Under the pieces are notes generated by a model, which worked only from the letters and a program-made list of their open reading frames with translations, was not told where the DNA came from and searched no databases. A stretch of 64,000 bases of DNA, taken from assembly GCA_016218825.1 (NCBI GenBank), contig JACRCV010000099.1:62001-126000 (forward strand), written 5' to 3'. This document shows positions 1 to 64,000 of this stretch, in pieces; the first letter of the stretch is position 1; the number at the start of each line of letters is the position of its first letter. This DNA comes from Deltaproteobacteria bacterium. Its GTDB lineage: Bacteria; Myxococcota; XYA12-FULL-58-9. A program made the position numbers and the translations under genes.

Positions 1-1098
1 GAATACCAACCGGCGGCCAGCATCGGGCTCATCGGCGACGAGGGCCATCGGCCCTACAAACGACCGCCGCTCTCGAAGGCGCTGTGGAGGGGCGAGCCCG
101 AGGCGAGCGTTTGGCTCGACCCGGTGCCCGGCGTCGAGCTGCTGCTCGGGCGCATCGCGGTATTCATCGACCGGGGTCGCAAGCGCGTGGTGGACGACCT
201 GGGCAAGGCGCACGGGTATCGCAAGCTCTTGCTGGCGACCGGCGCCAGACCGCGGCGGCTCGGCGCCGGCGACGACGGGGTCATCTACTTCCGGTCCCTC
301 GACGACTTCTGCACGCTGCGGGCGCTTGCGGCAGGGAGCCACGTCGGCGTGGTCGGGGGCGGCTTCATCGGCACCGAGCTCGCGGCGGCCCTGGTGACCA
401 ACCAGATGAAGGTGACGCTCTTCTTCCCCGAAGCGAACGTCGGCGCGCGCCTGTTCCCGTCGGGGCTCGCCGAGTATCTCACCGGCTATTACCGGCAGAG
501 GGGCGTGGACGTCCGCCCGGGCGTCCGGGTCACGGGCGTGGACCGCGGCCGCCGGGTGCTCTTTGACGGCGGCGGGCTCGACGTCGACGCGGTCGTCGCC
601 GGGCTCGGTACGGTCGCGAACGACGGTTTGGCGCGGGCGGCCGGACTCGCGGTCGACGATGGGATCCTCGTCGACGAGGGCTTGCGCACCGATGACCCCG
701 ACATCTTCGCGGCCGGCGACGGGGCGCGCTTCGCGAACGAGCTCTTGGGCGCGCGCCTGCGCGTCGAACACGAAGACAACGCGCTGACGATGGGGCGGCT
801 GGCGGGCGCGGCGATGACCGGTCAGCCGGTCAGCTACCGGCACTTGCCGTTCTTCTACTCCGACCTGTTCGACCTGGGCTACGAGGCGATCGGCGACGTC
901 GATGCGCGCCTCGAGGTGGTCGCCGACTGGAAGACCGAGAACCGCGAGGGCTGTCTCTATTATCTCCAGAACGGCCGGGTGCGCGGCGTCGTGACCTGGG
1001 GGATCTTCGGCCAAATGGACCAGGCGCGCGCCCTCATCGCCGAGCCCGGCCCGCACGACCCCGCGAGCCTCGTGGGCCGGCTGCCCCGCGTCAGTTGA
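1..1098 (+). CDS. FAD/NAD(P)-dependent oxidoreductase, 5'-truncated
   Basis: The reading frame is open from base 1 with no start codon, so the N-terminal FAD-binding end lies outside the window. The first visible residues include YKRPPLSK, a motif typical of ferredoxin/rubredoxin reductases and AIF-like flavoproteins of the pyridine nucleotide-disulfide family. A second dinucleotide fold (VGVVGGGFIGTELA) fits NAD(P)H binding, and DIFAAGDGARF near the C-terminus fits the second FAD contact. A C-terminal reductase-like domain follows. No CxxxxC redox disulfide is visible, so a ferredoxin or NADH reductase role is likelier than a disulfide reductase. The electron partner cannot be told from this context; the next gene is a lipoprotein with no evident link. 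Confidence 0.88.
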   Translation, partial: EYQPAASIGLIGDEGHRPYKRPPLSKALWRGEPEASVWLDPVPGVELLLGRIAVFIDRGRKRVVDDLGKAHGYRKLLLATGARPRRLGAGDDGVIYFRSLDDFCTLRALAAGSHVGVVGGGFIGTELAAALVTNQMKVTLFFPEANVGARLFPSGLAEYLTGYYRQRGVDVRPGVRVTGVDRGRRVLFDGGGLDVDAVVAGLGTVANDGLARAAGLAVDDGILVDEGLRTDDPDIFAAGDGARFANELLGARLRVEHEDNALTMGRLAGAAMTGQPVSYRHLPFFYSDLFDLGYEAIGDVDARLEVVADWKTENREGCLYYLQNGRVRGVVTWGIFGQMDQARALIAEPGPHDPASLVGRLPRVS

Positions 1099-1191
1099 GG
1101 CCTCAGACCTACACCACACCACCTCCAGCAGCGGCCGGGTTCCCAAGTAATTCGCCTGCGCCGACGAACCGGCAAAACCTGGAGGTCTCCC

Positions 1192-2397
1192 ATGAAGCGC
1201 TCGTTGACCCTGCTGTTGCTGGTTTCGTCCTATTCCTGCGCGATTACGTCCGAAGAGGCGACCCGGCCCGCGGTCGGCGAGGCGCCGGAGCCGGCGGTGC
1301 CGGACGACGCCCGGTCGGAGGACCGTGGCCCGGCGAGCGACCGGGGCGGACGGTACGCGACGCCGCCGGCGGGGGTCGCGACCGCGCGCGGGTTCGAAGA
1401 GCGGCGGGAGCTCGCGCCGCCGACCGAGGCGCAACCGCGCCCGCGCCCGCCACCCGCGGCCAAGTCGCAGGCTCCGGACGACGGTTCTTGGGGTCCGTCG
1501 ATGAAGGACAGCGCGCCGGCCGCAGCGCCGGAGTCGGCCGCGCCCGCGCCCGCGCCTGCGGCACCGTCAGCGGGTGTTGGCGGCATGGCCGCGGAGTCCC
1601 GGAGCGCCGAGGCGATGGACGAGCCGGCGCCGGTGCTGCGGTCGGGCGACAAGGCCGGCAAGGCGTTTTCCGGGCGGGCGCGCTCGATCCCCGCCCCGGA
1701 GCCCGAGGTCCGCCCGGGGCTCGGCACCAGCTGGGGCGAGACCCGGTACTCGTCGGTCTCCGAGGTGGCGTTCGAGCGCGACAGCTATCGGCCGAGCTAC
1801 ACCGCGTCGCTGCACTACGACAACGAGCGCGGCGCGGCGGCGCTCGCCGGCTCGGGGCTCGCCGCCACCACCGCCCGGGTGGGTCTCGGTGCGGCGCTGA
1901 CCCTGATCTTGCAGAGCGACGACGGTCGGACGCTGCCGGCGTACTACGGCCACGGCCACACCGTCGCCATCGGCGCCGACGGCCAGCACTACTCGATCGT
2001 GGTGCACAACAACACCAACGAGCGCTTCGAGGTCGTGCTCTCGGTCGACGGCCTCGACGTGCTCGACGGCCGTGACGCGGCCTACGCCAAGCGCGGCTAT
2101 CTCATCGACGCCTACGGCACCATCGAGATCGAGGGCTTCCGCCAGAGCGACAGCGCGGTCGCGGCATTTCGTTTCGGGACCGTGGCGGACTCGTACGCCG
2201 CCCGGACCGGCAAGGCGAAGAACGTCGGCGTGATCGGCGCCGCCGCCTTCGGCGAGCGCGGCTACTCCGCCCGCCTGCGCGCCTACCAGGAGCGGCTGGC
2301 GGCCGAGCGCACCACCTTCCGCGAGGTCGTGAGGAGGCAGAACGCCGACCCGTTCCCGAACCGCTACGCGACCGAGCCGCTCTACCTGGTGCGTTAG
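1192..2397 (+). CDS. Putative lipoprotein of unknown function
   Basis: The 401-residue protein starts at an ATG preceded by a good GGAGGT ribosome site at 1181-1186. The N-terminus is a short basic and hydrophobic signal ending in VSSYSC, so Cys16 may be lipidated, although the lipobox is weak (Ser at -3). Residues about 20-185 are low-complexity Pro/Ala/Glu/Arg and probably form a disordered stalk. The C-terminal half (about 200-400) looks like one folded domain with aromatic and beta-rich segments and short stretches such as HNNTNERFEVVLSVDGLDV. I do not recognise a named family. An exported, envelope-anchored protein is the most that can be inferred. Confidence 0.75.
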   Translation: MKRSLTLLLLVSSYSCAITSEEATRPAVGEAPEPAVPDDARSEDRGPASDRGGRYATPPAGVATARGFEERRELAPPTEAQPRPRPPPAAKSQAPDDGSWGPSMKDSAPAAAPESAAPAPAPAAPSAGVGGMAAESRSAEAMDEPAPVLRSGDKAGKAFSGRARSIPAPEPEVRPGLGTSWGETRYSSVSEVAFERDSYRPSYTASLHYDNERGAAALAGSGLAATTARVGLGAALTLILQSDDGRTLPAYYGHGHTVAIGADGQHYSIVVHNNTNERFEVVLSVDGLDVLDGRDAAYAKRGYLIDAYGTIEIEGFRQSDSAVAAFRFGTVADSYAARTGKAKNVGVIGAAAFGERGYSARLRAYQERLAAERTTFREVVRRQNADPFPNRYATEPLYLVR

Positions 2398-2436
2398 CCG
2401 ACCCCGCCCGGCGAACCCACCGTCGTCCTGCTTAAC

Positions 2437-3456
2437 CTACCCATTCGACCCCGCTGCCGAGCCAGCGGCCACGAGCATCCGGGCGAGCGCCAGGATCGTG
2501 AGCGGCGCCGAGCCCTCGAGCTCGTTGTCGACGACGACGTAGGCCGGCAGGTCCTTCATCAGCGCCAGCAACCGCACGACCTCGCGGCGGAGGTCGACCT
2601 GGCGATCGCGGATCTGATCGAAGGGCTCGAGCTCGGCCCGCCGCGCCCCGCCGCGGCCGGTGGGGTCGACGAGGTGCAAGATGAGCTCCGGGTTCTTCGG
2701 CACCAGCCGCGCCTGGGTGAAGAGCGGCGGCATCCCGAAGGCGGTGGTGAACACGTGGGTGACGTTGAAGGCGGCGAGGAGCTTGGCGTGCGTCAGCGTC
2801 AGGTAGGGCGTCTCGTTGAGCTCGATGGCGTAGTCGAGCTCGGGGGGCAGCGCCGCCAGGAAGCGGTGCAGGCGCTCGGCGAACGCCGCCGGCGTGATCC
2901 CGGCCTTCGCGAGCTGCGGCGGAAACACGAACAGCAGCGGCCCGAGCCGGTCGCCGAACGCCGTCAGGTAGTGCGGCATCACCTCCTGCAAGAAGAAGCG
3001 GCTGTCCAGGAAGTGCGGGTTGACGCTGCCGCTGCGTCCCGAGGCGAGCGCGGCGTCGGCGTGGGTGAAGCGCGGCGTCGTCACCTCGGGGTGCATCTGC
3101 AGCACCGCGTGGACGTGGGGCGGCACCATCGCCGCGATGCGCCGCAGATCGTGGTCGATCGGCACCGCGTCGACGCCGGGCGCGAGGTAGATGGCGCGAA
3201 ACAACGGACAGCCGCCGTACTCTTTGAGGCCGGTCGTCTCGAGGTCTTGGCGCCGGCGCTCGTGCCGCCAGACCAGCTCGCGCCAGCCCGGGAACAGATA
3301 GCCGCAGGTGCCGAAGTGGACCGTGGCCGGAACCGCCGCGGCGATACCGGCGAGCGCCTCCGGGCTCGGGACGGCTTCGAGCACTGCCCCGGCTTCGGCT
3401 CCGGGCGCCAGCTGCAACGCGAGCTGGGCGGGGCCGCGCTCGGGGTCCTCGGTCAT
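2437..3456 (-). CDS. DUF72 (YecE-like) family protein
   Basis: This 339-residue protein has the DUF72/YecE TIM-barrel signature VHFGTCGYLFPGW near residue 46, followed by conserved segments such as DYAIELNETPYL and AYVVVDNELEGSAPL. The biochemical role of this family is not established. About 40 N-terminal residues precede the domain. The gene starts 4 bases after the stop of the repeat lipoprotein at 3461-5851 and reads the same way, so the two are probably co-transcribed. It is convergent with the lipoprotein ending at 2397. Confidence 0.85.
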   Translation of the reverse strand: MTEDPERGPAQLALQLAPGAEAGAVLEAVPSPEALAGIAAAVPATVHFGTCGYLFPGWRELVWRHERRRQDLETTGLKEYGGCPLFRAIYLAPGVDAVPIDHDLRRIAAMVPPHVHAVLQMHPEVTTPRFTHADAALASGRSGSVNPHFLDSRFFLQEVMPHYLTAFGDRLGPLLFVFPPQLAKAGITPAAFAERLHRFLAALPPELDYAIELNETPYLTLTHAKLLAAFNVTHVFTTAFGMPPLFTQARLVPKNPELILHLVDPTGRGGARRAELEPFDQIRDRQVDLRREVVRLLALMKDLPAYVVVDNELEGSAPLTILALARMLVAAGSAAGSNG

Positions 3457-3460
3457 GTCT

Positions 3461-5851
3461 CTAGGGCGCGACGAAGAGGGTCAGGCCCCAATGCAGCAAG
3501 CGCGTCGTGTTCAGGAAGGTGTCGTCGCTCGCCCATAAGGTCCACGTGCCGCCCAGTGCTTGGCCGTTGAAGGTCGTCAGGTCGCCTTCGGGGCGGTAGC
3601 TCCCGGTGAACGGCGCGGTGCCGAGAGTGATCGACGTCACCGCTGCTTGGTCGAAGATGGTGCCGGTGTAGTTGTCGCCGGCGCCGCCGTTGTCGGTGGA
3701 CAGCTCGACGCAGACGGTGGTGGTGCCGTCGAAGTGCTGCAAGAAGAGATCCAGATCGGTGTCAAAGACGAGGCTCACGTCCACCGACACCACGACGCGG
3801 CCGATGGTTCCGGTGGCGGTCACGACGCGGGAGTCTCCCTGCCACCAGCCGCAGGTGGCGGCACTGCCGCTGCCGTCGGTGATCGCGAGGTTCGGAAACC
3901 AGTCGAGCTGAGTCGGTGGTCCGTCGAAGCCGTCGCAATCCTGGTCGAAGCCGTCCACCGTCAGATCCGGCATGCCGGGGTTGATGCTGGCGTCGGCGTC
4001 GTCGCAGTCGGTCCCCAGGTCGCACAGCGGGCCGTAGCCGTCACTGTCGCCGTCCTGGCCGGCGGTGCCGGCGGTGCACGAGCCGAAGTCCGCCCAGTGC
4101 CAGCCGTCGGTCGGGGCGCAGTCGGTGATGCCGATGTCGCACGCGGGGCCGCGGCCGTCGAAGTCGGGGTCGTCGCAGACGAGGCAGTCGAACCAATGCA
4201 GCTTCGAGCTGTCGTTGCAGTCCTCGCCGTTGCGAATGTTGTAGACGTCGCAGCCGGTGAAGTAGGTGTCACGGTCAGCGTCGACGCAGGTGGCGCAGGA
4301 GAGCCAGTTGTCGGCGTCGGTGTCGAGGCAGTCGGGGCCGGTGACCGTCACGTAGGCGTCGCAGCCACCGAAATAGGTATCGCCGTCCTGGTCGCGACAG
4401 TTGATGCACGCCGCGTTCGTCCAGACGTTGGGGTTGCCGGGGGCGCAGTCGATGGTCCCCAGGTCGCACAGGGTGCCGCGGCCGTCGTTGTCCGGGTCGA
4501 CGCAACGGCCGCAATCGGCCCAGTGGCGGTCGTCGCCGACGTCGCAGTCGCTGCCGAGGTTGCAGCCGGGGCCGCGGCCGTCGCCGTCGCTGTCGACGCA
4601 GGTCAAACAGTCGTTCCAGTGGGCGAGGTCCGAGTCGTTGCAGTCCGGCCCGGTGTGGGCGAAGTAGGCGTTGCAGCCGGCGAAGTAGCCGTCGCCGTCG
4701 CCGTCCAGACAGGCGCCGCAGTTGCTCCAGTTGTCGCGGTCGAAGTCGCTGCAGTCGGGGCCGGCAACGGTCGCATAGGCGTCGCAGTTGCGGTAGTACG
4801 CGTCGCCGTCCAGGTCCCTGCAGGTGGCGCACGCGTCCCAGACGTTGGGGTTGTAGTCGTTGCAGTCGAAGGGGCGACTGACGGTGTAGCGGTCGCAGTC
4901 GGAGTAGTGACCGTCGGCGTCGCGGTCGGCGCACAAGCGGCAACTGTCCCACACCGAGGCCTCGCCGTCGCCGCAGTCCGGGCCCTGGCGGTTGACGTAG
5001 GCGTCGCAGCCGACGAACCACAGATCGCTGTCGGTGTCGACGCAGGTAAAGCAGGACACCCAGTTGTCGGGATCGGAGTCGAGGCAATCGTCACCCATGT
5101 CGCAGCCGACGCCGCGGCCGTCGCGATCGCCGTCGGCGCACGCGCCGCAGCTCTGCCAGTGGTTGGCGTCGGTGTCGTCGCAGTCGGGTCCGGCGCGGAC
5201 CGCGTAGGTGTCGCAGTCGATGAAGTAGCCGTCGTGGTCGCCGTCGCGGCAGGTCTTGCATGAAAGCCAGTTGTCGTCGTCGTCGTCGTCGCAGTCGGCG
5301 CTGTCGAGGACCGGGAAGCGGTCGCAGGCGCCGCGGTGGCCGTCGCCGTCGAGGTCGAGGCAGGTGTTGCAGCTCTGCCAGCTGAGCGGCTCGGCGTCGT
5401 TGCAGTCCGGGCCGCTGTGATCCTGGTAGCGGTCGCAGCCGACGAAGGCGCCGTCCAGGTCCAGATCTTGGCAGGCGCCGCAGCTCGCCCACGCGTCACC
5501 GTTGCCGTCGTCGCAGTCCGAGCCGAAGTTGCAGCCGGGGCCGCGGCCGTCGCCGTCGGCGTCGTCGCAGCGACCGCAGTCCGACCAGTGCTCCGGGGCC
5601 TGGTCGTCGCAGTCGCCGCCGCCGTTGCAGTGGGCGCCGAAACCGTCGCGGTCCAAGTCGACGCAGACGAGACAGTCGTCCCAGTGCCCGGCGTCGGTGT
5701 CGTCACAGTCGCGGCCGTTGCAGCCCGGGCCGTCGCCGTAGGCGTCGCCGTCCTGGTCGATACAAGAGCCGCCGGAGATCGTGCCGCTGCCGCAGCCGGT
5801 CGACAAGATCAAGGAGGCGACGCCCAGAAGCTCAACCGCAGTTCGTCTCAT
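3461..5851 (-). CDS. Asp/Cys/Trp-repeat surface lipoprotein with P-domain-like C-terminus
   Basis: The 796-residue protein has a signal peptide ending ILSTGC, with Cys20 as the likely lipidated residue. Residues about 28-620 hold about 17 tandem units of 32-37 residues built as C-x-D-x-D-x-DG...C...DCxD...W..C, with four Cys and one Trp per unit. The Asp-rich loops resemble thrombospondin type 3 and MopE calcium-binding repeats, and the last unit is the most MopE-like. Residues about 650-796 resemble the P/Homo B domain attached to secreted bacterial proteases (FDTDLDLFLQHFDG, GGTWTLWASDD), but no protease domain is present. A calcium-stabilised, disulfide-rich rod on the cell surface is a reasonable inference. 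The downstream partner is the DUF72 gene. Confidence 0.85.
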   Translation of the reverse strand: MRRTAVELLGVASLILSTGCGSGTISGGSCIDQDGDAYGDGPGCNGRDCDDTDAGHWDDCLVCVDLDRDGFGAHCNGGGDCDDQAPEHWSDCGRCDDADGDGRGPGCNFGSDCDDGNGDAWASCGACQDLDLDGAFVGCDRYQDHSGPDCNDAEPLSWQSCNTCLDLDGDGHRGACDRFPVLDSADCDDDDDDNWLSCKTCRDGDHDGYFIDCDTYAVRAGPDCDDTDANHWQSCGACADGDRDGRGVGCDMGDDCLDSDPDNWVSCFTCVDTDSDLWFVGCDAYVNRQGPDCGDGEASVWDSCRLCADRDADGHYSDCDRYTVSRPFDCNDYNPNVWDACATCRDLDGDAYYRNCDAYATVAGPDCSDFDRDNWSNCGACLDGDGDGYFAGCNAYFAHTGPDCNDSDLAHWNDCLTCVDSDGDGRGPGCNLGSDCDVGDDRHWADCGRCVDPDNDGRGTLCDLGTIDCAPGNPNVWTNAACINCRDQDGDTYFGGCDAYVTVTGPDCLDTDADNWLSCATCVDADRDTYFTGCDVYNIRNGEDCNDSSKLHWFDCLVCDDPDFDGRGPACDIGITDCAPTDGWHWADFGSCTAGTAGQDGDSDGYGPLCDLGTDCDDADASINPGMPDLTVDGFDQDCDGFDGPPTQLDWFPNLAITDGSGSAATCGWWQGDSRVVTATGTIGRVVVSVDVSLVFDTDLDLFLQHFDGTTTVCVELSTDNGGAGDNYTGTIFDQAAVTSITLGTAPFTGSYRPEGDLTTFNGQALGGTWTLWASDDTFLNTTRLLHWGLTLFVAP

Positions 5852-5856
5852 GGGTT

Positions 5857-5879
5857 CCTCCCGCGACCGCTCTCGCGGG
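5857..5879 (-). promoter_or_regulatory. Leader hairpin overlapping the ribosome binding site of the repeat lipoprotein
   Basis: A 7-bp perfect inverted repeat (5860-5866 with 5873-5879, 6-base loop) lies just upstream of the minus-strand start at 5851. The minus-strand Shine-Dalgarno sequence GGGAGG covers 5862-5857, so three of its bases sit in the stem. In RNA this could partly hide the ribosome site. It may equally be chance in GC-rich DNA. Confidence 0.3.
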
Positions 5880-6019
5880 TCACGAATCCCTTCGTATAGC
5901 GAAAGCGCCGCCGACTGTCACGGCCGCGCCCGAATACGTCACGACCGTGGGTTGAGTTGCGCGCCGATCCGAGGTACGGGTGTGGCTCTGGGGAACTCTG
6001 AACCGTGAGGAGTGAAGCG

Positions 6020-7180
6020 ATGAGGCCTACGAGAGCCGTATGGCTGGTGATGGCGATGAGCGTCATCGGCGCGTGTTCCACTGACACCGACACCACCCAC
6101 CAGCCCCTGTTCGACAACGGCGTCAACGTGTTCGAGGCGCAGGTGATCGACGGCCAGGTCGGCGCGGTGATCACCAACGCGACGATCACCATCCAGGTCG
6201 GCCGGCACCTGATGCAGGCCAACAACGACAACGGGTTCTACTCGGTCTACGGCATCCCCTATGGCACGTTCCGGATCCTGGTGAGCGCGCCGGGCTACAA
6301 TGACTTCCAGGCCATGAAGGCGTTCACCGCCGCCGGTCAATTCGCCAGCCTCGCCAACGGCGACCCCATGGTCTACTACTTCAACAACGTGTTGATGTAC
6401 CCCTTGGGCCACGCGCCGGGGGACGTGAAGGTGTCGGTGTACGACAGCCGCGACGGCGCCGCGGTGCGGGGCGCCACCGTGGCCGCGACCCTGTCGCAGG
6501 TGACCCAGCTCATCAACCTCACCGACGTGCTCTTGCCCACCATCGGTTACACCCCGTCGACGATGGTGGCGACGACCGACGCCGACGGCAAGGTCAGCTT
6601 CGCCTCGGCCAACCTCATCATGGGCGCGACCTACGACGTCGACGTGTTCGGGGCGCTCGACGCCGACGGCGTCTACCTGGTGCCGGACACCGCCAGCCAG
6701 GTCAAGGTCGGCTATGCGCTCCAAGACCTCGTGGTCTTCCTCGACCGGCCGGTGCTGGTCCCGGTCGCGGTGATGACGAACAACGAGGACAACACTCTGT
6801 TGGTGTCGGAGCTCGTGGTGACCTTCCCGTACGCCGTCGAGATCTGCAACGCCGCCACCAACCACACCTGGTCGAACACCACCGACAACCACGGCGCGCC
6901 GTTCAGCGACGACACCGACGGCGACGGCGTCTTCGCGGCGATGGCGCCAACCAACCCGGTGGGCGCGGCGCTGTCGGTGAACGACACCGTGTTGACCATG
7001 ACCTACGCCGCGCAGAACGACGACGTCGGCGACGATCTCTGGGTCACCTTCTCGGGCCTGACGGTGAAGCCGCGCGGCGCCTCGGACTCGAGCTGCACGT
7101 CCCTGACGTCGGTGAAGCTCCGGACGATCACCGGCGGCGCGACCATCGACACCGAGATCCACGTCCGCGACGTGCCGTAG
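6020..7180 (+). CDS. Lipoprotein with carboxypeptidase regulatory-like domain
   Basis: The start is placed at ATG 6020, which has GAGGAG at 6007-6012 seven bases upstream; the in-frame GTG at 6005 has no such site. The 386-residue product begins with a classic lipoprotein signal (SVIGAC, Cys19). Residues about 35-90 form a carboxypeptidase regulatory-like beta sandwich (GRHLMQANNDNGFYSVYGIP), and a second similar segment follows at about 140-210. The C-terminal part is beta-rich with an Asp-rich DDTDGDGVF loop. A periplasmic or surface binding role is plausible. The gene lies 39 bases upstream of an outer-membrane barrel gene and may be co-expressed with it. Confidence 0.8.
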   Translation: MRPTRAVWLVMAMSVIGACSTDTDTTHQPLFDNGVNVFEAQVIDGQVGAVITNATITIQVGRHLMQANNDNGFYSVYGIPYGTFRILVSAPGYNDFQAMKAFTAAGQFASLANGDPMVYYFNNVLMYPLGHAPGDVKVSVYDSRDGAAVRGATVAATLSQVTQLINLTDVLLPTIGYTPSTMVATTDADGKVSFASANLIMGATYDVDVFGALDADGVYLVPDTASQVKVGYALQDLVVFLDRPVLVPVAVMTNNEDNTLLVSELVVTFPYAVEICNAATNHTWSNTTDNHGAPFSDDTDGDGVFAAMAPTNPVGAALSVNDTVLTMTYAAQNDDVGDDLWVTFSGLTVKPRGASDSSCTSLTSVKLRTITGGATIDTEIHVRDVP

Positions 7181-7219
7181 CCGCGGTCGACCACGATTCG
7201 TTAGCAGGAAGGGATCAAG

Positions 7220-8110
7220 ATGGCACACGCTCTCCGGCGTAACCTCTCCTTCAGCGTGACCCTCGCCGCGCTCTTCTGCGGCGCTCCGGTCGGCGCGCAG
7301 CCCGCCTCGATCGAGGCCAACCCGGTCGCCGAGCCCGCCGCCGCGCCGACGCCGCCGCCGGTCGAGGCGCAAAAACCCGAGGTGGTTGCGGCCCCGAGTC
7401 AGGCGCCGGCGCACGCGTCGGGCGCCGCGACGGTCGCCGGCAGTTGGGAGCCCACCGGCGGTGCGATCTTCAGCCTCTTCAACATTCTCCAGAACGCGCC
7501 GTTCTTGGGCAGCTACCGCGGCCTGGGCATCGCCGGGCAGTACCACCTCGATCCGAAGAGCGCGGTGCGCCTCGGCGTCGCGTTCGTGCGCTCGTCCAAC
7601 CCGGCTGTGGTCCGCAAGAACACCACCACCGAGGGTGGCGACGAGGTCGTGTCCTACCAGGTGACCGCGGCCGGCCCGACCTCGGCGTTCGCGACCGTAC
7701 TCGCGGCCGACTACCTGATGCGGCTTTCGACCTCGAGCCTGAGCCCGTACTTCGGCGGCGGCCTGACGTTCGGGTACAGCCAGTCGAAGACGCAGTACAC
7801 CGACGACCTCTCGGTGCCGCAGCAGGTGACCAGCGTCGACAACGGCAACAAGACGTCGGGGTTCGCGATCGCGGGCATCGGCGGCGTCGAGTGGCGGCTG
7901 CACGAGCGCTTCTCGGTGTTCGCGGAGTACAACCTCTCCATCAACCTGGTGCAGTGGAATTCTGACCACCAGGACACCACGGTCGAGGACTCGTCCAGCG
8001 GCACCCCCGGCAGCAGCCACACGCGCTCCGAGTCCGAGACCACGCGCTTCTTCAACGTCAACCTCGGCCTCGCGCAGGGCGGGCAGCTCGGCTTGATCGT
8101 CCACCTCTGA
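7220..8110 (+). CDS. Outer-membrane beta-barrel protein
   Basis: The 296-residue protein starts at an ATG preceded by AGGAAGG. It has a Sec signal peptide with a probable cleavage after PVGA. A Pro/Ala/Glu linker runs to about residue 70. The remaining residues alternate polar and hydrophobic positions in amphipathic strands (GGGLTFGYSQSKTQY, FSVFAEYNLSINLVQW) and end in a terminal hydrophobic strand, as expected for a small OmpA/OmpW-like barrel. No ligand or specific family can be named. It follows the lipoprotein at 6020-7180 by 39 bases. Confidence 0.75.
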   Translation: MAHALRRNLSFSVTLAALFCGAPVGAQPASIEANPVAEPAAAPTPPPVEAQKPEVVAAPSQAPAHASGAATVAGSWEPTGGAIFSLFNILQNAPFLGSYRGLGIAGQYHLDPKSAVRLGVAFVRSSNPAVVRKNTTTEGGDEVVSYQVTAAGPTSAFATVLAADYLMRLSTSSLSPYFGGGLTFGYSQSKTQYTDDLSVPQQVTSVDNGNKTSGFAIAGIGGVEWRLHERFSVFAEYNLSINLVQWNSDHQDTTVEDSSSGTPGSSHTRSESETTRFFNVNLGLAQGGQLGLIVHL

Positions 8111-8160
8111 GCGGTCGCGGCGCCGGCGACCGCCGCCAAATCCCTTGACTCGCCACGGTC

Positions 8161-9290
<1,130 letters not shown>

Positions 9291-9294
<4 letters not shown>

Positions 9295-10097
9295 ACGCCG
9301 TCGTCGCCAAGCTCAAGGGGGCGCTGGAGTTTGCCGGCCAGGCGACGCTCGACTTCTTCACCGAGGTCGGCCTCGTGACCCAGTTCATGGCGCGGATCCT
9401 CAGCGCCTCGGTCCGGCCGCCGTACCGCGTCAAGCTGTTGTTGCAGCAGGCCGAGTTCGTCGGCGTCGGCTCGGTGTTCATCATCCTCCTCACCGGCTTC
9501 TTCACCGGCGCGGTGTTCACGCTGCAATCGGCGCAGGCCTTTCAGCGCGTCGGCATGGAGAGCATGGTCGGCTCGACGGTGCTCTTGGCGGTGGCGCGCG
9601 AGCTGGCGCCGGTGTTGACCTCGTTGATGGTCACCGGGCGGGTGGGCTCGGCGATGGCGACCGAGCTCGGGACGATGCGGGTGACCGAGCAGATCGACGC
9701 GATGGAGGTCCTCGCCGTCGACCCGATCAACTACCTGGTGGTGCCGCGGGTGTTCGCGAGCGCGGTGATGGTGCCCTGCCTGTCGCTGATCTTTTTGGTG
9801 GTCGCGACCGTCGGCTCGTTCATCGTCGGGGTCTCGGTGCTCGGCATCGACGAAGGCGCGTTCATGGCGCGCATCGAGTGGTTCCTCGACCCCTTCGACT
9901 TCACCCACGGCCTGTACAAGGCCATCGTCTTCGGCGTCGTGCTGTCGCTCATCGGTTGTTACAAAGGGTACAACGCCGCGGGTGGCGCGCGCGGCGTCGG
10001 CATGGCGACGACGCAGGCGGTGGTGATCGGCTCGATCTCCATCTTCGTGCTCGACTACGTCCTCACCTCGATCCTGCTCATCGGCGCCCCGGACTAG
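9291..10097 (+). CDS. mlaE: MlaE-family lipid ABC transporter permease
   Basis: The 268-residue protein matches the MlaE/TTG permease family: an N-terminal amphipathic segment, about five membrane helices, and the conserved run RVGSAMATELGTMRVTEQIDA, which couples to the ATPase. MlaE proteins sit in the inner membrane and move phospholipids between the inner membrane and MCE proteins. The ATG overlaps the alr stop. MlaF-like and MlaD-like genes follow, so the transporter core is complete. No mlaC or mlaB is visible in the window. Confidence 0.93.
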
Positions 10098-10154
10098 TCG
10101 GCCGGCGCCGCTATTTCGATCTGCCGTGGGTTTGCAGGTATACTGCGGGCAGCT

Positions 10155-10889
10155 GTGATTCATATTGAAGGACTCTACAAGCGCTTCGGCGGTTACGAGG
10201 TATTGAAGGGCGTCAACCTCCACGTGCGACGCGGCAAGACCCGTGTGATCCTGGGGATCTCCGGCTCCGGGAAGACCGTGTTGATGAAGCACATGATTGG
10301 CCTGTTGAAGCCCGACCGCGGCGCCGTGAAGGTAGACGGTGAGGACATCTGCAAGCTCGACGACAAGGGGATGTTGCAGGTGCGGCGCAAGTTCGGGATG
10401 GTGTTTCAGCAGGCGGCGCTGTTCGACTCGATGACGGTCGGGGACAACGTCGCGTTTCCGCTGCGCGAGCACACCAAGCTGTCGCCGGAGGAGGTCGCGA
10501 GGAAGGTGGCGGAGAAGCTCGACGTCGTCGGGCTCAACGGCGCCGAGGCCAAGTTTCCCTCCGAGCTCTCGGGCGGCATGCGGAAGCGGGTGGGGTTGGC
10601 GCGGGCGCTGGTGTTGGAGCCCACCTGTGTGCTCTACGACGAGCCGACGACCGGCCTCGATCCGATCACCACGGAGAACGTCGATCAGATGATCCTGGAA
10701 GCGTCCGCCAAGCTGAAGGTGACGAGCGTCGTCATCTCGCACGACATCGGCAGCGCGATGCACGTCGCCGACGACATCGCCGTGATCCACCAAGGCGTCA
10801 TCGTCGAGGATTGTCCGGCCGACGCGCTGCGCCAGAGCCGGCATCCGTTCGTGCAGAAGTTCCTCGCCACCTGGTTCGGGAAACAGTGA
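10155..10889 (+). CDS. mlaF: MlaF-family lipid ABC transporter ATPase
   Basis: The 244-residue ABC ATPase has Walker A GISGSGKT (residues 34-41), signature LSGGMRKRVGLARAL, Walker B VLYDEPTTGLDP and the switch His in VISHD. The Walker A with GxSGSGKT and the length fit MlaF rather than import ATPases. It uses a GTG start 57 bases after mlaE. It should energise the MlaE permease. The MCE protein starts 4 bases after its stop. Confidence 0.93.
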   Translation: MIHIEGLYKRFGGYEVLKGVNLHVRRGKTRVILGISGSGKTVLMKHMIGLLKPDRGAVKVDGEDICKLDDKGMLQVRRKFGMVFQQAALFDSMTVGDNVAFPLREHTKLSPEEVARKVAEKLDVVGLNGAEAKFPSELSGGMRKRVGLARALVLEPTCVLYDEPTTGLDPITTENVDQMILEASAKLKVTSVVISHDIGSAMHVADDIAVIHQGVIVEDCPADALRQSRHPFVQKFLATWFGKQ

Positions 10890-10893
10890 CACC

Positions 10894-12462
10894 ATGAGCC
10901 CACGCACGCCGCTGCTCGTCGGTCTGGTCCTGGTGGTCGCCACCTTCTCGCTGTCGTGGTTCCTGCTCACGACCAGCAAGGACAAGTTCGGCGAGGAGGC
11001 GACCTATTATCTTTACGCCGACTTCTCCGACGCCAGCGGCATCCGCTGGAAGACGCGGGTGCAGATCAACGGCATCGACGTCGGCAAGATCGAGGAGATC
11101 AAGCACGTGCGCGGCACCACCGGGGCGTTGGTGGCGCGGGTCAAGCTCCGGATCCTCAACGACTACGAGGTCTACGAGGACGCGCTCTTGCGCAAGGTGG
11201 CGGAGTCGCTGCTCGGCGACTTCCGGCTCGACATGCTGCCGGGCTCACCGGCGAAGCGCAAGCTCGAGCAGGGCGACGTGATCGCGAACGTCCGCAGCCT
11301 GTCGGACTTCGACGAGATCCAGTCGCAGCTCAAGCAGGTCGCGATCAACGTCAACGAGGTCACCGAGAACTTCAAGCGCGTCCTCGCCGGCCCCGAGGGC
11401 GAGGGCTCGATGCGCGCCATCTTCAGTCGCGTCGAGCGCTCGATGGAGGCGATCGAGAAGGCGACCGCGATGCTCAGCGAGACCATGACGAGGAACGAGG
11501 GCAACATCGACCGGGTGTTGACCAACGTCGGCGCCTTCTCCGAGTCGCTCGCCAAGGCCGGCGGGCCGGACGGCGACCTGACCCAGCTCACCGACAACCT
11601 GGCGCGGTTGAGCGCGCGGCTGACGAAGATCGCCAACTCGGTGCAGGACATGGTCTCCGGAGAAGGGGGCGAGTGGGAGCAGGGCGCGTCGCTGCGCCGC
11701 TCGATCGAGAACTTGAACGAGTCGCTCAACCACATCAACGGCATCGCCAAGAAGATCGACGACGGTCAGGGGACGCTCGGCCACATCGTCAACGACAGCG
11801 CCATCGCCGACAAGGTCGAGCAGACGCTCGACGACGCCAGCGAGCTGATCGGCGGCCTGTCGAAGCTGCAGACCGAGGTCGAGCTGCGCAGCGAGTACGC
11901 CGTGCCCATCGACGCGCCGGTGCCGGGCCGGCCCAGCCCCGACGACGTCCGCGGCATCAAGAACACCCTCGGGGTGCGCATCATGCCGAAGCCCGACAAG
12001 TACTACATCATCGAGGCGGTCGCGGATCCGCGCGGCAAGCAGATCGTGACCAAGACCACGACCACCATCGGCACCAGCACCACCGCGGTCGACAAGACCA
12101 CGACGACGCAGAACGAGCTGAAGTTCTCGGCGCAGTTCGCGAAGCGCTACTACTTCCTGACCTTGCGCTTCGGCATCATCGAGAACACCGGCGGCCTCGG
12201 GGCGAACGTGCACGCGCTGCGCGACGATTTGGAGCTGCGCCTCGACGCCTTCGACTTCTCGCGCCGCAACCCGAACAACAACACCCAGATCTTCCCGCGC
12301 CTGCGCTCCTACGCGATGTACCAGTTCGTCAACCACCTCTACTTGCAGGCCGGCATGGACGACCCCTTCAACCGCTTCTACCGCGCCTGGTTCGCGGGCG
12401 GCGTGCTGCGCTTCAACGACGACGACCTCAAGTCTTTGTTGAGCGTCGCGCCGAAGCCGTAG
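10894..12462 (+). CDS. mlaD: MCE/MlaD protein with long helical region and barrel-like C-terminus
   Basis: The 522-residue protein has an N-terminal membrane anchor (residues about 7-25) and one MCE domain (about 38-120, with GIRWKTRVQINGIDVGKI). A long, mainly helical region follows at about 130-330 and is predicted to be coiled coil or tunnel-forming. The last 180 residues differ: repeated aromatic, alternating strands such as KYYIIEAVADPRG, RYYFLTLRFGIIE and NHLYLQAGMDD look like outer-membrane beta strands. E. coli MlaD is only about 180 residues long. I infer an inner-membrane-anchored lipid conduit with a C-terminal part made to reach or enter the outer membrane. It is the third gene of the Mla operon. 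Confidence 0.88.
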   Translation: MSPRTPLLVGLVLVVATFSLSWFLLTTSKDKFGEEATYYLYADFSDASGIRWKTRVQINGIDVGKIEEIKHVRGTTGALVARVKLRILNDYEVYEDALLRKVAESLLGDFRLDMLPGSPAKRKLEQGDVIANVRSLSDFDEIQSQLKQVAINVNEVTENFKRVLAGPEGEGSMRAIFSRVERSMEAIEKATAMLSETMTRNEGNIDRVLTNVGAFSESLAKAGGPDGDLTQLTDNLARLSARLTKIANSVQDMVSGEGGEWEQGASLRRSIENLNESLNHINGIAKKIDDGQGTLGHIVNDSAIADKVEQTLDDASELIGGLSKLQTEVELRSEYAVPIDAPVPGRPSPDDVRGIKNTLGVRIMPKPDKYYIIEAVADPRGKQIVTKTTTTIGTSTTAVDKTTTTQNELKFSAQFAKRYYFLTLRFGIIENTGGLGANVHALRDDLELRLDAFDFSRRNPNNNTQIFPRLRSYAMYQFVNHLYLQAGMDDPFNRFYRAWFAGGVLRFNDDDLKSLLSVAPKP

Positions 12463-12592
12463 GGTCACCGGAGCGTACACCAAAGAGCTGCAAGCGGCGC
12501 TCGGGCAGCCGCAATCGGGCGGCGAGCTGCCGGTGTCGAGGGGCGTACCGCCGATGTAGCGGCGGTCGTCGCGGTGCCGGGGGGCCGGGCGC

Positions 12593-13468
12593 TCAGCGAA
12601 AACCGTTGGCTCGCAAGGCGGCGATGAGCTCCTCGGGGGCGTCGGTCTGCATCACCTTCAAGCCGCTCGCGGCGCGCTCCAGCCACAGGGAAGAATCACC
12701 CGTCATTCCCGCCACGTCGGCGACACCCATCACGTCCAGGAAGACCTTGGCGCCCGCGGCGGTGGCGGCGTCGACGAAGCCCGCCGGGATGGTGGCGAGG
12801 AGATTGGAGTCGAGGTAGACGATGGCGAACGGCAGTCGACCGGCCAAGGCGCCGACCGCTGCGGCGTCGGCGGCCGCCGGCATCAGCCACAGGCGCGGCT
12901 CGGCCTGATGGAGCGCCGCGAGCACGGCCTCGTCCTGTTCGAAGATCACGACCTGGTCGGTGGCGCCCGCCGCAGCCAGCGCCGCGACCAGCGCCGCGAC
13001 GCTCGCCTCCTTGAGGTCGATGTCCACCCACGCCCGTCCGTCGACGAGCGCCAAGACCTCGCTCAAGGTCGGGATGAAGCTGCCGTCCGGGCGTTCCGCG
13101 CCCGGCGGTTGGCGCACCACCAGCGCGCGCGCCTCGGCGGCGGTCATCGCGCTCAACGCGCCGCTGCCGTAGGTGGTGCGGTCGACGTCGGGGTCGTGGA
13201 GGATGACGAGCACGCCGTCCGCGGTGGTGCGCACGTCCACTTCGACCGCGTCGACCCCGAGGGCGAGGGCGTCCGCCACCGCAGCCAGGGTGTTCTCCGC
13301 GGCGCGGGTCTTGAGGCCGCGGTGCGCGCACACCATCACGCGGGCGCAGTCTGCCTGGTGCAGACACTCGAGGGGCGGACGACTGTCGGCCGGCGACACT
13401 CCGGGCTCGGCCGGCGCGCCGCAGTGGAGGACGCTCGACGCGAGCAGCAACGGCGGCAGAACGCGCAT
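12593..13468 (-). CDS. Glycerophosphodiester phosphodiesterase, exported
   Basis: The start is placed at ATG 13468, which gives a signal peptide of MRVLPPLLLASSVLHC type; upstream in-frame codons encode Arg-rich sequence. The 291-residue product carries the GDPD motifs AHRGLKTRAAENT (catalytic His-Arg and Glu), EVDVRTTADG and HDPDVDRTT, so it should hydrolyse glycerophosphodiesters to glycerol-3-phosphate and an alcohol. Cys16 may be lipidated, but His at -1 is unusual for a lipobox. It is convergent with the Mla operon, which fits a phospholipid turnover theme but proves no link. Confidence 0.9.
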   Translation of the reverse strand: MRVLPPLLLASSVLHCGAPAEPGVSPADSRPPLECLHQADCARVMVCAHRGLKTRAAENTLAAVADALALGVDAVEVDVRTTADGVLVILHDPDVDRTTYGSGALSAMTAAEARALVVRQPPGAERPDGSFIPTLSEVLALVDGRAWVDIDLKEASVAALVAALAAAGATDQVVIFEQDEAVLAALHQAEPRLWLMPAAADAAAVGALAGRLPFAIVYLDSNLLATIPAGFVDAATAAGAKVFLDVMGVADVAGMTGDSSLWLERAASGLKVMQTDAPEELIAALRANGFR

Positions 13469-13577
13469 GCGGCGCGCAGAGTAGGCACGGGCCCTCGTGC
13501 TTGGCAATGCAGCGCGTGGGTGCGCGGCGGTTCGCGCCACACCGGGCGGCATTCCGATCCGGGTCGGTCGCTCACCC

Positions 13578-16500
13578 TCAGCGCGTGAGCGCGCGCACCA
13601 ACGCCGTGGTGGCGTCGATGATCGCCTGCGGCTCGCAGTCGACGTCCACCGTGGCGGCGTAGGCGGTGGCGGCGCTCGGCACGTCGACGGCGGTCGCGGT
13701 CAACGCACAGCGCGCGCCGTTGCCGGTGAGCACCGGCAGCAAGCGATGCGTCGGCTCGGCGTCGGCGCCGACCAACGTCGCCGTGGTCTCGAGCACCAGG
13801 GCGGTCGCCAACGCCTGGTCGATGGTCGCGAGCGGCGCGACCCCGGGTTCGGCGCAGTCGTCGGTGATCGTCAGGAGCTGCAGGCGCGCGGCGGCGAGGG
13901 GTGGCTGGGCGCTCAAGCTCACGGCGCTCGTCAGCGGCTCGTAGCGCCGGGTGTTGTACGCCGCGATGTACGTCTGGTGGGTCGCGTCCTGGGGGTAGGA
14001 CTCGGTCGCCGGGTAGGGGTAGGCGCTCATCTGATGGAAGGGCATCGGCGCGGCGTCGCGGTCCCAGTAATACTGTTTGTAGTACAGGTCGCTCTTCAGC
14101 ATGAACGAGCGCTGCATCCCCGGCGGCGGCGCGCCCGGATCCGGGAAGCTCAGCACCAGCTCGTCGCCGTGCTGCATCACGACGTAGAGGTCGTCGCGCG
14201 CGGTCACCAGCTCGGTGACCTCGCCGAGGCGGGTGAAGTCGCCGTAGCTCAAGCTCGGCTCGCTGACCGGCGCCGCGTCGTCGGCGGCGAGGATGCGGTG
14301 CTCGAACTCCGCGATCTGATGCGAGGCGACGCCCTTGTGGCCGAGGTAGGCGTAGGCGGCGCGGATTTCAGTGCTGAGGGTCGCTTCGGGCGTCGAGGTG
14401 TCGAGGCCGACGCTGTCGATCACCCAGCGGACCCGGCCGCGCCGGTCGGAGCCGAGCACGATCTGCACCCGGCTGTCGGTAGCACGAAACAGCCCCGTCA
14501 GATCGACGACCATGCGCTTCTCGTCGCCCGCCGGGAAGCCCATCGTCCGCGCCGTCACCCACCGGCCGGCGGCGTCCAACACCCGGACCTCGGAGCGCAC
14601 CGGGTTGTCGTGGGCGTAGCGGTTGCCGAACAGCGCCCAACCGTCGATGACCAGCCGCGCGCGCCCCAGGTCGTCGACGGCGCCGAAGTCGAGGGTGAGC
14701 AGGTCTGGGCCGGCGGGATTCGCGGCCACCGGGACGCCGTCGCGCGCCAGCACGGCGGCGAGGCTGTCTTGGCCCGCGAAGTTGATCGCGGCGATCGGCG
14801 GCTTGGGGGCGCGGTAGGTGGTGAGGCGGTGGCTGAGGGTCTCGAGCTCGCGGCGGTCTCCCATCGCGGTCGAGCTCACGACGCCGGTGCCGAGCGGGTG
14901 ATCGATCGCCACCAGGGTCAGCTCGTCGACGTAGTCCATCTCCCGCAAGGTCTCGCGCACCTTGATGCGCAGCAGGCCGTCGCGGTCCGGGGCCGGCGGG
15001 TCGAGGAGGATATACTTCGGGCCGTAGGTCGTGACCTCGGTCATCGGTTGGCCCTTGGGCGGGATGCCGAGCACGTTGGTGGCGTCGTCGGTCTCGTAGC
15101 GCCAGCCGGCGCCGTCCCAGGCGTAGATGAAGGGGCAGCTGGTGGTGGGCGTGTAGCAGGTCGTGGCGCAGGCGCCGGAGAGGCAGTCGCTCGCCTCGTC
15201 GCAGAGCTCACCGTCGGCGAGCCGGTCCTGGCAGGTGGCGTCGCAGCGCCAGCTCAGGCAGTCGCCGTCCTCGTCGCACGCCTCGCCGTTCGCGAGCAAC
15301 GGCATGCAGGTGTCGTCGCAGCGCGTCGAGATGCACTCGAGGTCGCGGCTGCAGGGCTCGTCGTCGACGAGCTTCGCGGCGCACACCGCGGCGCGACACA
15401 GACCCGAGCCGCACTCCCAGTCGTAGTCGCACGGATTGCCGTCGGTGTTCGCGTAGCAGCGGTCGTCGGCCCGCAGACAATGGTAGCCGGCGGCGCAGTA
15501 GGAGCTGTTGTCGACGGCGCAGCCGGTGTAGCACAGGCTCGTCGTCCACGGCCGATACGGGATGCAGGTGACGCAATCCGGGTTGGTGAAGCCCGCGGCG
15601 CCGCAGGTGGCCGCCGGGTCGACGCCGGTGTTGGCGCCGGTGCCCGGGTCGCAGAGGTACGCCGCCGGCTGCGGGTTGGGCTCGACGGCGAGCGCCCAGA
15701 CACCCTCGCTGGTGCAGCGCCAGTAGCTGCTCGGAGCGGCGACGCAGAAGCCGCCGTTGACCGGGAAGGTGGCGCCCTCGTCGACGCAGGTGTCGGCGGC
15801 GGCGCAGCTGTCCGGGTGGTCGTAGCCCAGATCGGCGGCGCAGTTGCGTGACGAGCACTGGCTGTCGCGCTGGCACGGCGCGCCGTCCGCGAGGCCGACG
15901 ATGCAGGTGCCGTTCTCGCAGTGATTGCCGGGGCTGCAGCGGCCGTCGGTGTCGACACCGAGGACCGCGCAGGTCGCGAAGCAGCCTTGCGCGGACGCGG
16001 CGCGGAAGGTGCCGCAGGATTGGCAGGGAGGGTCGGTGAAGCCGGTCGGCGTGCAGCTCGCCGCCAGGTCGTAGCCGACCCCGTTCTGACACAGGTCGTC
16101 GGCGACGTCGGGGCTCGGCTCGCGAAACTCCGACCAGACGCCGCCGGTCTCGCAACGCGCGAGCTCGGCGTCGGCGAAGCAGTGCACGAAGCCGGCGAGG
16201 GTGAGCTCGCCGGCCGCGGGGCAACTGCCGGCCGGGGCGCAGGTGCTGACGCCGCTCAGCAAGTCCGGCGTGCAATGACGGCTGCCGCAGTCGCTGGCGT
16301 CACTGCAGGGTTCACCGGGCGCCAGGTCTGCGACGCACAGGCCGGCGTCACAGTGGTAGCCGTCGTTGCAGCGGTTGTCGTTCTCGCCGCAGCCCGAAGC
16401 GCAGGTCGAGGTCGCGAAGTCGCAGGGCGCCACGAGGTTCGGGTCCGCGGGGCAGTCGGCGTCGGTGCGGCAGCAGCGCTCTCCACTCGCGCAACAGACG

Positions 16501-17285
16501 TACGCCGGCTCGGGGCTCTGGGTGTCGCCGCAGTGCAGGTCGGCGGCGCAGACCCCGCTCGGGCAGCTCGGGCCGCCGCAGCAATCGCCGGCCGCGAGCA
16601 TCGGGGTACAGACGAAGCTGCTGCCCGCGGTCGCGCAAGCGAGGCCCGGGTCACAGAGGCCGGGGTTCGGCGTCGACGGCGCCGTCGTGCTCTCGCAGGA
16701 GGTGCGGCAGATGGGTGGGCTCTGATCTGGACTGTTCGTACACACCGCGTCCTGGTAGCGACCGCAGTCGGCGGCGACCCGACCGTCACAGCCGCTGTCG
16801 TCCGCCACCACGCGGGTCAGACACAGGTGCGCCGGACCGCAGTAGCCGTCCTGGCGCTGACCCTGGCAGGTGCCGGCGTCGACGCAGTACGCCGCGATCG
16901 AGAACGCCGCGCAATCGCTGTTGCTCACGCAGCAGTCGCCGTTCGCGCAGTCGACGCAGCTGCCGCCGAGGCACCGGAGAGCGCCGGAGCCGGCGTCGCA
17001 GGGGACGCCGTCGGCGAGCGCCGCGTAGACGCAGGTGCCGGCCTGGCAGGCGGCGCCGGCCGCGGTGCGGCAAACCGGGGGCGTCACACAGTCATCGAGC
17101 GTGGCGCAGGTGGGGCGCGGACCCGAGAGGCAAGCGCCGTCGGGACCACAATACTCTCCCGCGGCGCAGTCGCCGTCTGCGGTGCAGGGCGGCGACGACG
17201 GACCGTCGCCGTCCTTCGGCGCGTTGTCGCAAGCGCCGAGCAGGCAAGCCACAAAGACCGCGGTGGAAGTGCGAGCGTTCATCAT
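13578..17285 (-). CDS. Large Cys-rich surface lipoprotein
   Basis: The 1235-residue protein has a strong lipobox (LLGAC, Cys19) followed by Asp at +2. Residues about 30-715 are a long Cys-rich array: repeats of the form C..DSDC.SG.C....C and CxxGYHC, similar to Dickkopf/EGF-like stretches common in myxobacterial surface lipoproteins. From about 720 a Cys-poor globular region begins with CPFIYAWDGAGWRYETDD and continues with LRIKVRETLREMDYVDEL; I do not recognise a named enzyme there. It is divergent from the 32-haem cytochrome gene, with 192 bases between them. A disulfide-stabilised extracellular or outer-surface role is inferred. Confidence 0.8.
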   Translation of the reverse strand: MMNARTSTAVFVACLLGACDNAPKDGDGPSSPPCTADGDCAAGEYCGPDGACLSGPRPTCATLDDCVTPPVCRTAAGAACQAGTCVYAALADGVPCDAGSGALRCLGGSCVDCANGDCCVSNSDCAAFSIAAYCVDAGTCQGQRQDGYCGPAHLCLTRVVADDSGCDGRVAADCGRYQDAVCTNSPDQSPPICRTSCESTTAPSTPNPGLCDPGLACATAGSSFVCTPMLAAGDCCGGPSCPSGVCAADLHCGDTQSPEPAYVCCASGERCCRTDADCPADPNLVAPCDFATSTCASGCGENDNRCNDGYHCDAGLCVADLAPGEPCSDASDCGSRHCTPDLLSGVSTCAPAGSCPAAGELTLAGFVHCFADAELARCETGGVWSEFREPSPDVADDLCQNGVGYDLAASCTPTGFTDPPCQSCGTFRAASAQGCFATCAVLGVDTDGRCSPGNHCENGTCIVGLADGAPCQRDSQCSSRNCAADLGYDHPDSCAAADTCVDEGATFPVNGGFCVAAPSSYWRCTSEGVWALAVEPNPQPAAYLCDPGTGANTGVDPAATCGAAGFTNPDCVTCIPYRPWTTSLCYTGCAVDNSSYCAAGYHCLRADDRCYANTDGNPCDYDWECGSGLCRAAVCAAKLVDDEPCSRDLECISTRCDDTCMPLLANGEACDEDGDCLSWRCDATCQDRLADGELCDEASDCLSGACATTCYTPTTSCPFIYAWDGAGWRYETDDATNVLGIPPKGQPMTEVTTYGPKYILLDPPAPDRDGLLRIKVRETLREMDYVDELTLVAIDHPLGTGVVSSTAMGDRRELETLSHRLTTYRAPKPPIAAINFAGQDSLAAVLARDGVPVAANPAGPDLLTLDFGAVDDLGRARLVIDGWALFGNRYAHDNPVRSEVRVLDAAGRWVTARTMGFPAGDEKRMVVDLTGLFRATDSRVQIVLGSDRRGRVRWVIDSVGLDTSTPEATLSTEIRAAYAYLGHKGVASHQIAEFEHRILAADDAAPVSEPSLSYGDFTRLGEVTELVTARDDLYVVMQHGDELVLSFPDPGAPPPGMQRSFMLKSDLYYKQYYWDRDAAPMPFHQMSAYPYPATESYPQDATHQTYIAAYNTRRYEPLTSAVSLSAQPPLAAARLQLLTITDDCAEPGVAPLATIDQALATALVLETTATLVGADAEPTHRLLPVLTGNGARCALTATAVDVPSAATAYAATVDVDCEPQAIIDATTALVRALTR

Positions 17286-17477
17286 GCGGGTCCCTATGCG
17301 AGGCTGACGGCAAGAGCCTCAGGTACGAGCATCGCGAGCCTGGCGAGCATCGCACGGCCCGCCGATTCCCGCCAACCCCGAGGCGCCTGCGGCCGGCCCG
17401 CCGAGGCTGGCGGATCGCCCGCCATTTGCGATATGGATGACGCGACTGTGGCACATTCGACTTGTCAGGGGTCGCCG
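17286..17477. other. 192-base divergent intergenic region
   Basis: This gap separates the minus-strand Cys-rich lipoprotein from the plus-strand multihaem cytochrome and must hold both promoters. I see no clear -35/-10 pair, no sigma-54 site (a TGGCAC at 17449 lacks a -12 partner) and no obvious operator. Confidence 0.5.
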
Positions 17478-20400
17478 ATGTCATACGTTCTCCGGGCCGT
17501 CCTCGTGCCGGTTGCGGCGTGGTCCGTGGCCTGTAGCAGCCCGCGGCCGATCACCAGCGAGCCCGCCCAGGAGAGCACCTGCTGCGGCTGTCACGTCGCC
17601 GCACCCGACGCCGGGTGCCGCGCGGTGGCGCGCTACGCGCTCGAGACCACGCGGCCGATCCACGAAGCACACCTGCCGGCGAGCGACTGGCACCGCCCGG
17701 TCCGCTGCGACAGCTGTCATCAGCTGCCGGCTGCCGTCGCCGCGCCCGGCCACACCGACAGCGCGCTGCCCGCCGAGGTCGTCCTCGGGGGTCTGGCAGT
17801 CGCCAACGGCAGCCCGGCGCAGTACGAGCCGGAGAGCCACACCTGCACGAGCTACTGTCACGGCGCGACGCTGGGCGCGGCCCACCCGATCGTCTGGCAA
17901 CAGGTCAAAGGCGGTCTCGCCTGCGACGCCTGCCACGGGATGCCGCCCGCGCCGCCGCACATGCCGCGAGCCGACTGCAGCGCCTGTCACGAGACGGTAG
18001 ATGCAGAGCGGGTCTTCGTCGCGCCCGAACAGCACATCGACGGCGTGCTGCAGCTCAAGGAGGGCGACTGCAGCGCCTGTCACGGGACCCCGGGTTATCC
18101 CGCGCCGCCGGTCGGCATCAACGGCGACCGCGCGACGACGGCGCGCGGCGTCGGGGCGCACCGCCAGCATCTCGGGATCTCGACCTGGCACGCACCGATC
18201 TCGTGCGCCGAGTGTCACGTGGTCCCGGCGACGCCGCAGGCGCCGGGGCACATCGACACGCCGCCGCCGGCCGAGCTCAGCTGGGGCGGGCTTTCAAAGG
18301 CCGGCGGGGCGACACCGAGCTTCAACGCCGACACCCTCACCTGCGCCGAGGTCTACTGTCACGCCGCGGGCCCCCGGCGGGGTGGCTCCGTGCCCGAGCC
18401 GCTCTGGACCAGGGTCGACGGCACGCAGGCGGCCTGCGGCGCCTGTCATGGTCTGCCGCCCGCCCTGCGGCACGTGGCACGCACCGACTGTGTCGCGTGT
18501 CACGGGATGGTGGTCGACGCGGCGCGGGCCTTCGTCGCCCCGGCGTTGCACGTCAACGGTCAGGTCGACGTGGAGCCTGCGGGCTGCAGCGGTTGTCACG
18601 GCGGCGAGGCCAACGCGGCGCCGCCGGGGTCGACGAGCGGCGAGACCGCGACCACCGCGATCGCGGTCGGCGCGCACCAGCGCCACCTGCAGACCGACGG
18701 ACAGCACAGGCCGATCACCTGCGAGAGCTGCCACCAGGTCCCGGCGACCGTGGACGCCGACGGCCACCTCGACGCCGCGCCCGCCGAGGTACGCTTCGGA
18801 CCGCTGGCGCGGGTGGACGACGCCGCTGCGACCTTCGACCGTGAGGGCGCCAGCTGCGCGGTCTATTGTCACGGCGTGACGCTGACCGCGGCAGGCGGCG
18901 CGCACCCCGAGCCGGTCTGGACCCTGGTGGACGGCACGCAGACGACCTGCGGCGGCTGTCACGGCTTTCCGCCGGGTGGCGCGCACCCGCCGCGCACCGA
19001 CTGCGCGCGCTGCCACGGCGGCGGCATGACCGACCCGACCCGACACGTCGACGGCCACCTCGACGTCGGCCCGCTGGCGTGCGACAGCTGCCACGGCGAG
19101 GCTCAAAACGCGGCGCCGCCTCCAGACCTGAGCGGCAGCCGGGCCACGAGCGGCCGTGGCGTCGGCGCGCACGCCGCGCACTTGCAGCCGTCGACCCGTC
19201 ACGCGGCGGTTTCCTGCGCCGACTGTCACCAGGTCCCGGGCTTCGTCGAGGCCGCGGGCCACGCCGACACCGCGGGGCCGGCGGAGATCATCTGGGGAAC
19301 CCGCGCGCAGCTTCACGGCGCCGAGCCCGAGTATCTGGGAGCGACCGGCACCTGCCGCGACACCTACTGTCACGGCGCGACCCTCACCGGCGGCGACGCG
19401 ACCGCGCCGGTCTGGACCGTGGTGGACGGCAGCCAGAGGGCCTGCGGCAGCTGCCACGGGATGCCGCCGTCTTCGAACCACCCCGAGAGTCCGAGCTGCA
19501 GCCGCTGCCACCCGCAGGTCGTCGCCGCCGACCTGAGCTTCGTGACGCCGGAGCTGCACGTCAACGGCCACGTCGAGGTCGCGACCGCGTGCGACGCCTG
19601 TCACGGGAGCGCCGGTGTCGCGGCGCCGCCTCTTGATCTGAGCGACGCCTACATGACGACCGCGCCCGGCGTCGGCGCGCACCGCACCCACCTCGACGGC
19701 ACGGCCACGCACGGTCCGGTCGCCTGCCAGCAGTGCCACCAGGTCCCGGCGTTTGTCGCCGCCGCCGGTCACCTCGACCTCAGCCCGGGCGCCGAGCTGA
19801 CTTTTGGGCCGCTGGCGAGCTACGGCGGGGCCAAGCCGGACTACGACCGCGCCCAACGCCGCTGCAGCGAGACCTACTGCCACGGGGCGACGTTTGCCGG
19901 CGGCGGCGGGGCGACGCCGAGCCCGGTGTGGAACGTCGTCGACGGCAGCCAGACCGGTTGCACCGGCTGCCACGGGATGCCGCCCGCCGGGATGCACCCG
20001 CCGCGCCCCGAGTGCGCGATGTGCCACGGCGACGTCGTCGACGCCGCGAACGCCATCATCGCCCCGACCCGGCACGTGGACGGCAGCATCGATCTCAACA
20101 ACGGCGCCTGCAGCAACTGTCACGGCGGCACCGACAACGCGGCGCCGCCGGCGGCCCTGTCGGGAGAGGCCGAGACCACCGATCGCGGCGTCGGCGCCCA
20201 TCAGGCCCACTTGCAGAGCTCGACCTGGAGGGCCGCCATAGCCTGCGGCCGCTGCCACCTGGTGCCGGCCACCTTCCTCGACCGCGGCCACGTCGACTCG
20301 GCGAGCCCGGCGGAGGTGGTGTTCTCCGGCATCGCGACCTACTGGGGTGCGAGCTACAGCGGCGTGCCGCAGGCGTGCTCGGTCTACTGTCACCGGCTGG

Positions 20401-20672
20401 GCGGCGCCAGCGGCGGCAGCGTCCCGGCGCCAACCTGGACGATGCAAGGCGGCAGCGCCGGGGACTGCGGCGCTTGTCACGGCTTGCCGCCGGGCGGCGG
20501 TCACCCGGGGCGCGCCGACTGCGCGACCTGCCACCCCGACGTGATCGACAGCGGCGGCGCCATCATCCAGGCGGCGCTGCACATCGACGGTGGTGCGCAG
20601 TGGCTCCACCCACCGCCGGGCCTGGATTGCGGCGACTGCCACCACGGCTCCGTGTGCAGTGATTGTCACTGA
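17478..20672 (+). CDS. Giant multihaem c-type cytochrome lipoprotein, 32 haem-type motifs
   Basis: The start at ATG 17478 gives a 1064-residue protein with a signal ending SVAC (possible lipid Cys19). I count 26 CxxCH motifs and 6 longer Cx3CH or Cx4CH motifs (CTSYCH, CAEVYCH, CAVYCH, CRDTYCH, CSETYCH, CSVYCH). They fall in about six repeats of roughly 165 residues, each with a CHQ(V/L)P motif, one Cx3-4CH motif, a CHG(M/L/F)PP motif and two more CxxCH sites. This matches the Geobacter-type 'CxxxxCH/CXXCH' domain family. It ends in two closely spaced motifs. A periplasmic or outer-surface electron conduit is likely; no porin or oxidase partner is adjacent. Confidence 0.93.
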   Translation: MSYVLRAVLVPVAAWSVACSSPRPITSEPAQESTCCGCHVAAPDAGCRAVARYALETTRPIHEAHLPASDWHRPVRCDSCHQLPAAVAAPGHTDSALPAEVVLGGLAVANGSPAQYEPESHTCTSYCHGATLGAAHPIVWQQVKGGLACDACHGMPPAPPHMPRADCSACHETVDAERVFVAPEQHIDGVLQLKEGDCSACHGTPGYPAPPVGINGDRATTARGVGAHRQHLGISTWHAPISCAECHVVPATPQAPGHIDTPPPAELSWGGLSKAGGATPSFNADTLTCAEVYCHAAGPRRGGSVPEPLWTRVDGTQAACGACHGLPPALRHVARTDCVACHGMVVDAARAFVAPALHVNGQVDVEPAGCSGCHGGEANAAPPGSTSGETATTAIAVGAHQRHLQTDGQHRPITCESCHQVPATVDADGHLDAAPAEVRFGPLARVDDAAATFDREGASCAVYCHGVTLTAAGGAHPEPVWTLVDGTQTTCGGCHGFPPGGAHPPRTDCARCHGGGMTDPTRHVDGHLDVGPLACDSCHGEAQNAAPPPDLSGSRATSGRGVGAHAAHLQPSTRHAAVSCADCHQVPGFVEAAGHADTAGPAEIIWGTRAQLHGAEPEYLGATGTCRDTYCHGATLTGGDATAPVWTVVDGSQRACGSCHGMPPSSNHPESPSCSRCHPQVVAADLSFVTPELHVNGHVEVATACDACHGSAGVAAPPLDLSDAYMTTAPGVGAHRTHLDGTATHGPVACQQCHQVPAFVAAAGHLDLSPGAELTFGPLASYGGAKPDYDRAQRRCSETYCHGATFAGGGGATPSPVWNVVDGSQTGCTGCHGMPPAGMHPPRPECAMCHGDVVDAANAIIAPTRHVDGSIDLNNGACSNCHGGTDNAAPPAALSGEAETTDRGVGAHQAHLQSSTWRAAIACGRCHLVPATFLDRGHVDSASPAEVVFSGIATYWGASYSGVPQACSVYCHRLGGASGGSVPAPTWTMQGGSAGDCGACHGLPPGGGHPGRADCATCHPDVIDSGGAIIQAALHIDGGAQWLHPPPGLDCGDCHHGSVCSDCH

Positions 20673-20744
20673 GACGCCGCGCTGGGGCGCGCTGTCGGTG
20701 CGGGACATCGCCTGGGGATGGCGCGCGGCGACGGCAAGCGCCCG

Positions 20745-21413
20745 TCAGGCCTCGGTGGCGACCTTCGCGATCTCGTCGGACAACAAGACCCGAGTGCCAG
20801 GATTCGGGGAGGCGGCGAGGTGCACCATCGCCCGGGCGACATCTTCGCCGCGGATCGCGCGGTACTTGCGCCAGGGTCCCACGAGCAGCGGCCGGCCGAT
20901 ACCGAGTATCAGCTCTCCCATCTTCTCGCCGGCGCGGGCCGTCGCCCGCTCCCCCAAGAGGAGTGACGGCCGAAGCAGGTGCAACGACGGGAAGCCGAGC
21001 GCCTGCATTTCGGCTTCGCGCTCGCCCTTGACGCGGCTGTAGAACACGCGCGCCCGCCGGTCGGCTCCCAGAGAAGAGATCAGCGAGGCATGGGCGGCGC
21101 CGGCGTCGCGGGCGGCGCGCGAGACCGCGAGCGGCAGCTCGAGGTCGACGTGGCGGAACTGCGCTTGGCTCCCCGCTTGTTTGATCGTGGTTCCGAGGCA
21201 GTCGAAGACGTCGTCGATCTTCGCGAACCGCGTCCACGTCGACCGGTCGTCGAGATCGACGACGTGCCAGCGGAGCTTGGGGTGGGAGGTGTTGGCGGCG
21301 CGGCGCGCCAGGACCGTCACCTGCCCCCAGGTCGGCGCTTCGAGCAGCCGACGGACGACGTGGCTGCCGATGAGCCCGGTCGCGCCGAGGACGAGGGCGT
21401 GGCGGTCACTCAC
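20745..21413 (-). CDS. NAD(P)H-binding Rossmann protein (atypical SDR, HTATIP2-like)
   Basis: The 222-residue protein opens with VLGATGLIGSHVV, the glycine-rich NAD(P) site of atypical short-chain dehydrogenases. Later blocks (FDCLGTTIKQAGS, SSLGADRRARVFYSRVKGE) match the HTATIP2/YwnB-like oxidoreductases. YSRVKGE contains a Tyr-x3-Lys pair. The substrate is unknown. Its stop-distal end overlaps by 4 bases with the end of the metallophosphoesterase gene upstream (21410-21413), so the two minus-strand genes are coupled. It is convergent with the multihaem cytochrome. Confidence 0.85.
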   Translation of the reverse strand: MSDRHALVLGATGLIGSHVVRRLLEAPTWGQVTVLARRAANTSHPKLRWHVVDLDDRSTWTRFAKIDDVFDCLGTTIKQAGSQAQFRHVDLELPLAVSRAARDAGAAHASLISSLGADRRARVFYSRVKGEREAEMQALGFPSLHLLRPSLLLGERATARAGEKMGELILGIGRPLLVGPWRKYRAIRGEDVARAMVHLAASPNPGTRVLLSDEIAKVATEA

Positions 21414-23080
21414 GACGCGACTCGTCGTCGGCGGAGCAAGGGCAGGGCCGTGAGCAGGCTCCAGCCGCCGGCGGCGCCGCGGCAGCCGCAGCCGTCGTCG
21501 GTGGCGCGGGTGCCGGTGTCGGCGTCGCCGCCGGGTGCGACCCCCGGGTCCCCGGGGGTAGGGCCGGAGTCGTGCTCGAGGCAGAGTTGGTCGCCGCCGG
21601 TGCAGTCCTGGTCGATGCCGTCGCCGCAGAGCTCGGCGGCGCCCGGACGGATGTCGGGGTTTTGGTCGTTGCAGTCGATGTTCGACGGATAGCCGTCGTC
21701 ATCGTTGTCGGTGGGCGCAGCCGGGGTGCACGCCGACACCCGATACTGCGGCAGCTTCGTCAGATTGACGCTGTCGAGGGTCGCGCCGGTCTGGGAGTCG
21801 ACGGCGGTGAGCGTGAGGCTGAGATCGGAGATGTTCACGCGCACGTGGTGGAACTTGTCGTTGCGCGACGCCTCGCCCGCCGCCCACACCTGGCCGAGGC
21901 CGTCCAGATACGACAGCGGGACCAGGGTAGCGCCGCCGCCGCCGGTGACCATGTAGAGCGAGCCCCAGGTGGGCACTCTGCCGCTCGCGTCGCGGGTGCC
22001 GGCCACGGTGCCCCGGAAGCTCGGCGCTTCTTCGACCATGCTCGGCTCCGAGCCGCCGCCTTTGAGCGGCTTGCTGCGCTCGTAGAAGTGGTTGTGGCTG
22101 GCGATGACGAGGTCGACGTCGTAGCGGTCGATGAGATCGATGAGCACCGGGTTTTGGCCGAGCTCGTTCGGCGGGTGGCCGCAGATGATGCAGCCGAGCG
22201 CGGTCTCGCCCGGCGTCGTCGTCCACACCGGATGGTGGAAGAACAGCACCTTCCAGGTGGCGGGGTTGTCCTGCAAGATCTTCTCGACCCACGCCCCCTG
22301 GGTCGCGAAGTCGTCGCCGGCCTGGCCGTCTTCGGTGTTGAAGGCGATGAACAGCGCGTTGCCGTAGCGGAAGGCGTAGTACTCCTCGCGGCCGCTCGGG
22401 TTCTGCGGCAGGGTGTAGAGCAGCTCGTAGTTGTGGTTGGCGCCGCTGCCGCCGCGGTCGTGGTTGCCGAACGACGGCATCACCGGCAGGAACGGGTAGT
22501 GGTCGACCCCCTGGTTGAAGAACTCGTTCCATTCGTCGAGGTTGTCGCCGCTGTAGACCAGGTCGCCGGGGATCAGGAGAAAGTCGGGATTGTCCTCTGC
22601 GAGCCGGTCGAAGACCATCGGCCAGCTCGAGCCCGAGTTCGGCAGCCAGCTCAAGTACGACAGGCCGCGCACGTCGCCGACCATGTCGAAGACGAACGGC
22701 GCGCACGGATCCTGCGGCCCGGTCGTGAAGGCGAACGAGCCGTTCTGCGGCGCGAAGCCGTCGGCAGCCGAGCCGACCCGGTAGCGGTATTGAGTCGCCG
22801 GGGTCAGGTCGTTGAGCACCGCCGAGTGCACGTAGCCCAAGCCGCCCGCGAGCGGGCTCGAGACCACCGCGGTGACCTCGTGCTCCGCGGTCGACGCGGC
22901 GCCGTACTGGACCACCTGCGGCGTCGCCGAGTCCGAATTCCAGGTGATCCCCATCTGCCGCGAGGCGTCGATGCTCGGGTACGACAGCCGCACCATCCGC
23001 GGCGAGGACTGCGCCACGCCGAGCGTCGGGGACAACACCGCCAGCGACGCGGCGAGCAGGGCGAGCGGTCTACGAGCCAT
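21410..23080 (-). CDS. Purple acid phosphatase-like metallophosphoesterase with MYXO-CTERM tail
   Basis: The start is placed at ATG 23080, giving a signal peptide (LALLAASLAVLSPTLGVAQ) and 556 residues. An N-terminal fibronectin-like domain is followed by a calcineurin-type metallophosphoesterase domain with PGDLVYSGDN, GNHDRGG, FFHHPVW and SHNHFYERS motifs, as in purple acid phosphatases. Around residue 455 there is a MopE-like Asp-rich unit (DNDDDGYPSNIDC). The C-terminus is a MYXO-CTERM signal: GCGCRG, a short hydrophobic stretch and RRRR. This predicts processing and surface anchoring by a myxosortase. The start overlaps the miaB stop by 11 bases. Confidence 0.92.
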   Translation of the reverse strand: MARRPLALLAASLAVLSPTLGVAQSSPRMVRLSYPSIDASRQMGITWNSDSATPQVVQYGAASTAEHEVTAVVSSPLAGGLGYVHSAVLNDLTPATQYRYRVGSAADGFAPQNGSFAFTTGPQDPCAPFVFDMVGDVRGLSYLSWLPNSGSSWPMVFDRLAEDNPDFLLIPGDLVYSGDNLDEWNEFFNQGVDHYPFLPVMPSFGNHDRGGSGANHNYELLYTLPQNPSGREEYYAFRYGNALFIAFNTEDGQAGDDFATQGAWVEKILQDNPATWKVLFFHHPVWTTTPGETALGCIICGHPPNELGQNPVLIDLIDRYDVDLVIASHNHFYERSKPLKGGGSEPSMVEEAPSFRGTVAGTRDASGRVPTWGSLYMVTGGGGATLVPLSYLDGLGQVWAAGEASRNDKFHHVRVNISDLSLTLTAVDSQTGATLDSVNLTKLPQYRVSACTPAAPTDNDDDGYPSNIDCNDQNPDIRPGAAELCGDGIDQDCTGGDQLCLEHDSGPTPGDPGVAPGGDADTGTRATDDGCGCRGAAGGWSLLTALPLLRRRRVAS

Positions 23081-24554
23081 GCGGGCCGCCTTTCTCGATC
23101 TTCGCGAGGATGGTGAGCGCGGTGGCGCCCACCGCCTCGACCGTCCGCAGCGAGCCGACCCACGCCGCCGGGCCGTCGAAGGCCACGATCTCGTCGCCCC
23201 GGGTCCGGCCGATGAGCCGCACGTCGTCGGCGCAAGGCGAGCGGTCGCGGCCGATGCGGACGATGTCGCCCCTCGAGTGGCCGCTGATCTTGCTCCGGCT
23301 CTCGACCAACACCTCGAGGGTCGCACCGACGCGGGCGTTGTTGTGCCGCAGGTTGATCTCCGTCTGCCGTGCCAAGAGCTCGAGGTTGCGGCGGTGCTTG
23401 ACGTCGTCGGGGACGTCGTCGGCGAAGCGCTTCGCGGCCACGGTGCCGCCGCGGGGCGAATACTGAAACACGAAGCAGTTCTTGTACTGCGCCGCGTCGA
23501 GGAGGCCGAGCGACGCCTGGTGGTCGGCCTCGGTCTCGCCCGGGAAGCCGGCGATCATGTCACCGGCCAGGCAGACGTCGGGGAGCGCGGCGCGGGCGCG
23601 CTGCAACAGCTCGAGGTACGCCGCCGCGGTGTAGCCGCGGTTCATGCGCATGAGCACCGCGTCGGCGCCGCTCTGTGCCGGCAGGTGGAGGTAGCGGCAG
23701 ATCCGCGCCGCCGCCGCCATCACCTCGAGCGTCGGCTGGTCGAAGTCGCGCGGGTAGGAGGTGACGAAGCGCAGGCGCGGCAAGTGCGGCACCGCCTCGT
23801 GCACCTGCCACAGCAGATCGGCGAAGGTGGTGCGGCGGTCACCGTCGACGTGGACGTAGTGGTTGACGGTCTGCCCGAGCAGCGTCACCTCGAGGATCCC
23901 GGAGTCTGCGAGGCGCTTCACTTCGTCGACGATCTGTCGCGGCGCGCGATGCACCTCTTGGCCGCGGGTGAAGGGCACGACGCAGAACGTGCAGAACTTG
24001 TCGCAGCCCCGGGTGACCCTGACGTAGGCCTGGAAGGTGGCCGCCTGCGGCGCCACGCTGCGCGCCAGGTCGATGTCGGCGGCGGGCTCGGCGTCGGCGT
24101 GGGTGTCGCGATCGTCAGCGGCGTGGAGCCTGGCCCCGTGGCCGGCGATCGCCACCTGGGGCTTGCGGCTCGTCATCGCGTCGCGGATGAGGACGGGGAG
24201 GCGGTCGAGGCGGTCGGGGCCGCAGACCAGATCGACGTAGGGCATGCGCACCGCGATGTTTTGCCCCTCGCGCTCCGCCATGCAGCCGAGCACGCCGATC
24301 ACGAGCCCGGGCCGGTCGCCCTTCTTCTGGACCCCGAGGCGGCCAAGGTGGGACCAGACCTTGTGCTCGGCCAGGTCGCGCACCGAGCAGGTGTTGATGA
24401 GCACCACCGAGGCCAGCGCCGGGTCGGTCACCATCTGATAACCGGCGCGCCGCAGGCGATCGGCGACCAGCGACGAGTCGAGCTGATTCATCTGGCAGCC
24501 GTAGGTCTCGATGTAGACCTTCGCGCTCTCGGTCGCCTCGGTCATGGACGCCAC
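23070..24554 (-). CDS. miaB: tRNA-2-methylthio-N6-dimethylallyladenosine synthase
   Basis: The 494-residue radical SAM methylthiotransferase modifies A37 of tRNAs reading UNN codons. The N-terminal UPF0004 domain has the three cluster Cys (YGCQMN at residue 20, INTCSVRD, LGCMAER). The radical SAM motif is GCDKFCTFCVVPFTRG, and a C-terminal TRAM domain is present. INTCSVR and VPFTRG favour MiaB over RimO or MtaB. The listed GTG start has an ATG three codons downstream (24545) as an alternative. Confidence 0.95.
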   Translation of the reverse strand: MASMTEATESAKVYIETYGCQMNQLDSSLVADRLRRAGYQMVTDPALASVVLINTCSVRDLAEHKVWSHLGRLGVQKKGDRPGLVIGVLGCMAEREGQNIAVRMPYVDLVCGPDRLDRLPVLIRDAMTSRKPQVAIAGHGARLHAADDRDTHADAEPAADIDLARSVAPQAATFQAYVRVTRGCDKFCTFCVVPFTRGQEVHRAPRQIVDEVKRLADSGILEVTLLGQTVNHYVHVDGDRRTTFADLLWQVHEAVPHLPRLRFVTSYPRDFDQPTLEVMAAAARICRYLHLPAQSGADAVLMRMNRGYTAAAYLELLQRARAALPDVCLAGDMIAGFPGETEADHQASLGLLDAAQYKNCFVFQYSPRGGTVAAKRFADDVPDDVKHRRNLELLARQTEINLRHNNARVGATLEVLVESRSKISGHSRGDIVRIGRDRSPCADDVRLIGRTRGDEIVAFDGPAAWVGSLRTVEAVGATALTILAKIEKGGPHGS

Positions 24555-24605
24555 GGTGTACCAAGGTGGGGCGCGATCGGTAAAGGTGTAAGCGCCGCGG
24601 CGGGC

Positions 24606-24932
24606 TCACGCCGCCTGGCCGTGCTCTACCAGGTCGTTGACCACCAGGCGGGCTTCGTCCTTGAGGGTCAGGAAGCAGACCCCGATCCGATGCGCCTTGT
24701 CGCTTCGCGCCCAGACCACGACGACCGTCGCCTCGAAGACGCGGCCGCTCGGGAGGATGGCCGAGATCCGGAGCAGCGTGCCGACCGGCAACGGCTCGGC
24801 GACCGCGAGGGCCATCCCGCCTGTGGAGAGGTTGACGCAGACGCTGTCGGACTGTGTTGGATCACCCCACATCGACACCGGGCAGTACACCGGCACCCGC
24901 GCGCTCGCTCTCTTGGGGGATTCGTCGTTCAT
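24606..24932 (-). CDS. PilZ domain protein
   Basis: The start at ATG 24932 gives 108 residues that are almost entirely one PilZ domain; an upstream in-frame ATG at 24992 would add 20 residues. The c-di-GMP contacts appear as RASAR near the N-terminus and the D/NxSxxG motif as NLSTGGMAL. A PilZ-type adaptor that senses c-di-GMP is likely, perhaps linked to motility or polysaccharide output. It lies 51 bases upstream of miaB on the same strand and may share its transcript. No clear ribosome site is visible. Confidence 0.83.
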   Translation of the reverse strand: MNDESPKRASARVPVYCPVSMWGDPTQSDSVCVNLSTGGMALAVAEPLPVGTLLRISAILPSGRVFEATVVVVWARSDKAHRIGVCFLTLKDEARLVVNDLVEHGQAA

Positions 24933-25086
24933 GATAGCTGGTACCTGCAGCCCGGATGCCAGGCCGATCCTTTCGCATTGGAAGGTAATCACTGCCGATT
25001 CAGGCTCGGCGAATTGTGAGTGGCGTCACAGTGCTGACAGGGGTGTCGCCTTCGCGCAGGCAGCTACGCGCTTCGCGGGGTCGGTG

Positions 25087-25935
25087 CTAGAGATCGATCT
25101 TGGCCAGGCGCCTTGCGGCGAGGCCCGCCGGCACGACGATCCAGAACAGCACCGAGGCGCAAAGCGCCAGCGCCGCGATCCCGCCGCCACCGGTGAAGCG
25201 CAGGAACGCGAGCGACGCCGACCCGAACGCGGCGGTGCCGACGACGCTGAGCAGCGCCGCGGTGCGCACCGCGGCGACCGGGTTGACGATCACCGCGACG
25301 ATCAGCACCCGGGAGGCGATGCCCGACGGTAAGAGCGACGCGACGCCGAGCGCGGCGACGTCGAAGAGCACCGTGGTGACGAACCAGGTGACGATGGCAG
25401 CCGCGAGGCCCTGCACCCGCCGGCCACCGCTGACGACGACGGTGACAAAGGCCGCCAGGGCGAGGAACACCGCGCTGAGGGCGAGGCCGGCGCCGACCAG
25501 GGTCGCGTAGTCGCCGAGGCCGTGGTCGCCGGCGTTGGCGAAGATCACGATCCCGGCCAGGCCGAAGCCCACCGCCTCCGCGGCGCCGAGCGCGACGAAC
25601 AGCCCCGCGAGCTTGCCCAAGAGAATGATCGGGCGGGACAACGGCTGCGAGAACAACAGCTCGGAGCTGCCGGGCTCGAAGCTGAGCGACAGCACCCCCA
25701 TCAGCAGCGCCGCGAGCGGCACGAGCAGCGTCAACAGCTCGACCTGCGAGGCGCTGGTGCGGGCGAAGTCTTGAAAGCCGTAGCCGCCGGAGAGCACGTA
25801 CCCCGAGATCGCGACCCCGAGGGAGAGCGCCGCGAACGTGCCGGCGAAGATCTGCGTCCAGCGCGAGCGCACCGCCAACAAGAGCTCGTGGCGCGCCACC
25901 AACAGCAGCGCCCGCCCGGGCGACAACAGCGTCAT
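25087..25935 (-). CDS. nosY: ABC transporter permease of the Nos maturation system (NosY-like)
   Basis: The start at ATG 25935 overlaps the nosL-like stop by ATGA; longer upstream frames are shadows of nosL. The 282-residue product has about six membrane helices and the ABC-2 permease block FEPGSSELLFSQPLSRP. With NosF it forms an inner-membrane ABC complex that works with NosD in assembling the CuZ site of nitrous oxide reductase. It is the last gene of the nos operon. Confidence 0.88.
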   Translation of the reverse strand: MTLLSPGRALLLVARHELLLAVRSRWTQIFAGTFAALSLGVAISGYVLSGGYGFQDFARTSASQVELLTLLVPLAALLMGVLSLSFEPGSSELLFSQPLSRPIILLGKLAGLFVALGAAEAVGFGLAGIVIFANAGDHGLGDYATLVGAGLALSAVFLALAAFVTVVVSGGRRVQGLAAAIVTWFVTTVLFDVAALGVASLLPSGIASRVLIVAVIVNPVAAVRTAALLSVVGTAAFGSASLAFLRFTGGGGIAALALCASVLFWIVVPAGLAARRLAKIDL

Positions 25936-26384
25936 CGGCGCTCCGGCGCCGCCGCGCCGCCAAAGAGCTCCACGGGGCTGACGTTCGTGCCGTTGTTGCC
26001 GGCGGCGTCCAGATCCCTCGAGGCCGGGTCGCGGTGCGCGATGAGATGCGACGCCATCGGCGTCCACAGCTCCGGGACGCGACTGTAGGTCGCTCGCCAT
26101 GCTGCGACCCAGCTCTTGTCGCGGTGGTCGGCGACGTAGGCGACGCTCGCGGTCGCGAGCCTCGGGGTCTTCTTCAGGTAGGCGGCGAGGCAGCCGAGGT
26201 CGTCGAAGAAGCGCGGCTCCTCGCCGGGCGCCACGATCTGCGCCGCGAACCGGGCGTCGGAGACTCGCATCCGGCAGAACGCGCACTCCTCGTTGCGGGT
26301 GTCGAGCGCCGCGGGCGCGGGCGGGGTGCGGGCGCAGGCGAGCGCCAACAGACAGCTGACGGCGATGACAGGGCGACACCTCAT
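25932..26384 (-). CDS. nosL: NosL copper chaperone lipoprotein
   Basis: The 150-residue protein begins with a lipoprotein signal (LLALAC, Cys17). Mature sequence ECAFCRMRVSD carries the CxxCxM-type copper site of NosL, and FFDDLGCLAAYL is a second family block. NosL delivers Cu(I) for CuZ assembly in NosZ. It overlaps nosF upstream and nosY downstream by four bases each, so the three genes are translationally coupled. Confidence 0.9.
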   Translation of the reverse strand: MRCRPVIAVSCLLALACARTPPAPAALDTRNEECAFCRMRVSDARFAAQIVAPGEEPRFFDDLGCLAAYLKKTPRLATASVAYVADHRDKSWVAAWRATYSRVPELWTPMASHLIAHRDPASRDLDAAGNNGTNVSPVELFGGAAAPERR

Positions 26385-27280
26385 GGGCTCTTCCGGATCA
26401 AGTCCTGGTACAGGTCCTCGAGACGGCCCTCGTCGGCGGCGAGGCTCGAGATCTGAGCGCCGGCCCCACGCACGACCTCGAGCGCGGCGGCGCGGGCCTC
26501 GGGCGACCCGGAGATCACGACCTCGCGGCCCTGGAAACGAGCGCCCGGGACCGCCCGCCTGACATCGTCTTCGAGCCCGGGGCTCGAGGCGCCGACGCCG
26601 ACGCGCAGCACGCCGCAAGCGGCGACGCGGGTCACGAGCTCCTTGCGGCTCAGGTCGGCGACCAGCCGGCCGTCCACGAGGATCGCCACCCGGTCGGCGA
26701 GCGCCTCGACGTCGGCGAGCTGGTGCGAGGTGAACAACAGGGTGCGGCCGCTCTGGCGCTGGGCCTCGGCGGCGGCGTAGAAGGTCGCCATGCCGGCTTG
26801 ATCCAAGGCCGCGGTCGGCTCGTCGAGCAGCAACAGCGGCGCCTCGGCGATGAGCGCCACCGCCAGGCCGAGCCGTTGCCGCATCCCGCCGGAGTAGGTG
26901 CCGACCGCGCGCGCCGCGGTGTCGTCGAGGGCGACCTGCCGCAACACCGCCGGGATTCGGGACGCCGGTCGCCGGCGCAGCCCGCGGTACAGCTCCAGGA
27001 CCTCGAAGCCGGAGAGCGAGTCGGGAAACGTCACCCGTTGCGGCAGGAACGCGAGCGCCGCGCGCGCCGCGGCGCTGGACGCCGCGAGCCGAGCGGCGCC
27101 GATGACGACGCTGCCCTTCGAGGGCTGCAGCAGACCGGCGGCGGCTTTGAGGCAGGTGGTCTTGCCGGAGCCGTTCGGGCCGAGCAGGGCGACGACCTCC
27201 CCCGGCTGCACCGCGAGGCTGAAGGCGTCGACCGCGGTCACCGCGCCGAAGGTCTTCGAGAAGGAGTCGAAGGCGATCAC
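26381..27280 (-). CDS. nosF: ABC transporter ATPase of the Nos maturation system (NosF-like)
   Basis: The 299-residue ATPase has Walker A GPNGSGKTT, signature YSGGMRQRLGLAVAL, Walker B LLLLDEPTAALD and the switch His in FTSHQ. Its place between nosD and nosL-nosY identifies it as NosF. The start overlaps the nosD stop by four bases. It should power the NosY permease during copper-sulfur cluster assembly. Confidence 0.9.
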   Translation of the reverse strand: MIAFDSFSKTFGAVTAVDAFSLAVQPGEVVALLGPNGSGKTTCLKAAAGLLQPSKGSVVIGAARLAASSAAARAALAFLPQRVTFPDSLSGFEVLELYRGLRRRPASRIPAVLRQVALDDTAARAVGTYSGGMRQRLGLAVALIAEAPLLLLDEPTAALDQAGMATFYAAAEAQRQSGRTLLFTSHQLADVEALADRVAILVDGRLVADLSRKELVTRVAACGVLRVGVGASSPGLEDDVRRAVPGARFQGREVVISGSPEARAAALEVVRGAGAQISSLAADEGRLEDLYQDLIRKSP

Positions 27281-28656
27281 GGCGCCCTTCTCCGAGCGCG
27301 GCGGCGACCGCCGGGGGCGAGGATCCAGGCACCGCCGAGCACGAGGGCGAGCGCGGCGCCGAGGTTGGTGGCCGATGGTCCGCCGCCGCCCTTCCCCGGG
27401 CGCGGCACGGCGTCGAGACGGGGCGGGCGGGTCAGGGGTGCCGGGTCGCGGACGGTCGAGACCGCGAGCACCGGGAACGAGCGCTCGGCGGCGGCGAGGG
27501 CGCGGGCGGCGAGGCTTTGGGCCATCAGATCGGCGGCGGTGAGATTGCCGCGCAGGTGGTCGAAGAGGCTCGAGAGCACGTAGGGGCGGTCGCTGTGGCC
27601 GTCGCCGTCCAGGTCGGGCTCGTCGTTCTCCGACCAGTAGTTGCCGGCGAAGACGGTGTCGGTCCGGCGGCCGACGAGGTAGAGGGGCGAGAGGTTGCCC
27701 AAGAAGACGTTGCCGCTGATCTCATTCGCGCCGCACGAGTCGTAGAGGACGATGGCGGCGTCGGCCTCGGCGATGACGTTTCGGCGGAGGACATTGCGGT
27801 AGCTGCCCTCGAGGAAGATGCCGCGGGCGTTGTCGGCGATCAGGTTGTCTTCGGCCACCGAGTCGTCGCAGGCCTTGAACAACAGGCCCACGGACGCGAA
27901 GCCGCGGTTGTGCATGATCTGGTTTCTGCGGAGCACGATGCGCCGCGAGTACATCAGCACCGCGCCGGCGTCGGTGTCCTCGAAGCGGTTGTCTTCGAAC
28001 TGGTTGTCGTCGGAGTACATGTAGTGCAGGCCGTAGCGCACCTCGCGGGTGGTGTTGCCGCGGACCACGCCGTTTGCCGACGACTGGATGTAGATCCCAT
28101 CCCGGGTGAGCGCGATGTCGTTGTCGACGAGCGCGAAGCCGGTGGTGTCGAAGACGTGCAGGCCCGAGCCCTTCTCGCCCGGCTCTTTGCCGGCGTCGCC
28201 GCGGATCACGTTGCCTTCGAGCCGCGCGCCGTCCGCCGCACGGAGGTAGATGCCGAAGAGGGTGTTCTGGATCCGGCAATCGCGGATCACGGCGTCGAAC
28301 GCGGCGACGTGGACCCCGGAGGCGTCGCGGCCGAGATCGCCGCCGCCACGGCCGTCGATGTCGAAGCCCTCGAGGATCACCCCCGCGGCCCGGATGCGGA
28401 CGACGCTGCCTCGCCCCGAGCCCGAGAGCAACGGCCGGCCCTGTCCTTTGAGGGTCAGCGGTCGATCAACGTAGAGGTCGCCGTCGTAGGTGCCGGCCTC
28501 GACGACCACGACCGAGCGCGCGGCCGCGGCGTCGATGCGGGCTTGCAGCGGCGAGCGCTCCTGGTCGGTGGGCCGGCCCTCGAGGCTGCCGGTCGGAGCC
28601 ACCGGCATCTCGAGCGCGGTGACCACGAGGCACGCGACCAGGACCGGCGCCGTCAT
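27277..28656 (-). CDS. nosD: NosD copper-cluster maturation protein
   Basis: The 459-residue protein has an N-terminal signal and a right-handed beta-helix of the NosD/CASH type, with repeated short rungs such as FGIYLRAADGARLEGN, DGIYIQSS and RGIFLEGS. The block VGRRTDTVFAGNYWSEND is typical of NosD. A C-terminal membrane helix and Arg-rich tail follow a Pro-rich linker. NosD is the periplasmic partner of NosFY in CuZ biogenesis. It overlaps the upstream NosB-like gene by four bases. Confidence 0.93.
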   Translation of the reverse strand: MTAPVLVACLVVTALEMPVAPTGSLEGRPTDQERSPLQARIDAAAARSVVVVEAGTYDGDLYVDRPLTLKGQGRPLLSGSGRGSVVRIRAAGVILEGFDIDGRGGGDLGRDASGVHVAAFDAVIRDCRIQNTLFGIYLRAADGARLEGNVIRGDAGKEPGEKGSGLHVFDTTGFALVDNDIALTRDGIYIQSSANGVVRGNTTREVRYGLHYMYSDDNQFEDNRFEDTDAGAVLMYSRRIVLRRNQIMHNRGFASVGLLFKACDDSVAEDNLIADNARGIFLEGSYRNVLRRNVIAEADAAIVLYDSCGANEISGNVFLGNLSPLYLVGRRTDTVFAGNYWSENDEPDLDGDGHSDRPYVLSSLFDHLRGNLTAADLMAQSLAARALAAAERSFPVLAVSTVRDPAPLTRPPRLDAVPRPGKGGGGPSATNLGAALALVLGGAWILAPGGRRRARRRAP

Positions 28657-29291
28657 TGGGAAGGAACGGCCGCCACGTCACGGCGCCGCCAGGCCACGAA
28701 CAGGGCGGCGACGAGGCAGGCGCCGGCAGCCGCGAGCGCGTAGGTCGCCGGGCCGGGGTACGAGTAGACCTCGAAGTTCGCGAGCTGTTTGTAGCCGAAG
28801 AAGGGCGGCGTGAACGGCCCAACCTTCACCGCCGCACTAGGATCGAGGTGATGGCCGTAGGCATAGAGCTTGTAGGCGAACGACCCCATGCCGTAGAGGC
28901 TGAAGTAGCCGAACAGCGCTACCAGGTCGATCAGGTGGCCGAGCCGGCCGAGCACCGCCGCCCGCAAGAACAGGATGACGAGCCCGCCGATCATGAACGG
29001 CATCCACTTGAACTCGTCGAAGTCCTCGGTCGCGATCTCGCGCATGCCGATGTAGTGGTTCAGGAGGTTGATCTCCTTGGCGTCCTGGCCACCGCGACCG
29101 CTGTCGAGCTTGTGCGAGTAGATCGAGAGCTCGAGGCCGTCGGGATACTGCGGCGCGAACATCGTCATCTTCCAGAGAGGGGTGAAGAGCGCCGGCAGCA
29201 GGCACACGGCGGCGGCGAGGACCAGGCCCCGGGGGACGAGCCCCTGCGGTGCGTCGAGGGTTCCAGGGAGCAAAGTGAGCGAGCGCCACAT
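28653..29291 (-). CDS. NosB-like membrane protein of clade II nos operons
   Basis: The 212-residue protein has four membrane helices (about residues 23-42, 96-114, 118-140 and 182-204). Between helices 1 and 2 is the block PLWKMTMFAPQYPDGLELSI followed by LNHYIGM, which I associate with the small membrane protein encoded directly after nosZ in clade II nos clusters (NosB). Its function is not settled. Position between nosZ and nosD and coupling to nosD support the call. Confidence 0.8.
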   Translation of the reverse strand: MWRSLTLLPGTLDAPQGLVPRGLVLAAAVCLLPALFTPLWKMTMFAPQYPDGLELSIYSHKLDSGRGGQDAKEINLLNHYIGMREIATEDFDEFKWMPFMIGGLVILFLRAAVLGRLGHLIDLVALFGYFSLYGMGSFAYKLYAYGHHLDPSAAVKVGPFTPPFFGYKQLANFEVYSYPGPATYALAAAGACLVAALFVAWRRRDVAAVPSQ

Positions 29292-29360
29292 GGTTTCCTC
29301 TTCGGCACCGCGAGGGGGGCTCGTGAAGCCCCCGGCAGCGCTGGTGATGGTCAGAGACTC

Positions 29361-31229
29361 TCAGCCGCGCGGCTTGACGACCAGGTACCCCTGCATTTCC
29401 TGGTGTAGCGCCGAGCAGAAGTTGGTGCAGTAGTACGGGAACACGCCGGCGTTTTGGACCTTGAAGGTCACGGTCTTGGTCTCGCCGGGATCGACGACGA
29501 TGTTGATGTTGTAGTCGAGGATCGCGAAGCCGTGCAGCTCGTCGGTGGTCTGCTCGATGTTGGTGAGCGCCACGGTCACGGTGTCGCCCTGCTTCACCTC
29601 GAACGCGGTCGGGGTGAGGGTGGAGCGCACCGCGACCATCTTCACCGTGACCTTGTCGCCGCTGCGCGTCAGGCCGGCGTCCTTGACGTCCCAGATCGCG
29701 AGCGGGTGCTTGTTCTCTTCTTTGGGGTAGACCTCGATCGGGTGGACCTTGTCGGCCTTGATCATCTGGGCGTAGTGCGGCTCGGGCTCGGTGAAGGCGT
29801 CGTAGACCAGCTTCATCTTCTCCTCGGTGATGTCGACGAGCTGTGACGACTCCGGCTGCGACGGGCCCACCGGCAGATGTCGGCCGTGCGACAGCTTGTT
29901 CAAGCCGACGAGCCATTTGCCGTCCGGCGACACGGTGTCGCCCTCGGCGGCGCACAGGTGGCCGATGGAGTAGGACATCGGCACCTTGTCGACGACCTCC
30001 CAGGTGCCGAGCTTCCACTTGGCGATGGCGCTGTCGACGAAGAGCGAGGTGTAGGCGAAGCCGTCCGGGCCGAACTGGGTGTGCAGCGGCCCCAGGCCCA
30101 CCGGCACCTCGGCGTCCTTGATCGACTCGTACTTCAACACCGGGATGCCGTCCTCGTCGCCGGTGAAGTCCTTGTTGCGGATCGCGGTCGCGATCTTCTC
30201 GAAGTTGAAGACCGTGGTGACGCCTTGCAGCTTGCCCGAGCCGACGACGTACTTGCCGTCGGGGGAGACGTCGACGCCGTGCGGGGACTTGCCGCACGGC
30301 ATCAGGTAGACGAGGCCCGGCACCTTGGCGGGGTCGAGGACCTTGACGCCGCCGATCAGGTCGCCCTTGCCTTCGGCCGCGGCCTTCTCCGCGTCGCGCC
30401 AGTTGATGGCGGCGATGTAGTCGCGGTCGCGCTGGGTGCTCGTGACCTCGAGCTTGCCGGTGGCGCGCTCCGAGTTGTACGCGGTGAGGAACATCCAGCC
30501 GTCGGACGCCAGTTTGCCGGCGTCACCCAGGTCCCAGTCGAAGGGCGGCAGCAGGATCTCGAAACCCAGCGACATCGTGCCCGACTGCGGATCGATCTTG
30601 ATGCCGGCGACGACGCCCTTGTAGAGGCTCGCGTACTTGTCGACGTCGACGGCGGTGCCCTTGGGGATCGGGATCGAGAACCGCGACGCCATCATCGAGT
30701 ACTCGGTGTTCGGGGTGACGAACGCCGAGGCGTGGTTGCCGGAGATGTTGGGGATCGGGCCCAAGATCTGCTTGGTCTTGAAGTCGCGCAGATCGATGCG
30801 GGCCAGCCGGCCGTTCATCTCGTTGACGAACAGCCAGCGGCCGTCATAGTCGCCTTTGGTCTCGGAGAGCGAGGGGTGGTGGACGTCGCCCCAGGTGAGA
30901 CCGCCGAGCATCTTCTTGGAGTCGTCGTCGAAGCCGTAGCCGGTCGCCGGATAAGGGGTGAACACCGGGATCGTCGACAGGTGGCGCATCGACGGCACGC
31001 CGTAGACGTAGACCTGACCCGAGTGGCCGCCGGACGAGAACAGGTAGTACTCGTCGAGGTCGCCGGGCGCGACGTAGGTCTTCTGCGCCGCGATCGCCAC
31101 GTCGGACACCGGCGTCATGCTCTTGGCGCGCTGCGGGGCGCTCGGGGCGCAGTGGCCGAAGACCACCGCGACGAGCAGCAGGGCTGCGACGCTCGCCAGT
31201 TGGATCAGGCTCTTCTTGGACATCTTCAT
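29361..31229 (-). CDS. nosZ: Nitrous oxide reductase, clade II (Sec-dependent)
   Basis: The 622-residue enzyme reduces N2O to N2. The N-terminus (KKSLIQLASVAALLLV) is a Sec-type signal with no twin-arginine motif, the hallmark of clade II; it ends FGHC, so Cys27 might be lipidated, although His at -1 is not canonical. The seven-bladed propeller supplies CuZ ligands that I place at His117, 118, 166, 317, 383, 424 and 485. The C-terminal cupredoxin has a complete CuA site: His566, Cys601, Cys605, His609 and Met612 (YYCTNFCSALHQEM). It is preceded by a cytochrome bc-like module and followed by maturation genes in one operon. Confidence 0.97.
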   Translation of the reverse strand: MKMSKKSLIQLASVAALLLVAVVFGHCAPSAPQRAKSMTPVSDVAIAAQKTYVAPGDLDEYYLFSSGGHSGQVYVYGVPSMRHLSTIPVFTPYPATGYGFDDDSKKMLGGLTWGDVHHPSLSETKGDYDGRWLFVNEMNGRLARIDLRDFKTKQILGPIPNISGNHASAFVTPNTEYSMMASRFSIPIPKGTAVDVDKYASLYKGVVAGIKIDPQSGTMSLGFEILLPPFDWDLGDAGKLASDGWMFLTAYNSERATGKLEVTSTQRDRDYIAAINWRDAEKAAAEGKGDLIGGVKVLDPAKVPGLVYLMPCGKSPHGVDVSPDGKYVVGSGKLQGVTTVFNFEKIATAIRNKDFTGDEDGIPVLKYESIKDAEVPVGLGPLHTQFGPDGFAYTSLFVDSAIAKWKLGTWEVVDKVPMSYSIGHLCAAEGDTVSPDGKWLVGLNKLSHGRHLPVGPSQPESSQLVDITEEKMKLVYDAFTEPEPHYAQMIKADKVHPIEVYPKEENKHPLAIWDVKDAGLTRSGDKVTVKMVAVRSTLTPTAFEVKQGDTVTVALTNIEQTTDELHGFAILDYNINIVVDPGETKTVTFKVQNAGVFPYYCTNFCSALHQEMQGYLVVKPRG

Positions 31230-31255
31230 CGTCGACTCCCCTTCCTTGAATTGGG

Positions 31256-32482
31256 TCAGTGGGCGCCAGCGGCGCCCGGTTTTTCACGCTGGGTCTTGTT
31301 GTGCTCGGCGAAGGCTTCGCGCAGCTTCTGGATCGCGATGCCTCGTTCTTCCGGGGTCAAGATGATCTGGCGCGACAACACCACCGCCATGGTGCCGGTG
31401 GGCGCGGCCAGGAAGTCGTCGAGGGTGCGACCGAAGCGGGACTGCACGTCCTCGACCGCGGTCGACAGATCCGGTCCGATCTGCGCCGGGCTGCGGACGT
31501 TGAACGCGCCGATCGAATGACAGACGAAGCAGCCGGTCTTGACGAACCACGCCCCCGGCCCGGACTTCATCTGCTCCTCGGCCTGCACTTCTTCCGCGGT
31601 CTGCGGATCGGTGCGCGGCGCGCCCGCCAAGAACGACGCCGCGACCGGCGCCCGGCGCCAGGACAAGATCAACATCGCCAGCGCCTGCGCCTCGGTGGTC
31701 GTCAAGTGGAAGTTCGGCATCACCGAGTCGGAGACCAGGGCGCGCGGATCTTTGAGGTGCGCCACGTGCCAGGCGAACGAGGTGTGCTGCCCCATCAAGC
31801 GGGTGTGGTCGTACTGCTCCGGCGCCTTGTCGCCGACGAAGGTCAGGTCCGGGCCGATGCCGCCGCCGCGGCCGTTCACCACGTGGCAGGCGCGACAGCC
31901 CTTGTCCTTGATGAGCTGCTTGCCGAGGTTGATGGCCTCGGCGCCGGCGGTCTCGCGGTCGAAGCGATGGCAGACGTTGCAGCTCATCTGCAACAGCGCC
32001 GCCTTGTTGCCGGCGAGCGAGTACTGCTCGCCGAGGCCGCGGCTCAAGAGCGGCTCCTCCCAGTGCGCCACCTGGCCGTGCGCGGCGTCGACGTCGATCG
32101 CGTAGCCCTGGCCGCCGTGGCAGGCGGTGCAGCCGAAGCGCTCCGGCGGATGCGCCTTGAGGATGGCGCTCGGGTGGGTGCGAAACGGCTCCGCGGCGGT
32201 CTCGAAGCCTTTGAAGCTGACCGCCTGGTGGCAGATGATGCAGCGATCGGCGCGCTTCAGGTCGGGCACCCAGATCTGTGACAGCCCCCCGGGCAAGGTC
32301 GCCGCCTTGTCCTCGCCGAGCTTCTGCGCCACGAGCTCTTTGAACATCGCCTGGTAGTAGCGGTAGTCGTGGGCCTGGTCGCTGCGGATGAAGAGCACCG
32401 TCGACACGACGAGCGCCAGGCCGACGATCGCCAGCGCCAAACGATCCCGGCCGCGGAATGGGGCGCGACTGAGGCGTTCCAT
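31256..32482 (-). CDS. Membrane-anchored pentahaem cytochrome c of the nos operon
   Basis: The 408-residue protein has one N-terminal membrane helix (about residues 15-33) and five CxxCH haem motifs at about residues 81, 118, 168, 196 and 318. The stretches around motif 4 (GCRACHVVNGRGGGIGPDL) and motif 5 resemble monohaem cytochrome c domains; the first three motifs form a separate multihaem module. It sits between cytochrome b and nosZ, so it probably receives electrons from the Rieske/cytochrome b pair and passes them to the CuA site of NosZ. Confidence 0.92.
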   Translation of the reverse strand: MERLSRAPFRGRDRLALAIVGLALVVSTVLFIRSDQAHDYRYYQAMFKELVAQKLGEDKAATLPGGLSQIWVPDLKRADRCIICHQAVSFKGFETAAEPFRTHPSAILKAHPPERFGCTACHGGQGYAIDVDAAHGQVAHWEEPLLSRGLGEQYSLAGNKAALLQMSCNVCHRFDRETAGAEAINLGKQLIKDKGCRACHVVNGRGGGIGPDLTFVGDKAPEQYDHTRLMGQHTSFAWHVAHLKDPRALVSDSVMPNFHLTTTEAQALAMLILSWRRAPVAASFLAGAPRTDPQTAEEVQAEEQMKSGPGAWFVKTGCFVCHSIGAFNVRSPAQIGPDLSTAVEDVQSRFGRTLDDFLAAPTGTMAVVLSRQIILTPEERGIAIQKLREAFAEHNKTQREKPGAAGAH

Positions 32483-32483
32483 C

Positions 32484-33848
32484 TCAGATCCTCCCCGGGA
32501 TTTCCGGCCACGCCTGCCAGGGCCAGAAGAAGTGCCAATAGGGGCCGCGCAAGAAGGTGCCGACGATGGTCAGCGCCAGCACCAAGGCGACGAGGAGGAG
32601 GAACACCAGGTTCTGGCGCCGGCGGTCGGCGGCGAACCAGACGCCGGTCGAGGTCTTGGCGCTACGGTCGAGCCACGGCCAGACCGACAGCAGCACGACG
32701 AGCAGGCCCGGGAGCAGCACGCCGCCGATCAGGGCGCCGTTCACCGTGAACGCGCCGAGCTTGATCGTGGTGTCGGTGACCACCTCCTGGAGCCAGAGGA
32801 AATACCAAGGCGCTTTGGCGGGGTTCGGGGTCACGAGGGCGTTCGCCGGCTCTTCGAGCGGCGAGGCGATGAACACCGCCAGGATGCTGATGATCGCGAA
32901 GGTGCCGAGCACCGCGATCGCGATCCGCCGGCTGAGGTCGGGCACCGAGTTGACGGTGGTGTCTTCGGCCTCGATGCTGGTCGCGACGATCTTCGGCGAG
33001 GTGCCGCGGGCGACGCCGAGCAGGGTGTAGGTCTTGGTGGGCTCGGTGACCGGGTGGGCGGCGGTCGTGGCCTCGAGATCGACCACCGCCAGGCCGCCGT
33101 CCTTGCGGATGCGCCACATGTGGTAGGCGAACAGCAGCAAGAGCAGGCCCGGCAGCGCCACGACGTGCAGCGCGTAGAAGCGGATCAAGGTCGGCTGGTC
33201 GATGACCCGGCCGCCGAGCAACAGCTCGCGGATCTTGGCGCCGACGACGGGCACCGACGACGCGATGTTGGTGCCGACGGTGATCGCCCAATAGGCCAGC
33301 TGGTCCCAGGGCAACAGGTAGCCGGTGAAGCTCAAGAACAAGGTGACGAGCAGCATCGCGACGCCGACCAGCCAGTTCCACTCCCGCCGCTGTCCCTGGC
33401 CGATGCCGTTCTTGTAGGCGCCGGTCAGGAACACCCGCATCAGGTGCAGGACCACCGCGATCACCATCGCGTGCGCCGAGAGGCGGTGCACCGCCCGGAT
33501 CCAGGAGCCGAAGGTGATCACGTACTCGATGTCCTTCACCGAGGCGTAGGCGCGCTCCACCGACGGCACGTGCAAGAACATCAGCGGCAGGCCGGAGACC
33601 GTCAGCAGCAACAACAGCGCCGCCGAGATCGTGCCCAGCCACAGCGAGTAGCGGACGTCGAGCGAGCGTTTGCAGCTCTTGGCCGCGAACGCGTGCAGCA
33701 GGAAGTTGGAGACCACGGCGTCGCCGGCCTGGCGATCGGAGGCCGGCCGCAGGCTCCAGAAGCTCGAGCGGTGCACGCCCGGGGCGGTCGGGGGCTGCTG
33801 CGGGGTCGGAAGTGGAGCGTCGGCCACGGCGTTCTCCTTGGCTCGCAT
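32484..33848 (-). CDS. Cytochrome b of a bc-type quinol oxidising complex
   Basis: The start at ATG 33848 shares one base with the Rieske stop (TGATG). The 454-residue protein combines a cytochrome b6-like N-terminal half, with paired haem-ligand His in two helices (HRLSAHAMVIAVVLH and HVVALPGLLLLLFAYH), and a subunit IV-like half with APWYFLWLQEVV in place of PEWY. About eight or nine helices are visible. It should oxidise quinol with the Rieske protein and feed the pentahaem cytochrome. Confidence 0.92.
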   Translation of the reverse strand: MRAKENAVADAPLPTPQQPPTAPGVHRSSFWSLRPASDRQAGDAVVSNFLLHAFAAKSCKRSLDVRYSLWLGTISAALLLLLTVSGLPLMFLHVPSVERAYASVKDIEYVITFGSWIRAVHRLSAHAMVIAVVLHLMRVFLTGAYKNGIGQGQRREWNWLVGVAMLLVTLFLSFTGYLLPWDQLAYWAITVGTNIASSVPVVGAKIRELLLGGRVIDQPTLIRFYALHVVALPGLLLLLFAYHMWRIRKDGGLAVVDLEATTAAHPVTEPTKTYTLLGVARGTSPKIVATSIEAEDTTVNSVPDLSRRIAIAVLGTFAIISILAVFIASPLEEPANALVTPNPAKAPWYFLWLQEVVTDTTIKLGAFTVNGALIGGVLLPGLLVVLLSVWPWLDRSAKTSTGVWFAADRRRQNLVFLLLVALVLALTIVGTFLRGPYWHFFWPWQAWPEIPGRI

Positions 33849-34354
33849 CAGGCGATCGTGAGGCGGAAGTCGTGCGGCACCGGCTTCGCGAGGTCGACGA
33901 CCAGCTGGCCGTCGTCGGCGGCGATCGACAGCTCGTACCAGGCGAGCGGTGTCGGCGCCGGGCCCTCGGTGTTGACCCCGTCGCCGCTGTACGCCGAGCC
34001 GTGGCACGGGCACTTGAAGGCGTGCGTCAACAGCAGCTCGCCGTTGCCGACCACCTTGGTCTCCGGGCGGGGGAGGGCCTCGGCGCGGACCGTGCAGCCC
34101 AGGTGGGTGCAGACCGCGGAGATCGCGTGGAAGGTCTTGCCGCTGCGGAACACGAACAGCCGTTGTTCGGGCAGGAACTTCATGCCGTCGGGGAGCTCGA
34201 GGGGCATGCCGAGCTTCACGGTGGTCGGCGGATCGTAGGAGACGTTCGGGCCGAGCGACCGCAGCGCCGCGGCCCCTTGGGCGCCGAGCGCCACCAGGCC
34301 GGCGCCGATGCCGACCGACATCATGAACTCGCGGCGATCTTTGGTCTCGGTCAT
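33848..34354 (-). CDS. Rieske iron-sulfur protein
   Basis: The 168-residue protein has Rieske cluster motifs CTHLGC (Cys82, His84, Cys87) and CPCHGS (Cys115, Cys117, His118). The N-terminus has DRREFMMS followed by a hydrophobic helix, a twin-arginine-like anchor as usual for Rieske proteins. It is translationally coupled to cytochrome b and sits 13 bases after the FAD/Fe-S oxidoreductase gene. Confidence 0.94.
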   Translation of the reverse strand: MTETKDRREFMMSVGIGAGLVALGAQGAAALRSLGPNVSYDPPTTVKLGMPLELPDGMKFLPEQRLFVFRSGKTFHAISAVCTHLGCTVRAEALPRPETKVVGNGELLLTHAFKCPCHGSAYSGDGVNTEGPAPTPLAWYELSIAADDGQLVVDLAKPVPHDFRLTIA

Positions 34355-34367
34355 CGCGGCCGTCCTC

Positions 34368-36296
34368 CTACGCCTGGGCTCGTGGTTCGCCCTGCAAACG
34401 CTCGGTGATCGCGAAGCGCTCCATCGTCATCGCGTCGGTCGGGCAGCGGATCGCGCACAGACCGCAACGGATGCAGCGGCTGTCGTCCTTGATCATCGCC
34501 GCCAGGGGCGCGCTGCCGTCTCCGGCCGCGTGCGCGAGCCGGGCGGCGTCACTCGCGGGCAGGGCGAGGGCCGCGAACGGCACGAGCGCCAGGCAGTGCT
34601 CGGGGCAGACGTCGACGCAGCGGCTGCAGAGCACGCACTTCTCCGGGTCGTAGATCGTCTGCACGTGGCAGTTGAGGCAGCGGGCCGCCTGGGCGCGCGC
34701 CGCGGCGTCTTCGAAGCCGGACTCGACCTCGCTGATGCCGGTGCGGCGGTCGAGGCTCAACGTCGGTGGGCTCCGGCGGTCGATGAGCTCGAAGCCGGCG
34801 ATGGTCCGATAGCTGCGGGTCGGGATCTTCTCGACCGCGATGGTGGCGCGCCGCTCGGCGGTCTCGCCGGAGAGGTAGTCGTGGATCGAGCGCGCCGCCT
34901 GTTTGCCGTTCTGCACCGCCTCGATGAGGTTCCTCGGGCCGAAGGCGACGTCGCCGCCGGCGAAGATCCCTGTGGCCGAGGTCGCGAGCGTCGCCGGATC
35001 GACCTTGATGGTGCCGGCGGCGGTGAGCTCGATCTGATCGGCGGCGGTGAGAAACGACAGGTCCGGACACTGGCCGATCGCCAGGATGCAGGTGTCGGCG
35101 GCGACCTCGGTCACGTCGGCGTCGTCATAGGTCGGCGCGAAGCGGCCGCCGGGGTCGAACACCGAGCGCACCCTGCGGAGCTCGACGGCCTTCAGGCGGG
35201 TGTCGCCGAGGAAACGCTTCGGCCCCTGGCGGGTGACGAAGCGCACCCCTTCGCGTTTGGCCTCCTCGAACTCGTCGTGCCCTTGGGTCGACTTGAGCAC
35301 CGGCATCTCGGCGAAGGTCTCGAGCGAGACGACGGTCACGTCGCGCGCCCCGGCGCGCAGCGCGGCGCGGGCCGAGTCGAAGGCCTCCTGCAGGCGCGCG
35401 GTCCCGGGAGATGCCGCCGCCAGGCGCGCCGCCTCGTCCTCGCCGACGCGGAGCGCGGTGCGGGCGGCGTCGAAGGCGACGAAGCCGCCGCCGATGACGA
35501 CCACGTTGCGGCCGAGCTCCATGCGGTAGCCGCGGTTGGCGTTCAGCAGATAGTCGACGGCGCGCACCACGCCGTCGATCTCGGCCCCCGGCAGCGCCAG
35601 CTCGCGGCCCTTCTGCACCCCGACCGCGAGGAACACCGCCTCGTAGCCGTCGCGCTTCAGCGCCGCGAGGCCGGAGCTCGACGTTAGCCCGGTCTTCAGG
35701 CGGAGCTCGACGCCCAGCCCCAGGATCTGGTCGATCTCGGCGCGGATCAGGGCTCGCGGCAAGCGGTACTCGGGGATACCGTAGCGCATCATGCCGCCGG
35801 GCTCGTCACCGGCCTCGAACACCGTGACCTGATAGCCGAGGTGCGCCAGGTCGTGGGCCGCGGCCAGACCCGCCGGCCCGGCGCCGACCACCGCGACCTT
35901 GCGCTTCTTCGCCTGGGGTCCGAGCGGTGTCGTCGGCAGATGGCCGGCGTAGCGGTTGCCCTCGGCGACCAGCGCGTGCCGCAGCTGGTCCTGGGTCTCG
36001 GGGTGGAGCGACTCGGCGCCGAACTTCTCGGTGAGCGAGCGCTTCAGGGCGCGGATCGCCACCGGCGCGTCGATGCGCCGCCGCCGGCAGGCGTCCTCGC
36101 ACGGCGCGGCGCACACCCGGCCGCAGACCGAGGCGAAGGGGTTCGGGGCCCGGGCGACGAGAAACGCTTCTTCATCTCTGCCCGCGGCGATGAGCTGGGC
36201 GTAGCGGCCGGCGTCGGTCTGCACCGGGCAGCCGGCTTGGCAGCTGACCTGCGCCTTCCATGCTTCCAGATCGGGGAGCCGCACCGGGATGCCCAT
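34368..36296 (-). CDS. GltD-like FAD/NAD(P) oxidoreductase with N- and C-terminal Fe-S domains
   Basis: The 642-residue protein heads the nos operon. The N-terminal domain has the GltD-type Cys set (Cys19, 23, 58, 62, 66, 70). The FAD fold VVGAGPAGLAAAHDL starts at about residue 136 and a NAD(P) fold VVVIGGGFVAFDAARTAL lies at about 262. The last 105 residues hold a ferredoxin-like domain with Cys clusters at 540-568 and 608-618, fitting at least two 4Fe-4S clusters. No signal peptide is visible, so it is cytoplasmic. It could pass electrons between NAD(P)H, ferredoxin and a membrane acceptor. Its presence in a nos operon is unusual in my reading. Confidence 0.88.
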   Translation of the reverse strand: MGIPVRLPDLEAWKAQVSCQAGCPVQTDAGRYAQLIAAGRDEEAFLVARAPNPFASVCGRVCAAPCEDACRRRRIDAPVAIRALKRSLTEKFGAESLHPETQDQLRHALVAEGNRYAGHLPTTPLGPQAKKRKVAVVGAGPAGLAAAHDLAHLGYQVTVFEAGDEPGGMMRYGIPEYRLPRALIRAEIDQILGLGVELRLKTGLTSSSGLAALKRDGYEAVFLAVGVQKGRELALPGAEIDGVVRAVDYLLNANRGYRMELGRNVVVIGGGFVAFDAARTALRVGEDEAARLAAASPGTARLQEAFDSARAALRAGARDVTVVSLETFAEMPVLKSTQGHDEFEEAKREGVRFVTRQGPKRFLGDTRLKAVELRRVRSVFDPGGRFAPTYDDADVTEVAADTCILAIGQCPDLSFLTAADQIELTAAGTIKVDPATLATSATGIFAGGDVAFGPRNLIEAVQNGKQAARSIHDYLSGETAERRATIAVEKIPTRSYRTIAGFELIDRRSPPTLSLDRRTGISEVESGFEDAAARAQAARCLNCHVQTIYDPEKCVLCSRCVDVCPEHCLALVPFAALALPASDAARLAHAAGDGSAPLAAMIKDDSRCIRCGLCAIRCPTDAMTMERFAITERLQGEPRAQA

Positions 36297-36320
36297 GAGC
36301 GCGCGTTTCCTGGTTGTAAG

Positions 36321-36334
36321 TTAGCGCTCACTAA
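36321..36334. promoter_or_regulatory. Palindromic TetR-type operator between nos operon and regulator
   Basis: The 14-bp sequence TTAGCGCTCACTAA has half-sites TTAGCGC and TTAGTGA in inverted order. It lies in the 41-base gap between the divergent starts at 36296 and 36338, three bases before the regulator ATG. This form and place are typical of a TetR-family autoregulatory operator, and binding would also cover the nos operon promoter. Confidence 0.7.
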
Positions 36335-36337
36335 CAT

Positions 36338-37027
36338 ATGACCGCACCCGTGTCGAGAGCCCTGACCCGCCGCAAGCCCACCGCCGCGAGGCGTCACGAG
36401 ATCGCCGAGGCGGCGCTCGATCTGATCGCGGCGCGCGGTGTCGCCGAGTTCACCGCGATGGGGGTGGCGCGGGCCGTCGGCCTCAGCGACGCGGCGCTGT
36501 TTCGCCACTTCGACAGCATGGAGTCGATCGTGCAGGAGGTGATCGACAGGGTCGACAAGATCTTGTTCGCCGGGTTCCCGCCGCACGACGCCGACCCGCT
36601 CGTCCGCCTGCAGCGCTTCTTCGGCCACCGCGTCGAGATCATGCGCCGGCACCCCGGGGTCGCGCGCCTCGTGGCGTCGGACATCCTGGCGACCCTGGCG
36701 CCGCCGGCGGCAGCGCTGCAGGTCCGGAGCTTCAAGCGCCGGTCGTTGGAGTTCATCCGCGCCTGCGTCGTCGAGGCGCGGCAGAAGGGCAGGCTCGAAG
36801 GGTTGGGCGTCGACGAAGTCTGCGTGCTGGTGGTGGGGTCGATCCACGCGCTGACGCAGAGGGCCTGGTCGATGCAACCGTCGCCGCCGTCGCCGGCGCT
36901 GGCGGCGCGGGTGTGGGCGGCGCTGCAGCGAACGTTCGACGCCGGGCGCGCCGGGCGCGTCGTTATTGCTGCAACGCCAGCGCCGCGATCTGGTCGGCGG
37001 CGCCGCCCAAGATCGACGAGCCGATGA
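36338..37027 (+). CDS. TetR family transcriptional regulator
   Basis: The 229-residue protein has an N-terminal TetR helix-turn-helix (residues about 15-62: ARRHEIAEAALDLIAARGVA, with MGVARAVGLSDAALFRHF as the recognition part). The C-terminal ligand domain resembles other TetR proteins but gives no ligand. It is divergent from the nos operon and next to the palindrome at 36321-36334, so it probably represses itself and the nos genes. The 3' end overlaps the convergent gene at 36963-38339 by 65 bases. Confidence 0.88.
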   Translation: MTAPVSRALTRRKPTAARRHEIAEAALDLIAARGVAEFTAMGVARAVGLSDAALFRHFDSMESIVQEVIDRVDKILFAGFPPHDADPLVRLQRFFGHRVEIMRRHPGVARLVASDILATLAPPAAALQVRSFKRRSLEFIRACVVEARQKGRLEGLGVDEVCVLVVGSIHALTQRAWSMQPSPPSPALAARVWAALQRTFDAGRAGRVVIAATPAPRSGRRRRPRSTSR

Positions 37028-38339
37028 GCACCGCGGCGGTCACCCCCCAGAACAGGACGCTGGTGTGGAAGTCCTGCTGCGGGTAGTGGTCCGGGCCGGC
37101 GTTCGGAACGCCCAAGTACAGCATCAGGTTGGTGGCGGTGATCTTGCGATCCTCGGCGTTGGCGAGGCTCTCGGCGACGCGCGCCCCGACCTCGAAGTAG
37201 CGGCCGAAGGAGTAGCTCGCCGCCAGCGACGGCTCGACGAGCAGCATCGCCGTCGACTTGAAGGACGACACCGGGCTGTAGATCTTGCCGCCGCCGACGT
37301 CGAGCGCGCCCTTCAGCCGCCACTTGCCCTGGGTCTGGTAGCCAACCCCGAGCGTGCCGGCGTCGGTCGCGAACTGCACCGCCTCGAGGCCGCGGCGCGC
37401 GGGCGCCTGCTGCATTTGAAACGAGCGCCCGAGGTGAACGCTGAGCCCGAAGGGAAACACGTAGCCGATCTCGGTGCGGGCGTAGCCGGCGCGGCCGACC
37501 TTGCGGTTGTCCATGCGCGCCTGGACGACGGTCCCGAGGCCGATGCTCAGGTGGGTGCCGGCGAGATCCCAACCGCGCTGCGCCTCGAGCGGCTCGACGC
37601 GCGTCAGCGAATAGGCGTCGACCGTCACCCGACGCTCCGCGGTCGGGATCGGATCACCCGGCCTGTGCCAGGTGACGAGGTGGTCGCCGGGCGGCACCTG
37701 GTAGCGCTCGATGGGCGCCTTGCCGACCGGCTTGTCGTCGACCTGCACCTCGCCCTGGCCCCAGATCGACAGGGTGGCGACCGCCACCGGCCGGCGCGGG
37801 TCCACCAGATGGGCGGCGAGCTGCGCCAACGCCTCGCCGACCCGGGCGTCGTTGCCGGCCACCTGTGCCGAGACCTGGCCGAAGGTCGTCGCCTGGTTGG
37901 CGTCGATCAAGCGCAGCTCCACCATCGTCCGGTCGCCGATGCGGCCGACCGAGCCGGTCGCGAGAAACGCGGCGCCGAGCGCGCCGACGATCTGCGACAG
38001 GCACGAGGTGTCGTCACAGCCCAAGAGCTGCTGCCGGGTCTCGAGGGCGAGCAGCTCCTGGATGTCGGTCTGGCTCAACACCTTGGCGGCCGGCAGCGCC
38101 TCGCGCACCGACACCGCGTACAGCTGCGACAAGGTGCGCGCCAAGTCGGCGCTCAGGCCGCTGGTCTTCAAGTCGAACACCACCAGCTGCTCGATGGGCG
38201 GCGGCGCCTCGGCCGGCGGCGCGGTCGGGGCAGCGGGCGCTGCCGCCGCTTCTTGCGCCCGACTCGAGGTCGCGGTGAGGGTCGCGAGGCCGAAGAGCGG
38301 CAGCAGCAAGAGCGACGCGCGGCACGACACGGGCTTCAT
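36963..38339 (-). CDS. Exported protein with CsgG-like/PEGA-like region and barrel-like C-terminus
   Basis: The start at ATG 38339 gives a signal peptide cleaved near SSRA-Q and 458 residues; in-frame starts at 38351 and 38369 are alternatives. After an Ala/Pro linker, residues about 50-190 resemble the nucleotide-free 'variable surface/CsgG-like' alpha/beta fold of many myxobacterial proteins (VLSQTDIQELLALE, GCDDTSCLSQI). About 195-245 resembles a PEGA domain (GEVQVDDKPVGKAPI). The C-terminal half has alternating beta strands as in an outer-membrane barrel. The function is unknown. Confidence 0.75.
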   Translation of the reverse strand: MKPVSCRASLLLLPLFGLATLTATSSRAQEAAAAPAAPTAPPAEAPPPIEQLVVFDLKTSGLSADLARTLSQLYAVSVREALPAAKVLSQTDIQELLALETRQQLLGCDDTSCLSQIVGALGAAFLATGSVGRIGDRTMVELRLIDANQATTFGQVSAQVAGNDARVGEALAQLAAHLVDPRRPVAVATLSIWGQGEVQVDDKPVGKAPIERYQVPPGDHLVTWHRPGDPIPTAERRVTVDAYSLTRVEPLEAQRGWDLAGTHLSIGLGTVVQARMDNRKVGRAGYARTEIGYVFPFGLSVHLGRSFQMQQAPARRGLEAVQFATDAGTLGVGYQTQGKWRLKGALDVGGGKIYSPVSSFKSTAMLLVEPSLAASYSFGRYFEVGARVAESLANAEDRKITATNLMLYLGVPNAGPDHYPQQDFHTSVLFWGVTAAVLIGSSILGGAADQIAALALQQ

Positions 38340-38373
38340 GGTGATGGGCATCTCCCTGGAGAAGGACAACGGC

Positions 38374-40146
38374 TCAGAGCCACGACGCTCCGGCGAGGGA
38401 CAACAGCGCGATCACCACCAGCATCACGCCCTCGCCGGCGATCAGACCGGCGGCGACCGACGCCGCGACCTGGTCGCAGAGCGCCGGCCGGAGCCGGTGG
38501 GCGACGCCGAGCGTCAGCGCGCCGAGCGCCAAGGTCAGCGCCACCGACGCCGGCACCAAGAACGCGATGCTGGCGGCGACCGGCGACGGCAGGTAGGGCG
38601 CGACCGCGGGCACGCGTCCGAGCAGGGTGGTGATGGCCGCACACCCCGCCGCGAGCAACGCCGCCGGCAGCGTCCCCTGAGGCAGGGCCTCGACCCCCAC
38701 CGACAGCACGCGGGCGACGGCGTACCACGACTGCACCGCGGGCGCGGTGAAGACGTCGCCGGGGATCGGGTAGGCGTTGGCGAGGAGCGTGTAGGCGCCG
38801 ACCACCACCGGCGCGCCGACCAGGACCCCGGCGGCCTGCGCCGCGAGCTGGCGCCGCGCCGAGACCTGGAGCAGGTGCCCGGCCTTGAGATCGTGCATCA
38901 GGTCGCCGGCCTGGGAGGCGCCGGCGGCGGTGATCCCCGCCGCCATCAGGTTGGTGGTCATCGTGCCGGGATCGAGGGCGCCGTAGACCAGCTGCGTCAC
39001 CTTCGCCATCGGCCCGACCGGGTTCAGGTCGGTCTCGGCGGTGGCGCGCACCGCGATCACCGCCATCAGGAACGACAACAGAACGGCGACCAGGCCCAGC
39101 CACCAGCGCATGGCGAACAGCACCTGCGCCAGGAGCACGGTGGCGCCGGCCGCGAGCGCCAACAGCGCGAGCCAGGTCGACGCCGACATCGGGTCCGGCG
39201 AATCGTCGGCGGCGGTGGCGGCGCTGCGGCGCAGGCTGGTCACCGCCCGTCCCAGGGTCCGGTACTGCAGCGCCAGGCCGGTGAGCCCCGCGACCACCAT
39301 CCCCGCGACCCCCGGCCAGACGAGCCAACGCTGCGCGGCACCGAAGAGGCCCGCCGGGGTCGGCGCCGAGACCAGGCCGAGCGCGAACGCCGCCGGCGCC
39401 GCGACCCCCCACGCCAGCGCCGCGCCGAGGGCGAGCGACCACCCGGTCTTGCGGCCGACCAGGATCCCGGCGCCCAACAGCATCGGCGACAGGCTGACGC
39501 CGATCCGCAGCGCCGCAAAGGTGACGCCGCCGACGCCGACGCCGACGGCCGCGAGGCCGAGATCGTCGAACGACAGCTCCTCGAAGCGCGACCAGCCCAA
39601 GGGCTTGAAGGCCAGCAAGATCTTGAGCCCGGCGCTAAGAGCGGCGGCGACCAGGAGGGCCTTGGCTTTCAACAACGCGTCGTCGCCGGCGGCGTGCATC
39701 GCGGTGATGGTCTCGGCGGCGGCGGTCCCGGACGGGTAGCGCAGGCGCTCGACGATGATCATCTGGCGGCGCAGCGGCACCGCGAACAGCACCCCCAAGA
39801 AACCGGTCGCCAGGGTCCAGAGCACGAGCTCGGTGAACGACAGCTCGCGACCGGCCATCCGCAGCGCCGGGACGAACGAGATCACGCCGGCGACGTTGTA
39901 CATGCTGCCGGCCGCCGAGCCGGCGGTGGTGGCGATCATGTTCTCCTTGGGGTCGAAGGGGCGGCCGAGCGAGCGCCGCACCAGCCGGAACCACGCGAAC
40001 GGCAGCACCGCGGCGGTGATCGTGGCACCGAAGGTCATCCCGACCTTCAGGCCGACGGAGACGTTGGCCGCGGCGACCAGGCAGCCGACCGCGAGGCCGG
40101 TGACGAGGGCGCGCGGCGTCAGCTCCGAGAGGTAGGGCATCGTCAC
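38374..40146 (-). CDS. OPT family oligopeptide/metal-chelate transporter
   Basis: The 590-residue membrane protein has about 14-16 helices and the OPT family blocks NVSVGLKVGMTFGATI near the N-terminus and ENMIATTAGSAAGSM at about residue 68. Bacterial OPT proteins import peptides or metal-siderophore-like chelates by proton symport; the substrate cannot be told here. It ends 35 bases before the start of the exported protein on the same strand. Confidence 0.9.
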   Translation of the reverse strand: MTMPYLSELTPRALVTGLAVGCLVAAANVSVGLKVGMTFGATITAAVLPFAWFRLVRRSLGRPFDPKENMIATTAGSAAGSMYNVAGVISFVPALRMAGRELSFTELVLWTLATGFLGVLFAVPLRRQMIIVERLRYPSGTAAAETITAMHAAGDDALLKAKALLVAAALSAGLKILLAFKPLGWSRFEELSFDDLGLAAVGVGVGGVTFAALRIGVSLSPMLLGAGILVGRKTGWSLALGAALAWGVAAPAAFALGLVSAPTPAGLFGAAQRWLVWPGVAGMVVAGLTGLALQYRTLGRAVTSLRRSAATAADDSPDPMSASTWLALLALAAGATVLLAQVLFAMRWWLGLVAVLLSFLMAVIAVRATAETDLNPVGPMAKVTQLVYGALDPGTMTTNLMAAGITAAGASQAGDLMHDLKAGHLLQVSARRQLAAQAAGVLVGAPVVVGAYTLLANAYPIPGDVFTAPAVQSWYAVARVLSVGVEALPQGTLPAALLAAGCAAITTLLGRVPAVAPYLPSPVAASIAFLVPASVALTLALGALTLGVAHRLRPALCDQVAASVAAGLIAGEGVMLVVIALLSLAGASWL

Positions 40147-40302
40147 CCGGCCACTGTACTAAGGTGGGCGGCAACGGCCAAAGTTTCGGCCGCAGTCGCG
40201 CCCCGGCCTCGGCCGCGGGTTTCTGGCGAAATGCGGTGGTCTGGGCCATGATCCTCCAAACGTGTGCTCCGGCCGCGGCTGGAGCGAGCTCAGGTGGAGC
40301 CG

Positions 40303-41697
40303 ATGGCGACCATCCTCGTGGTAGACGACGACAAGGCCATCCAGGAGATGTTGAAGGATCTCCTGCGCTTGCACGATCACGACGTCCATACCTGCCGCGA
40401 CGGCAAGCAGGTGTTGGCGGAGCTCAAGCGGCACTACTACGACCTGATGATCCTCGACGTGCTCGTGCCGCACATGAACGGCTTCGTGTTGATGGAGCAC
40501 ATCCGCAACGAGGAGAAGCTCAAGGACCTCCCGGTGATCATGATCTCGGGCATCTACCGCAGCCGCAACCACCGCGCCGACATGACCACGAAGTACGGGG
40601 TCGTGGACTACCTGGACAAGCCGGTGTCGACCGATCGCCTCCTCGACCTCGTGGCGCGGGCGCTGGCGCTGCCGCGGACCATGACGCGGCAGAAGTTCGG
40701 CAAGTCGATGGAGGAGCTCGACGCCGAGCTCGAGCAGCTCTTGCCAAGAGAGGCGGCGGCGCTCGCGGAGGACGAGCCGGTCACGTTGGAGAAGAAGAGA
40801 CCGGACGGGCGACCGACCACGAAGGAGCGGCAGCGGCCGCCGGTCGTCGAGGACAAGGTCCAGCTCCTCGACAGGCCACAGATCGGCCCGGCGACGCAGG
40901 TCAAGATCAGCAGCAAGCTGGTAGATCAGTCCGCGAAGCACGAGCGCCAGGAGGTCGAGAGAGCGCTCAAGGGCGCCTTCAAGGCCGAGGCCTTCATGCT
41001 CCAGGGGACGCTCGGCAAGCTCGCGGTGCCGGCGGTCCTCGGCAAGCTCTGGCACCAGCGGGCGTCCGGCGGTCTGCTTCTGCGCCGCGACGCGATCAAG
41101 AAGATCATCTACTTGAAGGAAGGCAACCCGGTGCAGGTGAAGTCCAACCTGGTCAGCGAGTGCCTGGGGCAGATCTTGCTGAAGGAGCGCCTGATCACCA
41201 AGGCGCAGTGCGAGAAGTCGGTCGCCGCCATCAAAGAGACCGGGCAGAAGCAGGGCGAGATCTTGGTGCAGATGGGGGCGCTGACCCCGAAGAACCTCGC
41301 CTTCGCCCTCGACCTGCAGCTCGAGACCAAGCTCTACGAGACCTTCGCGTGGGAGACCGGCGAGTACCGCTTCAACGACAACCTCGAGGTGGTCGACGGC
41401 CTCTCGGAGCTGCCGTGGACCGGGCCGATGGCGGTCGCCGAGGGCATTCGCCGCACCTTTCGCGAAGCGCGGCTCAAGGCGCTGCTCGCGCCGCTGTTGG
41501 ACGTCCGTCTCGAGCTCGGCGGGGCGATCGACGATGTCGCCGCGGCGTTCCCGGAAAAAGAGCAGCAGGCGATCGCGACCTTGGCGCTCGGCAAGACCAC
41601 GGCGCAGATCCTCGGCCGCCTGGGGCTCGTAGCCCTCGAGGCCCAGCGCCTGGTCTATACCCTGCTCACTCTGGGGATCTTGCGACCGGTAGAGTGA
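40303..41697 (+). CDS. Response regulator with receiver and DUF4388 domains
   Basis: The start at ATG 40303 has AGGTGGAG at 40292-40299. The 464-residue protein has an N-terminal receiver domain with acidic pocket VVDDD (Asp8-10), phospho-acceptor Asp52 in ILDVLVP and Lys in LDKPVS. A charged linker (about 120-205) leads to a DUF4388/PATAN-type region (FMLQGTLGKLAVPAVLGKL) and helical segments ending near residue 460. No DNA-binding or enzymatic output domain is seen. Such proteins are common in myxobacteria and Geobacter, in motility and signalling loci. It is convergent with the histidine kinase and overlaps it by 32 bases. Confidence 0.88.
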   Translation: MATILVVDDDKAIQEMLKDLLRLHDHDVHTCRDGKQVLAELKRHYYDLMILDVLVPHMNGFVLMEHIRNEEKLKDLPVIMISGIYRSRNHRADMTTKYGVVDYLDKPVSTDRLLDLVARALALPRTMTRQKFGKSMEELDAELEQLLPREAAALAEDEPVTLEKKRPDGRPTTKERQRPPVVEDKVQLLDRPQIGPATQVKISSKLVDQSAKHERQEVERALKGAFKAEAFMLQGTLGKLAVPAVLGKLWHQRASGGLLLRRDAIKKIIYLKEGNPVQVKSNLVSECLGQILLKERLITKAQCEKSVAAIKETGQKQGEILVQMGALTPKNLAFALDLQLETKLYETFAWETGEYRFNDNLEVVDGLSELPWTGPMAVAEGIRRTFREARLKALLAPLLDVRLELGGAIDDVAAAFPEKEQQAIATLALGKTTAQILGRLGLVALEAQRLVYTLLTLGILRPVE

Positions 41698-43069
41698 CGC
41701 GGAAGCGGGCGCCGCCCAAGGGCGAGCGCAGCACCGCCAACGTCCCCCCCGCCGCGCCGATGATGCCGTCACACACCGCGAGCCCGAGGCCGGTGCCTTT
41801 GCCCGCGGGCTTGGTGGTGAAGAAGGGCTCGAACACCCGCGCCTTGAGCTCGTCGGGCACGCCGGGTCCCGAGTCGTCGACCTCGATCACCACGCTCGTC
41901 GGCGCGGTGCGGACGTTGATGCGGATCTGGCCCGAGCCCCCGAGCGCGTCGGCGGCGTTCAACACCAAGTTCAGCAGCACCTGGGTCAGCGCCGCGGCGT
42001 CCAGCGGCACGATCGCGGGCGGCGTCTGTGCGTCGACCTCGAGGCGGACGCCCTGCAGCCGTTGTTGTGGCGCCACCATTCGCGCCACGTGGTGCACCGC
42101 CTCGCGGACGTCGCCGACGCCGCCGGCTTTGGTCGGCGCACGGCTGAAGTCGAGCAGGTCGCGCACCGTCTGCTGGATCCGGTCGAGCTCGCGTTGCACG
42201 CGCTGCAGCGCGTCGGCGCGCTCGGCGGCGGACAGGCCCTCGCCCTGCAGCATGCCGACGAAGCCCGACACCACCGCGAGCGGGTTGCCGATCTCGTGCG
42301 CCAGACCGGCCGCCAGTTGGCCGACCACCGCGAGGCGCTCGGCGCGCACCAACGTCGCCTGGGTGCGGCGCAGCTCGTCGTGAGCGCTCTGCAAGTCGGC
42401 GAGCTGGGCTGCGATCTGCTGCCGGTCGGCGTCGATGCGCGCCGTCATGTCGACGATCGCGCGGCTGAGCTTCTGCAGCCCGCCCGAGGTCTGCACCTGG
42501 AACTGCGACAGACCGTCGCGGTCGTTGTCGCTGACGAGCTCGGTCATTCGCAAGAGCGGCTTCAGGACCGAGCGGCGCATGAACAGCCAGCCGGCGAGGG
42601 TCATCGCCGCGCCGACGACGAACAGAAAGCCCAACAGCGGTCGCTGCAGCGCCAACCCCGCGGTGACGCCGAGGTCGACGCGGCGCCCGGTCACGACGCG
42701 CCGGAAGCTCGACGTCGGCGGCATCGGGCGGGCGACGTAGTCGTAGCCCAGCACCACCCGATGTTCCTCGGGGGCCAGGTCATCGAGGGCCGGGGCCGGT
42801 GTGGCGGTCGCGCTGACGCTGCCGTCGCGGCCGAAGAGCGTGATCTCCACCTGTTGCTCGGCGGCGATGCGCAAGAGCGTCGGTCTCGGGTCCGACACCT
42901 CGGCGCCGACCTCGAGGGCGGTCAGGGTCGCGGCGGTGCGCAGCGCCACCAGGCGGTCACGGCTCTGTTCGCCGACCGACCAGAAGGTGAAGGCGACGTC
43001 GACCGCGACCAGCCCGATGCAGCTGGTGACGGCGACGTTGAGCGCCAAGAGCAGCGACAGGCGTCTCAC
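41666..43069 (-). CDS. Sensor histidine kinase
   Basis: The 467-residue kinase has an N-terminal helix, a periplasmic sensor of about 120 residues, a second helix at about 150-168, a HAMP-like linker, a HisKA domain with GLAHEIGNPLAVV (phospho-His) and a HATPase domain with N box NLVLNAADAL, DSGPGVP and GTGLGLAV. The GTG start overlaps the pilD stop by four bases (GTGA), so it is coupled to prepilin peptidase. It is a candidate pilus or surface sensor, but it has two helices, not the six of PilS. Confidence 0.92.
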   Translation of the reverse strand: MRRLSLLLALNVAVTSCIGLVAVDVAFTFWSVGEQSRDRLVALRTAATLTALEVGAEVSDPRPTLLRIAAEQQVEITLFGRDGSVSATATPAPALDDLAPEEHRVVLGYDYVARPMPPTSSFRRVVTGRRVDLGVTAGLALQRPLLGFLFVVGAAMTLAGWLFMRRSVLKPLLRMTELVSDNDRDGLSQFQVQTSGGLQKLSRAIVDMTARIDADRQQIAAQLADLQSAHDELRRTQATLVRAERLAVVGQLAAGLAHEIGNPLAVVSGFVGMLQGEGLSAAERADALQRVQRELDRIQQTVRDLLDFSRAPTKAGGVGDVREAVHHVARMVAPQQRLQGVRLEVDAQTPPAIVPLDAAALTQVLLNLVLNAADALGGSGQIRINVRTAPTSVVIEVDDSGPGVPDELKARVFEPFFTTKPAGKGTGLGLAVCDGIIGAAGGTLAVLRSPLGGARFRVTLPVARSPE

Positions 43070-44040
43070 GACAACAGCCCGAGCAAGGCGGCGGCGATCT
43101 GCTGCGGCAGGTCGGCGAACGGCTCCGGGAGCAGCACCACCTCCAGCGCCGCCAAGACCAGGAACGGCCCGAACGGGATGGCGCGCGGCGGCGGGACCCA
43201 GTCGTCGTCATCGGCGCTCGCAGGCGCCGGCGGTGCGACCGCGACGCCGGGTGCGGCGGTCGGGGTCGCGGGGGGGGTGGGCGCCGGAGACGGGGGCGCG
43301 GCCTCGGGGGTCGCGGGGTTCTTCGGCGGTTCGGCGCTCGCGGCGGTCCGATGGCCGCCGGTGAGCAGGACCAGGACGCCGATGACCGAGCCCTGGAGCG
43401 CGGCGAGCAGCAAGACGCTCAAGCCGTCGACGGGGCCGAGCGCCAGGCCGAGCAGCGCCAGGAGCTTGACGTCGCCGAGGCCCAGGCCTTCGCGTTTGGT
43501 CACCACCTCGAAGATCCAGGCGATGCCCCAGACGAAGAGCGCCGGCAGCAGGCCGAGCAGCGCCACCACCGGCGACAGGCGCCCCGGCAGCCACGCGGCG
43601 GCAAAGGTCAGGACCATCGCCGGGATCACGATCACGTCCGGGATCCACCAGTGATCGATGTCCAAGAACACGATCGCCATCAGGGCCGCGGCGAGCGGCA
43701 GCCAGACGACGAGCTCGAAGCTCAGACCAAAGCGCACCCAGAACGCCGCGAACAGACAACCCACCGCGAGCTCGACCAGGAAGTAGCGCGCTTGGATGGT
43801 CTGGCGGCAGTGACGGCAGCGGCCGCAAAGCAGGGCGTAGCTCAAGAGGGGGATGTTGTCGTACCAGGCGATCGGGTGTTTGCAGGTGGGGCAGCGGGAG
43901 CGCGGCCGGACCACCGACTCCCCCGCCGGCAGTCTTGCGATGACCACGTTCAAGAACGAGCCGATGCAGGCGCCGACGCCGAAGGCATAGGCGGTCAACA
44001 GCGTGCTGGGCAACATCCGTTCCACGGCCGGCGCCAACAT
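43066..44040 (-). CDS. pilD: Prepilin peptidase / N-methyltransferase
   Basis: The start is placed at ATG 44040; ATG 44016 is equally possible. The 324-residue A24 aspartic protease cleaves and methylates type IV prepilins. It has the N-terminal GSFLNVVIARLP block, the zinc-type Cys tetrad (CPTC and CGRCRHC), and catalytic Asp residues in LDIDHWWIPD and GLGDVKL. A Pro/Ala-rich loop of about 45 residues interrupts the region before the last helix. It is divergent from its likely substrate pilA, 259 bases away. Confidence 0.93.
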   Translation of the reverse strand: MLAPAVERMLPSTLLTAYAFGVGACIGSFLNVVIARLPAGESVVRPRSRCPTCKHPIAWYDNIPLLSYALLCGRCRHCRQTIQARYFLVELAVGCLFAAFWVRFGLSFELVVWLPLAAALMAIVFLDIDHWWIPDVIVIPAMVLTFAAAWLPGRLSPVVALLGLLPALFVWGIAWIFEVVTKREGLGLGDVKLLALLGLALGPVDGLSVLLLAALQGSVIGVLVLLTGGHRTAASAEPPKNPATPEAAPPSPAPTPPATPTAAPGVAVAPPAPASADDDDWVPPPRAIPFGPFLVLAALEVVLLPEPFADLPQQIAAALLGLLS

Positions 44041-44104
44041 CCCATCGAAAGAGCCACGAACGCAAACGTTGTCGTGGCACAAACCGTCAGCCCCCGCCCG
44101 CGAG

Positions 44105-44143
44105 GTGACGGAATTTGTCACAGGCACCCGCGAGCCGTCACAG
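44105..44143. promoter_or_regulatory. Repeats upstream of the pilA sigma-54 promoter, candidate activator sites
   Basis: Two direct copies of GTCACAG start at 44117 and 44137, 20 bases (about two helical turns) apart. A GTGAC at 44105-44109 forms an inverted pair with the first copy. They lie about 40-75 bases upstream of the -24 element, a place where an NtrC-type activator such as PilR could bind. No activator gene is in the window. Confidence 0.45.
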
Positions 44144-44181
44144 AAAATGCTGCAATTTCAACCCCCTGTTTCTAGGCGCCT

Positions 44182-44197
44182 TGGCACTCAGGTTGCA
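44182..44197 (+). promoter_or_regulatory. Sigma-54 (RpoN) promoter of pilA
   Basis: TGGCAC at 44182-44187, a 5-base spacer and TTGCA at 44193-44197 match the -24/-12 consensus exactly. Transcription would start near 44208, leaving a leader of about 90 bases before the pilA ATG. Sigma-54 control of pilA by PilS/PilR is known in Myxococcus and Pseudomonas. Confidence 0.88.
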
Positions 44198-44299
44198 TCG
44201 GTGTGCTTGACCTGTCGGTGGATTTGGGGAACAAGACAGCGGCAGGCGCATGCACGAAACGTTGTTGCTGGTCAGCCAACTTTGAAGGAGAGAGGACCC

Positions 44300-44776
44300 A
44301 TGAAGAAACTCGTCAACGGCTTTACCCTCATCGAGCTCATGATCGTCGTGGCGATCATCGGTATTCTCGCGGCCATCGCCATCCCGAACTTCATGCGGTT
44401 CCAGGCTCGCGCTCGGCAGACCGAGGCCAAGACCAACCTGAAGTCGATCTTCACATCCATCAAGTCGCACCCCGACGACAACGGCAGGTGCGGTTTCTGC
44501 GACTTTGCACCTGAGAAGGGCAACCGTTATACCTACCGCGCCCACAACGGCACCTCGGAGCAGAGCATCGCGGGCGCCTACGGCGGCGTCGTGGCCGGCG
44601 TACCCGGGGCCACCGTCAACACCACCCTCGGCACGTTCACGGTGAACGCGATGGGCAACATCGACAGCGACACCCTCTTGGACGGCTGGATGATCAACGA
44701 CGGCAACCAGCTGTGCAACGGCTCAATGGCCACCGGCACTTGCGACAACGTGCAGAACGACGTCGAGAAGCCGTAA
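44300..44776 (+). CDS. pilA: Type IV major pilin
   Basis: The start at ATG 44300 has GAAGGAGAGAGG at 44284-44295. The 158-residue prepilin has a six-residue leader plus Gly7, then FTLIELMIVVAIIGILAAIA, with Glu at +5 of the mature protein. The C-terminal globular region has two Cys pairs (GRCGFC and LCN...GTCDN) that could form disulfides. It is under the sigma-54 promoter at 44182 and is followed by a strong terminator. The prepilin peptidase gene is divergent. Confidence 0.95.
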   Translation: MKKLVNGFTLIELMIVVAIIGILAAIAIPNFMRFQARARQTEAKTNLKSIFTSIKSHPDDNGRCGFCDFAPEKGNRYTYRAHNGTSEQSIAGAYGGVVAGVPGATVNTTLGTFTVNAMGNIDSDTLLDGWMINDGNQLCNGSMATGTCDNVQNDVEKP

Positions 44777-44795
44777 CCAGAACGCGATGATCTTC

Positions 44796-44836
44796 GAGGG
44801 GCCGTATCGATGTCGATGCGGCCCCTCTCTTTTTTC
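44796..44836 (+). terminator. Rho-independent terminator after pilA
   Basis: A perfect 9-bp stem (44796-44804 GAGGGGCCG with 44819-44827 CGGCCCCTC) and a 14-base loop that can pair further are followed by a T-rich run at 44828-44836. It begins 20 bases after the pilA stop and would separate high pilin expression from the polysaccharide genes behind. Confidence 0.9.
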
Positions 44837-44837
44837 C

Positions 44838-46730
44838 GTGGTCGACGCGCTTCCTTGGCGGCCGTCTTCGCGGGTGGCGCGGGTCGCGATCTTCCTGACC
44901 GCGGGCCTGTGCCTCGCGACCGCGTTCGCCGGCGCCACCGAGCACCTGCCGGCGTTGTTGCTCCGGGTGATCGTCGTCGTCGTGTGCGTCGCGCTCTGGC
45001 CGCGGACGGCCGTGCGTGTTCGCGGCCGTGACGTCGGCGTGCCGCTCGCAGTGCTCGCGATCTTGGTCGGCAATCTCCCCACCGCGCACAGCCTGGGGCC
45101 GGCGCTGCAGGCGGTGACCTCGGCCACGGTGGTCATCGCGTTGTACCTGACGCTGCTCGCAACCGACGACGACCACACCGGCGTCGCCCTCGTGATCTTC
45201 GGCGCCGTCGGCCTGGTCCACGCCCTCTGGGCGCTCTCGGCGTGGCTCGCCTTCGGCCGCTCGCGCGGCGCCGGCGGGTTCTTCAACCCCAACGATCTCG
45301 CGGCGTTCTTGGCGCCGCTGGCGCTGTTGGCAACGGCGCAGGCCCTGTCGGCGGTGCCCAACGGTTGGTTGTCGCGGCGGCGCGGCGCTCTGGCAGCAGG
45401 GGCGCTGGCGCTCGGTATCCTCGCCACCCGCTCCCGCAGCGGGCTCGCGGCGCTGGTCATCGGGGGTCTGGTGTTGCTGTTCTGGGCGCGGCGTCGCGTG
45501 CTCGTGCTCGCCCTGGCGGTGTTGCTCACGGTCGTCGCGCTGACGCCGAGCCTGCGGGCAAGATGGGCGGGCGCCGGGGACGCCTTTGCCTACGATCGCC
45601 TCGCCATTTGGCAGGCCGCGGGCAAGATCGCGTTGCGGGAGCCGGCGGGTGTCGGCCTGGGCGGCGTCGCCTCGGCGCTGCGACGGGAGGGGGTGCCGCT
45701 CGCCGGTATGGTCCGCTACCCGAAGGTCGCCACCGACGCGCACTCGGAGCTCCTCTCCGCCGGCGTCGAGCTCGGGGTCACGGGGTTGATCCTGACGCTC
45801 GGTCCGGCGCTCTTCGTCGTCTGGGTGCTCCTTTGCCGCTGGCGGCGCGAAGGTGGCGGCGGACCGCCGTCGCGGTCGCCACCGGTCGGGCTCGCGGTGT
45901 GGCTGGCGTTTGCGATCCCCGCCGCGGTGTCGGCGTCGCTGCACGTGCCGCCGGTGGCGCTGTTGGCGGCGGTGTGGGCGGCCCGGGTCGTGCGTGCCGA
46001 TCCGCTGTTGGGCGCCCGCAAGACGGTGGCGATCGGCGGCCGCCATCGATTGGTGCTCGCGGCGCTGTTGCTCTCGGCGTTGGCGCCGGCGCTCTTGGCC
46101 GCGGGGTCACGGACCGCGATGGAGCACGCCGCGGCACGCCGCGACGCCGGCGAGCTTGCGACCGCGCTGCGGGCTGCCCGGCTGGGTGCGGCCCTGGCGC
46201 CGTGGAGCCTGAGCGCCGGGCTGTTGGCGGCGAGCCTCGAGCTCGCGACCGGGGCGAGTCGTTCCGAGGTCGTCGAGCAGTTGACGGCGCTGGCGCTCTT
46301 GTTTCCGACCGAGCCCGAGCCGGTGGAGCGGCTGCTGCGACTCTCGGAGGCGGGTCCCCGGGCCATGCGCGACGCGGCGCAAGCGGGCGAGCGGGTGGCG
46401 CTGTATGCCGAGCTCGCCCGGCGCGATCCCAAGAACGCTCTCGCCTTCGCGGCGCTCGGTGCGGCCGAGCGTGCCGCCGACCACCGGGAGGCCGCCGCTC
46501 GCGCCTTCACCGCCGGGCTCGAGGTCGAGCCGCGCTGCGCCTCATGCTTGGCCGGGCTCGCGGCGGTGCAGGCCGAGGCCGGCGACCGCGAGCAGGCAAC
46601 GGCACTGGCGACGGCGGCGATCGCCGCCGACCGTGAGAGCGATGCCGCGGTCGGGCGCAGCCGTGAGATCTTGAGCTTGCCCCCCGATTCCCGAAGAATG
46701 CTCGCGGCGTACGGCCTGGTGACCCCATGA
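44838..46730 (+). CDS. O-antigen polymerase/ligase-like membrane protein with TPR-like tail
   Basis: The start is placed at GTG 44838, just after the terminator; the in-frame ATG 44787 lies upstream of it and is less likely, and neither has a clear ribosome site. The 630-residue product has about ten to twelve membrane helices with the Wzy_C/WaaL block HSELLSAGVELGVTGLIL near residue 300 and a conserved Arg-rich loop before it. From about residue 450 it becomes soluble and helical with Ala-rich TPR-like pairs. It should polymerise or ligate lipid-linked glycans on the periplasmic side. Its stop overlaps the next start by four bases. Confidence 0.82.
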   Translation: MVDALPWRPSSRVARVAIFLTAGLCLATAFAGATEHLPALLLRVIVVVVCVALWPRTAVRVRGRDVGVPLAVLAILVGNLPTAHSLGPALQAVTSATVVIALYLTLLATDDDHTGVALVIFGAVGLVHALWALSAWLAFGRSRGAGGFFNPNDLAAFLAPLALLATAQALSAVPNGWLSRRRGALAAGALALGILATRSRSGLAALVIGGLVLLFWARRRVLVLALAVLLTVVALTPSLRARWAGAGDAFAYDRLAIWQAAGKIALREPAGVGLGGVASALRREGVPLAGMVRYPKVATDAHSELLSAGVELGVTGLILTLGPALFVVWVLLCRWRREGGGGPPSRSPPVGLAVWLAFAIPAAVSASLHVPPVALLAAVWAARVVRADPLLGARKTVAIGGRHRLVLAALLLSALAPALLAAGSRTAMEHAAARRDAGELATALRAARLGAALAPWSLSAGLLAASLELATGASRSEVVEQLTALALLFPTEPEPVERLLRLSEAGPRAMRDAAQAGERVALYAELARRDPKNALAFAALGAAERAADHREAAARAFTAGLEVEPRCASCLAGLAAVQAEAGDREQATALATAAIAADRESDAAVGRSREILSLPPDSRRMLAAYGLVTP

Positions 46731-47596
46731 AGATCTACGGGGCGCTGTTTCTCGGTGCCGCGGCAATCACGCACCTGACTCACCGGGAGCTCGATCGCCT
46801 GCCGCGGCCCGAGCCGCCGAGCCTGCGGCAGACCTTGCCGTCCGAAGAGGCGGTGAAGCTGTTGGCGCTCGGCTACGGGGCGCTCGCGGCGGACTACTAC
46901 TGGCTGAAGGCGGTCTACGAGTTCGGCGACCCGGCCTACACCGCGGCGGGCTACCCCAACCTCCAAGCCCTCGTTCGCCGGGTGCTGACGCTCGACCCCT
47001 ACAACCTGACGGCCTACCAGTTTGCCGGGACCGCGCTCACGGTGAGCGAGCTCGATCCGATGACCTCGATCGAGCTCTTGTGGCCCGGCCTCGAGCGGCG
47101 TCCCGACGCCTGGCAGGTGCCGTTCTTGCTCGGGTTCAATCTCTACTACTTCGCCCACGACTATCCGGTGGCCGCACGGGTGCTCGCACGCGCCGCGTTG
47201 ATCCCCGGCGCACCCGCCTCTGCCGGTCCCCTGGCGACGCGCCTCGCGGCGCAAGCGGGCGAGCCCGAGATCGGCCTGCGCCTGGTAGACACCATGCTGT
47301 CGACCGTCAAGGACGAGAAGGTGCGAGAGTTGTATGTCGAGCGCCGGCGCCTGCTGCAGCTGGAGTCGGAGATCAAGTGGCTGAACGAGGCAGTCCGCAA
47401 GTACGTCGAGGCCCGCGGCGTCCGACCGCAGAGCCTCGAAGAGTTGAAAGCGGCCGGCATCATTACCACGGTTCCCAGCGATCCGTTGGGCGGTCAGTAC
47501 GGCATCGGCGCCGACGGCTCGATCACGACCACCTCCGAGAGTAGCCGCCTGCGGTTACCCTCTCGCAACGCCGCGAAGACGAAGGCGCAACCATGA
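46727..47596 (+). CDS. TPR-like exported protein, PilG-like by position
   Basis: The 289-residue protein has an N-terminal hydrophobic anchor and helical TPR-like repeats (about 45-200: LGYGALAADYYWLKAVYEFGD, NLTAYQFAGTALTVSELDP). The last 60 residues carry short EELKAAGIITTVPSDPLGGQY, a segment common in proteins near type IV pilin genes. It overlaps both neighbours by four bases. Its place before a PilH/PilI-like ABC pair and behind pilA mirrors the Myxococcus pilGHI cluster, so I suggest a pilus export role. Sequence identity to PilG cannot be shown here. Confidence 0.65.
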   Translation: MKIYGALFLGAAAITHLTHRELDRLPRPEPPSLRQTLPSEEAVKLLALGYGALAADYYWLKAVYEFGDPAYTAAGYPNLQALVRRVLTLDPYNLTAYQFAGTALTVSELDPMTSIELLWPGLERRPDAWQVPFLLGFNLYYFAHDYPVAARVLARAALIPGAPASAGPLATRLAAQAGEPEIGLRLVDTMLSTVKDEKVRELYVERRRLLQLESEIKWLNEAVRKYVEARGVRPQSLEELKAAGIITTVPSDPLGGQYGIGADGSITTTSESSRLRLPSRNAAKTKAQP

Positions 47597-48534
47597 GCAT
47601 CCTCCAGGTCGAGAACCTCCAGCACGACGTGCGCCGCCACTTCTGGACGCCACGGCGGCCGATTCTTCGCGACGTGTCGTTCGCGGTCGAGGCGGGTGAG
47701 ATCTTCGGCTTCGTCGGTCCGAACGGCGCCGGCAAGACCACGACGATCAAGAGCATCCTCGGCCTGCTGCGTCCGACCGCCGGACGCATCGAGGTCTGCG
47801 GCGGCCGGCCGAGCGATCCACGGGTGCGGGCGCACGTCGGCTTCATGCCGGAGCAGGCGTACTTCTCCGAGTACCTGACGGCGCGTGAGTTGTTGCTGCA
47901 GCACGCGCTGCTCGCCGGCGCTCGGTGGCGCGAGGCCAGCGGCAAGGCGAGCGCGGCGCTCGAGCAGGTCGGCCTGGGGCCGCACGCCGACGGCCGGCTC
48001 GGATCGTTCTCCAAGGGGATGTTGCAGCGCGCCGGTTTGGCGCAGGCCCTGGTCGGTGCGCCGCAGCTGGTGGTGCTCGACGAGCCGATGAGCGGCCTCG
48101 ACCCTCTCGGCCGTCACGACGTGCGCGAGCTGATGCTCGACCTGCGCCGCCGGGGGACCACGGTGTTCTTCTCGACCCACATCCTCCCGGACGTCGAGCT
48201 CCTCTGCGACCGGGTCGGGATCATCGTCGCCGGGACGACCCGCAAGGTCGGACGCCTCGACGAGCTGTTGGGCGGCGCGGTCCGCGGCGTCGAAGTGGTG
48301 GCCGAGGTATGCCCGCCGGCGCTGGTGGCCACCCTCGAGGGCCTCGCGACCGTCCTGCCGAGACACGGCGGCGAGATCGTGCTGACCTGCACCGACTTGG
48401 GGCGCGCCAACGAGGTGATCGACGTGCTGCGCCGGTCGGGAGTCGGGGTCCGTGGCGTCCAGGTGCTGCGCCGCTCGCTCGAGGCGCTGTTCGTCGCCGA
48501 GACCGAGCAGGACACCCGGGGGACGCGGTCATGA
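47593..48534 (+). CDS. ABC transporter ATPase, PilH-like
   Basis: The 313-residue ATPase has Walker A GPNGAGKTTT, signature SFSKGMLQRAGLAQAL, Walker B LVVLDEPMSGLDP and the switch His in FSTHI. It has a C-terminal regulatory extension of about 90 residues, as in export ATPases of the CcmA/NatA group. The start overlaps the PilG-like stop and the end overlaps the permease start, each by four bases. Linked to pilA, it is a candidate PilH; an exopolysaccharide or pilus assembly role is inferred. Confidence 0.85.
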   Translation: MSILQVENLQHDVRRHFWTPRRPILRDVSFAVEAGEIFGFVGPNGAGKTTTIKSILGLLRPTAGRIEVCGGRPSDPRVRAHVGFMPEQAYFSEYLTARELLLQHALLAGARWREASGKASAALEQVGLGPHADGRLGSFSKGMLQRAGLAQALVGAPQLVVLDEPMSGLDPLGRHDVRELMLDLRRRGTTVFFSTHILPDVELLCDRVGIIVAGTTRKVGRLDELLGGAVRGVEVVAEVCPPALVATLEGLATVLPRHGGEIVLTCTDLGRANEVIDVLRRSGVGVRGVQVLRRSLEALFVAETEQDTRGTRS

Positions 48535-49316
48535 GAAACATGCTCGTTGGGACCGCGGTGGTGGCCGCCGCGACGCTGCTCGAGGCGGTGCGCAACCGGA
48601 TCTTGATGATTGGTTTGCTGTTCGCGGTGGTGTTGCTCGGCTTGTCGGTGGCGGCGGCGTCGGTGTCGTTCGGCGAGGAGAGCCGCTTGATCATCGACGT
48701 CGGCCTCGCGGCGTCGAGCGTCTTCGGCGCGGCGATTGCGATCAGCCTGTCGATCGCGTCGTTCGCCGGCGAGCTCCGCCGTCACACCGCCTATCCGATC
48801 CTGGCCCGGCCGATCCCGCGCTTCGCGTTCGTGCTCGGCAAGTACCTCGGGGTGGTGGTGACCGTCGTCATCGTGGTCGCGGTGATGGTCGCCGCGACCG
48901 CTACCATCGTCACGGTGTACGACGCCGCGCCGCCGTCGGCGTTCTGGGCCTCACTGGTGTTGACCGCGGTGGAGGTCCAGCTGGTGGTGGCCGTCGCGAC
49001 GCTGTTTTCGGCGTTGACCTCGCCGGCGCTCGCTGCGGCCTTCAGCGTCGGCCTGGTGTTGGCCGGCAACCTCGCCGGCGACATCCAGCTGTTCGCGCTC
49101 CGCTTGTCGAACAAAGGGGTGGCGCTCGGTTATTGGCTGCAGGGGCTCTACTACCTGTTGCCGGATCTACAGCGGCTGTCGGCGCGCACCCAGGCGGCGA
49201 ACCACCTCGAGGTGGCCGCGAACGAGCTGGTGCTGAACGCCGCCTACGGTTTGGGCTACGGGGTCGCGGCGCTGGTGCTCGCGTGCTGGCTCTTCGACCG
49301 GCGTCGGGTGATTTGA
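48531..49316 (+). CDS. ABC transporter permease, PilI-like
   Basis: The 261-residue ABC-2 type permease has about six membrane helices and the block LRRHTAYPILARPIPRFAFVLGKYLG typical of export permeases. It partners the ATPase at 47593. Its ATG overlaps the ATPase stop, and its stop overlaps the next start by one base (TGATG). By position it matches PilI of the Myxococcus pilGHI locus. Confidence 0.82.
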   Translation: MRNMLVGTAVVAAATLLEAVRNRILMIGLLFAVVLLGLSVAAASVSFGEESRLIIDVGLAASSVFGAAIAISLSIASFAGELRRHTAYPILARPIPRFAFVLGKYLGVVVTVVIVVAVMVAATATIVTVYDAAPPSAFWASLVLTAVEVQLVVAVATLFSALTSPALAAAFSVGLVLAGNLAGDIQLFALRLSNKGVALGYWLQGLYYLLPDLQRLSARTQAANHLEVAANELVLNAAYGLGYGVAALVLACWLFDRRRVI

Positions 49317-50332
49317 TGCTGCTGGCGGCCGTCCAATACGGCTTCACCTTCTTGCTGAGCGTCGGTCTGGCGCTGTACCTCACCCCCTTCATTCGCAGCG
49401 GCGCGTTGTCGTTCGGGGTCCTGGATCGGCCGGACGGCGTCCTGAAGCGGCACCGCGAGCCGGTCCCCTACCTCGGCGGGGTGGCGGTCTACCTGGCGTT
49501 CTTGTTGACGCTGTCGTTGGTGTTCACCTTCTCCGCTGCGCTCCTGGGGCTGCTGCTCGGCGGCACGATGCTGGCGATGCTCGGGTTGTTCGACGATCTC
49601 CGGGTGATCGCGCCGCGCCTGAAGCTCGCCGGGCAGCTGCTCGCCGCCTGGGTGCTGCTGCGCAGCCACATCTCCATCCAGGTCGTATCGCTGCCCGAGA
49701 CCGTGACCGTGCCGCTCACGGTGCTGTGGCTCGTGGGGATCACGAACGCGGTCAACATCCTCGACGTCGCCGACGGCCTGGCGACCGGGGTCGCCGCGAT
49801 CGCGGCCATGGGCCTGTTCGTCGTCGCGATGATCGGCGGCGATCAAGTGTTGGCGGTGACGGCGCTGGCGCTCGCCGGCAGTCTCCTCGGCTTCTGGCGC
49901 TACAATCGGCCGCCGGCGCAGATCTTCCTCGGGGACACCGGCAGCCTGTTCGTCGGCTTCATGCTCGCGGCGCTGGCGCTGCTCGGCGCCTACACCCGGT
50001 ACAACGAGGCGGCGCTGTTGGCACCCGTTTGTATCCTGGCGCTGCCGATCCTCGAGACCACGCTGGTCGTCATCGCCCGCCTGGGCGGCGGCCGGTCGCC
50101 GTTTCGGGGCAGCAGCGACCACATGGCGCTGCGGCTCGGCGCGCGGGGTTGGTCACCGCGCCGGGTCTTGCTGTTCGCATATGGCGCCAGCCTGCTGGCG
50201 ACCATCGCCGGCATTGCCATGGTCCTGGTCGATCTCGGCACCGCGCTCTGGATCGCCGGCAGCGTTGGCGCGCTCTTCGCCGGTCTGCTGCTGTGGTTGT
50301 TGTTGGCGTGTCCGGCGCCGCCGGCGCGTTGA
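49316..50332 (+). CDS. Undecaprenyl-phosphate sugar-1-phosphate transferase (WecA/MraY family)
   Basis: The 338-residue protein has about ten helices and the MraY/WecA blocks: RHREPVPYLGGVAVYL, FDDLRVIAPRLKL, NAVNILDVADGLATG (catalytic Asp pair), FLGDTGSLFVG and a terminal SSDHMALRLG with the HxxxR motif. These enzymes move a HexNAc-1-phosphate or similar onto undecaprenyl phosphate and start O-antigen-like glycans. This gene closes the operon that begins behind pilA. The sugar specificity cannot be read from sequence alone. Confidence 0.92.
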   Translation: MLLAAVQYGFTFLLSVGLALYLTPFIRSGALSFGVLDRPDGVLKRHREPVPYLGGVAVYLAFLLTLSLVFTFSAALLGLLLGGTMLAMLGLFDDLRVIAPRLKLAGQLLAAWVLLRSHISIQVVSLPETVTVPLTVLWLVGITNAVNILDVADGLATGVAAIAAMGLFVVAMIGGDQVLAVTALALAGSLLGFWRYNRPPAQIFLGDTGSLFVGFMLAALALLGAYTRYNEAALLAPVCILALPILETTLVVIARLGGGRSPFRGSSDHMALRLGARGWSPRRVLLFAYGASLLATIAGIAMVLVDLGTALWIAGSVGALFAGLLLWLLLACPAPPAR

Positions 50333-50383
50333 CCGTAGAGCGGTCGCCCCCGGTGCTCTGCTGCGCCGCGCGACGTGGCCCGC

Positions 50384-51586
50384 TCAGCCTCGGCGGCGGC
50401 GCGGTGCCGCGGCGACCTCGGCATAGAAACGATCGAGATCGGCGAGCATGCGCTCGCGCGAGAACTGCGGCACGAGCTCGACGGCCCGCGCACCCATGCG
50501 CGCCGCGAGCTCCGGCTGTGCCAAGAGCTCGAGGACCCCATCGGCCATGCCGTCGACGTCGCCCACCGGGTACAAGAGCCCGCTGTCGCGGTGGCGCACG
50601 GCCTCGGGCGCGCCATCGACGCCCGTCGCCACAATGGGCCGGGCCGCGGCCATCGCCTGCGCGAACACCTGCGGCAGCCCCTCCCACAACGAGGTCGACA
50701 CCAACAGGTCGCTGGCGTGCAGCAGATCGGCCACGTCGCGCCGCCAGCCGAGCAGCCGCAGCCGCCCGCCGAGGTCGAGCCGGCGACCGAGGGCCTCCAC
50801 CGGCCCGCGGAGCTCGCCGTCGCCGGCCAATAGAAACGTCGTCGCCGGCGCCCGCGCCAGCACGCGGGCCGCGAGCTCGACGAACGCGAGCGGGTCCTTT
50901 TGCGGCTTGAGGCAGGAGACGTTGAGGACCACCCGGTGACCGTGCGGGATCTCGAGCGCGGCGCGGATCTCCGCCGGCGGGCGTCTGGGCCGGCGAAAGG
51001 CCTCGACGTCGATGCCGCAGTGGATCACCCGGGTCGGCAACCGGGCGCCGGCGACGCGGTCCTGGCGCGCCTGCTCGAGGTTGGCGGCGCTGTCGGCGGT
51101 CAGGCCGTCGCACAGGCGCGCGGCCAGGCGCTCGGCGGTGCGGAACAGAGCGCGGCTGAGCGGCGGCTGCAGGCGGTGGTAGCCGAAGCCGTGGATCGAG
51201 TGGACCACCCGGTCGGCACCCGCGAGGCGCGCCGCCAGACGACCGAGGACGCCGGCCTTCGAGCTGTGGGTGTGCACCAGGAAACGCTCCCCGGGCCGGC
51301 TTCGTCTGAGGGCGGTCAGGGAGCGCCAGAGCGCCCAGAGCGCCCGGCTGTCGGCGGCCGGCGACAGCTCGCGGCCGAGCGCGGCGATCGGCACAAAGCG
51401 AGCCTCGGCAAGCGCGCGGGCCTCGGCATCCAAGAGGCCACCGGGACCGGCGAGCAGGAAGCGGCCGCCGGTGCAGAAGCGCGAGTGCTGGACCTCGTCG
51501 AGGGTCGCGAGCTGGGCGCCGCCGAGCTCGAGCTTGGTGACGATGTGGACCAGGTTCCAGACGTCGGGGCGCACGTCGGCAAGCAT
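50384..51586 (-). CDS. Glycosyltransferase family 4
   Basis: The 400-residue protein starts at ATG 51586; the frame stays open upstream, where only TTG codons could extend it. It has the N-terminal LELGGAQ block, HSIHGFGYHRLQPPL and the C-terminal donor-binding motif EGLPQVFAQAMAAARPIVAT. At the second acidic position of the usual EX7E motif there is Gln, which may alter activity. It should add one sugar to the glycan built by this locus. It is convergent with the WecA-type gene and divergent from the WbpB-like gene. Confidence 0.88.
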   Translation of the reverse strand: MLADVRPDVWNLVHIVTKLELGGAQLATLDEVQHSRFCTGGRFLLAGPGGLLDAEARALAEARFVPIAALGRELSPAADSRALWALWRSLTALRRSRPGERFLVHTHSSKAGVLGRLAARLAGADRVVHSIHGFGYHRLQPPLSRALFRTAERLAARLCDGLTADSAANLEQARQDRVAGARLPTRVIHCGIDVEAFRRPRRPPAEIRAALEIPHGHRVVLNVSCLKPQKDPLAFVELAARVLARAPATTFLLAGDGELRGPVEALGRRLDLGGRLRLLGWRRDVADLLHASDLLVSTSLWEGLPQVFAQAMAAARPIVATGVDGAPEAVRHRDSGLLYPVGDVDGMADGVLELLAQPELAARMGARAVELVPQFSRERMLADLDRFYAEVAAAPRRRRG

Positions 51587-51733
51587 GCGCCACCCCGCGC
51601 GGCGCTGCAATTCATCGGCGTCGGCCAATCGAAGCCGCCGCTCGAGCTTCGATCGTAACCGGCGAACCGGGGCCTGGGCGAACCAGCATCGCTGTTGTAT
51701 GGTCGCGGCGCCGCTCGGCAACGGGAGAGACTC
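51587..51733. other. 147-base divergent intergenic region
   Basis: This gap holds the promoters for the minus-strand glycosyltransferase and the plus-strand WbpB-like gene. Apart from GGGAGAG at 51723 before the latter's GTG, I see no clear regulatory motif. The minus-strand frame remains open through it. Confidence 0.4.
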
Positions 51734-52683
<950 letters not shown>

Positions 52684-52687
<4 letters not shown>

Positions 52688-53862
52688 GCCGCGCTCCGGC
52701 AGGCGCTTCGCCTCACGCCGCTACCTCCACCAGGAGTCGACCGCGGCTGCTGATGCTGGTGCGCAACGCCTTCGTCCACGACAGCCGCGTCGAGCGCGAG
52801 GCATCGACGCTGGCGGGTGCGGGCTACGACGTGCTGCTGTTGGCGCAAGCCGGGACGGGGCTGCCGGCGGTCGAACATCGGGGCGGGGTGCGCGTGCGAC
52901 GCCTGGCGTCGGCGACCGCGGGCTACTACGCCGCAGCGGTTGCCCATGGGCTCCGCTTTCGACCCAAGGTGGTGCATTGTCACGACCTCGACACCTTGCT
53001 CCCCGGCGCGCTGGTCGCGAAGACCCGCGCCGCGACGCTGGTCTTCGACGCCCACGAGCTCTGGACCGAGCGGGCGAGCCTCACCGGCGGTGCGTGGTCC
53101 CGCCTGCACCGCGGGCGCTACCGGGTGTTGGAGCGTCTGCTCATCGGCCGGGCCGATGCCGTGATCACGGTCAGCGACGGCATCAAGGACGAGCTGGTGC
53201 GCCGCTACCGCATCACCGCGCCCACCGTGCTCTTGAACACGCCGTCGATGAAACGTGGCACGGGCGGGTTACGCCGGGCGATCGCGACCGACGCCCCGGT
53301 GTTGCTCTACGTCGGCGGCATCCAACCGCACCGCGGCCTCGAGGTCGCGGTGGCGGCGTTGGCGGAGCTCAGAGAGGTGGTCCTGGTGCTGCTCGGCCCG
53401 GCGTGGGGCGCGACGGTTCAGGGGCTGCAGGCGCAGGCGGTGGCGCTCGGGGTTTTGGAGCGGCTGCAGATCTTGCCGCCGGTGCCGCCGGCCGACGTGA
53501 CCGCGTGGGCCGCCGACGCTGACGTCGGCCTGTGCGTGATCCCGCCGGTGTCGCTGAGCTACCGCCTGGCGTTGCCGAACAAGCTCTTCGAGTACGCGCT
53601 CGCCGGGCTCCCGGTGGTCGCGAGTGACGCCCCGGAGATCAAACGCTACGTGAGCCGCTTCCACCTCGGGATCACGGTCGCGGCGCCCGAGCCGCAGGCG
53701 CTGGCGGCCGCGGTGCGCGCGCTCTTGGCCGACCGCCGCGGCGCCCGCGTTCACGAGCCCGACCCGGCGGTGGTCGCGGCGCTCTGCTGGGAGCTGCAGG
53801 CCGAGAAGCTCAACGCGCTCTATGCACGTCTGCGTCCAGGTCTCGGCCCGTCGCCGGTGTGA
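52684..53862 (+). CDS. Glycosyltransferase family 4
   Basis: The 392-residue protein starts at ATG 52684, overlapping the wbpB-like stop. It has VVHCHDLDTLLPGAL and FDAHELW (acceptor-side blocks) and ALPNKLFEYALAGLPVVASD (donor side). The same HDLDTL, DAHE and PNKxFE blocks occur in the glycosyltransferases at 53878 and 57402, so these three are close paralogues. It likely adds a sugar to the surface glycan. Confidence 0.9.
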
Positions 53863-53877
53863 GCGAAGGCCGACGGA

Positions 53878-55266
53878 TCACCGGTTGCGGAACGCGGCGA
53901 GGAGCTTGGGCTCTTCGAGCTCCCAGTTGAAGCGGTCGCGGGCGGCGGCGAGCGCGTTGTCGTGCATCCGCCGCCAGCCGGCGGGATCGCTCGCGATCGC
54001 GTCGATCTGCGCCGCGATCCCCCGGGGCGACTCGTCATCCAGCACGACGCCGACCCCATGCTCGCGCACCAGGCGCGCCAGCTCCGGCCGCTGCGGCACC
54101 AGCAGCGGCAGGCCCGCCATCAACCCTTCGAAGAGCTTGTTCGGGAGCGAGACCCGGTTGTTGAGACAGTTGTCGGGGTAGCTCAGCACGCACAGGTCGT
54201 CATCGGCGAGCACCGCGAGCAGGCGCGGGTAGGGCACGCCGGGTTGGACCTTCAGCCGGGCGCCGAGATTCAGGGCGGCGCCGCGGGCGGCCAGGCGGCG
54301 GTGCTCGGAGCCGGGGCCGCGCAACGTCAGCACCGCGCGCGTGAGGTGGGCGGCGCTGTCGACCAGTCCTTCGAGTCCTTTGCCGGGCGCGAGCACCCCG
54401 TGGAGCTCGGCGCGCAGCGGCACGTGGGGCGCCGAGCGCGAGCGGCTCAGCGCCGGGATCGCGAGCCGTAAGGCGTTGTAGAGCGGCACGAAGGGTCCGG
54501 CGTGCAGCTCGCGCTCGAGGTGCAGGGCGACGCCTTCGGAGACCGCGAAGCGCGCGGTGGTGTGCGCGAGGAGGCGCGCCTCGAGGACGCGCCAGGCGCG
54601 GACCCATGCTTCGGGGCGGCTGCCGTCGGGCCACTGGGCGTAGAAGATCTCATGGGCGTCGTAGACGACCCGCGCGCCGAGCAGCCGCGCGAGCGCCGTG
54701 GCAGCCGGCAGCATGCAGGCGTCGATCGCCAGCACCCAGTCGGGGCGAAAGGCGCGCCCCCGCTCGACGAGGCTGAAGCCGACGTGCAACAGCCACTGCA
54801 GATCGGCAACGACGGCGCCCGCGGTGGCGCTGTCGGACTCCGGAGGGGGGGCGGGGACGAAGAGGGCGCGGGCGGCGCGCTCTGCGAGGTGCAGCGCGCG
54901 GCGGTAGGCGGTGACGAAGGGCGAGGGTCCGGTCGCCGCGAGCCGCGTGAAGACGGCATCGCTCAGCCGGCGGGCGAAGGGTTGGTCGCTGCAAAAGACT
55001 TGCGGGTGCGCGGCCACCAGGTCGTCGTAGATGCCGTAGCGGCGGGCGGCGCGCTCGAGCAGCGCCGGGGTCCATCGACCCAGGTAGGGCACCGCCTCGT
55101 ACGCGAGGTTCGGCTCCAGGCGCCCGCGGCGGCCGATCCGGTCCTGGGCGTGGTGGAGGTAGAGCACCTCGAAGCCGTGGCGCGCCAGCGACTCGGCCTC
55201 GCGTCGTACCCGAGCGTCGATGTCGATCGGATTGAAGCACAACACGAGGACGCGGGGCGCGGGCAT
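53878..55266 (-). CDS. Glycosyltransferase family 4
   Basis: The start at ATG 55266 gives 462 residues, longer than usual GT4 enzymes because of an insertion of about 70 residues around 105-175 in the N-terminal half. Motifs include VVYDAHEIFYAQWPDG and SLPNKLFEGLMAGLPLLVPQ. It is convergent with the glycosyltransferase before it and divergent from the first Wzm gene, 83 bases apart. It shares its blocks with the paralogues at 52684 and 57402. Confidence 0.88.
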   Translation of the reverse strand: MPAPRVLVLCFNPIDIDARVRREAESLARHGFEVLYLHHAQDRIGRRGRLEPNLAYEAVPYLGRWTPALLERAARRYGIYDDLVAAHPQVFCSDQPFARRLSDAVFTRLAATGPSPFVTAYRRALHLAERAARALFVPAPPPESDSATAGAVVADLQWLLHVGFSLVERGRAFRPDWVLAIDACMLPAATALARLLGARVVYDAHEIFYAQWPDGSRPEAWVRAWRVLEARLLAHTTARFAVSEGVALHLERELHAGPFVPLYNALRLAIPALSRSRSAPHVPLRAELHGVLAPGKGLEGLVDSAAHLTRAVLTLRGPGSEHRRLAARGAALNLGARLKVQPGVPYPRLLAVLADDDLCVLSYPDNCLNNRVSLPNKLFEGLMAGLPLLVPQRPELARLVREHGVGVVLDDESPRGIAAQIDAIASDPAGWRRMHDNALAAARDRFNWELEEPKLLAAFRNR

Positions 55267-55349
55267 GGCGCTCGACTCTCGCCTGCAACCGCCGCCTTGA
55301 CAATCCCGCAGGCACACCCGACAACCCGTGGGTCCCGGCGGGCACCAGC

Positions 55350-56189
55350 ATGCAGCGGCCTCAAAGAGCGGCGAGCGAAACCGTCATCGAAGCATCGCGC
55401 GGCTGGCGGGGGTTCGGCTTCGGCGAGCTCTGGGGGGCGCGCGAGCTGATCTGGGTGCTCTGCGGTCGCGAGCTCAAGTCGAAGTACCGGCAGATGGCCA
55501 TCGGGCCGCTGTGGATCTTGCTGCGGCCGGCGTTGTCGACGCTGGTGTTCACCGTGGTGTTCGGCGGCTTGGCGAAGCTGCCGTCGCAGGGGATCCCGTA
55601 TCCGTTGTACGCGCTGGCGGGGCTGTTGCCGTGGACCTTCTTCCTCGAGGCGGCGCGCGCGGCCTCCGGCTCGCTCGCCGATCGCCTCGACGTGATCTCG
55701 AAGGTGCACTTGCCGCGCATGGTGCTGCCGGTCGTCGCGGTGCTGTCGGCGGCGGTCGACTTCGTCGGCTCGCTGGTGCTGCTCGCGATCGTGATGGCGG
55801 TGTACCGCGTCGTCCCGGGGGCGAGCGTGCTGCTCTTGCCGGCGGTGCTGCTGTTCACCGCTGCGGTCGCACTCGCGGTCGGGCTGTGGCTCGCGACCTT
55901 CAGCGTCCGGTTTCGGGACCTGCGTTTCGGTGTGGCGTACGCGCTCTTCGGTCTGATGTTCCTGACCCCGGTCGCCTACTCCCCCGAGGTCATCCCGCCG
56001 GCGTGGCTCTGGCTCTACCAGCTGAACCCGGCCTACTGGATGGTCGAGGGTTTCCGTTACGCGGTCTTGGGCGTCGGCTCGACACCGGGGTTGGCGTGCG
56101 TCGCCGCCCTGGCGGCGACGGCGCTGCTCTTGCTCTCGGGCGCCGCGGTGTTTCGTCGCACCGAGGCCAGCATCGTGGACCAGGCATGA
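55350..56189 (+). CDS. wzm: Polysaccharide ABC exporter permease (Wzm type), pair 1
   Basis: The 279-residue ABC-2 permease has six helices and the Wzm/TagG signature: LCGRELKSKYRQMAIGPLWI, LPWTFFLEAARAASGSL and PVAYSPEVIPPAWLWLYQLN. It exports a completed undecaprenyl-linked glycan from cytoplasm to periplasm. The ATPase gene overlaps its stop by four bases. The start at ATG 55350 lies 83 bases from the divergent glycosyltransferase. Confidence 0.93.
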   Translation: MQRPQRAASETVIEASRGWRGFGFGELWGARELIWVLCGRELKSKYRQMAIGPLWILLRPALSTLVFTVVFGGLAKLPSQGIPYPLYALAGLLPWTFFLEAARAASGSLADRLDVISKVHLPRMVLPVVAVLSAAVDFVGSLVLLAIVMAVYRVVPGASVLLLPAVLLFTAAVALAVGLWLATFSVRFRDLRFGVAYALFGLMFLTPVAYSPEVIPPAWLWLYQLNPAYWMVEGFRYAVLGVGSTPGLACVAALAATALLLLSGAAVFRRTEASIVDQA

Positions 56190-57379
56190 GCGGCGGCGGC
56201 GACTTCGCGATTCGGGTCGAAGGGCTCGGCAAGCGCTACCGCCTGGGTCGCGGCGGCACGCTGTTCGCGCGCCGGACCGAGACCCTCTGGGCGCTGCGGC
56301 AGGTGCGCTTCGAGGTGGGGCAGGGCGAGGTGGTTGGCATCATCGGTCCGAACGGCAGCGGCAAGAGCACGCTGCTGCGGCTGCTGGCGCAGATCACCGA
56401 GCCCACCGAGGGCCGGGCCACGATCCGCGGTCGGGTCGGCAGCCTCCTCGAGGTCGGCACCGGCTTCCACCCCGACCTCACCGGGCGCGAGAACATCTAT
56501 GTCAACGGCGCCATGCTGGGGATGAAGCGCCGGGAGATTGACCGGCGTTTTGCCGAGATCGTGGCGTTCGCCGAGCTCGAGCGTTTCCTCGACACGCCGG
56601 TGAAACGATACTCGAGCGGCATGTACGTGCGGCTGGCGTTCGCGGTCGCGGCGCATCTCGAGGCCGACATCCTCCTGGTGGACGAGGTCCTGGCGGTGGG
56701 CGATCTGGCGTTTCAGGAGCGCTGTCTGCAGAAGCTCGGCAGCCTGACACGAGACGGGAGGACGGTCCTGTTCGTCAGCCACAACCTGGTCGCGGTCGAG
56801 GGGCTGTGCAGCCGGGCGATCCGGCTCGATCACGGTCAGGTCGCGGCGCTCGGGCCGGCGGTGGACGTCATCCGTGACTACATCGCCGGCAACCGGCGCG
56901 CCCCGGCGGCGCTGAACATCGAGGCACGCGCGGGCAACGGCGCGGTGCGGATCGTCGGCGCGCAGGCACGCGGGACGAGCTCCGGGCCGGGGCTGATGCT
57001 GATGGGGGAGGGCCTCGAGGTCGTGCTCGACCTCGAAGCGCAGGCGGCGGCGCGCGTCAGCCTGTCGTTCGTGGTCGCGACCCACATGGGCTTCAAGCTG
57101 TTCAACGCCAGCACCCGGGACGTGCAGCAGACCGTCGAGCTCGAGGGCGGTCGACGGACGCGGTGGGTCTGCCGCGTCGGGCCGTTGCCGCTGCGCGCCG
57201 GGGCCTACCACCTCGACCTCGGCGTCGCCGGCGCCACGGCCAACGACACCTACGACTACTTGCCGCGCGCGCTCAACCTCGAGGTCACGCCCCGCGATGT
57301 CTTGGGCTCGGGCCAGCCGCTCGCCGCGAGCGACGGCGTGGTGTACTTCCCGTACGTCTGGGAGACGGGCTCCACGTGA
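56186..57379 (+). CDS. wzt: Polysaccharide ABC exporter ATPase with C-terminal glycan-binding-type domain (Wzt), pair 1
   Basis: The 397-residue protein has an ATPase of about 250 residues: Walker A GPNGSGKST, the Wzt-type EVGTGFHPDLTGRENIY loop, signature YSSGMYVRLAFAV, Walker B ILLVDEVLAVGD and VSHN. The last 145 residues form a beta-sandwich-like domain (VSLSFVVATHMGFKLFN) as in Wzt proteins that read the glycan's terminal group. Thus export may depend on a capped glycan. It overlaps the permease by ATGA. Confidence 0.93.
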   Translation: MSGGGDFAIRVEGLGKRYRLGRGGTLFARRTETLWALRQVRFEVGQGEVVGIIGPNGSGKSTLLRLLAQITEPTEGRATIRGRVGSLLEVGTGFHPDLTGRENIYVNGAMLGMKRREIDRRFAEIVAFAELERFLDTPVKRYSSGMYVRLAFAVAAHLEADILLVDEVLAVGDLAFQERCLQKLGSLTRDGRTVLFVSHNLVAVEGLCSRAIRLDHGQVAALGPAVDVIRDYIAGNRRAPAALNIEARAGNGAVRIVGAQARGTSSGPGLMLMGEGLEVVLDLEAQAAARVSLSFVVATHMGFKLFNASTRDVQQTVELEGGRRTRWVCRVGPLPLRAGAYHLDLGVAGATANDTYDYLPRALNLEVTPRDVLGSGQPLAASDGVVYFPYVWETGST

Positions 57380-57401
57380 GGCGGCGGTGCAGCGCCGGCC
57401 G

Positions 57402-58745
57402 TCATCGTAGCTGATCGTAGAGCGCGAGGAAGCGGGGGCGGACGTTCTCCCAGTGATACGTGGTGCGCGCGGCTTCGTGGGCCCGCCGCCGACAGGCGTC
57501 GAGGCGGTCAGGATCGGCCAAGAGCCCGTTCAAGGCGGCGGCGATGCCGCCTTCACGTTGGGGGTCGAAGAGCACGCCGATCTGCAGCGCTTTGGTCAGG
57601 GCACGCATCTCCACGAGATCGGTGCTGGCAACCGCCAACCCCGCCATCATGTATTCGAAGAACTTGTTCGGCAGCGCGTACTCGGTGTTGCGGCAGGTCG
57701 GCAGAAAGGGATTCAGGCCGACGTCGGCGCTCGCCGCGGCGCCGATGAGCTCGTCGACCGCGACCGGCGGCGCGAAACGAATGCGGGCGGCGGCCCGGCT
57801 CTTGGCAGCGAGCGCTCGGAGTGCGGGCTCCCGGCTCCCCAGGCCACGGAATACGAACTCGGCGTCGGGGACGTCGGGTACCGCGGCGATGACTTCTTCG
57901 AGGCCGCGGTGCGGGTGGAACACGCCGTGGTAGAGGATCTGACGCCGGGCCCGGCGCCGTTCGAGGCAACCGGCATCGGCGAGCAAGCGCAGACTCGGGA
58001 CGTTCGGCAAATCGACGAAGGCGCCGGCGTCATAGGTGCGCTCGAAGTAGCGGGCCAGCGAGGCGCAGACCGTCAGGCGCAGGTCGGTGTGCGCTAGCAG
58101 GCGGCGTTCGAGGCCGGTGTAGAAGGAATGCCACAGCTCGGAGCGGGCGTCGGTGGCGAATTGCTCGGCGAAGATCTCATGGGCGTCGTAGACCAGCGGT
58201 ACGTCGAGCCGTCGCTTGACGAGGACGCCGGCGAGCAGCGTATTGAGATCGTTGCAGTGCACCACCGAAGGCGCGAGCGCCACCGCCGCCTCGGCGAGGC
58301 GTAGGTTCACCGCCAGAGCCCGCCACAGGCTGGCGACCTCGCGCGCCTCGGCCCAGGGCGCCGGCAGGGAAGCGAGCGGAGCGACGACGCGCCCGCCGAG
58401 CTTCGTGAGCCGATGGTGCAGGCCCCAGGCGGCCCGGCGACCCAGGAAGGTGATTCGGTCCGACACCGCCGCCACCTGCGGAGCGACCTCCTGGAGCAGG
58501 TCGAAGGCCCACGGCGACGCCCGCGGCAAGCGGCGCATCTGTTGCCAGGCGTCGACGGCCGACGGCAGCGGCAGGCGCCGGATCTCGAAGCCCTCGAGCG
58601 ATTCCTCGGCGATCGAGCTCTCGGCGCGAGTGCCCAGCACCACGATTCGATCGCCGCGGGCCGCCAGAGTCGCGGCGAGACGCCGCACGCGGGGATCGCG
58701 TGTCGTCTCGCTCAGGTTGAACATCACGACGTCGTGCCGTGCCAT
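57402..58745 (-). CDS. Glycosyltransferase family 4
   Basis: The start at ATG 58745 gives 447 residues. The motifs VVHCNDLNTLLAGVL, VYDAHEIFAEQF and ALPNKFFEYMMAGLAVASTD place it with the paralogous GT4 proteins at 52684 and 53878. A helical insertion lies at about residues 85-160. It is convergent with the first Wzt gene and divergent from the asparagine synthase-like gene, 101 bases apart. Confidence 0.9.
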   Translation of the reverse strand: MARHDVVMFNLSETTRDPRVRRLAATLAARGDRIVVLGTRAESSIAEESLEGFEIRRLPLPSAVDAWQQMRRLPRASPWAFDLLQEVAPQVAAVSDRITFLGRRAAWGLHHRLTKLGGRVVAPLASLPAPWAEAREVASLWRALAVNLRLAEAAVALAPSVVHCNDLNTLLAGVLVKRRLDVPLVYDAHEIFAEQFATDARSELWHSFYTGLERRLLAHTDLRLTVCASLARYFERTYDAGAFVDLPNVPSLRLLADAGCLERRRARRQILYHGVFHPHRGLEEVIAAVPDVPDAEFVFRGLGSREPALRALAAKSRAAARIRFAPPVAVDELIGAAASADVGLNPFLPTCRNTEYALPNKFFEYMMAGLAVASTDLVEMRALTKALQIGVLFDPQREGGIAAALNGLLADPDRLDACRRRAHEAARTTYHWENVRPRFLALYDQLR

Positions 58746-58846
58746 GCTCGAGCTCAGCGCCTGCCGTTGTCGCCCGCAAGATCGCAGGCGTCGCGACCGC
58801 CGGCGGTAGCATCGCAAGAGTATCGATGGTAGGCCAGCCCTGCCTC

Positions 58847-60772
58847 ATGTGCGGCATCGCGGGACTCATCGATCTCTCCGGCGCGCCGGCCGCCTCGTCG
58901 ACCATCGAGCGGATGCTGCAGACGATCGTGCACCGCGGCCCCGACGACGGCGGCGTGTTCGTCGACGGCCCGGTCGGCCTCGGACACCGGCGGCTGGCGA
59001 TCCTCGACTTGAGCGTCGCCGCGCACCAGCCGATGCAGAGCCACGACGGGGCGTTGACCCTGGTCTACAACGGCGAGATCTACAACCACCAAGAGCTGAA
59101 GGACGAGCTTCGCGCCGCCGGCCGTGAGTTTCGTTCCGACTCCGACACCGAGGTGGTGCTGCAGGCCTACGCCACGTGGGGCGCCGACTGCGTCCGGCGT
59201 TTCAACGGCATGTGGGCCCTGGCGCTCTGGGATCGCCGCCAGAACCGACTGTGGCTGTCGCGGGATCGCTTCGGGGTCAAACCGCTGCAGTACCTCTTCT
59301 TGCCGGGCAAGGTGTGCGCGTTCGCGTCCGAGGCCAAGGCGATCTTGGCCGCGGTGCCCGGCCAGAACCGCCTCGACCTGCAGAGCGCCGCGGAGCTGGT
59401 GCAGCTGGGTGGGCTCGGCTGGTCGGCGCGGACCTTCTTCGCCGACATCGTGCAGCTGCCGGCCGCGCATCACCTGTGGGTCGAGCGCGACGGGCGGCGG
59501 CGCCTCGAGCGCTACTGGGATCCGGACGCTATCGCCGCCGGGACCTCCGGCGATCCGGATCCGGCCGCGACCTTTCGCGAGATGTTCGTCGACGCGGTCC
59601 GCCTGCGGCTGCGCGCCGACGTCGAGGTCGGCACCTGTCTGTCGGGTGGCTTGGACAGCTCGGCGATCGTCAGCGTCGCCACCAAGGTCCTGGGAGTGCG
59701 GTCGCTGCAGGCGTTTTCGTCGCTGCACGCCGAGCGCGAGGCGAACGAGGAACGCTACATCCGCGCGGTGGCCGCCGATACCGGCGCGGTGTTGCACACC
59801 GTCCGGCCGCAACCGGCCGAGCTCTTCCGCCGCCTCGAGGAGATCGTCTGGCACCAGGAGACGCCGGCGCCGACCGCGAGCCTGTTCTCGCAGTGGGAGG
59901 TGATGCGGACCGCGCACGGCAAGGTGAAGGTGTTGTTGGACGGCCAGGGCGCCGACGAGCTCCTCGGCGGCTACACCGGCTACTTCCCGACCTACCTGAC
60001 GGCGACGCTCCGAGAGTTGCGCGCGCATCCCGAGCCGCGGCGGGCGCTGGCGCTCGTCGCCAGTCTGCCGGCGTTGCGGATCATCTCGGGACAACCGCTA
60101 GTTTTGCCGCTGGTGGCGCGACGCCTGCCGGGAAGCGCACGCGCCCTGCTACAGGCGCTGGCGCGCGCTGTCGGCCGAAAGGCGCCACCCGAGCCGATGC
60201 TCGGCGGCGCGGTGTTCAAGGGGGCCGCGGCGCCGCAAGCTCATTGGCCGCAAATCCCCGAGGTCACCGGTGATCCGCTCCGCGATCTGCTGCGGCACCA
60301 GCTGTTTGCGGTCGGCCTGCCGACCCTGTTGCAGCTCGAGGACCGCAGCTCGATGGCGTTCTCGATCGAGGCGCGGCTGCCGTTCACCGACGACCATCGG
60401 TTGGTGGAGTATTGTCTGGGTTTGCCGCGCACTTGGTTGATCCGCGGCTATTCGACCAAACACGTGCTGCGCGAGGCGATGCGCGGCCTGTTGCTCGAGA
60501 AGGTTCGGCGGCGGCGGCTGAAGCTCGGGTTTCCGACGCCGCTTTCCGCCTGGCTGCGGCGCGAGCCGCGGTTGCTGGACGTCTGGGAGCGCACCGACTT
60601 CGACGCCCGCGGCCTGATCGCCGGCGACCGCGTCAAAGAGCTGGTCGCCGAGCACCGCCGCGGCACCGCCGACCGAAGCGCGCCGTTGTTTCGGGCGTTG
60701 ACGATGGAGGCCTGGTGCCGGGTGTTCATCGATCAAGGGGGTCGGAAGCCCGAGCCCGGTGGCGCGCCGTGA
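58847..60772 (+). CDS. asnB: Asparagine synthase (glutamine-hydrolysing) family amidotransferase
   Basis: The start at ATG 58847 puts the nucleophile Cys at position 2 (MCGIAG), as required for class II amidotransferases. The 641-residue protein has the N-terminal glutaminase (NGEIYNHQELKDEL), the PPi loop SGGLDSSAI and the synthetase domain with LDGQGADELLGGY. AsnB-like enzymes occur often in polysaccharide loci, where they may amidate a sugar carboxylate rather than make asparagine. WbpB-type uronic acid chemistry nearby fits this, but it is an inference. The next gene's GTG overlaps its stop by four bases. Confidence 0.93.
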   Translation: MCGIAGLIDLSGAPAASSTIERMLQTIVHRGPDDGGVFVDGPVGLGHRRLAILDLSVAAHQPMQSHDGALTLVYNGEIYNHQELKDELRAAGREFRSDSDTEVVLQAYATWGADCVRRFNGMWALALWDRRQNRLWLSRDRFGVKPLQYLFLPGKVCAFASEAKAILAAVPGQNRLDLQSAAELVQLGGLGWSARTFFADIVQLPAAHHLWVERDGRRRLERYWDPDAIAAGTSGDPDPAATFREMFVDAVRLRLRADVEVGTCLSGGLDSSAIVSVATKVLGVRSLQAFSSLHAEREANEERYIRAVAADTGAVLHTVRPQPAELFRRLEEIVWHQETPAPTASLFSQWEVMRTAHGKVKVLLDGQGADELLGGYTGYFPTYLTATLRELRAHPEPRRALALVASLPALRIISGQPLVLPLVARRLPGSARALLQALARAVGRKAPPEPMLGGAVFKGAAAPQAHWPQIPEVTGDPLRDLLRHQLFAVGLPTLLQLEDRSSMAFSIEARLPFTDDHRLVEYCLGLPRTWLIRGYSTKHVLREAMRGLLLEKVRRRRLKLGFPTPLSAWLRREPRLLDVWERTDFDARGLIAGDRVKELVAEHRRGTADRSAPLFRALTMEAWCRVFIDQGGRKPEPGGAP

Positions 60773-61650
60773 GCGCCTCGCCCGCCACCAGTGGGCGTCA
60801 GGCGGCACGGGCGCTGACGGTGACGGACATCAGCGCCGAGCGTCGCTGGTGGCGAGTCGACTGGCGCGAGATCTGGCGCCACCGCGAGCTGGTCCGCGCC
60901 CTGGCGTGGCGAGACCTGAAAGTGCGCTACCGCCAGGCGGCGTTGGGAGTCCTGTGGGCGGTGCTGACGCCGGTCGTCACGATGTTGGTGTTCGACGTGC
61001 TCTTCGGGCGCTTGGCGCCGATCGACACCGGTGACACCCCGTATCCGGTGTTCTCCCTCGCCGGGCTGTTGGCGTGGCGGTTGTACCAGGGTGCGGTCAC
61101 CCAAGCGGGGAGCAGCTTGGTGCGGGCGCGGACCCTGGTGAGCCGGCTCTACTGCCCGCGTTTGCTCGTACCGCTCGCCGCCACCTTGCCGCCGATCGTC
61201 GACTTCGCCGTCGCCTTCGTCGTCCTGGTGGCGCTGCTCGGCTACTATCGGCTGCCGGTCGGCCTGTCGCTGTTGGCGCTGCCGGTCGTCGTGGGTGTCA
61301 CGGTGCTCGCGGCATTGGGCGTCGGGCTGTTCGTGGCCGCGGCCAGCGCCCGCTACCACGACGTCGAGCACGTGTTCGGCTTCGCGATGCAGACCCTGTT
61401 GTTCTTGTCGCCGATCATCTATCCGGCCGACAAGGTCTACAGCTTCCTGGAGGCGCACGGGCTGCCGGCGTGGTGTTACGGCCTGAACCCGGTCACCGGC
61501 GTCATCGAGAGCTTCCGGTGGTGCGTGCTCGGAGAGCCGCCGGCATCGTTCGCGGCGCTGCTCGCGAGCCTGGCGACAAGCGTGACGCTGTTCGCGATCG
61601 GCCTGGTCTACTTCAGCAAACACGAGGACACCCTTGCCGACTATCTGTGA
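60769..61650 (+). CDS. Polysaccharide ABC exporter permease (Wzm type), pair 2
   Basis: The start at GTG 60769 overlaps the AsnB stop (GTGA). The 293-residue ABC-2 permease has six helices and the blocks ALAWRDLKVRYRQAALGVLW, GLLAWRLYQGAVTQAG and SPIIYPADKVYSFLEAHG. It is the second Wzm-like permease in 6 kb and only distantly similar to the first, so the locus may export two glycans or hold an exchanged module. Confidence 0.9.
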   Translation: MSASPATSGRQAARALTVTDISAERRWWRVDWREIWRHRELVRALAWRDLKVRYRQAALGVLWAVLTPVVTMLVFDVLFGRLAPIDTGDTPYPVFSLAGLLAWRLYQGAVTQAGSSLVRARTLVSRLYCPRLLVPLAATLPPIVDFAVAFVVLVALLGYYRLPVGLSLLALPVVVGVTVLAALGVGLFVAAASARYHDVEHVFGFAMQTLLFLSPIIYPADKVYSFLEAHGLPAWCYGLNPVTGVIESFRWCVLGEPPASFAALLASLATSVTLFAIGLVYFSKHEDTLADYL

Positions 61651-61692
61651 GCACAGCCGGACCGGCGGGGCGGCGGCCGCGGCGGAGGTCCG

Positions 61693-62937
61693 ATGACGTC
61701 CCTCGCGATCGAGGTCGAGAGGATCTCGAAGCGCTATCGCAAAGGCGCGGTGCACAACACCTACCCGACGCTGCGGGAGACGGTGAGCCAGGCGGCGGCG
61801 CGCGCCTGGCGCCGGCTCGCGACGCCGGGCGGCGGTCAGCAGGCGTCGGCCGACACCACGGTGTGGGCGCTCGAAGACTTGAGCTTCGAGGTGGCGGCGG
61901 GGGAGGCGCTCGGGGTGATCGGCAGAAACGGCGCCGGCAAGACGACGCTGTTGCGGATCTTGACCCGGATCACTCGGCCGACCGCCGGCCGGGCGCGCTT
62001 GTGGGGCCGGGTCGTTTGCCTGCTCGACGCGGGCGCCGGCTTTCACCCGGAGCTCAGCGGCCGCGACAACGTGTTTCTCTACGGGGCGTTGCTCGGGATG
62101 CGCAAGGCCGAGATCCGGACGCGTTTCGACGACATCGTCGACTTTGCCGGCGTCGCGCCGTTCGTCGACACGGCCCTGAAGTTCTTCTCCGCCGGCATGG
62201 CGATGCGGCTGGCGTTTGCGGTGGCGGTTGGGTTTGACGCCGAGATCCTGGTGGTCGACGAGGTCCTCGCGGTCGGGGACCGCGAGTTCTATCGCCGTTG
62301 CCTGGCGAAGGTCGCGAGCGTCGTGCAACAGGGGCGGACGGTCGTGTTTGTCAGCCATGATCTGGCGGCGGTGCGGACCCTGACCACCCGGGCGCTGTGG
62401 CTCGAGCGCGGCCGGCTGGTCGCCGACGGGCGCACCGCCGAGGTGATCGAGGCCTACAGCAAGGACGCCACGCCGCTCGGCCGGGTATTCGCCCGGAGCG
62501 GGCCGGTCGCTGAACCCCAGATCCGACGGGTCACGGTCGTCACCTCGGAGGGCGACGGCCGACAGCGCCACGGGGCGCCGATGACCATCGAGATCGCGGC
62601 CGGCGCGAGCAGCGCCTGGCGCTACGCCGGGGTCGGAGTGCAAATCCTGAACGACCTGCAACAGCCGGTGGCCGGGCTGCGCCTCGAGGCGAGCGCCCTC
62701 GGAGGCGGAGAGGTCGCGGCGGGGCTCGAGGTCTGCTGTCGCGTGCCACGGCTGCACCTGTGCGGCGGGCGGTACTCGCTTCGGGTGCGATTGCTTAGTG
62801 GCGTGCGCGGCGAGGCGCTCGACCAGGTGGAGGGCGTCTGCGCGTTCGCGGTCGCGCACGAGGCGGGCGCGGTGGCTCAGGACGCGATGTACCTCGAGGA
62901 CGCCGTCTGGACGCTCAGCGGCCCGCGTAGCAGCTGA
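61693..62937 (+). CDS. Polysaccharide ABC exporter ATPase with C-terminal domain (Wzt), pair 2
   Basis: The 414-residue protein has Walker A GRNGAGKTT, loop DAGAGFHPELSGRDNVFLYG, signature FFSAGMAMRLAFAV, Walker B ILVVDEVLAVGD and VSHD. An N-terminal stretch of about 40 residues precedes the ATPase core. The last 150 residues resemble a Wzt C-terminal domain, different in sequence from that of pair 1. It pairs with the permease 42 bases upstream. Its 3' end overlaps the convergent glycosyltransferase by 23 bases. Confidence 0.92.
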   Translation: MTSLAIEVERISKRYRKGAVHNTYPTLRETVSQAAARAWRRLATPGGGQQASADTTVWALEDLSFEVAAGEALGVIGRNGAGKTTLLRILTRITRPTAGRARLWGRVVCLLDAGAGFHPELSGRDNVFLYGALLGMRKAEIRTRFDDIVDFAGVAPFVDTALKFFSAGMAMRLAFAVAVGFDAEILVVDEVLAVGDREFYRRCLAKVASVVQQGRTVVFVSHDLAAVRTLTTRALWLERGRLVADGRTAEVIEAYSKDATPLGRVFARSGPVAEPQIRRVTVVTSEGDGRQRHGAPMTIEIAAGASSAWRYAGVGVQILNDLQQPVAGLRLEASALGGGEVAAGLEVCCRVPRLHLCGGRYSLRVRLLSGVRGEALDQVEGVCAFAVAHEAGAVAQDAMYLEDAVWTLSGPRSS

Positions 62938-63985
62938 CCACCGCGTCGATGTAGGCGGCGAGAGAGAAGCGCTCGGCGACGGTGCGACGCGCCGCGGCGC
63001 CGAGCTTCCTGGCGCGCTCGGCGTCGGTGAGGAGCGCGTACATCGCGGCGGCGAGCGCCTCCGGATCTTCGGGAGGAACCAGCCAGCCGTTCTCCGCGTG
63101 GGTGAGGATCTCGGGCACCCCGCCGACCGCGGTCGCGATACACGGCAAGCCGGCAGCCATCGCCTCCAACAAGCTGAGGGGCGCCGCCTCGGCGCGGGAC
63201 GGCAGCACGTAGAGGCGTGCCTCGGCGAGGTGGTTCGAGACCTCGGGGCGCGGCAATGCGCCGTAGAACGTGACGCGGTCCCTGATCTCCAGCCGCGCCG
63301 CGAGGCGGCGCAGGGCCGGCAACGCGCTGCCGGCGCCGATCAGCAGCAGGCGCAGCTCTGCGGCCGGGAGCCGCTCGCACAGCTCTGCGAAGGCCGAGAG
63401 CAGCAGGTCGTGGCCTTTGACGGTCTCGAGACGACCAACGGCCACGATGGCGCCGGTGGGGCGGGATCGACCCGAGGACTTCGCAGGCCCAACGGCGGGC
63501 ACGCCGGGAAAGACGACGCACAAGCGCTCGGGCGCCACCCCGCGCCCTCGCAGGCCGGCCTCGACCGCGGCCGAGACGCACAGGACCTGGTGAAAGCCGC
63601 GATAGATCCAGGGCTCGAGCACGCGGTGCCGGCGGGACATCCAGAAGCCGGTGTCATGCCGGGTGGAGAGTCGGCGTGGCACCGCGAACAGCCGGCCGAG
63701 GACGCTGCCGACCAGGTCGGCGTAGTAGAAGTGAGTGTGGAGGGCGTCGGCGCGCAAGAGATCGAGCAGGAACGCTGGCCAGCGCCAGCAGGTCGGGAAG
63801 CCGAGCCAGGTGAGGCGACGCACCGGCACGTTCAGGCGCGCGAGCTCGGCGGCGAGGGGGCCGCCACGGGTCAGCAGATAGACGGTCGGTGCGTAGCGCC
63901 GCCGGTCCAGGTGCGTGACCAGATCGACCAGGAGGCGCTCGCCGCCGCCGCGAACCAGGCCGTTGATCAGGTGGACGACACGCAC
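62915..63985 (-). CDS. Glycosyltransferase family 4
   Basis: The 356-residue protein starts at GTG 63985 with GGAG at 63997-63994; the frame is open to the window edge but this start gives the usual GT4 N-terminus HLINGLVRGGGERLLVDL. The donor motif EAAPLSLLEAMAAGLPCIAT has the intact EX7E pair, unlike the GT at 50384. It is likely a retaining sugar transferase of the same surface-glycan locus, which continues beyond the window. Confidence 0.92.
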   Translation of the reverse strand: MRVVHLINGLVRGGGERLLVDLVTHLDRRRYAPTVYLLTRGGPLAAELARLNVPVRRLTWLGFPTCWRWPAFLLDLLRADALHTHFYYADLVGSVLGRLFAVPRRLSTRHDTGFWMSRRHRVLEPWIYRGFHQVLCVSAAVEAGLRGRGVAPERLCVVFPGVPAVGPAKSSGRSRPTGAIVAVGRLETVKGHDLLLSAFAELCERLPAAELRLLLIGAGSALPALRRLAARLEIRDRVTFYGALPRPEVSNHLAEARLYVLPSRAEAAPLSLLEAMAAGLPCIATAVGGVPEILTHAENGWLVPPEDPEALAAAMYALLTDAERARKLGAAARRTVAERFSLAAYIDAVVSCYAGR

Positions 63986-64000
63986 CGGGCTAGCTCCGCG

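Follow-up and report, generated by a model that had tools for sequence, protein, structure and literature searches.

In the 64,000-nucleotide stretch of DNA analysed here (the window), ten co-directional genes lie on the minus strand from position 36296 to 25087, as closely packed as the initial annotation had described. The intergenic distances are, in gene order, +13, -1, +1, +26, +69, -4, -4, -4 and -4 bases, that is, no gap exceeds 69 bases and five overlaps of 1-4 bases are present. The first gene encodes a GltD-like Fe-S flavoprotein of 642 amino acids (34368..36296). It is followed by the genes of a Rieske [2Fe-2S] protein of 168 amino acids (33848..34354), recognized by a family match and a PDB profile match; of a cytochrome b in which b6 and subunit IV are fused (32484..33848; family match, seven predicted transmembrane segments); and of a membrane-anchored pentahaem cytochrome c of 408 amino acids (31256..32482) with five CxxCH motifs. 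The N2O reductase NosZ comes next (29361..31229). It scored 901.7 bits against the model of the Sec-type enzymes, TIGR04246 (cut-off 625), and is thus a Sec-dependent, clade II NosZ; its CuA motif reads C601-x3-C-x3-H-x2-M612. The distal genes encode a NosB-like membrane protein of 212 amino acids (28653..29291), NosD (27277..28656; TIGR04247), the ABC ATPase NosF (26381..27280; ABC family match), the copper chaperone NosL (25932..26384; family match) and the permease NosY (25087..25935; ABC2 family match). A family-library search gave no match for the NosB-like protein, which was identified by its conserved position after nosZ in orthologous loci.

A TetR-like regulator, recognized by eye from the HTH N-terminus of its translation, is encoded divergently on the plus strand (36338..37027). 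An imperfect 22-base palindrome, TGTAAGTTAGCGCTCACTAACA (36315..36336), lies between it and gltD and is a probable operator. In the gap between nosZ and nosB, positions 29315-29333 can form a 7-bp GC stem with a 5-base loop and no T run; this hairpin may act in mRNA processing or stability.

The GltD-like flavoprotein

The domains of the flavoprotein are those originally noted: an N-terminal Fer4_20 domain (residues 17-92) with cysteines C19, C23, C58, C62, C66 and C70, a Pyr_redox_2 domain (residues 133-464), an FAD site, an NAD site and a C-terminal 2x[4Fe-4S] region. Neither a signal peptide nor a transmembrane segment was predicted in it; by this criterion the protein is soluble and cytoplasmic, whereas NosZ, the Rieske protein and the cytochrome c are exported. 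In NADPH-dependent GltD and Nfn enzymes the second Rossmann strand is followed by two arginines that bind the phosphate of NADP. These are absent here, and Glu326 stands where the NADPH enzymes have RR. The SLE triplet at 324-326 was invariant among 18 GltD-like sequences, and SLE or CLE took the place of the NADPH-type YRR in every inspected GltD sequence but that of locus L164. Since a conserved glutamate replaces the NADPH-binding arginines, the protein is predicted to use NAD(H).

NfnABC matched the flavoprotein both by sequence and by fold. The fold match was obtained with an AlphaFold model built with distant rows (pLDDT 73), which was used for fold matching only; a model built from 18 similar rows had a low pLDDT of 64.

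Rieske protein, cytochrome b and cytochrome c

The Rieske protein has a Tat-like RREF N-terminus. Its Ser120 and Tyr122, residues discussed as raising the redox potential, are invariant in the orthologues of the operon and mark it as a putative high-potential type. When a profile of the operon's Rieske proteins was compared with the PDB, the closest chains were Kuste4569 (9rk4) and Kustd1480 (9rk3), with E values of 1.5e-21 and 1e-20. These belong to two Rieske/cytochrome b complexes of Kuenenia that include a cytoplasmic NAD(P) oxidoreductase (PMC12954380).

The Qo motif of cytochrome b is KAPWY, and its subunit IV part has apparently three transmembrane helices rather than five. In an alignment, the cysteine of haem cN was found in none of 50 GltD-linked cytochrome b proteins; it was present in nine of 21 cytochromes b from complexes lacking GltD, these nine being closely related and not an independent sample. 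His52, at the position of the histidine proposed to hold an interface haem b in Kuenenia, is invariant, and the His-Arg spacing is 196 versus 204 in the interface-haem comparison with Kuenenia. We considered this histidine as a marker of GltD-linked complexes and discarded it, as GltD-less complexes also carry it. The cytochrome c has an N-terminal membrane anchor in addition to its five haem motifs. Rieske, cytochrome b and cytochrome c genes are thus present, as expected of the bc module initially annotated; because the c protein is a pentahaem cytochrome, however, their sequences do not describe a classical bc1.

Linkage of the operon to nosZ

We scanned GTDB species genomes with the flavoprotein as the query; the taxonomic counts given here follow the phylum grouping of that genome set. 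Orthologues 66-71% identical to the query were found in Anaeromyxobacter and Acidobacteriota, together with two more distant ones (about 52%). The order gltD-Rieske-cytb-cytc-nosZ-nosB-D-F-L-Y was kept in the orthologous loci wherever the length of the contig allowed and is repeated in about 25 loci of other genomes; in 16 of the 24 orthologous loci the gltD and Rieske genes share exactly 4 bases. Among the 195 genomes of the window's phylum, 38 have nosZ and 10 have the nos-type gltD, which in every case lies upstream of nosZ on the same strand. Among the 347 genomes of the acidobacterial phylum the corresponding figures are 39 and 20; in 19 of these 20 gltD stands 3.2-3.9 kb before nosZ, and the contig of the twentieth stops inside nosZ. 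The nos-type gltD therefore lies upstream of nosZ in all 30 cases from 542 Myxococcota and Acidobacteriota genomes, which is the survey of nosZ neighbourhoods that the initial annotation had proposed. An order recurring in about 25 loci and in 30 of 30 genomes with the orthologue is far beyond chance, and the arrangement is a conserved variant of Anaeromyxobacteraceae and Acidobacteriota. The idea of a distinct electron-supply variant is upheld: within this NosZ clade the linkage of the flavoprotein gene to nosZ is strict.

In phylogenetic trees the nos-type flavoproteins formed one clade (support 100/100), and their NosZ partners came from a single region of the NosZ tree, within which a nested group of three has no such gltD gene. 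The nos-type gltD is missing from about half or more of the clade II nosZ genomes surveyed. As nosZ was absent from the sampled relatives of the window genome in its genus, family and order, and the NosZ proteins of Myxococcota and Acidobacteriota interleave in the tree, a transfer is suggested. A locus from an 'Acidimicrobiia' MAG (L025) was considered as a spread to Actinomycetota and rejected, since its genome groups in the acidobacterial phylum; the name of the record looks wrong.

Two further loci are worth recording. A one-contig genome of 311,743 bases (0.31 Mb; 33% GC; L101, G175:C1) carries a clade II nos cluster; it is possibly a reduced endosymbiont, and its grouping in the window's phylum looks odd. 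Another locus (L103, G016:C527, 5336-9398) holds a tandem pair of nosZ-like genes, the first 30% identical to the NosZ of the window.

The module away from nosZ

Lower-scoring GltD homologues were found in many genomes, never close to nosZ. In 27 of the 29 such loci inspected, gltD is flanked by Rieske and cytochrome b genes; the exceptions are L152, with a recognizable Rieske gene only, and L144, a 9.6 kb contig with neither. The set of gltD, Rieske, cytochrome b and multihaem c genes recurs beside oxidases and molybdoenzymes: a cbb3 oxidase (CcoN/CcoO) in nine of the 29 loci, a DMSO-reductase-type-II/NarG-like molybdoenzyme in five and, in the window's own genome (L089), a NapA/Fdh-like Tat molybdoenzyme that follows an octahaem cytochrome. 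In the remaining loci no terminal enzyme was recognized. Because the set recurs without NosZ beside other terminal enzymes, the distribution of the genes assigns the GltD-like protein to the Rieske/cytochrome b module and not to NosZ; what had been treated as two additions to the nos cluster, a flavoprotein and bc genes, is one module.

This bears on the proposal that the flavoprotein acts for NosZ directly, for instance in the reductive activation of CuZ. The strict linkage to nosZ in this clade speaks for it, but the module is found without NosZ in many genomes, and the oxidases and molybdoenzymes with which it also works contain no CuZ; moreover, the flavoprotein is cytoplasmic and NosZ exported, and about half or more of the surveyed clade II nosZ genomes lack gltD. 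We rejected CuZ activation as the main role of the protein and regard it as highly improbable.

Rieske/cytochrome b complexes without GltD exist in the same phyla, so GltD would be an optional subunit. A third Rieske/cytochrome b/multihaem c complex of the window's genome (L139, G000:C18, 6626-9800) has no gltD gene. That the core functions without GltD could also mean that the flavoprotein associates only loosely with it, as a cytoplasmic regulator or assembly factor acting in redox sensing or in Fe-S or haem insertion, with electrons flowing only from quinol through the Rieske protein and cytochrome c to NosZ. The motifs that bind FAD, NAD and at least three clusters are, however, fully conserved over 642 amino acids at 66-71% identity, and because of this conservation catalysis fits better than assembly. 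We consider such a regulatory or assembly role distinctly unlikely.

Upstream of GltD-Rieske modules without a recognized terminal enzyme we also observed a protein of ~450-490 amino acids with a FARKY/FARRY..TSC motif and one CxxCH (L141, L145, L147, L159 and L163; also L137). The copy in L137, from the window's own genome, lies at 3556-4866, and several of these loci also encode a secreted protein of ~190-200 amino acids.

Other electron-supply genes in the genome

Neither NosR (FMN_bind plus polyferredoxin, the supply of clade I) nor the Wolinella-type nosG and nosH were found in the cluster, and no NosR, Fer4_5 match or FMN_bind protein (as in NosR, NosH or NapH) occurs anywhere in the window. 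The reported absence of NosR, NosG and NosH thus holds for the operon and the window and fails for the genome, which encodes fused NapH-NapG-like polyferredoxins at two places, G000:C5:94 kb and C98:36 kb; immediately upstream of the second one an FMN_bind protein is encoded. In this second locus (L134, G000:C98:30000-42000) the FMN_bind protein, with a DAVTGAT motif (6489-7190), and the polyferredoxin (4927-7170) are encoded in that order on the minus strand, a pair whose sequences resemble a NosR split in two. The initial annotation had taken nosG/nosH elsewhere in the genome, if required, as evidence against its reading; of this, the presence of NosGH-like proteins is what we found. Complex I genes are also present in the genome.

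Discussion

From these data we infer a physical complex, an electron path and a direction of flow. The products of the first four genes would form one membrane complex around a b6-like Rieske/cytochrome b core, with the pentahaem cytochrome c facing the periplasm and the GltD Fe-S flavoprotein docked at the cytoplasmic face. The complex would oxidize (mena)quinol and bifurcate its electrons: the first would pass through the Rieske protein and the pentahaem cytochrome to NosZ, reducing N2O as the high-potential sink, and the second through the b haems, the Fe-S chain of GltD and its FAD to NAD+ as the low-potential sink. N2O respiration would in this way pay for the uphill formation of NADH, as proposed for the Kuenenia complexes. 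The N2O/N2 couple, at about +1.35 V, offers ample driving force. To move electrons from menaquinol (-70 mV) to NAD+ (-320 mV), 250 mV are required (PMC12954380).

Several observations led us to this proposal: GltD accompanies the Rieske/cytochrome b set rather than NosZ; the nos-type gltD is always linked to nosZ and overlaps the Rieske gene in most loci; the serine and tyrosine of the Rieske protein are invariant; GltD resembles NfnABC in sequence and fold, as Kuste4570 does; and the SLE/CLE motif predicts NAD(H). As GltD has no signal or transmembrane segment while its partners are exported, electrons would have to cross via cytochrome b. Other observations argue against bifurcation: the cysteine for the haem cN of the Kuenenia models is missing, the interface-haem histidine is not diagnostic, the subunit IV part appears to have three helices and not five, and in heterotrophs the need for quinol-driven NADH is less evident. 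Weighing both sides, we judge quinol bifurcation about equally likely to be right or wrong.

The same anatomy fits a flow in the reverse direction, in which GltD would oxidize NADH or reduced ferredoxin and deliver electrons through cytochrome b to the quinone pool or to cytochrome c and NosZ, supplementing the electron supply when much N2O is available. This is the NAD(P)H or ferredoxin route initially suggested; gltD being the first gene, the cytoplasmic location and the NAD-type site agree with it, and Glu326 makes NAD(H) the likely nucleotide, donation to N2O being only possible. However, given the complex I genes of this genome, simple electron transfer from NADH to quinone would be redundant, and such a route would waste energy, as Hauser et al. 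also argue against it in Kuenenia (PMC12954380). Because the Kuenenia relatives are proposed to reduce NAD(P)+ and complex I genes cover the ordinary NADH-to-quinone step, flow from NAD(H) to N2O is less favoured, and we consider it rather unlikely. Returning to quinol bifurcation, a broader and more tentative suggestion is somewhat likelier to fail than to hold: a family of quinol-bifurcating Rieske/cytochrome b complexes with a GltD-type NAD subunit may be widespread in soil Acidobacteriota and Myxococcota, with terminal acceptors as varied as N2O, O2 and the substrates of molybdoenzymes, N2O reduction driving NAD+ reduction in the nos version.

In this operon of a soil bacterium, the enzyme that breaks down the greenhouse gas N2O is joined to a putative membrane electron-transfer complex with an unusual NAD-binding subunit. 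In 61 of 172 soil samples, clade II nosZ of Acidobacteriota ranked first in dominance among the nosZ groups (PMC13122619); in our survey, the version led by gltD is found in 20 of 39 acidobacterial genomes with nosZ. We found no description of the electron route to these GltD-linked NosZ enzymes in the literature searched; if NADH is made from quinol, the energy balance of N2O respiration differs in these organisms. The NAD(P)H-forming Rieske/cytochrome b complexes of anammox bacteria are a proposal, and because the operon is present in culturable Anaeromyxobacter, isolates carrying it offer a pure-culture system to test the NAD-linked design.

Clade II nos clusters have already been figured with the labels 'Fe-S, Rieske, cyt-b, cyt-c' (PMC11096178, PMC13122619); in the texts of these two papers the possibility that the flavoprotein is an NAD-linked subunit is not raised. 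Our literature search found no naming of the flavoprotein beside nosZ, and an earlier mention is possible. Wolinella succinogenes, in the account of Hein et al. 2017 as given in PMC11388526, has a clade II nos system with NosG, C1, C2, H and Rieske/cytochrome bc proteins. As far as that account goes, it shares clade II NosZ, NosB and Rieske/cytochrome bc in N2O respiration with the window operon, which in contrast lacks NosG and NosH and has the GltD subunit and a pentahaem c. The GltD subunit has the fold and cofactor layout of the NfnABC, StnABC and NADPH-GltD flavoproteins; these differ from the window's module in being soluble, in having NADPH-type arginines and in flavin-based bifurcation with a second flavoprotein, which is not found here.

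By sequence comparison, the closest known systems are Kuste4569-4574 (R/b-3) and Kustd1480-1485 (R/b-2) of Kuenenia stuttgartiensis, the homology test resting on the Rieske proteins and on the shared structural match to NfnABC, which was reported for Kuste4570 (PMC12954380). These complexes are proposed to send one part of the electrons from quinol to nitrite and the other to NAD(P)+ (PMC12954380). Common to both are a Rieske protein, a b6-like cytochrome b with subunit IV, a multihaem c in place of cytochrome f, an NAD(P) oxidoreductase with Fe-S clusters and an NfnABC-like fold, and a terminal reductase gene in the cluster. The terminal enzyme is NosZ here and a HAO-like octahaem protein in Kuenenia. 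Unlike in Kuenenia, cytochrome b and a three-helix subunit IV are fused in the window operon, the cysteine of haem cN is missing, an NAD-type residue is predicted and gltD is the first gene. In this clade II nos operon the leading genes thus form a Rieske/cytochrome b module of the Kuenenia kind with a predicted link to NAD, a design that has until now been considered chiefly in anammox bacteria.
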